Source: Acidobacteriota bacterium (GTDB taxonomy: Bacteria > Acidobacteriota > CAIWXX01). Taken from it: a stretch of DNA of 38,479 nucleotides. The position numbers were made by a program, and so were the translations under genes. Positions 1 to 38,479 of this stretch are shown piece by piece (the first letter of the stretch is position 1; every line of letters starts with the position of its first letter). The stretch is taken from contig JACPPM010000233.1 in the NCBI GenBank assembly GCA_016191015.1, forward strand, positions 1 through 38,479. The letters are read 5' to 3'. The notes under the pieces were generated by a model, which did not search any database, had not been told where the DNA came from, and was given only the letters and a program-made list of their open reading frames with translations.

Positions 1-36
1 GGCGGAGCCGCAACCTGCATTGGTTGCGTCTCCGCC
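1..36. repeat. Strong inverted repeat / hairpin
   Basis: GGCGGAGcCGCAACC-TGCATT-GGTTGCGtCTCCGCC: 15-position stem with one mismatch; no clear T-tract follows. Confidence 0.6.
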
Positions 37-189
37 GCGCGTGAGAGCGTGGAGCGTGGAGAGTGAGAGCGTTCTTCCGAGCCACCTCGATCGGCCGAGA
101 CGACCGCTCCGTTCCTGCAGTCCTCCCCTCCTGCTTTCCTGAGAGGAGTTCGGAAGATCCAGCCGCCTCAAATTTCTTGCCATTTCGTG

Positions 190-408
190 TCAACACGCAA
201 CTTGTAAGACACTACCAGGTGGCAGCGGCCTTGAGCATGAGATGTGAGGCATTCCTGACGAGAATGTCCGCGGCTCGTCGAGGACCTCACCGCACGTCAG
301 ACCCGTCACCTGACCAGAACTCGCCAGCTCCACGCATTGATAGGGCGCACCCCGCCACCCGACGGCGGAGAAGAACACGTTGGTGTCGAGGACTGCTGCG
401 AAGTGCAT
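190..408 (-). pseudogene. Truncated PIN-domain (VapC-like) toxin remnant
   Basis: N-terminus MHFAAVLDTNVFFSAVGWRGAPYQCVELASSGQVTGLTCGEVLDE matches the PIN domain start (DTNV...); the ORF stops after 72 aa with a non-PIN-like tail. Confidence 0.5.
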
Positions 409-827
409 TTGCGGTCTTCATGGGTCAAATCGTCCGCCAAGGCCTCCCGTTCATCCTCGGTCATTCGATCCCAGTCGAGACCGTGATCGTGCGTCAGCCG
501 ACGGAGCTCCCCTGCGCCCGTTCCATCCCTTCGTCCCGCCGAGCCTCCGACAAGCGCGCGGATACCGCCTGACCATGCCAGCAGCCCGTCGTAGTCGGCG
601 TGGCCGCCAATCCAGAACCAGAGAACGCCATCAGGCAATTCGATGCCAAGGGCACGATAGTACAACCCGACGCGGACAGACCAGAACCGCCCGACTTTCT
701 TGAAGTGTAGGGAGGGATGATGGCTATCAGACTTGAGGAGGGCGAAGCTTCGGTCGGCGAGGGAGCGGACACTTTCAGGGAGGGCCTGATAACAAGACCA
801 GTACTCGGGGGAGGCGTGGTGCTTCAA
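306..827 (-). CDS. RelE/ParE/HigB-like type II toxin, with C-terminal read-through into a second antitoxin-like segment
   Basis: MKHHASPEYWSCYQALPESVRSLADRSFALLKSDSHHPSLHFKKVGRFWSVRVGLYYRALGIELPDGVLWFWIGGHADYD resembles RelE-superfamily toxins; the start overlaps the antitoxin stop. Confidence 0.6.
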   Translation of the reverse strand: MKHHASPEYWSCYQALPESVRSLADRSFALLKSDSHHPSLHFKKVGRFWSVRVGLYYRALGIELPDGVLWFWIGGHADYDGLLAWSGGIRALVGGSAGRRDGTGAGELRRLTHDHGLDWDRMTEDEREALADDLTHEDRKCTSQQSSTPTCSSPPSGGGVRPINAWSWRVLVR

Positions 828-1024
828 AGCTCGGAGCAGCGACCGGCTCGAAAGGAGCTGATAGCGGCATCGGCGACTGCGTCCAGCCTGCCCGCGTTTG
901 CGTCTTTCTCAATCTCGCGATCCCATGCGTCGGCGTCGAATCCCGCAAACCACTCCCGGAACTTCACAAGCTCCTCCTGAGACAGCGCCTCGACCTCCCG
1001 CTCAAGGGTTTCGACTTTGCTCAT
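824..1024 (-). CDS. Small antitoxin-like protein upstream of the RelE-like toxin
   Basis: MSKVETLEREVEALSQEELVKFREWFAGFDADAWDREIEKDANAGRLDAVADAAISSFRAGRCSEL; internal ATG at 1024; 4-nt overlap with the toxin gene. Confidence 0.6.
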   Translation of the reverse strand: MSKVETLEREVEALSQEELVKFREWFAGFDADAWDREIEKDANAGRLDAVADAAISSFRAGRCSEL

Positions 1025-1095
1025 GCAACGCCTCCCTGAAATCCTACCCCACCGCACCATTATACACTGTGGGACGAGAGCCGCGCGTGTTCCTT

Positions 1096-4000
1096 CTACG
1101 CGCTCGCGCGGGTCCAGACGCGGCGGCCCCAGGTGCCTATCGAGTCGAAGAGGAGGTAGATCTGGGGGAGGACGAGGAGCGTAAGGAAGGTGGAGGCGGC
1201 GAGGCCGCCCATCACGGTGCGCGCGAGAGGGAAGTAGTAGAGCTGCCCGCCGCTGCTTCGGCCGAACGCCAGCGGCATGAGGCCGAAGATGGTCGTGAGC
1301 GCGGTCATCAGAATCGGGCGGAGCCGCTCCTTCCCGCCCTCGATAATCGCTTCCTCGCGCGAGAGGCCCTCGCGCCGCTTGCGGTTCACGTGATCGATCA
1401 GGATGATCCCGTTGTTGACGACGATGCCGATCAGGATCAGCAGCCCGATCTGGGCCATGATGTTGAAGGGCGTCTTCGTCACAAACAGGAACCAGACGGC
1501 GCCGATTCCGGCGAAGGGCACCGCGAAGAGCATGGCGAACGGGTGGATGAGCGACTCGAAGAGCGCGGACATCACGAAGTAGACGAGGACGAGGGCCAGG
1601 AGGAGGTTTTCGACCATCTGGCGATTCTGTTCCTCGGTCTCCCTGATCTGCTCGCCGAAGGCCCAGGAGTAGCCGGGAGGCAGGCGCAGGGCCTTCATCA
1701 TCTCTTCCACCTTCTGCGTGGCCTCTTTGGAGTTGTCACCTTCGTAGGTTCCTGACACCTCGAGGGTCGTCTTGCGGTTGAGGTGCTGGATCTCCATCGC
1801 CGATGACTCGATCGTGAAATCGGCGAGGCTGCCGATCTGGACCGGGCGTCCGTTGGCCGTGATCGTGATCTTCTTGACGTCCTCCATACTCGTGACATCG
1901 TACGGATCGACGTCCAAAAGCATCGCCACTTCGCGTTCGCCGGTCTGGAGGCGCGGGAGCCGGTAGCCGCCGAGGCAGAACGCGAAGATCTGCGAGACGT
2001 CCGCGGGGGTCAGGCCGTAACTATAGGCCATTTCCGTATTCAGCTTTGCCCGCACCTCCTTTCGCGCCCGATCGCTCGACACCTTCACATCCTGCATCCC
2101 CGAGACGCGCTCGAAGGAGCGTTCCACGTCCTTCCCGACCCGCTCCAGATAGGCCGTGTCCTCGCCATACAGGTTGACGGCAATCCGCGTAGTCTTCCCG
2201 CCGAGCTCGGCCTCCTCGTCGTCGAACCGCGGTTTGACGCCGGGAAGCGCAGGCATCCCGGAGCGGATCTTCTTGCGCATCTCCGTGAATTCGCTATCGG
2301 AATAGTCCTCGCGTTCGAAAGTGAGTACGGTTCCGCCCGCGTTCTCGTAGAAATACGAGTAGACCGAGAACAACCCGAAATCCTTCTTGTGCGAGAGCAG
2401 GTAGTCCTCGACTCGTGCGATCTTCTTCTCCGCATCCACCTTGTAGTGGAAGTCGAGGAAGTCGTACCGGATAAACATCCGGTTGGCTTTCCGCGCCGAG
2501 AAGGGCGCGGTGCTGAGCCCCATCATGAAGGGCAGCGCCACGCTGGCCAGGACGGCGATCGTCGCCGCCGCCGTCAGAAAGCGATGCCGGAGAGTGAAGC
2601 GAATGGCTCTGGCATACGAGTCCCGCATCCACGCGATCCAGCGCGGCTCGGAGGGGGGCGTGCCGTGGAGAATCCTGGCCCCCAGCAGGGGAATCAGGGT
2701 CACGGCTACCACAAGCGAGCAAAGTAGGGTCAAGGAAATGGTAATCCCGATTTCACCCAGCCAGACGAAGAGCTCAGATTTGACCCCGACCGCCAGCGGC
2801 ACAAAGACGATGATCGATGTCATCGAGGAAGCGACAACTGCCGTGCCGACTTCGGAGGCGCCGTCCCGGGCGGCGGCGAAAGCACTCTTGCCGAGCATAT
2901 AGTGGCGGAAGATGGACTCGAGGACGACGATCGAGTTGTCGACGAGCATGCCGACGCCGAGCATCAGCCCCATCATTGTGAGGATGTTGAGGGTCTTGCC
3001 CAGGGCGTACAGCATCAGCGTTGCGGCAAGGATGGATGTCGGGATCGCGAGTGAGACGATGAAGGTCGCGTCGAAGCGGCGGAGGAAGAAGAAGAGCACG
3101 ACCGCGGCCAGAAGCCCGCCGACCACACCCGAGCTCCGGATCCCGTTGACACCTTCCAGGATCTCCTTGGCCTGATCCTGGAACACGAAGAGGCTGATTC
3201 CCTGAAGCGTCTGGTCGTTTGTGAGATCGTTGTTGATCAGGTTCGTGACACGCCTGGCCACGTCAACCGTGTTCGCCGTCGATTCCTTATAGACCGAGAG
3301 CGCCACGGCATATTGCTTGTCGAGGTGGCGGCCGACATCAGCGACCGGCTCGGAGTACGTGATGCGCGCGACGTCGCCAAGCTTGAGCGCAGTGCCGGGG
3401 ACCGGAAACTCGGCCAGCGCCGCGTAGTCCACGATGCCTGCCGTCGATCGCAGATGGTAGACCTGCCCGTTCTGGTCGATCTTGCCGAGGCTGAGGTTCC
3501 GGTTGGCCTGCTGGAGGCCGGCGATGAGCCCCCCGACATCAAGCTGGTGCTCGCGCAACTTCTCCAGGCGCAGGTGGATCCGCACCTCTTTCGGCTCCAC
3601 ACCTTGGAGCTCGACCTTTGCCACCCCGGGCAACCGCTGGATGGGCCGCTTGACCCGCTGCTCGAGCAGATCATAGTTGCGCGACAGGTCGATGCCGGGC
3701 GCCGCGACCCGCGCTTCGACGACCGGAATGTCGCTTGTGGAGAAACTGTAGACGAAGATGTTCTCCACCGCAGCCGGCAGGCTCGGCCGCACCTCCTCGA
3801 TCTTCTCCCCGACGTGCATCCGTACGGTGTTCAGCGATTCACCCCAGTTGAACTGCAGATTGATCTCCGCCACATCCGCATTGCTTGTCGATCCGATTTT
3901 CTTGATGCCGCTCAGGGTCGCGAGCGCCTCCTCAACCGGCTTGGTGATCTCCCGCTCCACTTGCAGGGGCGAGCTGTTCGGATACGGGATGGAGATGTAG

Positions 4001-4134
4001 ATCTGCGGGAAGTCCACAGTCGGGAGGAAGTCCAGCGGCATGCGAGTCATGGCGATGACGCCGAGCACAATGACGGCCACGTAGGCCATCAAGGTCGTGA
4101 CGGGGTGGCTGATCGTCGCGTCGCTGATTTTCAT
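1096..4134 (-). CDS. RND (AcrB/HAE1-type) efflux transporter permease subunit 2
   Basis: 1012 aa with RND signatures (MKISDATISHPVTTLMAYVAVIVLGVIAMTRMPLDFLPTVDFPQI; GVGMLVDNSIVVLESIFRH; GKERLRPILMTALTTIFGLMPLAFG); ATGA-type overlap with the upstream gene. Confidence 0.95.
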   Translation of the reverse strand: MKISDATISHPVTTLMAYVAVIVLGVIAMTRMPLDFLPTVDFPQIYISIPYPNSSPLQVEREITKPVEEALATLSGIKKIGSTSNADVAEINLQFNWGESLNTVRMHVGEKIEEVRPSLPAAVENIFVYSFSTSDIPVVEARVAAPGIDLSRNYDLLEQRVKRPIQRLPGVAKVELQGVEPKEVRIHLRLEKLREHQLDVGGLIAGLQQANRNLSLGKIDQNGQVYHLRSTAGIVDYAALAEFPVPGTALKLGDVARITYSEPVADVGRHLDKQYAVALSVYKESTANTVDVARRVTNLINNDLTNDQTLQGISLFVFQDQAKEILEGVNGIRSSGVVGGLLAAVVLFFFLRRFDATFIVSLAIPTSILAATLMLYALGKTLNILTMMGLMLGVGMLVDNSIVVLESIFRHYMLGKSAFAAARDGASEVGTAVVASSMTSIIVFVPLAVGVKSELFVWLGEIGITISLTLLCSLVVAVTLIPLLGARILHGTPPSEPRWIAWMRDSYARAIRFTLRHRFLTAAATIAVLASVALPFMMGLSTAPFSARKANRMFIRYDFLDFHYKVDAEKKIARVEDYLLSHKKDFGLFSVYSYFYENAGGTVLTFEREDYSDSEFTEMRKKIRSGMPALPGVKPRFDDEEAELGGKTTRIAVNLYGEDTAYLERVGKDVERSFERVSGMQDVKVSSDRARKEVRAKLNTEMAYSYGLTPADVSQIFAFCLGGYRLPRLQTGEREVAMLLDVDPYDVTSMEDVKKITITANGRPVQIGSLADFTIESSAMEIQHLNRKTTLEVSGTYEGDNSKEATQKVEEMMKALRLPPGYSWAFGEQIRETEEQNRQMVENLLLALVLVYFVMSALFESLIHPFAMLFAVPFAGIGAVWFLFVTKTPFNIMAQIGLLILIGIVVNNGIILIDHVNRKRREGLSREEAIIEGGKERLRPILMTALTTIFGLMPLAFGRSSGGQLYYFPLARTVMGGLAASTFLTLLVLPQIYLLFDSIGTWGRRVWTRASA

Positions 4135-7100
4135 TGCTGTGCTGGCGCTTGCCGATCCGCGAACGTGTAAAGTGTCGGTACGACGACCAATGTCAGGAGT
4201 GTCGAAAGCGCCAGTCCCCCGATCACGGTGATCGCCATCGGCGCGCGGACTTCGGCGCCCTCGCCAAAGCCCAGCGCCATCGGGAGAAGGCCGAGCACGG
4301 TCGTCAGGGTCGTCATGAGGATCGGCCGGAGGCGCACATGCCCGGCCTCGAGGAGCGCGTCATGCAGTCGCTTCCCCTCATGGCGGAGCTGCATCACGTA
4401 GTCGACCAGAACGATCGCGTTGTTGACAACGATACCGGCCAGCATGACGAACCCGATAAGCACCACGACGCTGATCGGGGTGTGAGTCAGAACGAGGGCC
4501 ACGACGCAGCCGATCAAGGCGAGCGGCACGGTGGCCATGATGACGAGTGGCGCCAGCAGCGATTCGAACTGCGATGCTATGACAAAGTAGACGAGGAAAA
4601 CAGCGAGCGCCCCGGCAAGATACAAGCTCGTGAATGAGGCCCCCACCTCTTCGTTCTGCCCCGCCAGTCGCACCTGCACCGATTGAGGCAGGTCCAAGCC
4701 AGCCGTGGTCTCGCGGATCTCGCGGGAGATACTCCCGAGATCGCGCCCTTCGAGGTTCGCGGTCAGCGTGATCACGCGCCGCTGGGCGGTCCGCCGGATC
4801 TCACGCGGCGCCATCTCGACTTTCGCCTGCGCGACGGCGCGAAGCGGAATCGGCACGTCGCCACGCTGGGCGATGATCAGATTCTCGACGTCCAGCAGGC
4901 TTTCCTTGTCCTGATCGCTGCTCGTGACCAGGACGTCGATCTCGTGGTCGCCGCGGGTCCACCGTGTGGCCGCCTCGCCCTTGATCTTGCTCCGCAGCGC
5001 CTCCGATAGCTGGCCCGTGGTCAGCCCAAACTCGGCCAGCCGCTGCTGGTCGAAGCTCACCTGGAGCTCCGGTGTCCCGGTCTCGAGCGAGCTCCTCACA
5101 TCGGTCAGGCCCCGCAGCGCCTGCATTTTCTCCAGAATACGGTGAGCTGCCGCTTCGGCGATCCGTTGGTTCTCACTGTACACTTCGACCTCGACCGGCG
5201 TCCGGAATGTGAAGTACGAGGGGCGCGAGAAGTTGGCTGACTTGATCCCATGCTGCTCGATGATGCGGCGCAGCGACTCGATCGCGGCGGACTCGACCTC
5301 GCGGTTGCCCGGATCGGCCATCACGAACGAGAGCTCGGCAAAATTCTCCTTTTGCCCGGTCTTCTCGGCCGAGCTGCTCCGCACATCCCCGACCGTGGCG
5401 CTGAACTTCCCGATACCAGGAACTTCCTTGAACTCGCGATCCATCTCGGCGACAACCTGGTTCGACCTCTCGAGTGCCGTCCCCTCGGGCAGCTCAATCT
5501 CGATCTGGAACTCGCCTTGCGACATGTCGGGGATCAGGTTCACGCCCAAGACGGGGATCATAGCGATTGAGGCACCCAGGAGGGCGATCGAAAGCATCAC
5601 GGTCTGCCCGCGATGGTTCAGCGACCAGCCCAACATCTTCGGATACACCTCGTAGAGCACCTCCTCGAGACGCGTGAAGAATCTCAGTGCCGGAGACATA
5701 ACCCAGCCGGCGAATCCAGCGACTCCTCTCCAGGCGCGTCTCGCGACTCTCAAGACAGCGGAAGGCGCTGCCGTGAAGACTGCAGCGAAAGCGCGTCCTC
5801 TGCGAGTGGTCGGGGCCGGCGCCTCGGCGGCGGGCACCCGACGCGATCCGATCCGGGCGTAGATGGCCGGGATGAGGGTGAGTGAGAGGGCCAGAGAGGC
5901 AAGCAGGGAGATGGTGATCGTGAGCGCCTGGTCCTTGAACAGCTCACCCGCAATGCCCTCGACGAAGATGACCGGCAAAAATACGACCACTGTAGTATAT
6001 GTCGAACCGCTCACCGCGCGTCCTACCTCATTGGTCCCGTCCATCGCCCCCGTCACGGCATCCTTGCCGATCGCCCGGTGCCGGTAGATCGATTCGAGGA
6101 CGACGATGGCGTTGTCGACCAGCATGCCGACACCGAGTGCCAGTCCGCCGAGGCTCATGATGTTGAGCGAGATCCCGGTGCGGTACATGACGATGAACGT
6201 GGCGAGGATCGAGATCGGGATCGACACGGCGATGATCAAAGTCGGCTGGAGTTGCCGCAGGAAGAGGAACAGGACCAGGATAGCCAGCAAGCCGCCCTGC
6301 CATGCGTTTCCGATGACCTCCTTGATCGCGTTTTCGATGAAGAGTGAGGAATCCTGAATGATGGTCCATTCGTAGCCGGAGGCCGCACTCTTTTCCAGCG
6401 CCTCGAGACGTCCCTTGATCGCGCGCGCGACCTGGACTGTATTGGCGTCGCCTTCCTTGTAGAAATCGAGCTCGACGCTTTCGGTTCCTGAGAGGCGCGT
6501 GATGGTCTCCCGCCTCTTGTGCCCCATCGATACGCCGGCGACGTCACCCACATAGACCCGGCGTCCGTCGTGGTCGGCGAGGATGATGCTCTTCACGTCG
6601 TCCATCGTCTCGAACTGGTTGAGGGTGCGGACGAGGTATCGCGCCTCCTCTTCGTAGACGCTCCCGCCTGCGACGTTGATGTTATTCCGCGCGAGCGCCT
6701 GCTGGATCTGTTCGATCGAGAGCCCGTAGAGCGCGACTTTGCCCTCGTCGAGCTGCACGTGGACCTCCTCCTCGAGCCCGCCACGCACCTTCACCGAGGC
6801 GAGCCCGTCGATCGACTCCAGGTCCTTCTTCAGCTCGTCCTCGGCGAAGCGGCGAGTGTTCGCGAGTCCGGATGGCCCTTTGACGGCCAGACGGATGATA
6901 GGATCCGAGTTCGGGTCGAAACGCAGGATCACGGGCTTCTGGACGTCGCGAGGAAGGGTGACGAGGTCCAGCTTCTCGCGCATGTCCAGGACTGCCATGT
7001 CCATATTGGTCTTCCAGGAGAACTCGAGCGAGACCTCGGAAACGCCGGCACGCGAGCGGCTTGAGAGCCGCACAAGGCCGGGGAGAACACCGACAGCTTC

Positions 7101-7304
7101 TTCGACCGGGCGCGTGACGAGCGTCTCGACCTCGGAAGGGGCCGAATCGGGGTATCGGGTCTCGATGGTGAGCGTCGGGTACGAGATCTCCGGCAGCAGG
7201 TTGTACGGCAGGCGGGTGAACGAGATGGCGCCGAAGATGACGATGGCGAGCGACACCATCCCGACGCTGACGGGACGGCCGACGGCGACGTCAGCGAGTT
7301 TCAT
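4131..7304 (-). CDS. RND (AcrB/HAE1-type) efflux transporter permease subunit 1
   Basis: 1057 aa; MKLADVAVGRPVSVGMVSLAIVIFGAISFTRLPYNLLPEISYPT; GVGMLVDNAIVVLESIYRH; RLRPILMTTLTTVLGLLPMALG. Confidence 0.95.
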   Translation of the reverse strand: MKLADVAVGRPVSVGMVSLAIVIFGAISFTRLPYNLLPEISYPTLTIETRYPDSAPSEVETLVTRPVEEAVGVLPGLVRLSSRSRAGVSEVSLEFSWKTNMDMAVLDMREKLDLVTLPRDVQKPVILRFDPNSDPIIRLAVKGPSGLANTRRFAEDELKKDLESIDGLASVKVRGGLEEEVHVQLDEGKVALYGLSIEQIQQALARNNINVAGGSVYEEEARYLVRTLNQFETMDDVKSIILADHDGRRVYVGDVAGVSMGHKRRETITRLSGTESVELDFYKEGDANTVQVARAIKGRLEALEKSAASGYEWTIIQDSSLFIENAIKEVIGNAWQGGLLAILVLFLFLRQLQPTLIIAVSIPISILATFIVMYRTGISLNIMSLGGLALGVGMLVDNAIVVLESIYRHRAIGKDAVTGAMDGTNEVGRAVSGSTYTTVVVFLPVIFVEGIAGELFKDQALTITISLLASLALSLTLIPAIYARIGSRRVPAAEAPAPTTRRGRAFAAVFTAAPSAVLRVARRAWRGVAGFAGWVMSPALRFFTRLEEVLYEVYPKMLGWSLNHRGQTVMLSIALLGASIAMIPVLGVNLIPDMSQGEFQIEIELPEGTALERSNQVVAEMDREFKEVPGIGKFSATVGDVRSSSAEKTGQKENFAELSFVMADPGNREVESAAIESLRRIIEQHGIKSANFSRPSYFTFRTPVEVEVYSENQRIAEAAAHRILEKMQALRGLTDVRSSLETGTPELQVSFDQQRLAEFGLTTGQLSEALRSKIKGEAATRWTRGDHEIDVLVTSSDQDKESLLDVENLIIAQRGDVPIPLRAVAQAKVEMAPREIRRTAQRRVITLTANLEGRDLGSISREIRETTAGLDLPQSVQVRLAGQNEEVGASFTSLYLAGALAVFLVYFVIASQFESLLAPLVIMATVPLALIGCVVALVLTHTPISVVVLIGFVMLAGIVVNNAIVLVDYVMQLRHEGKRLHDALLEAGHVRLRPILMTTLTTVLGLLPMALGFGEGAEVRAPMAITVIGGLALSTLLTLVVVPTLYTFADRQAPAQQ

Positions 7305-8433
7305 GTGAGGCGCTCCGCGCGGCGGCGTTCGTCACATCGAGCTCGGAGTTTTCCTTCAGGCTTGCCATCCCCATCGTCACAACGCTTTCACCGGCCGAGA
7401 TACCCTTCAGGATTTCGCGGTTGCCGTTGGAGGCGTAGCCGACCGCGACTTCCCGTTTCTCCGCCCGTTTCTCCTTTGCGACGAACACGTACGTCTTCTG
7501 ATCCTCTTCGAAGATGGCCTGCTTCGGGATGAGCACAGCCTCGGCTCTGGTCGCCGTCTGTATCTGCACTCGCACGTAAGTGCCGGGGCGCTGCTCGATC
7601 TGTCCAGCCTGGGGGACGAGTTTGAGGGTGACCTTGACCGTTCCGGTTTTCGCATCGATGACCGGGCTGATGCGATAGACCTCGGCCTGCCACTTTTCCG
7701 ATGGCGCGGACTCGGGAGCCAACAACGCCTTCTGTTCTAGTCGGATCGATGCGAGGTCCTTCTGGGGCAGGAAGACCTTCGCCACCAGCGGGTTGTAGCT
7801 GGCGATCGTGAACAGGTGCTCACCCGGCTTCACCGTCCTGCCAACGACGATCTTCCGTTCGGTGATTTTGCCGGAGAAAGGGGCGATGATGCGGGTGTTC
7901 GCCAGCCGCCACTCGGCTTCTTTGAGGTCCATCGCCGAGACGTCAGCCGCGCTCTTCAGCTTCTCGTATTCCTGCTCGCTGATCATCTGGCGGGCGAACG
8001 TGGCCTGGGCGCGTTCGAGCTCTCGGCGGGCATTCGCAGCCTTGAGGCGTGCGGTCTCGAGCTGGATGGCTTTATCCTCGGGGCCGATCTCGGCGATGAG
8101 CGCGCCTTGGGCCACGACGTCACCTTCTTCGACGCGCATGGCGGTGACCTGCCCGTCGCTTTTTGCAAATATCTCGGCCTGTTGCTCGCTCTCGAGCGTC
8201 GCGAACGACTCGAGCGTCGAGAACACCTCGCCCAGCTCAGCCTTCTCGACCTCGACGGGAATCGGGGCAGCCGTCTTCGGCTGATCCTTCTTCTTTTCGA
8301 AGCTTGCTTCCCCGTCGCGGTTGAAGATCAGATAGGAGGCCACGAGGACCCCGGCGACTGCGATCGTCCCTGTCGTCGCCCATACAAACTTGCGCGAGCC
8401 GCGCTTTCCGCCCTCTCCGGTTGATTCGAACAT
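7291..8433 (-). CDS. RND efflux periplasmic adaptor (membrane fusion) subunit
   Basis: 380 aa, N-terminal TM, HlyD/AcrA-like features (VEEGDVVAQGALIAEIGPED..., NTRIIAPFSGKITERKIVVGRTVKPGEHLFTIASYNPL); overlaps the RND gene. Confidence 0.93.
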   Translation of the reverse strand: MFESTGEGGKRGSRKFVWATTGTIAVAGVLVASYLIFNRDGEASFEKKKDQPKTAAPIPVEVEKAELGEVFSTLESFATLESEQQAEIFAKSDGQVTAMRVEEGDVVAQGALIAEIGPEDKAIQLETARLKAANARRELERAQATFARQMISEQEYEKLKSAADVSAMDLKEAEWRLANTRIIAPFSGKITERKIVVGRTVKPGEHLFTIASYNPLVAKVFLPQKDLASIRLEQKALLAPESAPSEKWQAEVYRISPVIDAKTGTVKVTLKLVPQAGQIEQRPGTYVRVQIQTATRAEAVLIPKQAIFEEDQKTYVFVAKEKRAEKREVAVGYASNGNREILKGISAGESVVTMGMASLKENSELDVTNAAARSASHETR

Positions 8434-8574
8434 GGTGCCGTCTCCTTGATGGCTTACAAAGAGGAATACGAGAGGTCCAGGCGGATTGTTCCGGAATCGC
8501 GAGTCATTTTGGAGAGGCGGCTGGATTGGCGATACACGAGTGGCAATTCCGCAAAGGCCGCCCCTTGCGCATCG

Positions 8575-9069
8575 CTATCGTGAGACCGCGGCCACGCTCC
8601 TCATTCGACCGCTCTCCGCCTTCGCCCACTCGCAGAGCACCTGAGCGTCATACGGTGACAGCCGGGCGCTTCGGTGAATGAGGGTGTAGGAGGCGAGCGG
8701 CATGGCGCCGCCGGACACCTCCTCGCAGATCTGGTCCAGCTTTTCGGCCGGTCCTTTCCACCCGCCGTGCGCCGTCCGCGCGTCCCAGGTAGAGAAATTG
8801 AGGTGCCGCCGGCCGTGGTTGACGTGGTTCGTGACTAGCCACGACGCGGGGGCGACGTGGCTGTACCACGGCCAGCGGGTCGTGTTGGAGTGGCAGTCGC
8901 GGCAGGCACGATCCAGGATCTCTGCGACGCGCGGCGTCATCTGGGTGCGAGCATGGATCGAGCGCGCCGGATCGCTCGCCGGGTTCGAACGCTCGACGCG
9001 GATGAGCTGCGCGCAAGCCAGCAGGGCGACGAGGAGACCGCCGCACCACCTCACGATCCTGGCGATCAT
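8575..9069 (-). CDS. Haem-binding domain protein (single CxxCH)
   Basis: 164 aa; TPRVAEILDRACRDCHSNTTRWPWYSHVAPASWLVTNHVNHGRRHLNFSTWD matches the haem-binding (Haem_bd) family; N-terminal signal anchor. Confidence 0.85.
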   Translation of the reverse strand: MIARIVRWCGGLLVALLACAQLIRVERSNPASDPARSIHARTQMTPRVAEILDRACRDCHSNTTRWPWYSHVAPASWLVTNHVNHGRRHLNFSTWDARTAHGGWKGPAEKLDQICEEVSGGAMPLASYTLIHRSARLSPYDAQVLCEWAKAESGRMRSVAAVSR

Positions 9070-9077
9070 GGCCGGCC

Positions 9078-9740
9078 TTACTGCCGATGGCTGCTCGCAC
9101 TCCCACCCGAGCGCTCGGAGAGGTGCGTCGCGAGGTTCGCCGCCAGGAGTGGATCGCGCGCGGCGCCGGCTGAAGCCCTCGCGATGTGCTCGTCGTGTCG
9201 AGCGCGTCGCGGCCAGCTGGTCACCATCGCGGCGGCAAACTCCATCTGCGGGTTGGTGCCACTCAGCTCAAGCGCCCGCGCCACATAAGAGTAGCCGTCG
9301 GTGCCGTTCGGTGAACCAGTCAGCTTGTAGACCGGCGCCACCTGTTTGAAGGTCTCGATCAGATAGCCGTAGTCGAACAGCGCCAGCGCATCCGTGGCCT
9401 TTCCGCTTCCGGCACGTTCCCGAAAGCGCGCGAGCAGGTCATCGACCAGGCGCGGGTCTTTGGCAGCGTACAGCGTCGCACGGCGGATGGTCTCCATGCG
9501 CACGATCACAGGGACATCTCGGCGCAACAGCGACAGCGCGTCGTCTACCAGGCGTTGGCGGTCGTAGTCACCTGCCGGATTGTCCCACGATTTCGTCCCG
9601 CCCCACGGCAGCGACTTCGCGGCCCCTATATCGAACGGCGAGCAGACAAGTGGCGGTCCCGCATGGACCACGGGCACAAACGCCATCGTGACAAACGCGA
9701 TCGCGCGGGTGCATATCCAGAATCGAATCAATCGTCTCAT
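9078..9740 (-). CDS. Secreted hypothetical protein
   Basis: Signal peptide MRRLIRFWICTRAIAFVTMAFVPVVHAGPP; lies 8 nt upstream of the haem-binding gene; internal ATG at 9740. Confidence 0.7.
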   Translation of the reverse strand: MRRLIRFWICTRAIAFVTMAFVPVVHAGPPLVCSPFDIGAAKSLPWGGTKSWDNPAGDYDRQRLVDDALSLLRRDVPVIVRMETIRRATLYAAKDPRLVDDLLARFRERAGSGKATDALALFDYGYLIETFKQVAPVYKLTGSPNGTDGYSYVARALELSGTNPQMEFAAAMVTSWPRRARHDEHIARASAGAARDPLLAANLATHLSERSGGSASSHRQ

Positions 9741-9883
9741 CTCACATTCCTCCTTCAAGAGATCATTCTGCGTTCCAATTGAAGGACGTGCTCCCGGCCG
9801 CGGGTGTTAGCCGAAGTGTGCCAGAGAATCGCATGGTTTCAATCCCCCGAGAAGTGTAGTATTTCCTGCGGGGACGAAACATC

Positions 9884-10930
9884 ATGGGACCAGCAGCGTG
9901 CGCGGTCAGGCAGAGGGTGACGATCGTGTCGCCGGAGAGCGGCAGATTGCGCCGGCTCATGATCGTGTCCAACGTCCTGGATGGCGGCGTTTCGGATGTC
10001 TCCGGCATGGAGGTCGCCTCGACGGATTCCCCGACCGGCCGCGCCTTGCTCGGGATGCCAGTCGGATCGATTGTCGAGATTCAGGCGCCACGCGGCGTGA
10101 TGGCGTGGGAGATCCTTGCCGTGAACGAAGCGGGCTCGGTAGATGCCACGGAGGCCCACCGACTCGATAGTGCAGGGGAAAAGGCCGGCGCGGCGGAATT
10201 GTGCGAGCGCATCGGCAACTACGCGAGTGCCGCGCGCAGGTATGCGTCCGCGGGCGCACTCGAGGACGCTGGACGCTGTTATGTTCTCGCGGGCCTGTAC
10301 CGTGATGGAGCGGCCTGTTTTGACGGCGCGGGGAAGCTCCTGGATGCGGCCGCGTGCTACGAAAGGGCCGGCATGGATTCTGAGGCCGCCGAGCGATTCA
10401 TGCGCGCCAACAGCCCTATGCAAGCTGCGCGCTGCTATGAAAAGGCCGGCAGCTTCTCGCTCGCGGCCCCGATGTATGAACATGCCGGCGAGGACTTCAT
10501 GGCAGGCCGGTGCTACGAGCGCGAGGGATCTTATGCGCAGGCGGCGCGGTGCTTTGAGCGTGCGGCCAGCCATCGCCATGCGGGGATCCATTTCGAGCGG
10601 GCCGGAGAAATCGAGAAGGCGATCGGTGCATACGAGAAGGCCGGCGACTTTGTCCGGGCCGGCAGGCTGGCTGAAGACCGCGAGCAGTTCACCCGTGCCG
10701 CGGCTTGCTTTGCATCCGCCGGATACGAGAATGACGCCGCCAGGTGTACGGCGCGCCGTCACGAAGGAGCCGGGGAATGGATCGAGGCGGCCGAGTGGTA
10801 TGAGAAAGCCGCCGCGACCGACTGGTGGGAGGCTACCAAAGCGGCTCACATCGGAAAGGCCCAGATGTGCTTTCGTCAGGCTCGATCGGAGGGGAACCGA
10901 GAGGGTGCCTTGGATGAAGAGCAGGCCTGA
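9884..10930 (+). CDS. GreA/GreB C-terminal-like domain fused to a helical solenoid of 13-aa repeats
   Basis: 348 aa; DSPTGRALLGMPVGSIVEIQAPRGVMAWEILAV resembles the GreA/GreB C-terminal (FKBP-like) domain; residues 97-291 are 15 contiguous 13-residue units with consensus AGxxxxAAxCYEx. Confidence 0.8.
   Translation: MGPAACAVRQRVTIVSPESGRLRRLMIVSNVLDGGVSDVSGMEVASTDSPTGRALLGMPVGSIVEIQAPRGVMAWEILAVNEAGSVDATEAHRLDSAGEKAGAAELCERIGNYASAARRYASAGALEDAGRCYVLAGLYRDGAACFDGAGKLLDAAACYERAGMDSEAAERFMRANSPMQAARCYEKAGSFSLAAPMYEHAGEDFMAGRCYEREGSYAQAARCFERAASHRHAGIHFERAGEIEKAIGAYEKAGDFVRAGRLAEDREQFTRAAACFASAGYENDAARCTARRHEGAGEWIEAAEWYEKAAATDWWEATKAAHIGKAQMCFRQARSEGNREGALDEEQA
10172..10756 (+). repeat. 15 contiguous 39-bp-phased coding repeats (13 aa each)
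   Basis: Units read AGEKAGAAELCER / IGNYASAARRYAS / AGALEDAGRCYVL / AGLYRDGAACFDG / AGKLLDAAACYER / ... / AGYENDAARCTAR with no gaps; a 16th unit (AGEWIEAAEWYEK) follows after 4 residues. Confidence 0.85.
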
Positions 10931-10942
10931 GGCGGTTTCTGA

Positions 10943-13918
10943 CTACTGGCAGACGATCGTGGCCGAGAAGACCGGGCTCCAGTTGCCTGCCTGGTCCGAG
11001 ACTCTCGCGAAGACCGTCCTGACCCCCTTGCCATCGGTCAGATACCAGCGCTTTGTGCTGAAGTAGGGCTCGGGTTGCGACCAGGAGAGGCCGTCGTTGC
11101 TGAGCTGCATCGAGGACACTGGGCCGATACCGCTTTCGAGGTCGCTGGCTGTGATCGCAAGATCGACCGCGGGGTTTTCGGTTGTTGCGGCGCCTCCGTT
11201 GATCGTCAGAGTGCCGCTCGGCGCCGTCGGGTCCGTGGGCGTGCCGCTGGACGATAGCACGACCGTGTCGGTTGCGGGAGCGCTCCAGTTCCCGGCCGCG
11301 TCCTTGAACTTCACGTAGACGGTCTTGCCGCCATCGCCGGAGGAGAGCAGCCAACGTCCCAAGGTGGTGTAGGGCACCGGTTGGGACCAGGTCTGGTTGT
11401 CGTTCGAGACGCTGAACATCCCACCTGGCATCAGGCCGCTCTGCTGATCGGAGGCCGAGAGCATCAGCAGGATGGCGGGTGTAGAGGTGTAGCTACCGCC
11501 TCCGTTGATCGTCACGAGTCCCGACGGCGGTGTGGTGTCTGCACCGCTCCCGGATTTGGGCAGATCGAAGGCCAGGACCCCGGCCTTGGTGGCGGTATAA
11601 GGGCCCCCCGCGTTGATCTGCACGACCTTCGTGTCCCCGACGTCGATAGCCTCGACCGAATACGCGCCGCCGGGCACCAGATCGAAGACCAGATTTCGCT
11701 GGAAAGTCGATGGTGTGTACCGGTAGCGGATGGGAAGGGAGGGTGGCTGCCTGTCGGTTCGCTTGCTGAAGGCGAGGATCCAGTTAGTGCCCTGGTTCCT
11801 TATGAATACACCTGCCATATCTCCCTCAGCTTGAAGCACGTCCGTTTTGACGGCGCGACGCCGAGCTGCGTCATCGGGCATGGCGACCGCGAGGAAGCAT
11901 GTTTGCGAAGACCTCAGCGGCGACTCGATTTCGATCCGCCACCGGCCATATGTGCTTTCCGAGGGGTAGTTCTTGCCATCGCTGTACTGCTCAAATCCGC
12001 GCCCCCCGATCTTGGTGACGACCGCGTCCCGGGGGAGCAGAGTGCGGAGAAACGCCTTCGCCTTGGTGTCTGTGGCAATGGCGAGTGTTGCACCGGTGTG
12101 TCGCCAGATGCCGCCGTGGCCGGAGCCCGCGATTTTCACGGGCGTGCCGTTCACCGTGGGTTCGTTGAGGAAGTGGAAAAGCGATGCCACACGGAGCTGC
12201 TCGCGCCTCTCCACCGGCACCTCGACCCGATCGAACAGAACCAGATACGATTCTGAATCCCGTGTCACATGCCGGAGAAAAACGAACTCCCGCTGGAACA
12301 TGACGCACTTGGGCATATTGCCGGGTGGTGGCGCGGTGTACCCGTCATTGTTGTACGAACCGGTGGCGTCGCCGAGCGCGTAGGTATACGCCTCCCCCTC
12401 TTCATAGCGCAGGATGTCGGCTGTGTTGTACACGAGCTTGTTCTGGCGAAAGGCGTTCATCGATTTCAGATCGGGCCCGTCCCCTCCCGAGAAGCCGCGC
12501 TGGCCGCCATCAGGAGGGTAGCTCTTCTCGACTTTCAGATCCTGGAAGCTCTCGGACACATCCCGGATGAGAATGGTGTTATGGGCGACCGTCCTTGCCG
12601 TGTATCCATCGGTAGCCGCGTCACTCAGGAGGTCGTTCTCGCCGGAATCAATGAGCAGCTGGCCGCCGTAGCCGTTCAGCTGGACCGAGTTCTGGTCGAG
12701 GTGCATGCGGTTGCTTCGATGGTCGCCGCAGAAGAGGGCCGCCAGCGGATCGGTCTTCGATCGCCACGACGTCCTCGCGGTGACCTCACCCGTCCCCGAT
12801 GTCCATCTCGAGAGCGGCACCTCGGCCTCGAGCTCCGGGATCACCGACGCATCCCGGTAGCAAAACTCCTCATAGAGCCGGGACTCGGCCACCGGCCCCA
12901 TCTCCAACCTGTCGATCGCGAACGCCGCACGCCGCGCCTCGCTCTCTCCCCCCCACCGCATCAGGAGCAGGATCTCTTCATACTCGTCGTCGAACCCGTC
13001 GTATCCCGGTTCGGTCGCATCCTCCTTGAAATCACCGCTGCGAAACGGAAACAGCCCTTGACCGATGTCCCACCAGGAGAACTGCCCGAGCAGGTAGCTG
13101 ATCCGCTTGCCAAAATACCGGTTGCATTTGCGAACAGGGTCCAAGCCGGCCGCGGTCGCGAGCATGTCGGCGGTGCGCGTCACATTGAGCTGAAAACGGC
13201 CAAACCCGGTCCCTTCGACGCTGCCACCCCCTTCAGCGAACCGCTCGCATATCTGGTCCATCCAAACCTGGAGGCCGTCACGCGCATCTTGAACATACCC
13301 GTCCCACGGCTCGCCCGGTTGCATGCACAGACCCGAAGCCCCGAGGACAGCCATCCATTTCACCGCGCCCGCGGACCAGGGCGATCCCGCGCGAAAGGTG
13401 AATTCCCCTGCCCCGAGCCCGGCCTCGCAGTACTCCTGGAGGAACCCCTGGGCAGTTGACAGGCGGGCGGACCCGAGAGAGTCGTACAGCCAGTCGGTCG
13501 CCACGGCGAACATGTAGACCTGATCGGCGAATTCTAAAAGCGCCGCGTCATCCCCTGCTGCCACCAACGGGTTCGTGCTCGCTCCAGGCCAGCCGGACCC
13601 GAGCCGTCGATTCGATGCGAACCAGTCGTAGATTCCCAGCGCCCCGTCCCGATAGGTCGCGTCTCCGGCTGCAAGGAATAGGGCGGCAGCGCCGAGCACC
13701 GCCCCGGTAGGGTCTGAGATTTGCGAGGGGGAGCTCTGCAAGACTCGGTCGACGTAGGCCTTCAGCGCCAAATAGTCCCCCGCACCCCCGGCTGCCTTGG
13801 TCTGCATGGCGGTGAGGCGGGCCGAGTCGAGGTGGAGGCGCGGGTGCGGTGCGGAGGCGAGGCAAAACTGTGCCACAAACCCGCACAGGAACACGATCCC
13901 CTCCGCGACCCTTTTCAT
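10943..13918 (-). CDS. Secreted heparinase II/III-like (alginate-lyase-fold) protein with two C-terminal Ig-like repeats
   Basis: Signal peptide MKRVAEGIVFLCGFVAQFCLASA; heparinase II/III-like region (DHRSNRMHLDQNSVQLNGYGGQLLIDSGENDLLS...AHNTILIRD); two repeats TPPSGLVTINGG.../TAPSGTLTINGG...AAGNWS/QAGNWS. ATG at 13918 preferred over the ORF-track start at 14080. Confidence 0.75.
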   Translation of the reverse strand: MKRVAEGIVFLCGFVAQFCLASAPHPRLHLDSARLTAMQTKAAGGAGDYLALKAYVDRVLQSSPSQISDPTGAVLGAAALFLAAGDATYRDGALGIYDWFASNRRLGSGWPGASTNPLVAAGDDAALLEFADQVYMFAVATDWLYDSLGSARLSTAQGFLQEYCEAGLGAGEFTFRAGSPWSAGAVKWMAVLGASGLCMQPGEPWDGYVQDARDGLQVWMDQICERFAEGGGSVEGTGFGRFQLNVTRTADMLATAAGLDPVRKCNRYFGKRISYLLGQFSWWDIGQGLFPFRSGDFKEDATEPGYDGFDDEYEEILLLMRWGGESEARRAAFAIDRLEMGPVAESRLYEEFCYRDASVIPELEAEVPLSRWTSGTGEVTARTSWRSKTDPLAALFCGDHRSNRMHLDQNSVQLNGYGGQLLIDSGENDLLSDAATDGYTARTVAHNTILIRDVSESFQDLKVEKSYPPDGGQRGFSGGDGPDLKSMNAFRQNKLVYNTADILRYEEGEAYTYALGDATGSYNNDGYTAPPPGNMPKCVMFQREFVFLRHVTRDSESYLVLFDRVEVPVERREQLRVASLFHFLNEPTVNGTPVKIAGSGHGGIWRHTGATLAIATDTKAKAFLRTLLPRDAVVTKIGGRGFEQYSDGKNYPSESTYGRWRIEIESPLRSSQTCFLAVAMPDDAARRRAVKTDVLQAEGDMAGVFIRNQGTNWILAFSKRTDRQPPSLPIRYRYTPSTFQRNLVFDLVPGGAYSVEAIDVGDTKVVQINAGGPYTATKAGVLAFDLPKSGSGADTTPPSGLVTINGGGSYTSTPAILLMLSASDQQSGLMPGGMFSVSNDNQTWSQPVPYTTLGRWLLSSGDGGKTVYVKFKDAAGNWSAPATDTVVLSSSGTPTDPTAPSGTLTINGGAATTENPAVDLAITASDLESGIGPVSSMQLSNDGLSWSQPEPYFSTKRWYLTDGKGVRTVFARVSDQAGNWSPVFSATIVCQ

Positions 13919-14010
13919 GGCCTCCTCGCCCTGAGATGCTCGCGCCAGCACCTTCTGTTTATAGTAGTTTCGAGGCCCTCCCGAGTCAATCGAGGAGGGG
14001 TCCGACGCTA

Positions 14011-14038
14011 TTGACAATGGTCTTTTTCGTTCTATAAT
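14011..14038 (+). promoter_or_regulatory. Sigma70-type promoter with perfect consensus
   Basis: TTGACA (14011-14016) - 16 bp - TATAAT (14033-14038). Confidence 0.75.
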
Positions 14039-14063
14039 GACGGCCGTTGGTATTGAATATTCC

Positions 14064-17000
14064 GTGCTGAACAAGTCCATTCTCCTTGTCGATTACGAGC
14101 CCAAGGGTCTCTCTTCGTTGAAATCCTACCTCGAAGGTCTGGGTTTCGCAGTTGATACGGCAACCGACGGCTCGATGGCGCTTGCGCGGTTTTTCGAGAG
14201 CAAGCCGGACATGGTCGTCATGAGCCCCATGCTGCCCAAGATCCACGGTTTCGACGTCTGCCGGCAGATCACTCAGAGCCCGGAAGGCAAGGACATCCCC
14301 GTCATCATCATCACGGCCGTTTACAAAGGCAGTAAGTATCGCAACGAGGCTATCCATTCGTGCGGTGCACGAGCCTACTTCGAAAAGCCGTACGCGGAAG
14401 AGGAGTTGACCGATACGATTTACAAGCTCCTCAATATCCGAAAGGACAAGGCTCCGGCACAAGCTCCCCAGGTGGTAAGGGCGGCAACACCCTCGCGCGA
14501 GAAATCGCTGGAGGATATGCTGCCTGAGCTCAAGTCGGACCGTACGATGCCTTTCATCAAGAAATCCGACGTGTTCGCGTCCCTGCAGCTCGAGAAGCAG
14601 AAGCACAAGGCCGAAGAGACACCCAAACCTGCGGCAGCGACCCAACCGCCACAGCAGGATGAGAAGTTTGTCACCTCCGAGGATATCTTCGGAGACGTCA
14701 TCGAGAGCTTCGAGGTCGGGAAAAAGGCAGCTCCCGCCGCTCCCGCGGCTCCGAAGCCCGAGCCACCTCCTCCTACGCCTGCGGTGAAACCCGCGCCTGT
14801 GCCCGAGCAGGTGCCGATCGTCACCGTGCAGCTCCCATCGCCGGCGAAGATCGAGGCTCCGGCGGTGCCCGCGACCACGGTGACATTCGAGTCGTTGGAC
14901 GAGCTTGCCAAGGTCGATCGAACTGTCAAGAAGGCCGCCCAGATTGCCGCAGCGAAGAAGGAAGCCGGGGCTGCTGCAGACATAGAACGGAAGTTAGAGG
15001 AGACGCTGAGCGGGCTGAGCCTCGACTTCGGAAAACCGAAGGCTCCACGAGCACCTGCCGCGCCTCCCAAGCCGGTTGCAGCTCCGAAAAAGGTTGCTGC
15101 TCCCGCGGAGGTGGCCCCGACCCCGATCGCCCCGCCCCCGGTGGCCGCACCTTCCGTGGTGGTGCCACCAGTAGTGGTTGCACCCGTAGGGGTGCCAGCA
15201 GAGGTGGTCCCACCGGTGGTGGTCCCACCGGCGGTGGTCCCACCGGCGGTGGTCCCACCGGCGGTCGTGACACCGCCGCCGAAGCCGGCACCTTTTGTGC
15301 CTCCGCCCGTCGCCAAGCCCGCGCCGGCTCCACAGAAGGTGGCGCCGCCGCAGCCCGTCGTTGCTCAAGTCCCTGTGCCTGCGATCGAGCCGGTCAAGGC
15401 CGCGCCTCTCCCGCCGGAACCGAAGCCCCAACCGGTCCATCGCGAGGAGCGGGTGGCGATGCCCGTCAAGTACGGGGAATACGTACTGCTCGAGAAGATC
15501 GCGACAGGCGGGATGGCGGAGCTGTTCAAGGCGAAGAGGAGCGGGCCGGAGGGGTTTGAGAAGATTCTCGCGATCAAGCGCATCCTGCCTCATCTCTCAG
15601 ACAACGAAGAATTCGTTACGATGTTCATTGATGAAGCCAAGGTTGCGGCTCAGTTGAATCATCCGAACATCGTGCACATCTACGATCTGGGCAAGATCGA
15701 GGATTCGTACTTTATCGCGATGGAGTACGTCCTCGGCAAGGATCTACGGACGTTGATCAAGGAGCTGGACCGACACAACCGGACGCTCCCGTACGAACTG
15801 GCGGCCTACGTAGGAATCAAGATCTGCGAGGCGCTGGAGTACGCGCATCGCAAGCTCGACTACGGCCAGAAGCCGCTGAACATCGTTCATCGCGACGTGA
15901 GCCCTCAGAACATCCTCATCTCGTATGAAGGCGAAGTGAAGCTCGTGGATTTCGGCGTGGCCAAGGCCGCGTCGAAGGCCCACCACACCACCCACGGCGC
16001 TCTCAAGGGAAAGATCCTCTACATGTCCCCGGAGCAGGCGTGGGGAAAGAGCATTGATCACCGCAGCGACCTGTTCTCACTCGGCTCAGTCGTGTTCGAG
16101 ATGTCGACGGGGCGGAAGTTGTTCCTTGGTGACAGCGAGATATCGACGCTCGAGGCGGTGAGAAACGGAAAGGTGATTCCGCCCTCGACTTTGAAGAGGG
16201 ACTTTCCGAAGCCGTTGGAGGAGAGCATCGTCAAGGCGCTAAAGCTCAAGGCTGATGATCGTTATGGGAGCGCCAGTGAGATGCAGAAGGCTCTGGAATC
16301 TTGCCTGGATTCCATGCATATGCGTCCTTCGACGACGAGCGTATCGGAGTTCATGTTCGAGTTGTTCGGCGAGGAGATGAAGGCGAAGGGGATCCGGTTC
16401 GAGCCGCGGAAGGCTGCGGCTCCGAAGCCGCACGAGCCGGTTGTGAGGGTGGAGAAGCCGGAAGTAAGGGTGCCACCGCCGAAGGTGATCGCGGTGGAGA
16501 AACCGGTGGTCACCGCGCCCGCCGCGGCTGTGAAAGAGCCCGCTCCGGCCGTGGCCGCCGCCGCCCCAGCCGCACGTCCACCCGATGTGGATTTCAAGCC
16601 GATGCTCGATACGGCTGTTCACACGGAATACAGGCAGGCGCGGAGCCGCCGGATGGGGATTGTCGGCATCATCGCTGCAATCGCTCTCGTCGCAGCCGGG
16701 ATCTTCTACTGGCGCAGCCGTACGACCGAATCGGCCCCTCCCGTAGTCCCCACTCCGCCGCCAGGACAGACGGCGCCGCCGGGCGCCCAGACGCCCCCGA
16801 CCACTCTGCCGTCCCAGACAACCCCAACCCCAGGTGTGACGACACCCGGGCAGCAGACGCCCCCGGCGGTTCTGGATCCTGCGGCCCAGGCGGCCGAGAA
16901 GAAGCGGCTGGAGGATGAGCAGCGGCGCCGCGAGGAAGACCGCCAGAAGCTAGCGGCTCAGCAGGAGGCAGACCGGCTGAAGAAACAGCAGGAGGACGAG

Positions 17001-17483
17001 GCGGCGAAGGCGGAGGAAACAAGGCTGGCTGAGCTCAAGAAACAAGAGGATGCCGCCGCCGCCACAGCGGCGGAAGCTGAACGGAAGCGGCTGGAGGACG
17101 AGGCCCGCAAGAAGGCCGAGGACGAACGGGTGCGCCTGGAGCAGCAGCAGAAGGCCGCCAAGCAGGCAGAAGTGAAGGAAGGCGATATCGTCCCGATCAA
17201 CCAGGTCGATACACCCCCGGTCGCGGTCACGCGCCCATCGCCCGTCTATCCTGACGTGGCGAAAAGATCCGGAGTCGCGGGAACAGTGAGGCTGAGTATC
17301 CTGGTATCCGAGACCGGCAGCGTGGTCGACGTAAAAGTGCTGTCGGAGACTGGTGGAAAACTGGGGCTCCTGAACGAAGCTGCCTCATCGGCCGTGAAGC
17401 GCTGGAAATACCAGCCGGCCACGAGGAGCGGCAAGAAGGTCAAGGTTTGGCTCAATGTCAGTATTCCATTTACTCTGCACTAA
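14064..17483 (+). CDS. Pseudo-receiver - Pro/Ala linker - Ser/Thr protein kinase - TM - coiled coil - TonB C-terminal domain fusion
   Basis: Receiver-like SILLVDYEPKGL...; kinase motifs AIKRI, IVHRDVSPQNIL, LVDFGVAKA, YMSPEQ; TM GIVGIIAAIALVAAGIFYW; TonB-C PVYPDVAKRSGVAGTVRLSILVSETGSVVDVKVLSETG. Start set to GTG 14064 because the track ATG (14037) overlaps the -10 box. Confidence 0.85.
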   Translation: MLNKSILLVDYEPKGLSSLKSYLEGLGFAVDTATDGSMALARFFESKPDMVVMSPMLPKIHGFDVCRQITQSPEGKDIPVIIITAVYKGSKYRNEAIHSCGARAYFEKPYAEEELTDTIYKLLNIRKDKAPAQAPQVVRAATPSREKSLEDMLPELKSDRTMPFIKKSDVFASLQLEKQKHKAEETPKPAAATQPPQQDEKFVTSEDIFGDVIESFEVGKKAAPAAPAAPKPEPPPPTPAVKPAPVPEQVPIVTVQLPSPAKIEAPAVPATTVTFESLDELAKVDRTVKKAAQIAAAKKEAGAAADIERKLEETLSGLSLDFGKPKAPRAPAAPPKPVAAPKKVAAPAEVAPTPIAPPPVAAPSVVVPPVVVAPVGVPAEVVPPVVVPPAVVPPAVVPPAVVTPPPKPAPFVPPPVAKPAPAPQKVAPPQPVVAQVPVPAIEPVKAAPLPPEPKPQPVHREERVAMPVKYGEYVLLEKIATGGMAELFKAKRSGPEGFEKILAIKRILPHLSDNEEFVTMFIDEAKVAAQLNHPNIVHIYDLGKIEDSYFIAMEYVLGKDLRTLIKELDRHNRTLPYELAAYVGIKICEALEYAHRKLDYGQKPLNIVHRDVSPQNILISYEGEVKLVDFGVAKAASKAHHTTHGALKGKILYMSPEQAWGKSIDHRSDLFSLGSVVFEMSTGRKLFLGDSEISTLEAVRNGKVIPPSTLKRDFPKPLEESIVKALKLKADDRYGSASEMQKALESCLDSMHMRPSTTSVSEFMFELFGEEMKAKGIRFEPRKAAAPKPHEPVVRVEKPEVRVPPPKVIAVEKPVVTAPAAAVKEPAPAVAAAAPAARPPDVDFKPMLDTAVHTEYRQARSRRMGIVGIIAAIALVAAGIFYWRSRTTESAPPVVPTPPPGQTAPPGAQTPPTTLPSQTTPTPGVTTPGQQTPPAVLDPAAQAAEKKRLEDEQRRREEDRQKLAAQQEADRLKKQQEDEAAKAEETRLAELKKQEDAAAATAAEAERKRLEDEARKKAEDERVRLEQQQKAAKQAEVKEGDIVPINQVDTPPVAVTRPSPVYPDVAKRSGVAGTVRLSILVSETGSVVDVKVLSETGGKLGLLNEAASSAVKRWKYQPATRSGKKVKVWLNVSIPFTLH
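15201..15260 (+). repeat. 15-bp tandem repeat x4 in the Pro-rich linker
   Basis: GAGGTGGTCCCACCG / GTGGTGGTCCCACCG / GCGGTGGTCCCACCG / GCGGTGGTCCCACCG encoding (E/V/A)VVPP. Confidence 0.85.
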
Positions 17484-17518
17484 ACCCCACACCCATATTA
17501 AGGAAGGAATGTGAACTG

Positions 17519-17761
17519 ATGGCCCTTTCAAAAGACCAGCAAGCCTTTTACCAGAAAACCCTGGAGTGGACCCGCAAGGAGATCAGCGACATCGACACCC
17601 AGATCGAGGAAGAGCTCGCCCGGGTGAAAGAGAAGCTGGCCGAGCTCCAGAACGCCAAGAAGGCCGCGCGACAGATCTACGACGGCGCGTGTGCCCGGCT
17701 CGGGATCGAGAACGAGCTTGACAAGGCGGAGGCGAGCCAGGAAGGCGGCGGCGCGAACTAA
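17519..17761 (+). CDS. Small coiled-coil hypothetical protein (80 aa)
   Basis: RBS-like AAGGAAGG upstream of ATG 17519; MALSKDQQAFYQKTLEWTRKEISDIDTQIEEELARVKEKLAELQNAKKAARQIYDGACARLGI. Confidence 0.65.
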   Translation: MALSKDQQAFYQKTLEWTRKEISDIDTQIEEELARVKEKLAELQNAKKAARQIYDGACARLGIENELDKAEASQEGGGAN

Positions 17762-17815
17762 ACGCGCCGAAACGCACCGGCCCTGCCGGATGGGTGGAGT
17801 TCAAAGTTCCAAGTT

Positions 17816-17895
17816 CCAAGTTCAAAGTTCAAAGTTCAAAATACGGAAAGATTTCGATTCCTTCGGACACCTTGAACTTTGAACTTTGAACTTGG
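17816..17895. repeat. Long inverted repeat built of heptamer repeats (GTTCAAA)n
   Basis: CCAAGTTCAAAGTTCAAAGTTCAA (17816-17839) is the perfect reverse complement of 17872-17895; lies between convergent genes. Confidence 0.85.
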
Positions 17896-17898
17896 GAC

Positions 17899-18243
17899 TT
17901 ATTTTACGATGAGCTTCCCCTTCATCCCCCCGTGCCCGCCCCCGCAGAACACCGCGCAATAGAATTCGTATTCGCCTTCCTTGTCGGGAGTGATCTCAAC
18001 GACCGTGGGGTCTTCCGCCCCGGCCTCGATCTTCGTCCGGATTTTGAAAGCGTCCATGGCAAATCCGTGATTAACGTCGAGTGCAGTCAGAAGGAGCCGG
18101 ACCTTTTGACCCTTCGGGACGGTTATTTCATTCGGCGTGAACGTGAATCGCCGTGCAGTGATTTTTATTTCGAGGGGCTTCACGGCGTCTGCCGAGTGGG
18201 CGGCGAGCGCGAAAGCCAGAAGCCCTGCCAATGCAACTCTCAT
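17899..18243 (-). CDS. Stand-alone CuA-type cupredoxin (cytochrome c oxidase subunit II-like)
   Basis: 114 aa, signal peptide, EYEFYCAVFCGGGHGGMKGKLIV matching the CuA motif CxxxCxxxHxxM; upstream His in VNHGFAM. Confidence 0.85.
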   Translation of the reverse strand: MRVALAGLLAFALAAHSADAVKPLEIKITARRFTFTPNEITVPKGQKVRLLLTALDVNHGFAMDAFKIRTKIEAGAEDPTVVEITPDKEGEYEFYCAVFCGGGHGGMKGKLIVK

Positions 18244-18358
18244 GCGGACACCTCATCAGGATTTTAGGTGAGACATCCAGGTGTGTCAAAGCCTGGGGAC
18301 GATTTCTGACTCGGAGTGTGCGGCGGCTCACACCTGCTCCGGCGGGCCCCACTGACGC

Positions 18359-19576
18359 TCACTCGTATCGGAGCGAATCGATGGGATCGAGCTGAGAAGC
18401 TTTTCGGGCAGGATAGAGACCGAAGAAGATTCCCACGGCGGCGGAGAAGGCGAACGCTAGGGCGATCGAGGCGGGGGAGATCAGAGTGGGCCACTTGGCC
18501 ATTGCAGAGATCGCTCGCGCTCCCCCGATTCCCACAAGGATCCCGATCGATCCACCAAGCAGTGCCAGCACGACCGACTCGACGAGGAACTGACCCATGA
18601 TCTCGCGCGCGAGGGCGCCGACGGCCATCCTGATGCCGATCTCCCTCGTGCGTTCGGTAACGGATACCAGCATGATGTTCATCACTCCGATGCCGCCGAC
18701 GAGAAGCGACACACCCGCGATACTCGCCAGGAGCAAGGTCATCACCGACGATGTCGCGGCTGCCGTCGATGCCACATCCGACAGATTCCGGATGCTGAAG
18801 TCGTCCTCCTGATACAGCTGGATGCGATGACGCTGGCGCAACAGAGAGGTGACCTGTTCCGACGCGACGGCGGTGTCACTCTGGCTCACCGCGGACACGA
18901 AGATCATGTTCAGATGACTGATGCCAAGGACCTTCCGTTGCAGGGTCGTATATGGGATCACGATCGTGTCGTCCTGATCGGAACCCATGACCGACTGGCC
19001 TTTGGGCTCGAGCACGCCGGCGACGCGAAACGGCAGGTTCTTGATTCTCACGACCAGCCCCACGGGATCCTCGCTTCCAAACAGCTTGTCGGCAGCCGTC
19101 GCGCCCAAAACGCAGACGTTCGCCATTGCCGCGACGTCGCCGTAGCCGAAGGACTCGCCGGAACGAAAAGGCCAGTTGCGAATCTCGAAATACTCTGGTG
19201 TCGTCCCCTGAAGAGACGTGGACCAGTTCTGACTCTGGGAGACGGCCTGGGCCACCGAGCGCACACCGGGCGCCGACATGCGCACGGCGGGGCATTCCCG
19301 GGCGATTGCCTCGACGTCATCGATCGTCATCGTGCTCATGCTGCCCCACCCATGGCGCACCCCACCCTGCGTGGTCGTGCCAGGGAAGACCACGAGCAGA
19401 TTCGATCCCATGCTGGCAATCTGGTTTTGGACCGCGTACTTGGCCCCCTCGCCTATGGCCACCATCACGATCACCGCCGCAACCCCGATGATGATGCCGA
19501 GCATCGTCAGGCCTGATCGCATCTTGTTGCGCGCCAGCGCTCGGAGCGCCATCTGAAGCGTCGACAGGTCGATCAC
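18359..19576 (-). CDS. MacB-type ABC transporter permease
   Basis: 405 aa; FtsX/MacB_PCD features (MALRALARNKMRSGLTMLGIIIGVAAVIVMVAIGEGAK; GGIGVMNIMLVSVTERTREIGIRMAVGA). Confidence 0.93.
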   Translation of the reverse strand: MIDLSTLQMALRALARNKMRSGLTMLGIIIGVAAVIVMVAIGEGAKYAVQNQIASMGSNLLVVFPGTTTQGGVRHGWGSMSTMTIDDVEAIARECPAVRMSAPGVRSVAQAVSQSQNWSTSLQGTTPEYFEIRNWPFRSGESFGYGDVAAMANVCVLGATAADKLFGSEDPVGLVVRIKNLPFRVAGVLEPKGQSVMGSDQDDTIVIPYTTLQRKVLGISHLNMIFVSAVSQSDTAVASEQVTSLLRQRHRIQLYQEDDFSIRNLSDVASTAAATSSVMTLLLASIAGVSLLVGGIGVMNIMLVSVTERTREIGIRMAVGALAREIMGQFLVESVVLALLGGSIGILVGIGGARAISAMAKWPTLISPASIALAFAFSAAVGIFFGLYPARKASQLDPIDSLRYE

Positions 19577-20331
19577 GCCTGCTCCTCCTCATCTTCGGGC
19601 GGGAGCGCCCGCAGCACCTCGGCTGCCGAAGCACGCCGATCCACCGGCCTGTCGGCTTTGATGCGACCGTCGCGGAAGAGTACCTGACGTTGCGCGAACC
19701 GGGCGATGTCCTCTTCGTGCGTGATCAGCACGATCGTCATGCCCTCCTCGTCGCTGAGCCGCTGCAGGATCTCGATGATCTCCACTGATGTTCGCGAATC
19801 CAGATTGCCGGTCGGCTCATCGGCCAGGATCAATGTGGGCTTGTTGACGAGCGCCCGTGCGATGGCGATCCGCTGCTGCTGGCCGCCCGAGAGCTGGCTC
19901 GGGAAGTGGTGTGCGCGGTCGGCGAGGCCGACGGCGGCGAGCAGCGCGGTGGCGCGCGCCCGCCGTTCCTTGGCCGGGACGCGTGCGTAATGAAGAGGCA
20001 TCTCGACGTTCTCGAGGGCCGTGGTGCGCTGCAACAGATTGAACCCCTGAAACACGAACCCGATCCGCGTCTTCCGCACAACAGCCCGGTCGTTGGGGGT
20101 CAGCTCGCTGACATCCTGCCCATCGAGCTCGTATGATCCGCGTGTGGGCCGATCGAGGCAGCCGAGAATGTTCACGAAAGTGGACTTCCCGGAGCCTGAG
20201 GCACCCATGACCGCAACGAATTCGGCTCCGTGGATGTCGAGGGTCACGCCGCGCAAAGCGTGCACTACAGTGTCGCCGAGGTGATAGTCCTTCGAGAGGC
20301 TCCGAGTCCTCACGACGACGCGCCGGTCCAT
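19573..20331 (-). CDS. ABC transporter ATP-binding protein (LolD/MacB type)
   Basis: Walker [10 protein letters not shown], signature [15 protein letters not shown], Walker [13 protein letters not shown]. Confidence 0.95.
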
Positions 20332-20349
20332 TCTTCCGCCCTGGTCCGG

Positions 20350-21549
20350 CTAGAACGGTCGTCCCATGCCGCCCATTCGTGGCATGTTCGGGATGGGCGA
20401 TGTCCCCGCCGACTCGACGACGACCTCGGATCCTTCCTTCAGCTCGCCGCCGATCAGCTCGCTGAAGACTCCGTCGGTGATGCCTGTCTTGACGGGAAGT
20501 TTTCTCAGCTTGTCATCCGACACGATCCAGACGGCTTGGCCACGTTCAGCGGGCGACATCCGGCCGTTCGCGAGGGCGTCGCTGGTTGGTGGCTTGAACC
20601 GAAGCGCCGCGTTGGACAACTTGAGTATGCCCTCTTTCCGCGCGGCCATGATGGCCACCGTCGCCGTCATGCCCGGCTTCAGTGTCAGATCACCGTTGCT
20701 GACATCGATGACACCATCGTAGGTGACGACATTCTGGATTGTGGAGGGTGAGTTTCGGATCTGTGTCAGGCGTCCCTGGAAACGCCTTCCCGGGTACGCG
20801 TCGACGGTGAAGGTCGCTTCCTGTCCCACCTGAATGCGGCCGACATCGGCCTCACTGATGTTCGCATGGACCTGCATGTGGGTGAGGTCGCCGGCTATGG
20901 TGAACAGGGTGGGGGCCTGGAGCGATGCCGCCACGGTCTGTCCCACGTCCACGTTGCGGGAGATCACGATTCCGTCGACCGGCGCAGTGATGACGGTGTG
21001 CGCGAGGTTGACGGTTGCGGAATTGAGGGCTGCTTCGGCTTGAGCGACCTGCGCCTCAGCCGCGCGCACATTCGCTCGGGCGCTTTCGACGGCGGTCTGC
21101 GCGGCCTCAAGGTCGCTCTCCGAGTTGAGCTCCTTCGCGCGGAGCTCCGTGGCCCTCTTCAGCGCCCTGGCCGTCTCGACCTCCGCGACCCGCATCTTCT
21201 CCGCGTTCGCCCTGCTGGTGGCCACATTGGCCCGCGCCTGCCCCACTTGCGCTTCGAAGAGAGCCGGATCGAGTCGCGCAACGACCTGCCCGCGACGTAC
21301 GACGCTGTTGAAATCCACAGAAAGTTCCTTGATCATTCCCGAGACCTGTGAGCCGACCTGCACGGTCACCAGGGCCGAGAGCGCCCCCGTCGCCGCCACC
21401 GTCGAGACGATCTCACCGCGCTCAATCCTGACTGTCCGGTAGCTCGGCTTCTTCTCCTTGCGCAGGAGTGTCGCACCGACGATCGCGGCGACGACCGCGA
21501 GTCCGACCACAACGATCAGTGTTCTCTTCACCAATGGCTGATACGACAA
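20350..21549 (-). CDS. MacA-like periplasmic adaptor subunit
   Basis: 399 aa; N-terminal TM, RIERGEIVSTVAATGALSALVTVQVGSQVSG, coiled-coil region, ITAPVDGIVISRNVDVGQTVA. Confidence 0.92.
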   Translation of the reverse strand: MSYQPLVKRTLIVVVGLAVVAAIVGATLLRKEKKPSYRTVRIERGEIVSTVAATGALSALVTVQVGSQVSGMIKELSVDFNSVVRRGQVVARLDPALFEAQVGQARANVATSRANAEKMRVAEVETARALKRATELRAKELNSESDLEAAQTAVESARANVRAAEAQVAQAEAALNSATVNLAHTVITAPVDGIVISRNVDVGQTVAASLQAPTLFTIAGDLTHMQVHANISEADVGRIQVGQEATFTVDAYPGRRFQGRLTQIRNSPSTIQNVVTYDGVIDVSNGDLTLKPGMTATVAIMAARKEGILKLSNAALRFKPPTSDALANGRMSPAERGQAVWIVSDDKLRKLPVKTGITDGVFSELIGGELKEGSEVVVESAGTSPIPNMPRMGGMGRPF

Positions 21550-21652
21550 ATGAGCCCGGAGGTTTCATCACGACCCGCGACGCGGCGGAGCCGTTCGCCG
21601 TGCCCATCAGCACGATACATACTCACGGCGAGGTCGCCGATGCTGTGGTAGC

Positions 21653-21670
21653 CGCAGGCTTCAGCCTGCG
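21653..21670. repeat. Short palindrome
   Basis: CGCAGGCT-TC-AGCCTGCG. Confidence 0.6.
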
Positions 21671-21872
21671 CCCGAGGCGATGGCGCGAAGTCGTGGGACG
21701 GGCGGCCACGCTGCCGTCGCGGGTGGTCCGGAGAGACTGAGGCGTCTGAGATCCGGAGTCCCGCAAGTCGTGCGTTGTCTTGCGCCGGTCCAGAACGCGG
21801 GATCGTGATTTGCTTTCAGCCGAGGAATTTGCGCGACTGAACGCTCAACATAACCGCGATCTCCCGGCCAGA

Positions 21873-22086
21873 GGCGCGCCCCGGAGGGGCGCCGCGGAGA
21901 TAGCCCAGGGCGCGAGCCCTCGGACTGACACGCACGATCGATGAGCCGATCCCGGAGGGACGGCTGAAAATACGCTCCCGGGATTGGCGACGCCTCAGTC
22001 GTCCCTCCGGGACTCCCCGTCCTCTTATCCACACCACCCCACCGATAAATCGGTGGGCTATCGTCATGCCGCCCCTCCGGGGCGCC
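21873..22086. mobile_element. Transposase-less element with paired ends related to the 24955-25604 IS200/REP-type unit
   Basis: Left GCGCCCCggaGGGGCGC...TAGCCCAGGGCGCGAGCCC...CCCGGAGGGACGGCTGA; right GTCGTCCCTCCGGGACTCC...CCCACCGATAAATCGGTGGGCTA...GCCCCTCCGGGGCGCC; same modules flank the transposase at 25056. Confidence 0.7.
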
Positions 22087-22292
22087 TGTGATCACGAATC
22101 CCGCCGGCGTTGCCAGCCTACTCCCGAAACCAGCACAGTTTTCCCTTCCTTGTTTTTTTTTCGTCTGTCGTACTATCCCATCACACCCGAGTTGAGGTGC
22201 GGACGAGATGACGTGGCTCTGACCGCTGCGATAGGCCCTCCCATGATTCGAGGGGAAAACACATTGATGGACTTTGCCAGATGGAGGACAAG

Positions 22293-23456
22293 ATGAAAGT
22301 CACGCCGTTGGTCATCCTGATTTTGGTTTCGACAGTCGCCAGGGCGCCAGCCCAATCCTGGGACCGGATGGGTAACCCGCCTGTACCTGTTACCCTGAAA
22401 CATCCCCCCACTTCGCCGCTTCGTCTCGGGACGGTCGCCTTCGGGCAAGTCCAGGGCGAGTGTTCGGACCAGATCATCGGCAACTTGACCGAGGCCTTCG
22501 TCGAGCAGAACGTTACGGTGATCGACCGGCAGAACCTCGAAGCTGCGCTGGCCGAGCACAAACTCAACTTTTCGGGGTACGTGGACCAGAGCACAGCCGT
22601 CCAGATGGGGAAGATGCTCGGTGCTGACGCCTTGTTTATCGTCAGGGTGTCCCGCTGCGCTGCGACGCCCCCCGAGTATCTCCACGGGCAGACCACCGGA
22701 TTTCTCGGCGGAGGCAGGCCTCTTTACATATCCAAGGTGAAAGGGTCAATCGTGGTCTCCTTTCAGACCGTGGACCTCAAGACGGGCCGCATCTTCCGCG
22801 CACGAACCATCAACGTCTCTCCCGTCAAGGAAAACAGGTCCGAGTCCGGGTATCCGGAGTCTCCGACCAGCTTCGAGGTGATCGACGACGGCGTCAGGCA
22901 GGTTACCGCCGAAATCCTCCACATGTTCATTCCGTGGACGGAAACGCGCGAGCTGCTGTTCTTCGACGACGGCGATTACAATCTGAAGACAGCTTACAAT
23001 CTGTTCAAGGTCGGCCAGATCGAGCAGGCACTCGAGGTGTCGAAGAAGAATCTCCAGACGTGCAAAGCTGACCCCAAGCACAAACCGAAGCACCTCCGCC
23101 ATGCTCTGCACAACGTTGCGATGTGCCTCTTCGCGCAGGACAAGTTCGACGAAGCGTCGCCGCTCTTCCAGGAGGCCCTGACCTACGAAGGCGGAGACGT
23201 TCAGACAGAAGCGATCGCGGAGTGCCAGAAGGCGGTCCAGCTTCGAGCTGGAATGGAGCAGTTCGAAGAAAAATTCCAGATGGGGGCAGGGACCGCCGCA
23301 GGCGCAGGCGAGACAGCACCGCCTCCGCCCCCTCCTGCGAAGGCCGGACTATCGGCTGAAGATCGTCTGAAGAAACTCGGTGATCTTTACAAGAAAGGTC
23401 TTATCTCGAAGACCGAATACGAAGCCAAGAAGGCAGAGATCCTGAAGGAGATGTGA
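22293..23456 (+). CDS. CsgG-like lipoprotein/secreted protein with C-terminal SHOCT-like domain
   Basis: Signal peptide; LTEAFVEQNVTVIDRQNLEAALAEHKLNFSGYVDQSTAVQMGKMLGADALFIVRVSR is CsgG-like; C-terminus DRLKKLGDLYKKGLISKTEYEAKKAEILKEM is SHOCT-like; GGAGG upstream of ATG 22293. Confidence 0.7.
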   Translation: MKVTPLVILILVSTVARAPAQSWDRMGNPPVPVTLKHPPTSPLRLGTVAFGQVQGECSDQIIGNLTEAFVEQNVTVIDRQNLEAALAEHKLNFSGYVDQSTAVQMGKMLGADALFIVRVSRCAATPPEYLHGQTTGFLGGGRPLYISKVKGSIVVSFQTVDLKTGRIFRARTINVSPVKENRSESGYPESPTSFEVIDDGVRQVTAEILHMFIPWTETRELLFFDDGDYNLKTAYNLFKVGQIEQALEVSKKNLQTCKADPKHKPKHLRHALHNVAMCLFAQDKFDEASPLFQEALTYEGGDVQTEAIAECQKAVQLRAGMEQFEEKFQMGAGTAAGAGETAPPPPPPAKAGLSAEDRLKKLGDLYKKGLISKTEYEAKKAEILKEM

Positions 23457-23466
23457 GGAGAGAACC

Positions 23467-24792
23467 ATGAGGTACTGGACTTTCGTTGCGACGGCAGTAG
23501 CAGTGCTGGCGATCGGCGCCCAGGAATTCGCGGCAGAGGCACCGTCCACAACCGAGCCACAGGATGCGAGCGCGGGTGCATGGGCCAAAGACATCGGTGA
23601 TCGTTATCTGGACGCCCATGTGCCGGATGACTCGGGCGGCTTTGTACTCGTCGGGTCGGACCAGCAGGTCATAGGAAGTGACGAAGACGGCTGGATTGTC
23701 AGGGTCGACGCCAACGGCAACCTGACCACACAGAAGCGCTTGGGCGGCCCCAATGGAGATGCCCTCCACTGTATCACTCAAACGTCCGACGGCGGGTGGA
23801 TCGCCGGGGGTTGGACGGAATCATACGGATCGCAGCACTGGGACGGTGACGGCTGGATCTGCAAGCTTGATTCGACACTGAAGGTCCAGTGGCAGAAGCG
23901 CTATCGGAGCACTAACAAGTATCGGAACGAGCGCGTGTTGGCGATCCTCGCAAGCTCGGATGGTGGCTATCTCGCATTGATGTTTGACGAATCTCCGTAC
24001 CTGATGAAGCTGGATTCGTCGGGGAGCGTCCTGTGGTACAAGGCATACGAAATTCCAACGTATGGTATAGGGTACGTGAAATCGAAGCTCGTCCAATTAA
24101 CCGACGGAGGGATCGCGGTCCTCGGCGGTGAGCCCTGGTACTCTTTTAATCGGGATGGATTTCTTTTCAAGGTCAATTCTGATGGTAATCTCCTCTGGAA
24201 TCACTGGATAGCGGGACGATCGAGCGAGGACGAGTCCGAGGAGCTACACGCATTGACGGCGACATCGGACGGAGGGGTTGTTGTCGGCGGGTACACGACA
24301 TCCTACTCGGATACCGGCGACGGATGGTTGTTCAAGTTCGATTCAGGCGGCAACCGCCTCTGGGAGTACCGCTACAAGGGATCCGATAGCTGGCTGTTCA
24401 CGGATGCCGAAGAGCTGCAGGACGGATCAATCATCCTCTCCGGCTCCTACTACTCCTGGGCAGGGGATACCCGGGTGGTTAAGGTATCAAGCACCGGAAA
24501 GCTGCTCTGGTACAAAAGGTACGACATGCTGGATTACTGGCCGGAGATCTCGATTACATCGGATGGCAGTTTCGCGATGCACAACGAGGAGGGCGATGAC
24601 GTGGTGAAATTCTCGTCCACAGGTGATCTGACGGCCGCGTGCAAGAGTACGAAGTGGAAGCTCAAGACCTACAAGACGACGGCCGCGATTTATGACCCGG
24701 ACATCACCGTGACGGACCAAAAGATGAAGAAGTTGAACATGAATGCGAAGATGTACGACACAACCGAGACGGTCACGAGCAACTGCCACTAG
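23467..24792 (+). CDS. Secreted beta-propeller-like repeat protein
   Basis: 441 aa, signal peptide, repeated SDGGWIAGG / TDGGIAVLGG / SDGGVVVGG plus GDGWL(F)KFDSxGxxLWxxRY motifs. Confidence 0.7.
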   Translation: MRYWTFVATAVAVLAIGAQEFAAEAPSTTEPQDASAGAWAKDIGDRYLDAHVPDDSGGFVLVGSDQQVIGSDEDGWIVRVDANGNLTTQKRLGGPNGDALHCITQTSDGGWIAGGWTESYGSQHWDGDGWICKLDSTLKVQWQKRYRSTNKYRNERVLAILASSDGGYLALMFDESPYLMKLDSSGSVLWYKAYEIPTYGIGYVKSKLVQLTDGGIAVLGGEPWYSFNRDGFLFKVNSDGNLLWNHWIAGRSSEDESEELHALTATSDGGVVVGGYTTSYSDTGDGWLFKFDSGGNRLWEYRYKGSDSWLFTDAEELQDGSIILSGSYYSWAGDTRVVKVSSTGKLLWYKRYDMLDYWPEISITSDGSFAMHNEEGDDVVKFSSTGDLTAACKSTKWKLKTYKTTAAIYDPDITVTDQKMKKLNMNAKMYDTTETVTSNCH

Positions 24793-24954
24793 TAGGCGAG
24801 AACGAGGCTCCCGTCGATACAGACCGTCCTCTACCTCCGGCTAGGCGCTGCCGCTCCGTCACGTAGCGGGCGAATTGTCAGGTGCCTCAGAGAAATCCCG
24901 CAGTTCACCGCCGGGGGTTGGAGTAACAGCGTTCGACTGCTGATCGCGGCTTCC

Positions 24955-25604
24955 GCCCCGGAGGGGCGAAGCGAAAGTAGCCCAGGGCGCCAGCCCTGGG
25001 ATAGAATCGCCGAGACGAAGGCAGTCCCGGAGGGACGGCTGAGGGAGTAACTGGCGTGTCGCATTCATATGTCAGCGGGCTCTTCCACGTGGCGTTCAGC
25101 ACGAAGGAGCGGCGCGCGATGATCGCCCCGGCTCTGAAAGAACGCCTCTTCCCTTACATGGGAGGGATCGCGCGGGAGAACGGGATAAAGGCGCTCGCAA
25201 TCGGCGGTACCGAAGACCATGTGCACATGCTCATCTCCTTGCCATCGACGATGGCGATTGCCAAGGCCGTTCAGCTGGTCAAGGCGGGGTCTGCCAAATG
25301 GGTGCACGAGGAGTTCCGCGAACACACCGGTTTCGCGTGGCAAGAGGGCTATGCCGCATTCAGCGTGAGCGTCAGCCACGTTGAGCCTCTTAAGAATTAC
25401 ATTGCCGAGCAGGTTGAGCATCACAAGAAGCGGACATTTGCCGAAGAGTTTCTCGCCTTGCTGGAAAAACATGGAATCGAATACGACCAAAGATACGTGT
25501 GGGGATGAGAGTCAGTCGTCCCTCCGGGACTCCCTTCTCAATACCGTTCCTGATACCCACCGATAAATCGGTGGGCTATTGTCATCGCGCCCCTCCGGGG
25601 CGCC
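24955..25604. mobile_element. IS200/IS605- or RAYT-type element with flanking palindromes
   Basis: Left CCCCGGAGGGGCG...TAGCCCAGGGCGCCAGCCCTGGG...CCCGGAGGGACGGCTGA; right GTCGTCCCTCCGGGACTCC...CCCACCGATAAATCGGTGGGCTA...GCCCCTCCGGGGCGCC around the transposase. Confidence 0.75.
25056..25508 (+). CDS. IS200-like / REP-associated tyrosine transposase
   Basis: 150 aa; HUH-type EDHVHMLISLP; WQEGYAAFSVSVSHVEPLKNYIAEQVEHHKKRTFAEEFLALLEKHGIEYDQRYVWG. Confidence 0.93.
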   Translation: MSHSYVSGLFHVAFSTKERRAMIAPALKERLFPYMGGIARENGIKALAIGGTEDHVHMLISLPSTMAIAKAVQLVKAGSAKWVHEEFREHTGFAWQEGYAAFSVSVSHVEPLKNYIAEQVEHHKKRTFAEEFLALLEKHGIEYDQRYVWG

Positions 25605-25654
25605 CGACGCGGCATACCGAAGGATGCCCTCGCGACTGACCATCCGCAACTACA

Positions 25655-26106
25655 CACCACAGAGACACGGAGAGCACGGAGCTCCAAGGATGGAATCAAG
25701 TGATGGGATTGACGGTTGAGCCATCGACGATTGGTTCATTGACCGGAACGGGACAATGCCGTCGCTTCGGAAATGACTCAATGAAACAATGGCGCAATGA
25801 TTCAATTCCACGCGTCTCTGTGGTGAAGCGAGTGGTCCTCGGTGCACACTACCTGAGTAGTTACAAGACCACGTAGCTACTCAGGTTCTCTGAATGACGC
25901 CACGGAGCGGCAGTCCGACGATAGTCGGCTTGTTTGTCGGTGGTATTCCACTGCACAACATCGAGAGAGATCAGACAAGAAAACCCCGGAGACACGGACG
26001 GCACAGAGAAACGCGGAGATGACACCTCAACGGAGTGTCGCCTTTCGCAGAAACGTTCGCGAGGCCGCCGGAGGGCGAGGCTCCGTGGACCGCCGTGCTC
26101 TCCGTG
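25655..26106. repeat. Noncoding region with inverted repeats CACCACAGAGAC / CACGGAGAGCACGG
   Basis: CACCACAGAGAC (25655-25666) inverted at 25814-25825; CACGGAGAGCACGG (25666-25679) inverted at 26093-26106. Confidence 0.6.
25851..25886. repeat. Hairpin-forming inverted repeat
   Basis: ACCTGAGTAGTTAC-AAGACCAC-GTAGCTACTCAGGT: 14-bp stem with one T.G pair. Confidence 0.75.
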
Positions 26107-26240
26107 CCTCGGTGATAAGTGGTGACGAAACGATAGGCGTGGGACAAAGCCTGTCGTTACTGTTCTCGGTTGGTCGCCATGCTGACGTGTGCCGGCTGGA
26201 GCACGGACTGTGAAGGCATTGTCGGCAGGATTGGTGGTGA

Positions 26241-26360
26241 CAGGCGCCCCGGATGGGCGCGGCGACAATAGCCCAGGGCGCGAGCCTTGGGACTGACACG
26301 CGCGATCGATGAGCCAGTCCCGGAGGGACGGCTGAAAAACGCTCCCGGGATTGGCGACGC
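26241..26360. repeat. Solo (single-ended) copy of the IS200/REP-type flanking repeat
   Basis: GGCGCCCCGGATGGGCGC...ATAGCCCAGGGCGCGAGCC...GACTGACACGCGCGATCGATGAGCCAGTCCCGGAGGGACGGCTGAAAA...CGCTCCCGGGATTGGCGACGC closely matches the left half of 21873-22086. Confidence 0.7.
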
Positions 26361-26365
26361 ACCCG

Positions 26366-26393
26366 TTGACAAACCGCGCGGATGGATTAGAGT
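26366..26393 (+). promoter_or_regulatory. Candidate sigma70 promoter for the riboswitch/btu operon
   Basis: TTGACA (26366-26371) - 16 bp - TAGAGT (26388-26393). Confidence 0.5.
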
Positions 26394-26449
26394 AAGAGCC
26401 TCACGACATGATGGAGGCAATCGGCAAGACGAAATCATACTGACGATCG

Positions 26450-26605
26450 ATGCTCCCGGTGAACGGGAAGGCCGTTAGAGCGGCCGCTGCCCCGCAACTG
26501 TGAGCGGTGATGAAAACCGGAGTGATGTTTGCCACTGCCCGCGAAAACGCGGGTGGGAAGGCCCGGCGAGTAAAGTGAACCGCGAGCCAGGAGACCGGCC
26601 GGGAG
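26450..26605 (+). ncRNA. Cobalamin (AdoCbl) riboswitch
   Basis: GGTGAACGGGAAGGCC...CCCCGCAACTGTGAGCGG...TTGCCACTG...GGGTGGGAAGGCCC...GAGCCAGGAGACCGGCC conserved blocks upstream of a btuF-like gene. Confidence 0.92.
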
Positions 26606-26641
26606 GAGCAACAAAAATCCCTCGAGGGAGGGGGAGATAAT

Positions 26642-26675
26642 GCCCAACCCGAGAGGGTTGGGCTTTTTCTTTTTC
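26642..26675 (+). terminator. Intrinsic terminator downstream of the cobalamin aptamer (expression platform)
   Basis: GCCCAACCC-GAGA-GGGTTGGGC followed by TTTTTCTTTTTC. Confidence 0.88.
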
Positions 26676-26679
26676 TACG

Positions 26680-27582
26680 ATGGAGGCCACGAGGGTGGAC
26701 GCCAGAGCGCAGGGTATCGTGCGATCGATGGGGATCGTGTGTGTGATCCTTGTCCTGAGTCAGGGGGTTGCTGGTGCAGCGGCGAGCGCGCTGGCGATTC
26801 GCGACCAGACCGGGCGGATGGTGACTCTCGGAGCACCCGCCCGCAGAGTCGTGTCGCTCGCCCCGAACATGACCGAGATGTTGTACGCGGTGGGGGCCAG
26901 TGCCGTCGGTGACACGACTGCGTGCGACTATCCTGACGCGGCGCGTCAACTCCCCAAGGTCGGCGGGATGGACCCCGACTACGAGTCTATCGCCGGCCTC
27001 CGCCCCGACCTCATCCTCGCCACCACCTCCGGCAATCGCATGGAAGCGGTCGACTATCTCCGCACCCTTGGCTACCCCGTCTACACTTCGGACCCGGCCA
27101 GCGTCGACGCCGTTCTGGCGGCGATGGTCGACGTTGGGATTCTCACAGGCCGTCGCGACACGGCCGAGACGGCAGTGTCTGCAATCAGGGAGAAGCTGAA
27201 GGCCGCGCCACCTGCTCACGCAACCCCCGACCGCCCTCGAGTCCTGTGCCTCATCTGGCCCGAACCGATCATGACGGTGGGTGGCGACACGTTTGTCCAC
27301 GACCTCATCGAGCGGGCCGGGGGCTTGAGCTCCACCGCGTCTCTTCCTCATGGCTGGCCGATTCTCGATCGCGAATCGTTCCTGATGCTGAAGCCGGACG
27401 TGATCGTGCTGGCGGCGGCAGCTGGGCGAATGAACAGGGAATCGCTTCCTCGCAGCTTGCTCGACCTCACAGGCTCGACTCCCGTCGCGTTCGTCGATGA
27501 GAACCTTTTACTTCGCCCGGGGCCGCGGGTCGGAGATGCTGTCGTGCGGTTGAGGGAAATTCTTGCCGGAGCACGTCCATGA
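26680..27582 (+). CDS. btuF: Cobalamin ABC transporter substrate-binding protein
   Basis: RRVVSLAPNMTEMLYAVGASAVGDTTACDYPDAARQLPKVGGMDPDYESIAGLRPDLIL; downstream of B12 riboswitch; start may be internal (Met at about 26728). Confidence 0.88.
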   Translation: MEATRVDARAQGIVRSMGIVCVILVLSQGVAGAAASALAIRDQTGRMVTLGAPARRVVSLAPNMTEMLYAVGASAVGDTTACDYPDAARQLPKVGGMDPDYESIAGLRPDLILATTSGNRMEAVDYLRTLGYPVYTSDPASVDAVLAAMVDVGILTGRRDTAETAVSAIREKLKAAPPAHATPDRPRVLCLIWPEPIMTVGGDTFVHDLIERAGGLSSTASLPHGWPILDRESFLMLKPDVIVLAAAAGRMNRESLPRSLLDLTGSTPVAFVDENLLLRPGPRVGDAVVRLREILAGARP

Positions 27583-28583
27583 AACGCTACGCTCTGCTCA
27601 TTATTGCACTTCTCGCGGCCTTCGCTTTCTCCATTCTGGTGGGGTCACAGGCCATCCCCGCGTCCAGGATTCTCCAGGCGCTCTCCTCCGGCGACGGAGA
27701 TCCGGTCATCCGGCAGGTGATCCTGCAGATCCGGCTCCCGCGCATCCTCCTCGCCGCCCTCGCCGGCGCCTCCCTCTCGATCGCCGGCGCCTCCTTTCAG
27801 TCACTCCTGCGCAATCCGCTTGCGGATCCGTACATTCTCGGGGTCTCCAGCGGCGCGGCGATGGGATCGGTAGCTTCGATCGCGCTCTTCGGGAGCCGCT
27901 CGCCGCTCGTGATGGGCCTCTGTGCGTTCCTCGCCTCATCCGTGGCCATCGGAATCGTCTACTTCCTCTCGGCTCGGAGGGGGGCCGAGCCCGACCCTGA
28001 CAGGATGTTGCTCGTGGGGATGGCGATCAGCAGCTTCGCCGCTTCGGGGCTGATCCTGTTTCTCGGCCGTTCCGCCGGCAACGACGCGCGCACGATATTG
28101 CACTGGCTGATTGGGGACGTGAGCGGCCGACGGCTCGCAGAGATCGGAATCTTCGTTCCGCAGATCCTCGGACTGATCATTGCGCTGTTCATCTCGTCGC
28201 ACCGTTTCAATCTGCTCTCCCTCGATTCCGACGTCGCCGCTTCGCTGGGTCTGAACGTGCGCAATCAGCGACGCACCGGCTACCTGCTGGCATCTTTCCT
28301 GACCTCCTCCGTCGTCAGTCTCTCTGGATCGATCGGATTCGTGGGGCTCGTCGTTCCACACCTCGGGCGTATGCTGTTCTCTTCCGACTGTCGTGTGCTG
28401 TTCCCGGTGTGTGGTGCGCTCGGAGCCGTTCTGCTGATGTCGGCTGACGCGGCGGGGCGCGTCATTTTCGCGCCCGTCGAAGTTCCGGTCGGAGTCATCA
28501 CCGCCCTTCTCGGTTCGCCCGTCTTCGTCTACATCCTCTATGTGCGCCGCCGTGCAGCTTTCCGGGAGCCGACCGGTGGCTGA
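27579..28583 (+). CDS. btuC: Cobalamin/iron-siderophore-type ABC permease
   Basis: FecCD family: LRLPRILLAALAGASLSIAGASFQSLLRNPLADPYILGVSSGAAMG; 4-nt overlap with btuF. Confidence 0.9.
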   Translation: MKRYALLIIALLAAFAFSILVGSQAIPASRILQALSSGDGDPVIRQVILQIRLPRILLAALAGASLSIAGASFQSLLRNPLADPYILGVSSGAAMGSVASIALFGSRSPLVMGLCAFLASSVAIGIVYFLSARRGAEPDPDRMLLVGMAISSFAASGLILFLGRSAGNDARTILHWLIGDVSGRRLAEIGIFVPQILGLIIALFISSHRFNLLSLDSDVAASLGLNVRNQRRTGYLLASFLTSSVVSLSGSIGFVGLVVPHLGRMLFSSDCRVLFPVCGALGAVLLMSADAAGRVIFAPVEVPVGVITALLGSPVFVYILYVRRRAAFREPTGG

Positions 28584-29271
28584 TCTGAGGGCGATTTCGG
28601 TCGCGTACCGTCCCGGGGATGGCCGTCTCCTGTTCGAGAACCTCGACCTTCACGCGAGCGCCGGCGAGGTGATCGGGATCACGGGCAACAACGGAGAAGG
28701 CAAGACATCGTTGATGCGAATACTGGCAGGGCTCCTGCGTCCGGATCGGGGGACCGTTCTGCTGGACGGCGAACCGATTCTCGCGAGGCCACGGCGGGAG
28801 ACGGCGCGCGCTGTCGGATACCTGCCGCAGTTCGAGCTCACGCCGTTCCCGATCACGGCCTGGCAGATGGTCCTCATGGGGAGGTACCCACACATGATCG
28901 GCAGGCGGCTGGTGGAGAACGGCAAGGATCGCGAAGAGGCGGAGGTCGCGATGCGGACCGCTGGAGTCTATCACTTGCGGGACGGCACGTTCATGCACCT
29001 GAGCGGCGGGGAGCGGATGCGCGTTCGTGTCGCGCGGCTAATCGCGCAGCGCCCGCAGACGATGCTGCTGGACGAACCAACCACCTATCTCGACGACGAT
29101 TTCAGGCAAACTCTCGCCGGTCTGGTCCGGTCATGGTGTGCCGGGGGGAGCAGCGCGGTGGTTGTGTCTCACGATCTGGAGTTTCTCGAACAGACCGGCG
29201 GTCGCATCTACCATCTGGAAGCGGCGAAGTTGCGTCCAAAGATGACGATGATCAAGGAGAAAGACCAATGA
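28576..29271 (+). CDS. btuD: Cobalamin ABC transporter ATP-binding protein
   Basis: Walker A GNNGEGKTS, LSGGERMRVRVARLIAQ, MLLDEPTTYLD; GTG 28576 or ATG 28540 start. Confidence 0.88.
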   Translation: MADLRAISVAYRPGDGRLLFENLDLHASAGEVIGITGNNGEGKTSLMRILAGLLRPDRGTVLLDGEPILARPRRETARAVGYLPQFELTPFPITAWQMVLMGRYPHMIGRRLVENGKDREEAEVAMRTAGVYHLRDGTFMHLSGGERMRVRVARLIAQRPQTMLLDEPTTYLDDDFRQTLAGLVRSWCAGGSSAVVVSHDLEFLEQTGGRIYHLEAAKLRPKMTMIKEKDQ

Positions 29272-31250
29272 CACGAGGAGGGAACGCGATGCGGTTGACG
29301 ATATTTTCAATGGTGCTGTCGTGCGGCCTGGCTGCCGGCCAGGACCCCGCGGCGAAGCCGGCAGAGGTGATCACGGTGGAAGCCTCGCGGATACACGGCA
29401 ATACGGTCGATGCGGGGAAGCTGCCTCAGGCGACGATCGTGATCTCGCGAGGAGATATCGAGAGGAGCTCGGCGGGGACGGTCTATGAGCTGCTTTCGGG
29501 ACGGCCCGAGCTCGTGTTCTACGATCAAGTCGGCAATGGCAAGGAGGGTGTGATCGACCTCCGGGGCTTCAACGAGGGCACGGCGGCGGCGGTCTTCCTG
29601 GATGGGGTGCGCATCAACGAGCCTGACGACAATCGTTCCCTCCTGATGCAGATCCCGCTCGACCTGGTCGATCGAATCGAGATCTTCAAGGGATCCTCTT
29701 CGACTGTCCTCGGCGGGGGTGCGCTGTCGGGAGCGATCCGCATCTACACAGATCCCGACAGGACGGGTGGACGGGTGGCGGTGAAGGGCGGGTCGTTCTC
29801 GACGGGGGGAGTGCTCGCCGAGCTGGCCCTCGGGTCCTACAACCTGGCAGCCGGATACGAACGCGGCGTTGGGTTCAGGGAGAATTCCGATGCTGTCGAC
29901 GGATGGATACGAGCGGGCGGACGGAGGGTAACGACTGGAGGCTCGCTCGGCGTCAGCTACTCCTACGTCGACACCCGCTTCGGCTCGCCAGGCGCCCTGA
30001 CGCGGGAAGAGATCGAAGCGGACAGGCACGCGGCACCGTTCAACCGGGTGGACGAGAACACAGCGGCCACTCACCTGCTCTCCGCCGACATCCTGCACGA
30101 CTTCTCCGGATGGACGGCGTCGGGAAACGTCTTCGTTCGGCGAAATAACAGCGACGCTCTGACGACGGGCCGCAGCGCCGCGCTCTACGGAGGCTTCGCC
30201 ACCGATTCGACCAACACGAGCACCGGGACCACCGTGCAGCTCACGATCCCCGTCAAAGCCACGACCTCGCTCACGGCGGGAGCCGAGCTGACCTGGCTGC
30301 AACTCGACGCCGATGGCTTCTTCACCGATGTGGGCGGAAATCGGACCGGCCCCGCTTCGTCGACCTCGACGGGGGAGAACTGGCAAGGGCTCTTCGCGCA
30401 GATCGAAAGCTCAGCCGGGCCTCACCTCACCTTCGTCGGCGGGCTGCGCTACGATCGGCAGGCGATCAATTTCGACGATCGTCAGAGCCGCGATCAGGAG
30501 GCGCGAACATTCGACAAGGCCACGTACAAGGTGGGAGCCAGCTACGAGTGGGCGGCGGGATGGACGACCTTCGCCAACTACGGCACCGCGTTTCAAACCC
30601 CCACGATCATCGATCTGTTCGCCTACCCGACCTTCTTCAGCAATCCGGATCTGAGACCCTCCACGGCCTCGACGATCGAGGTCGGGCAGAGGGTTTCCCG
30701 CGGTGCGTTCCGAGGCGAGATTTCCGCCTATGACCTGAAGGTCGACGACGAGGTGGTGTTCGTCGTCAGCGATCCGTTCAACTTCATCGGGCGCAACGAA
30801 AACGCGGGGAAGAGCAGGAGGCGTGGGCTGGATCTGACCGGTGTCTGGACCGGAGCGAAAACGGAGCTGCGGGCGGGGTACAGCTTCGTCAGAGCAAGGT
30901 TTCTTGCAGGCGGCTTCAAGGGGAGCCTGCTCGTGATGGTGCCGGAGCAGAAGTTCGAGATGAGCGCAAGTAGGCAGATCACCGACCGGATCCGCCTCGA
31001 CGGACGCCTCCTCCACACCGGTTCCCAGCACGTTCTGGGCGACGAGATGAACTCGCTGGAGCGTCTTCCGGCCTACACCACAATCGATCTGAAGGTTTCC
31101 TTCGCCGCACGGACCTGGAAACTCGAAGGGGCCATCCGCAATCTCCTCAACAGCGAATACGAGACGCGGGGCATCACAAACGGGTTTGAAACCTATTTCA
31201 CGCCCGCGCCGAAGATCAACGGGTACGTGACAGTGACATATGCCTTCTAG
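29268..31250 (+). CDS. btuB: TonB-dependent outer-membrane receptor (cobalamin-type)
   Basis: Signal peptide, TonB-box-like VITVEAS, plug domain and C-terminal aromatic beta strand (YVTVTYAF); ATGA overlap with btuD; start at 29268 or 29289. Confidence 0.85.
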   Translation: MTRGGNAMRLTIFSMVLSCGLAAGQDPAAKPAEVITVEASRIHGNTVDAGKLPQATIVISRGDIERSSAGTVYELLSGRPELVFYDQVGNGKEGVIDLRGFNEGTAAAVFLDGVRINEPDDNRSLLMQIPLDLVDRIEIFKGSSSTVLGGGALSGAIRIYTDPDRTGGRVAVKGGSFSTGGVLAELALGSYNLAAGYERGVGFRENSDAVDGWIRAGGRRVTTGGSLGVSYSYVDTRFGSPGALTREEIEADRHAAPFNRVDENTAATHLLSADILHDFSGWTASGNVFVRRNNSDALTTGRSAALYGGFATDSTNTSTGTTVQLTIPVKATTSLTAGAELTWLQLDADGFFTDVGGNRTGPASSTSTGENWQGLFAQIESSAGPHLTFVGGLRYDRQAINFDDRQSRDQEARTFDKATYKVGASYEWAAGWTTFANYGTAFQTPTIIDLFAYPTFFSNPDLRPSTASTIEVGQRVSRGAFRGEISAYDLKVDDEVVFVVSDPFNFIGRNENAGKSRRRGLDLTGVWTGAKTELRAGYSFVRARFLAGGFKGSLLVMVPEQKFEMSASRQITDRIRLDGRLLHTGSQHVLGDEMNSLERLPAYTTIDLKVSFAARTWKLEGAIRNLLNSEYETRGITNGFETYFTPAPKINGYVTVTYAF

Positions 31251-31275
31251 TGCCATTGAGTGCTGAATGCCCCAG

Positions 31276-31301
31276 TCATCCGATCTCCGATTTCTTGCGT
31301 A
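31276..31301 (+). promoter_or_regulatory. Candidate ECF-type promoter upstream of the sigma factor gene
   Basis: TCATCCGA - 14 bp - CGTA (TTGCGTA), identical blocks and spacing to 32685-32710. Confidence 0.65.
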
Positions 31302-31385
31302 TGTGGAAGGGAGGGATTGGATCGCCCCGTGGACGAGGGGGAAGAGGGGGTTTGGATTTGTGCTTCGCACGAGTGAGCTATAGGA

Positions 31386-31405
31386 TGCATCATCAGGATG
31401 ATGCA
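31386..31405. repeat. Perfect inverted repeat at the ECF sigma start region
   Basis: TGCATCAT-CAGG-ATGATGCA overlaps the ATG at 31398. Confidence 0.65.
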
Positions 31406-31943
31406 CGGGCAGGTGGACCATGAAGAGGATCGCACCCTGCTCGCCGCCATCGCCATTGGAGACCGCGGAGCATTCCAGCAATTTTACTCCCGCCATGCCG
31501 GACGCGTTCTTGGCTACGTCCGACAGCTCACGCGCAACCCCGCGCTCGCCGAAGACATAACCCAGGAGGCGTTTGTGGCGGTGTGGTTGAAAGCTGCCAG
31601 TTACCAGGCGGACCGGGGCGACCCTGCCGGTTGGCTTTTTACGATTACGCGCAACAAGCTGGTCGATAAGTGGAGACGGGGTGACAGGGATGCGGAGACC
31701 GATGGTGCGCCGATCCTGGCGGGTCTGGCGGATCCGCCAAACCCGATCGATGTTCGCGTCAGCCTGCGTCAGGCCATGTCGCACCTGACCGACGACCAGA
31801 GGCGAATGCTGGAGATGGCCTACTATGGAGGTCTGACGTACGAAGAGACTGCGGACGCGCTGCGTGTCCCGGTTGGCACGTTGAAGTCGAGAATGCGCGC
31901 GGCGCTGGGGCAGCTCCGTGTGATCCTCGAAGGGAGCACATGA
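31398..31943 (+). CDS. ECF-family RNA polymerase sigma factor
   Basis: Sigma region 2 (FQQFYSRHAGRVLGYVRQLTRNPALAEDITQEAFVAVWLKA...WLFTITRNKLVDKWRR) and region 4 (RRMLEMAYYGGLTYEETADALRVPVGTLKSRMRAALGQLR). Confidence 0.95.
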   Translation: MMHGQVDHEEDRTLLAAIAIGDRGAFQQFYSRHAGRVLGYVRQLTRNPALAEDITQEAFVAVWLKAASYQADRGDPAGWLFTITRNKLVDKWRRGDRDAETDGAPILAGLADPPNPIDVRVSLRQAMSHLTDDQRRMLEMAYYGGLTYEETADALRVPVGTLKSRMRAALGQLRVILEGST

Positions 31944-32611
31944 TGGCGGCAGGGGCGAAGTATCACCCGTCGCAGGAGCTGCTGCTCGAGTTTGCCACGG
32001 GCGGCGGCGACCGGCCCCGCCGGGCGTTGATCGAGGCGCATCTCGCTCACTGTGCGGACTGCCGATCGGATCTAGGTCGCGTAGCTCGTCCGGGCGGCGC
32101 TCTCCTGGCTGCCGTGGATGACGCGCCTCTCCCACCAGCTCTCCTCGACCGGATCGTCCAGCGGATCGACTCGATGCCCGCCCTCCCGCCTCAGCCCGCC
32201 GATGGAATCGACCTTCCCCCTGGGGTTCTGGCCGAGCTGGTGTCGATGAAGCCGCTCCGGTGGCGATCGCCGGCTTTGCGCGGCAGCCGCATCGCCACGC
32301 TCTTTCATGATGATCACAGCGGCGCGGTGCTCCATCTGGGATGGATGCCCGGAGGGCGGGTTTTTCCACCACATCGTCACGCCGGCGCAGAAGAGGTCGT
32401 GGTTCTTGCAGGCGGGTACACCGATGGCCCAAAGCACGTGGAGACAGGCGACTGGGTGGTGACCGAACCCGGCGCGTCCCACTCACCCACGACTGATCCC
32501 GGTGAGGATTGCTGGATCCTGACACGACTCGACGCGCCGATTCGATTCACCGGATGGCGCGGGTGGCTCCAGCGCGCCGCCCTCCTGTTCTCCAGCATCA
32601 CGCGCCGATAG
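31940..32611 (+). CDS. ChrR-type zinc/cupin anti-sigma factor
   Basis: ZAS motif HLAHCADC; C-terminal cupin FPPHRHAGAEEVVVLAGGYTDGPKHVETGDWVVTEPGASHSPTTDPGEDCWIL; ATGA overlap with sigma gene. Confidence 0.9.
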   Translation: MMAAGAKYHPSQELLLEFATGGGDRPRRALIEAHLAHCADCRSDLGRVARPGGALLAAVDDAPLPPALLDRIVQRIDSMPALPPQPADGIDLPPGVLAELVSMKPLRWRSPALRGSRIATLFHDDHSGAVLHLGWMPGGRVFPPHRHAGAEEVVVLAGGYTDGPKHVETGDWVVTEPGASHSPTTDPGEDCWILTRLDAPIRFTGWRGWLQRAALLFSSITRR

Positions 32612-32643
32612 TCCTCCCCGCCGACTGCGGTCCACCGGCGTGC

Positions 32644-32659
32644 TGTGACACGCGTCACA
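32644..32659. promoter_or_regulatory. CRP/FNR-family-like palindrome
   Basis: TGTGA-CACGCG-TCACA, in the anti-sigma/DUF4331 intergenic region. Confidence 0.5.
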
Positions 32660-32684
32660 TACGCTCCATGGTGCGTGCTGCCGC

Positions 32685-32710
32685 TCATCCGAAACCAGCA
32701 TCTTTGCGTA
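32685..32710 (+). promoter_or_regulatory. Candidate ECF-type promoter upstream of the DUF4331 gene
   Basis: TCATCCGA - 14 bp - CGTA (TTGCGTA). Confidence 0.65.
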
Positions 32711-32747
32711 CCGGCCAGTGTACGAAAAGAAAACATGGAGGATTGAA

Positions 32748-34199
32748 TTGAAAAAGAAAGCAATAAGCGGAGCCAGCAGGCTCCTTTTCTCGACCACACT
32801 CGCCATCGCCCCCCTCGCCGGGACTCTGGCGATGGCATCGAGCCACCGCGAAGCGCCGTTCGTGACGGAACACTCGAAAGTCGACGCCACTGATTTCTAC
32901 ATGTTCACCAGCTACGAACCTGGTCGCGCGGGGTACGTCACGATCATCGCCGACTACATCCCGATGCAAAGTGTCTACGGCGGGCCCAACTTCTTCACGA
33001 TGGACCCGGAGGCGATCTACGAAATCCACATCGACAACAACGGTGACGCCAAAGAGGATCTGACCTTCCAGTTCAAGTTCACGAACACCCTCAACAACAT
33101 CTCCCTCGACATCGGCCCGGCCGGCGCCACGAAGAAGGTTGCGATCCCTCTGATCAACGCGGGCGCCATCAGCGCAACCGATACCTCTCTCCTGAACGTG
33201 GTGGAGACGTACACGGTGAACCTGATTCGCGGCGAACGTCGGAGCGGTTCGTCCAGCGCTGTCACGAATGCGGACAGCGGCGAATCCACCTTCGTCAAAC
33301 CTGTCGACAACATCGGCACGAAGTCAATCGCCGACTACGACGCGTATGCGAACGCGCACATCTATGAGATCAAGATCCCGGGGACGAATGCGACCGGGCG
33401 GATGTTCGTCGGGCAGCGGCAGGATCCGTTCGTCGTGAATCTGGGACCGACCTTCGATCTCGTCAACCTGAATCCGCTCGGCCCCGTCAACGGCGGCAGC
33501 AATAGTCTTGCCGGGAACAACGTCACGACGCTGGCGTTGGAGATTCCCGCGAGTGTCCTGGTTTCGACCGGCCAGGACGTGATCGGTGGATGGACGACAG
33601 CCAGCCTGCCGAGAAACCGCACCCTCAGCAAAACCCCGACATTCTCCAAACCGGACAAGGAGTTTGGCCCATACATACAGGTGTCGCGGCTGGGGATGCC
33701 GCTGGTCAACGAGGCTGTCATCGGAATCAAGGACAAGGACCGGTTCAACGCGAGCGAGCCGAGGGGTGACGGGCAATTCCTCACCTACGTGACGCATCCG
33801 ACTCTCCCGACGCTCTTGCAGGTTCTCTTTGGCGTCCGCGCCCCCACCGCATACCCGCGCAACGACCTCGTGGAAGTGTTCCTCACGGGAGTGGCAGGGC
33901 TGAACGCGACGGATACGGCCGCCGAGTACCTGCGGCTCAACACCAAGACCCCCGCGGTCGACTGGGAGGATCAGAAGAATCTGGGCGTCATCGCCGGGGA
34001 CATCGCCGGCTTCCCGAACGGGAGGCGTCCGGGGGATGACGTTGTGGACAGCGCACTGCGCGTCTTGATGGGCAAGCTGCTCGACACCACCGTCGCCCCC
34101 GACGGTCAGCTCAAGTACACCGACGGCGCGAACGTCAACGCGAAGATGTTCCAGGACGAGTTCCCCTACCTGCAGGCTCCGCTTCCGGGCGCAGAATAG
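32748..34199 (+). CDS. Secreted DUF4331 family protein
   Basis: MASSHREAPFVTEHSKVDATDFYMFTSYEPGRAGYVTIIADYIPMQ...; TTG start at 32748 with GGAGG at 32737-32741 and signal peptide MKKKAISGASRLLFSTTLAIAPLAGTLAMA. Confidence 0.88.
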   Translation: MKKKAISGASRLLFSTTLAIAPLAGTLAMASSHREAPFVTEHSKVDATDFYMFTSYEPGRAGYVTIIADYIPMQSVYGGPNFFTMDPEAIYEIHIDNNGDAKEDLTFQFKFTNTLNNISLDIGPAGATKKVAIPLINAGAISATDTSLLNVVETYTVNLIRGERRSGSSSAVTNADSGESTFVKPVDNIGTKSIADYDAYANAHIYEIKIPGTNATGRMFVGQRQDPFVVNLGPTFDLVNLNPLGPVNGGSNSLAGNNVTTLALEIPASVLVSTGQDVIGGWTTASLPRNRTLSKTPTFSKPDKEFGPYIQVSRLGMPLVNEAVIGIKDKDRFNASEPRGDGQFLTYVTHPTLPTLLQVLFGVRAPTAYPRNDLVEVFLTGVAGLNATDTAAEYLRLNTKTPAVDWEDQKNLGVIAGDIAGFPNGRRPGDDVVDSALRVLMGKLLDTTVAPDGQLKYTDGANVNAKMFQDEFPYLQAPLPGAE

Positions 34200-34211
34200 A
34201 TCGGGACGAGG

Positions 34212-34240
34212 GGGAGGGTGCGGGCAGCCCGCATCCTCTC
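34212..34240 (+). terminator. Possible terminator hairpin after the DUF4331 gene
   Basis: GGGAGGGTGCGGG-CAG-CCCGCATCCTCTC stem (with wobble pairs), weak T-rich tail. Confidence 0.45.
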
Positions 34241-34366
34241 TCTCACGTTTCTCCGGCGACGCCGATGTCCCCGGACAAGCCGAGGCGTTCGGGCAGCGAT
34301 GGTGCAATACATTGAGGGACCAGGGCCGCATTTCTTCCCTTTACACCCGGCCGCCCACTTGTTAGT

Positions 34367-36715
34367 ATGCGCCCGATGCTACGTATCCGCGTGGCCAAGA
34401 TGGGGGCGCGGAGGCTGCTTCCAGGCAAGCGGTTTCTCAAATACACCCTGATCGTCATCGCCTTCGCGACGATGGTGTCGATCGGCTCCCTTGCGGGCTT
34501 CTTCCTCGCCTACCAGAAGGGGCTACCGCGCGTCCAAGCCATCGAAGATTACCACCCGTCGCTGATCACCGAGATCCTCTCAGACGACGGTGTGGTCGTG
34601 GGTCAGTTCGCCCTCGAGCGCCGAATTCTGCTCCGGTACGAAGAGATCCCGCCCATTCTGAAGAACGCGATCCTCGCTGCCGAGGACCCGCGATTCTTCA
34701 CGCATTGGGGTATCGACCCGATCGGGATTGTCCGTGCCATGCTGAAGAACGTGATGGCGGGGAGGGTTGTGGAGGGCGCATCGACGATGACGCAGCAGCT
34801 GGCCCGAATGCTCTTCCTCACGCCGCAGCAGACGTATCGGCGCAAGATCGAGGAGGCTCTCCTGGCGATGCAGATCGAGAAGAACTACACGAAGGAGCAG
34901 ATTCTCACTCTGTATTGCAATCAGATCTATCTCGGGCACGGTGTCTACGGGTTTGAAGCGGCCTCGGAGTTCTATTTCGGCAAACACGCGAAGGACCTGC
35001 GACTGCCGGAGGCGGCGATGATCGCAGGGATCGTGGCGTCACCAGGCAGCTACTCACCGCTCGTGAACGCACGGCTCGCGAAGCTCCGGCGCGACAAGAT
35101 TCTGGCCCGGATGCGCGACGAGAGGTTCATCAAGGAAGATGCGTGCAAGGCGGCACAGGGGGAGCCGATTGAGCTGGCGTCGCCGCAGCGTGAGGTTTCG
35201 GTAGCGGCATATTTCAACGAGGAGATCCGGAAGTTCCTGGAAGAGAAGTACGGTACGCAACGGCTGTACCACGAGGGACTGGTAGTGCAGTCGACTCTGG
35301 ACTTCGAGATGCAGCGGGCGGCTGTTGCCGCGCTCCTGAAAGGACTGCGCGATCTCGACAAGCGCCAGGGGTTCAGGAAGATCACAGAAAACGTGCTCGA
35401 CGCCGGCGGCGAGATCGAGACCTATCACGACGTGGATTGGGATCAACCGTTTGGAGAGGGCGAAATCCGTCGCGGGCTTGTGCTCGATGTTACCGACAAG
35501 ATCGCGCACGTGAAGATCGGGAACTACACGAGCACGATCGACCCCTCGGCGATCAAGTGGACGCACAGGGCTGGTTTCAGGTCAGTCTTCAAGGCCGGGG
35601 ACATTGCCCAGTTTCGCGTCACGAAGAAGGATGAGAAGAACTTTACCTGCGCCCTCACCCTCGAACAGGTACCGCTTGTCGAGGGCGCGTTGATTGCGAT
35701 CGAGCCGGCGACGGGTGAGGTGAAGGCGATGGTCGGCGGGTTCGACTTCAATCAGAGTAAGTTCAACCGGGCGACGCAGGCATTGAGGCAGGTCGGGTCG
35801 GCATTCAAACCCTTCATCTATGCCGCGGCAGTCGACAACGGGATTCCGCCAACCTATCTGTTGCGGGATGAGCCGATCACGTTTTTTGATAAATGGACGG
35901 GGACGCCTTGGACCCCCCACAACTACGACCGGAAATACAAGGGAATGGTGACGATGCGCCGGGCGCTCGAACAGAGCCGCAACGTGCCCACCGCCGTGCT
36001 GCTCGACAAGATCGGCGTCGAAAAAGGCGTGCAGTACGCCAAGCGATTTGGGATCACGTCGAAGTTGCATCCGTATCTCTCCCTCGCCCTGGGGACCTCC
36101 GAGGTCACCCTCGTCGAAATGACCTCCGCTTTCTCCGCGTTTCCGAACCAGGGGGTGAGGGTCGAACCGAGGTATATCAGGTCGATCAAGGATCGACAAG
36201 GCTCAATCCTCTATGAGACGCAGATCACGGCCAGAGAGGTCATCCCCGCCGAGACCGCCTACGTTGCGCTGAATATGATGCGCGGCGTCGTTGATCGCGG
36301 CACCGCGACTCACGCCAAGGCTCTGAAGCGGCCGGTCGCGGGAAAGACCGGCACGACCGACGACTACTCCGATGCCTGGTTCATCGGCTACACACCGTCG
36401 CTTGTGGCCGGAGTTTGGGTCGGGTTCGACACAAAGAAATCGTTGGGTCGAGGGGAAGTGGGGGCACGGGCGGCGCTGCCAATCTGGATCGATTTCGTCG
36501 GTCAGGTGCTCAAGGAGAAACCGGTAGACCAGTTTGCCGTACCGCCGGGCGTGACGCACGCCCGCGTCGATCGGCTGACCGGCCTGCTGGCGGGCCCCGC
36601 GTGCACGGACGTCATCGATGAGATCTTCGTCAAGGGGACCGAGCCCAACCGTTACTGCTCAGAGGAGTATCACGGGGCGACGGCGATCGACACCGACGAC
36701 GAGGAGACCGAATAG
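34367..36715 (+). CDS. Penicillin-binding protein 1A family (glycosyltransferase/transpeptidase)
   Basis: GT51 motifs (AAEDPRFFTHWGIDPIGIVRA, EGASTMTQQLARMLFL, YCNQIYLGHGVYGFEAAS) and transpeptidase motifs (RQVGSAFKPFIYAAA, SRN, GKTGTTDDYSDAWFIGYTP). Confidence 0.96.
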   Translation: MRPMLRIRVAKMGARRLLPGKRFLKYTLIVIAFATMVSIGSLAGFFLAYQKGLPRVQAIEDYHPSLITEILSDDGVVVGQFALERRILLRYEEIPPILKNAILAAEDPRFFTHWGIDPIGIVRAMLKNVMAGRVVEGASTMTQQLARMLFLTPQQTYRRKIEEALLAMQIEKNYTKEQILTLYCNQIYLGHGVYGFEAASEFYFGKHAKDLRLPEAAMIAGIVASPGSYSPLVNARLAKLRRDKILARMRDERFIKEDACKAAQGEPIELASPQREVSVAAYFNEEIRKFLEEKYGTQRLYHEGLVVQSTLDFEMQRAAVAALLKGLRDLDKRQGFRKITENVLDAGGEIETYHDVDWDQPFGEGEIRRGLVLDVTDKIAHVKIGNYTSTIDPSAIKWTHRAGFRSVFKAGDIAQFRVTKKDEKNFTCALTLEQVPLVEGALIAIEPATGEVKAMVGGFDFNQSKFNRATQALRQVGSAFKPFIYAAAVDNGIPPTYLLRDEPITFFDKWTGTPWTPHNYDRKYKGMVTMRRALEQSRNVPTAVLLDKIGVEKGVQYAKRFGITSKLHPYLSLALGTSEVTLVEMTSAFSAFPNQGVRVEPRYIRSIKDRQGSILYETQITAREVIPAETAYVALNMMRGVVDRGTATHAKALKRPVAGKTGTTDDYSDAWFIGYTPSLVAGVWVGFDTKKSLGRGEVGARAALPIWIDFVGQVLKEKPVDQFAVPPGVTHARVDRLTGLLAGPACTDVIDEIFVKGTEPNRYCSEEYHGATAIDTDDEETE

Positions 36716-36839
36716 TTCTCGGGCCGCGGGCGAGGATTACGAGCTCACGTGATGTGTGCTGCTTCGTTACGCGCCATGCGGGTGACGATGCAGCCTGTGG
36801 TTTCCGATGGGGGTGGGTCGCAAGGCGGACCAAGCGGGC

Positions 36840-36845
36840 TATAAT
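36840..36845 (+). promoter_or_regulatory. -10 element (TATAAT) of a candidate promoter
   Basis: Perfect TATAAT upstream of the RBS at 36875; weak -35. Confidence 0.4.
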
Positions 36846-36890
36846 CGCGCACGCAATCACATGATCACTTCCGTGGGAGGAGAACCACAC

Positions 36891-37430
36891 GTGCAACGCC
36901 CAACGCCCGTGACTGTTTTTGGAATCTTGAACATCGTTTTCGCCGCGTTCGGCGTCCTCGGAGTCGTGGCCGCGCTGGCGATGCCTTCCCTTCCATTTCT
37001 GCGCAACGCCCCTGAAATGGCCATCCTGTTCGAAAACCCCGTTTACGTCGAGTGGCTCCGTATCTCCGCGATCGTTGGGGTCGGTTTCGCGATCGCGCTC
37101 GTCACGCTCGGCATCGGGCTCCTCACCATGAAGCCCTGGGCACGAGCCGGAACGATCATCTATGCGATCTGCGCGCTCGTGTTCGCGATTGCGGGACAGG
37201 CCGTCAATCTTACCTACGTGTTGCCGACGATGATGGAACAGGCTTCGCGAGCCGGTGGCCCACAGGCGGCTGGCGCCATTGGCGGCGCCATTGGCGGCGC
37301 GTTCGGGGGCATTATGCCACTCGCCTATCCGATCCTGCTCCTGATCTTCATGACCAGGCCTCAAACAGTCGCCGCGTTTCGGCCGCGCGCTCCCGACCAG
37401 CCCCCTCCTCTGCCGAGGCAGGGGTGGTGA
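36891..37430 (+). CDS. Hypothetical membrane protein
   Basis: Multi-TM hydrophobic segments; GGGAGGAG (36875-36882) precedes GTG 36891. Confidence 0.65.
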   Translation: MQRPTPVTVFGILNIVFAAFGVLGVVAALAMPSLPFLRNAPEMAILFENPVYVEWLRISAIVGVGFAIALVTLGIGLLTMKPWARAGTIIYAICALVFAIAGQAVNLTYVLPTMMEQASRAGGPQAAGAIGGAIGGAFGGIMPLAYPILLLIFMTRPQTVAAFRPRAPDQPPPLPRQGW

Positions 37431-37483
37431 GGGTGTTGAGATCCCGCTAGCCCCCGCGCCCGGTTGGCCGGGCGGCCGTTCGG

Positions 37484-37511
37484 AGCTAAAGGCTAACGGC
37501 TAATGGCTAAC
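37484..37511. repeat. Heptamer tandem repeat (GGCTAAN)x4
   Basis: AGCTAAA GGCTAAC GGCTAAT GGCTAAC. Confidence 0.8.
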
Positions 37512-37563
37512 AATCTATCTCGCCCCGTCCCACTGGGGCCTTACGACACCCGTAAAGTTTCTG

Positions 37564-37592
37564 TTGCAACGACGCCCGGGTGGTAATAAAAT
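37564..37592 (+). promoter_or_regulatory. Candidate sigma70 promoter for tadA
   Basis: TTGCAA - 17 bp - TAAAAT. Confidence 0.45.
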
Positions 37593-37684
37593 CCGCGGGA
37601 TGCTCGCCCGCGTGGCTGTGCGCACGGGAACGGGCAGGAGATCGGGCCTGGAGGCTGGCTTGAGAGAATCGGCCGAGGGCGGCA

Positions 37685-38212
37685 ATGAGGTATGACCTGG
37701 CGATGAAAGAGAAGAGCACGAAGGAGAAACTCGAGCCTGGGTCGGTTCAGGCTCACGAAACGTACATGAAGCTTGCCATCGAGGCGGCCAAGCGGGCATG
37801 TCACCTCGGCGAGGTGCCCATTGGTGCGGTTCTCGAATACGAAGGCGAGATCATTGGGACCGGCTTCAATCAGCCGATTCGCGCACTCGATCCATCGGCT
37901 CACGCCGAGATCGGTGCCATCCGGCAGGCAGCCCGGCAGATCGACAACTACCGCCTGACGGGCGCGACGCTCTACGTCACCGTCGAACCCTGCCTGATGT
38001 GTCTAGGCGCGATTCTCCAGTCCCGCATCGGGACGCTCGTCTACGGCGCTTCAGAGCCCAAGTTTGGCGCGATCGAATCCATCTACAAGTTCGGTTCGAA
38101 CCGTGCAGTGACCAAGGGCCTCACGATTGTCAAAGGCGTCCTCGAAGAGCCCTGCCGGAAGATCTTGCAGGATTTTTTCAAGTACAAGCGAGACGTCGAA
38201 GAAGAAGCCTAG
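37685..38212 (+). CDS. tadA: tRNA-specific adenosine deaminase
   Basis: HAEIGAI and PCLMCLGAIL zinc/catalytic motifs, ARQIDNYRLTGATLYVTVEPC. Confidence 0.92.
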   Translation: MRYDLAMKEKSTKEKLEPGSVQAHETYMKLAIEAAKRACHLGEVPIGAVLEYEGEIIGTGFNQPIRALDPSAHAEIGAIRQAARQIDNYRLTGATLYVTVEPCLMCLGAILQSRIGTLVYGASEPKFGAIESIYKFGSNRAVTKGLTIVKGVLEEPCRKILQDFFKYKRDVEEEA

Positions 38213-38351
38213 CGCCGTGCCGAGGCGTTTCCACTCCGCTCTTCCCATCGCAACATTCACCGCCACGGCAAGAGCTGCCGATGTCCTCGAGCGCCTACCC
38301 ACTTCCCGCGTGCTTGAGGGGGTGACGCACGTCGCCGAGACAATCCGCGTC

Positions 38352-38382
38352 CGAACTTGGAACTTTGAACTTTAGACTTTAA
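38352..38382. repeat. Heptamer repeat (GAACTTT)n
   Basis: GAACTTG GAACTTT GAACTTT AGACTTT. Confidence 0.75.
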
Positions 38383-38392
38383 GCTTCTGGTC

Positions 38393-38479
<87 letters not shown>

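Follow-up and report, generated by a model that had tools for sequence, protein, structure and literature searches.

What could a Gre-type RNA polymerase (RNAP)-docking domain do in a protein that lacks the Gre coiled coil and continues instead into a long helical solenoid? The question is raised by a gene on the plus strand of the window (the whole 38,479-nucleotide stretch of DNA analysed here). The answer depends on whether the gene is real, on how far its N-terminal domain has kept the character of the Gre family, and on what kind of solenoid it carries.

The GreA_C-solenoid gene is conserved as a protein-coding gene

The gene (9884..10930, +) encodes 348 amino acids plus a stop, with the ATG at 9884 and the stop codon at 10928-10930, and joins a GreA/GreB C-terminal domain (GreA_C) to a solenoid of 13-residue helical units. 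A full-length relative of 364 aa, 44% identical, is encoded on the minus strand at L029:8416-9510, in the sole other genome of the same order among the 396 genomes of the phylum that we searched. Identity between the two genes is 0.62, 0.61 and 0.33 at the first, second and third codon positions, respectively, which indicates that a protein-coding frame has been conserved. The open reading frame (ORF) is real.

The N-terminal domain is of the Gre type

A GreA/GreB C-terminal-like domain had been predicted at the N-terminus, and the profile search and the structural model both bear this out. Residues 11-81 (9914..10126, +) match PF01272 with 33.5 bits against a curated cut-off of 26.9 (36.5 bits in the genome search, and 44.7 bits for the relative), and by sequence the domain matches Gfh1 and GreA chains in the PDB. 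In the AlphaFold2 (AF2) model the domain is made up of strands at residues 11-15, 22-28, 43-46, 63-68 and 71-80 and a helix at 50-55, which by inspection corresponds to an FKBP-like beta fold that includes a single short helix. When the protein was aligned with six canonical GreA proteins (five from the phylum and that of E. coli), S46, S49, P50, L55, G57, P69, G71 and E76 were invariant, and all elements of the Gre-type signature (S, SP, L.G, P.G, E) were present. The E. coli GreA sequence used agrees with the published numbering in its length and at residues S121, S124, D98, L130, D41 and E44.

In the motif STDSP (residues 46-50; 10019..10033, +), S46 and S49 align with S121 and S124 of E. 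coli GreA. The E. coli S121P substitution led to loss of RNAP binding in both competition and pull-down assays, while S124L led to loss of antipause activity with binding kept; specific RNAP binding by the E. coli protein seems to require both GreA domains (PMC7527559).

The N-terminal domain has diverged. It is 20-25% identical to canonical GreA in the alignment, and it contains a 5-residue insertion relative to GreA near residue 35 (residues 33-36 are of low confidence in the AF2 model). The best NCBIfam GreA/GreB score of the protein is 24.6 bits, below the cut-off of 167. In outline the protein resembles eukaryotic FKBP51/52, in which an FKBP-like fold is combined with a TPR-like solenoid. 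The divergence and this resemblance would fit a Gre-type domain that now serves as an FKBP-like module for protein binding in general, in a protein of FKBP-TPR type unconnected with RNAP. We consider this very improbable, since the protein matches none of the FKBP family profiles and has kept the Gre-specific signature.

The protein lacks the Gre coiled coil

In the GreA alignment both the protein and its relative start at the start of the C-terminal domain, with about 10 residues preceding GreA_C. An in-frame stop lies 8 codons upstream of the ATG at 9884, and the frame is closed in a similar way in the relative. Because the stop is directly upstream, the coiled coil has not been overlooked, and a wrongly assigned start was ruled out by the in-frame stops in both genomes; the reading of the protein as one without the GreA coiled coil was correct. 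What it shares with GreA and GreB is thus their C-terminal domain (PF01272), including the SPxG...LxG...PxG...E signature, and it differs from them in being a fusion protein that has a solenoid at the C-terminus and no N-terminal coiled coil with its acidic tip. Since D41 and E44, the tip residues that act at the catalytic Mg, belong to the absent portion, the known Gre cleavage mechanism is not available to the fusion protein. Apart from this protein, PF01272 has a single match in the genome, to a canonical GreA of 154-160 aa with a coiled coil.

Rnk, Gfh1 and Rv3788 likewise have a Gre-type RNAP-docking domain and no ordinary cleavage activity, but each has a coiled coil, whether short or long, and lacks a solenoid. 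These three proteins displace Gre factors in vitro, and Rnk, the coiled coil of which is much shorter, still binds RNAP and competes with Gre factors (PMC4598747). By analogy with Rnk, docking without cleavage is plausible for the fusion protein. It is rather unlikely that the protein is a competitor of the Rnk/Gfh1 kind, occupying the GreA site and blocking GreA or DksA-type factors, with the solenoid acting as a bulky or regulatory arm and not as a recruiter. A docking domain without an acidic tip would suit this role, and the single canonical GreA of the genome could be its target. However, inhibition by Gfh1 and Rv3788 acts via the tip of the coiled coil, which is absent here, and simple competition would not need a long conserved solenoid.

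The solenoid is built from 13-residue units of one helix each

A linker helix in the AF2 model (residues 82-96; 10127..10171, +) connects the two domains. Fifteen gapless 13-aa units had been read from the sequence at residues 97-291 (10172..10756, +), with a sixteenth unit, AGEWIEAAEWYEK (residues 296-308; 10769..10807, +), after 4 further residues, and repeat analysis confirmed this arrangement: residue identity at a lag of 13 gave 65 matches versus 22.7 in shuffled sequences (z = 10.8), and lags of 26 and 39 gave z = 9.2 and z = 8.4, respectively. In the alignment with the relative, GEWIEAA in the sixteenth unit is conserved, as is WWExTK in the C-terminal cap (about residues 309-335; 10808..10888, +), for which AF2 predicts a helix at 316-335.

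AF2, which was run on a two-sequence alignment of the protein and its relative, yielded a model with a mean pLDDT of 89 and a pTM of 0.69, the pLDDT of the solenoid block being about 91-97. As far as residue 279, helices of 10-11 residues recur at 13-residue intervals; those at the end are longer. The contrast with the canonical TPR that had been drawn from the period therefore holds: the canonical unit is 34 aa and has two helices, whereas here one helix is formed per 13 aa, and the protein scores below the cut-offs of TPR_1, TPR_2 and TPR_7. Kinship to TPR is clear, as TPR_2 matches the relative above its cut-off (37.4 bits versus 27).

The solenoid also resembles the eukaryotic TPR-like solenoids of IFT140/IFT172, with PF24762 (TPR_IF140-IFT172) at 30.3 bits, above the cut-off of 26.8 (the relative, at 17.4 bits, is under it), and with solved IFT-A chains matched in a PDB sequence search. 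A PDB fold search with the whole model gave high-probability matches to TPR, IFT-A and SNAP solenoids, yet with large rmsd and query-normalised TM-scores of at most 0.33 among the matches listed, so the overall superhelix is unlike that of IFT140/IFT172 or alpha-SNAP; across PDB and BFVD the whole model gave local TPR/SNAP/IFT-type matches only. These matches suggest that the predicted helices pack locally as in TPR proteins, and the low TM-scores and high rmsd suggest that the superhelix is shared by no solved chain.

The same type of solenoid is found on Ser/Thr kinases of the phylum

With the protein as query, 29 of 60 related genomes gave a match, mostly to the repeat region and inside ORFs of 500-1,400 aa; many of those that we read have an N-terminal solenoid followed by a Ser/Thr kinase domain (kinase motifs identified by inspection). 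The genome of the fusion protein encodes one such kinase, G000:C228 (830 aa), and a second AlphaFold model, that of its solenoid, again has 10-residue helices every 13 residues. A register scan of 12 solenoid ORFs (most, but not all, of them kinases) that ignored position 10 collected 292 units, the dominant spacing being 13. Identity between the kinase solenoids and that of the fusion protein is about 35% over about 120 aa. These kinases (G000:C228 and L030:371-2863, for example) thus share with the fusion protein the 13-aa unit with one 10-residue helix, located N-terminally in their case, and differ in having a kinase domain instead of GreA_C and far less Cys at position 10.

Taken together, these results indicate that the 13-residue period characterises a TPR-related type of solenoid in this phylum and is not unique to the gene. 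This weakens the original prediction in one respect: the period is real, but the protein shares it with the N-terminal solenoids of Ser/Thr kinases across the phylum. Since it is also joined to kinases, the 13-aa solenoid is used as a modular part. Our search of the literature on 13-residue-repeat solenoids found nothing on this unit.

The solenoid kinases form a large family (L030:371-2863, minus strand; L033:6045-8492, plus; L034:2821-5136, minus; L037:2176-4491, plus; L003:5821-8169, plus; and others), some members of which carry N-terminal hydrophobic segments. Two further ORFs, L031:1687-3315 and L032:6036-7733 (both minus; 542 and 565 aa), combine an N-terminal hydrophobic, membrane-like part with a 13-aa solenoid, with no kinase seen in either. 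L042:3556-7683 (minus), an ORF of 1375 aa, reads by motifs alone as UvrD/Rep-type-helicase-like and then as a 13-aa repeat region. A scan of GTDB genome contigs with short peptide patterns, which has limited reach, gave one solenoid kinase only.

Cysteines are enriched at position 10 of the unit

The units named in the original prediction as having Cys at position 10 are exactly those in which we find it: 3, 4, 5, 7, 9, 10, 14 and 15 (8/15). Eight of the nine Cys residues of the fifteen units thereby fall in one column; in 200,000 random placements such a concentration never occurred in any column. In the outside solenoids Cys occupies position 10 in 23 of 292 units (7.9%) and any other column in at most 2.1%; the difference between 8/15 and 23/292 gives a Fisher P of 1.7e-5, an approximate value because units within a single protein are not independent of one another. 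The enrichment is real.

Seven of the eight position-10 Cys are kept in the relative, as are R119, R171 and H236, which stand in the same column; with these polar residues the column may line a groove in the fusion protein. C132, C158, C184 and C210 are spaced exactly 26 residues apart (10277..10513, +), all four are kept in the relative, and together with H236 they form a conserved series on alternate helices. Such a ladder could bind metal or become oxidised, altering the solenoid and RNAP docking, in which case the protein would be a metal- or thiol-redox sensor. The position-10 enrichment, the regular spacing and the retention of 8/10 solenoid Cys and of H236 in the relative all agree with this idea. 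On the other hand, Cys retention is weakly above overall identity (nominal P = 0.046), and no known metal motif is seen in the Cys/His ladder. Moreover, about three quarters of the 292 outside units have L, I, M, A, C or V at position 10, and Cys prefers position 10 in the kinase solenoids too, so that small hydrophobic packing would explain its presence. This preference suggests that the column serves packing, and Cys at position 10 can be an ordinary packing residue. A metal or redox role is therefore unproven, and we regard the sensor as a very unlikely explanation.

The fusion is rare among the genomes searched and is encoded by a stand-alone gene

When the 396 genomes of the phylum were searched with a two-member profile, full-length matches were found in the two known members only, and the N-terminal domain alone (E <= 1e-9) again recovered these two only. 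The one homologue with the same fusion is accordingly the relative at 44% identity, with none in the remaining 394 genomes. The plasmids and viral contigs searched contained no relatives. As candidates for other Gre fusions we read 15 PF01272 matches in long frames; these appear to be canonical Gre-type proteins, in which a coiled coil is present and the upstream frame is open.

Comparison of the two neighbourhoods provided no operon clue, as only the GreA_C-solenoid gene itself matches between them: in the window it is surrounded by RND efflux genes, a gene for a heparinase-like protein and one for a protein with a haem-binding domain, and glycosylation and transport genes surround the relative. 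Elsewhere in the window, 14037-17483 (+) encodes a 1148-aa protein in which long Pro/Ala-rich linkers connect a Ser/Thr kinase to a response-regulator receiver and to a TonB domain at the C-terminus. The window also contains a strong cobalamin riboswitch (26440-26617, +; 94.4 bits) and two matches to the Acido-Lenti-1 RNA just above the gathering score (22038-22084, +, and 24954-25000, -), which hint at an acidobacterial source without proving it.

The closest published design is that of the TPR + GreA/B-C + PIN conflict proteins, which have variable N-terminal effectors, have been proposed to act on RNAP while it transcribes invader DNA, and are mostly encoded by stand-alone genes that have few conserved neighbours (Kaur et al. 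2021, PMC8195603). Both designs place TPR-type repeats and GreA/B-C in one stand-alone protein. In the conflict proteins the order is effector or EAD, TPR, GreA/B-C and PIN, whereas in the fusion protein GreA_C comes first and the solenoid sits where PIN would be; no PIN domain was matched, and GreA_C begins about 10 residues in, with no variable N-terminal effector or EAD ahead of it. Having neither PIN nor effector and the opposite order, the protein is not a member of this group, although by analogy it may work like these proteins in docking on RNAP. The shared combination and the stand-alone gene would also fit a protein related in design, one that senses or marks RNAP transcribing invader DNA. 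This seems highly doubtful given the differences in architecture, the lack of a PADLOC match, the lack of relatives in the plasmids and viral contigs searched, and the presence of the gene in both searched genomes of the order, which so far makes its distribution not patchy.

A candidate RNAP-docking adaptor

The transcription-machinery-docked scaffold of the original prediction is the most economical reading of the PF01272 match and the Gre signature, from which we infer RNAP binding. We favour a stand-alone RNAP-docking adaptor with a partner-binding solenoid and give this reading a probability of about one half. It is supported by the invariance of the Gre signature, including the S121 and S124 equivalents, by the confident two-domain model, by the full-length relative, by the separate canonical GreA in the same genome and by the modular use of the 13-aa solenoid on kinases; the divergence of the domain, the apparent need of E. 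coli GreA for both domains, the family of only two members and the lack of a conserved neighbour pointing to transcription speak against it. GreA_C would dock where GreA, GreB, Gfh1 and Rnk do, on the beta' rim helices that surround the entrance of the secondary channel. Without a coiled coil and acidic tip it could neither extend to the active site nor stimulate RNA cleavage in the Gre manner. The solenoid would bind a partner protein or peptide and hold it beside RNAP, and whether it is occupied could also control how the protein competes with the one canonical GreA of the genome.

The protein is a new combination of known parts that appears to be undescribed in the literature we searched. 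The bacterial secondary-channel factors treated in PMC4598747 carry a coiled coil. Tentatively, the protein could represent a new class of factors docking at the secondary channel, in which a ligand-binding solenoid replaces the coiled coil, so that RNAP is linked to a partner or responds to a signal (thiol or metal, possibly, via the Cys/His ladder) while the catalytic centre is left untouched. If the adaptor reading is true, docking would be separated from action at the active site, and a scaffold at the RNAP rim helices would become open to testing. The protein also shows a type of solenoid known on the Ser/Thr kinases of the phylum joined to a domain of the transcription machinery.

Follow-up and report, generated by a model that had tools for sequence, protein, structure and literature searches.

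The promoter of PSPTO_1043, the ChrR-partnered sigma factor of P. syringae, has been defined by ChIP-seq together with expression tests, and the ChIP-seq-derived consensus is TGATCC-N16-CGTA (PMC5507510, in part). The core regulon of RpoE-ChrR includes genes of the flavin amine oxidase and cyclopropane synthase types, along with phrB and an SDR gene. For SigK, a cysteine pair equivalent to C133/C183 is given for 94% of ECF18 and 56% of ECF19 members (PMC7509140, in part). The locus described here lies in the window, that is, the whole stretch of DNA analyzed (38,479 nucleotides), and very probably constitutes an autoregulated module of an ECF sigma factor and a ChrR-type anti-sigma factor, with a secreted DUF4331 protein as its main local output. 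Its features are as follows:

31276–31301, forward strand: candidate ECF-type promoter of the sigma/anti-sigma operon, TCATCC-N16-CGTA (exact motif, spacing and recurrence 5′ of ECF genes)
31398–31943, forward strand: ECF sigma factor, 181 aa, SigK-like, without cysteines (Pfam regions 2 and 4)
31940–32611, forward strand: cupin-containing zinc anti-sigma factor of the ChrR type (Cupin_7, zf-HC2, alignment with ChrR)
32644–32659, forward strand: perhaps fortuitous CRP/FNR-like palindrome TGTGA-N6-TCACA, ending 25 bp 5′ of the −35 block of DUF4331
32685–32710, forward strand: candidate ECF-type promoter of DUF4331, TCATCC-N16-CGTA (exact motif and recurrence 5′ of DUF4331)
32748–34199, forward strand: DUF4331 protein of 483 aa that starts with TTG and probably has a signal peptide (PF14224, 2.2e-146)

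For all three genes, the Pfam domains agreed with the identities given in the initial annotation. Both PF04542 and PF08281 scored above cut-off within the 181 residues of the sigma factor, which identifies it as an ECF (group IV) protein. Its best NCBIfam model was SigK, with a score under that model's cut-off, and among solved structures SigK (4nqw, 1e-25) ranked best, with RpoE (2q1z) at 6.4e-21. The anti-sigma gene overlaps the sigma gene by ATGA. Its product carries Cupin_7 (1.4e-15) and zf-HC2 (5.4e-5), both over cut-off, and aligns with ChrR (2z2s, 9.6e-22); the curated NCBIfam model TIGR02451 gave 116.4 bits, below its cut-off of 124.5. When compared with the zinc ligands listed for ChrR (PMC6852236, in part), those of the anti-sigma domain (H9, H34, C38 and C41, corresponding to H6, H31, C35 and C38) and those of the cupin domain (H145, H147, E151 and H181, corresponding to H141, H143, E147 and H177) are all kept. 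The DUF4331 product matched PF14224 with 488.8 bits (gathering score 27). Translation of its gene likely starts at the TTG at 32748, preceded by a good ribosome site (GGAGG, 32737–32741), rather than at the first GTG at 32718. Directly 5′ of the sigma gene, positions 26680–31250 hold BtuF/BtuC/BtuD-like uptake genes and a TonB receptor gene.

The pattern TCATCCGA-N14-CGTA occurs at 31276–31301, 5′ of the ECF sigma gene, and at 32685–32710, 5′ of the DUF4331 gene, and these are its only exact matches in the whole window. Position and identical spacing were thus exactly as first annotated, and so was the spacer between TCATCC and CGTA, which measured 16 bp at both sites. The similar TTGCGTA context of the −10 block was likewise confirmed: TCATCCGA-N11-TTGCGTA is common to both sites and has two exact matches in the 6.43 Mb genome, both at this locus (no place with one mismatch, six with two; reversed-pattern control, three). 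The shorter pattern is matched exactly four times in the genome. The remaining two are internal to ORF calls of 822 and 168 aa; this is a weak criterion, because the mechanical ORF calls also put both sites of the module within small or antisense ORFs. One relative of the extended motif with two mismatches (C51:16710–16735, GCATCC...TTTGCGTA) is found no more than 100 bases into an ORF on the opposite strand. A scan of the genome with CATCCG-N15-CGTA returned 21 places (reversed control, two), of which none beyond the two at this locus was convincingly placed 5′ of a gene. A sigma-70-like promoter was searched for upstream of the ECF sigma gene and the DUF4331 gene, and none was found. As for the CRP/FNR-like palindrome, TGTGA-N6-TCACA has its sole exact match within the window at 32644–32659, and the matches in six of the 259 loci examined are all copies of this same site; a second regulator was, therefore, set aside and the palindrome left outside the main claim.

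Compared with the PSPTO_1043 consensus, the two sites agree in 9 of the 10 block bases with an equal spacer and differ at position 2 of the −35 block. Apart from both blocks and a small number of spacer positions, the sites have little in common with each other, and both the exact and the extended pattern were picked after the two copies had been seen, as would suit a chance likeness or a remnant left by local duplication with no promoter function. Because the pattern was chosen in this way, conservation elsewhere is the stronger test. It was assessed in a named set, comprising the best 80 named DUF4331 loci out of 292 relatives. ATCC-N16-CGT was present within 200 bases 5′ of DUF4331 in 59 of these 80 loci and, as defined, absent in 21, whereas each of the other spacers from 8 to 26 was seen in 0–9 of the 80 (shuffle mean, 1.1). 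Outside Oxalobacteraceae, 22 of 39 named loci carried it, compared with 0.62 on average after Markov resampling of the sequence, and before other genes of the same loci it occurred once in 341 cases. In most Proteobacteria, the consensus 5′ of DUF4331 is TGAATCC(A/G)-N15-CGTA(T/C)A.

The motif definitions, refined on the named set, were then applied to the phylum of the window, in which DUF4331 is present in 63 of 396 genomes. The 40 better-matching, mostly full-length DUF4331 places were taken, 31 of them new relative to the earlier sets. The CGTA form had a spacer of 16 in 6 and of 17 in 9 of the 40, and any other spacer in 0–1; 25 loci had no motif before DUF4331. Among the 31 new places, 11 had a spacer of 16 or 17. 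The motif thus recurs at fixed spacing 5′ of DUF4331 in several phyla. With position and spacing fixed across phyla and controls near zero, chance or a functionless relic becomes a very improbable explanation of the pair.

The occurrence of the motif at both genes of a locus was examined in 20 ECF-linked loci, namely the window, 17 loci of the named set, L193 and L194. With a spacer of 16 or 17, the motif stood before DUF4331 in 14, a count that includes L193 and L194, which were chosen after their DUF4331 motif had been seen; it stood before the sigma gene in 8 and before both in 7. For the 15 loci of the phylum set that have a sigma gene, the corresponding numbers were 7, 6 and 5. The sigma gene was, hence, without the motif in the majority of ECF-linked loci (12/20 and 9/15). 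Paired promoters combined with the gene order of the window were found in L194 and L225, and a Pseudoalteromonas plasmid locus of the same gene order carries ATCC-N16-CGT (CGT only) before both genes. At four of five plasmid loci examined (Marinobacter, Jannaschia, Sulfitobacter and Comamonadaceae), the motif was absent and no adjacent gene was annotated as a sigma factor. The initial annotation had made its reading depend on paired motifs in orthologous loci. This expectation held in part: pairs recur in 7/20 and 5/15 ECF-linked loci, far above controls, but many loci lack one or both sites. Its proposal that DUF4331 is a direct output of this sigma factor is nevertheless supported by the conserved spacing, the paired sites and the match to the published core, all of which are sequence features.

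The sigma factor of the window, the linked sigma factors of the named set and three from its phylum (31 rows) formed one clade with support of 100/96, the linked rows having been pre-selected at E 1e-15 for similarity to the window sigma. This clade stood apart from 26 other sigma factors of the window genome, which served as the outgroup (26 of 30 sigma loci; L134, the locus of the window itself, was left out, and another three yielded no row). The DUF4331-linked sigma factors lie nearer to SigK than to the RpoE of Rhodobacter. Nearest to the window sigma is that of a Holophagaceae locus (L054) with the same gene order; there, the DUF4331 site ends in CGTT and the ECF gene has no site. The SigK cysteine pair is confined within the clade to its proteobacterial branch, which also contains a near copy (L069); the four typed partners in this branch (L036, L073, L082 and L100) are all RskA-like. 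In the window sigma, which contains no cysteine at all, the C133/C183 columns are A and I. Of 20 anti-sigma factors typed beside DUF4331-linked sigma factors, 13 had a ChrR cupin domain and 7 had RskA_C.

Both sites could, in principle, be real ECF promoters read by another ECF sigma factor of the genome, the local one being a mere neighbor. Sigma region 2 is matched 48 times in the genome (47 over cut-off), so that another sigma could read the sites. Furthermore, a sigma gene beside DUF4331 need not be its driver: in a Janthinobacterium locus (L191, 3309–4534) a sigma pair partnered by NrsF lies directly 5′ of DUF4331, whose promoter nevertheless belongs to the same TGAATCC-N16-CGTA class. 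The ECF hits in Janthinobacterium loci (E near 1e-7) were a different sigma in both loci examined (L191 and L192) and were kept out of the tree. Against a foreign sigma as reader speak the restriction of the extended motif to this locus, the recurrence in other families of promoters paired on the sigma gene and DUF4331, the single clade of the linked sigma factors, and the agreement of the motif with that of a ChrR-partnered sigma. Such a reader is, accordingly, improbable, and the local sigma factor is the favored candidate.

In eight proteobacterial genomes (seven Oxalobacteraceae and one Agitococcus), the TGAATCC form was found at 24 places, in seven of the eight genomes. Besides DUF4331, several of these places lie 5′ of flavin amine oxidase, of a cyclopropane synthase-like gene, of a gene for a fasciclin protein (in one Noviherbaspirillum genome) and of TonB receptor genes (in Oxalobacteraceae, L180, L175 and L189); others fall within ORFs. 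In a Noviherbaspirillum locus (L190, 6249–9970), a TGAATCC-N16-CGTACA site is followed by a cyclopropane synthase-like cluster with a lipocalin gene. When the amine oxidase and cyclopropane synthase of the RpoE-ChrR core were sought in the window genome with Oxalobacteraceae queries, only partial, weak matches and no full-length relative were obtained, and a search of the same genome for a second ChrR cupin protein over cut-off found none; the module, therefore, looks self-contained here. The term "self-contained" of the initial annotation applies in the window genome but not in Oxalobacteraceae, where the motif class precedes other genes too.

These targets also bear on whether the module simply belongs to the singlet-oxygen system of RpoE-ChrR (ECF11). 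The ChrR-type anti-sigma factor with all its ligands, a promoter core and spacing as for PSPTO_1043, and the flavin amine oxidase and cyclopropane synthase-like genes behind the motif in Oxalobacteraceae, being of RpoE-ChrR core types, would all fit such membership. However, the window sigma scores best to SigK, the anti-sigma factor falls short of the TIGR02451 cut-off (116.4 versus 124.5), the two core targets have no full-length relatives in the window genome, and sister sigma factors are partnered by RskA-type anti-sigma factors. Ordinary ECF11 membership is conceivable but rather unlikely.

An AlphaFold model of the whole DUF4331 protein (mean pLDDT 78) predicts a β-rich N-terminal part and C-terminal helices. 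Foldseek found no match to the model in the PDB at E 0.001 or better; VIA-align returned mostly antibody fragments with Z up to 5.7, a level common for this method, and the sequence had no relative among solved structures at E up to 1. With a whole-protein model and no significant structural relative, no function was read from the fold. DUF4331 is often followed by genes for a TPR protein and a HupE/UreJ_2 transporter (protein cluster in 42 of 80 loci) and, at other loci, a DUF4198 protein lies 3′ of it (L191 4656–8850 and L044 6842–9111 are examples of such surroundings); these neighbors may point to a role of the envelope protein in handling metals. On Rhodobacterales plasmids (L261 5025–11623 and L263 358–6911), DUF4331 lies beside the type II secretion genes GspD, GspJ and GspK, which suggests dedicated export; the ECF motif was not found at these two loci. 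DUF4331 is, in sum, a widespread and probably exported family. A search of open-access literature turned up no paper naming DUF4331 or PF14224; the main ECF reclassification paper may list this gene context. The recurring pairing with a sigma factor provides the family with a testable regulatory context, and, given the conserved promoter and sigma partner, DUF4331 itself becomes directly testable.

Taken together, these observations allow a mechanism to be proposed. Without a signal, the sigma factor would be held by the zinc ZAS-cupin anti-sigma factor, which is produced from the same operon by coupled translation. A stress signal, possibly reactive oxygen species, would cause the anti-sigma factor to let it go; that the signal is of the oxidative or singlet-oxygen type is suggested by analogy, because of ChrR alone. 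RNA polymerase with this sigma factor would then start at TCATCC-N16-CGTA before its own operon and before DUF4331. Transcription of its own operon would provide positive feedback and, at the same time, new inhibitor that resets the switch. After induction, the DUF4331 product would be exported and presumably act in the envelope. In broader terms, the sigma factor, the ATCC-N16/17-CGTA promoter class and DUF4331 may have been kept together across phyla in one deep clade between SigK and RpoE-ChrR, with the sensor swapped between ChrR-cupin and RskA and DUF4331 as the core envelope stress or metal-handling protein of an unnamed regulon, a proposal for and against which we see the balance as even. 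Modules of this kind would be natural examples of one output, DUF4331, controlled via two sensor types.

The anti-sigma factor of the module resembles those of RpoE-ChrR (ECF11, Rhodobacter sphaeroides) and PSPTO_1043/1042 in being a cytoplasmic zinc ZAS-cupin protein with the same ligands (PMC6852236 and PMC5507510, both in part), and the operon order is that of these systems. Unlike RpoE, the window sigma is nearer to SigK in profile and solved-structure searches, and the output of the module is DUF4331. The product of mpt83 is a fasciclin-type protein, and SigK, of the SigK-RskA/mpt83 system (ECF18/19), is the closest solved and curated relative of the window sigma. Sigma factor, anti-sigma factor and exported output are likewise joined, under a SigK site, in the mpt83-sigK-rskA cassette (PMC7509140, in part). 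In contrast to that system, the anti-sigma factor of the window is a soluble ChrR-type protein (Cupin_7) and not RskA, although RskA_C is found in sister loci; the sigma factor lacks the cysteine pair, and the output family is again DUF4331. SigF-NrsF is similar in that another ECF/anti-sigma pair of this kind adjoins DUF4331 in Janthinobacterium, but the anti-sigma family differs and the Janthinobacterium sigma matches other NCBIfam models.
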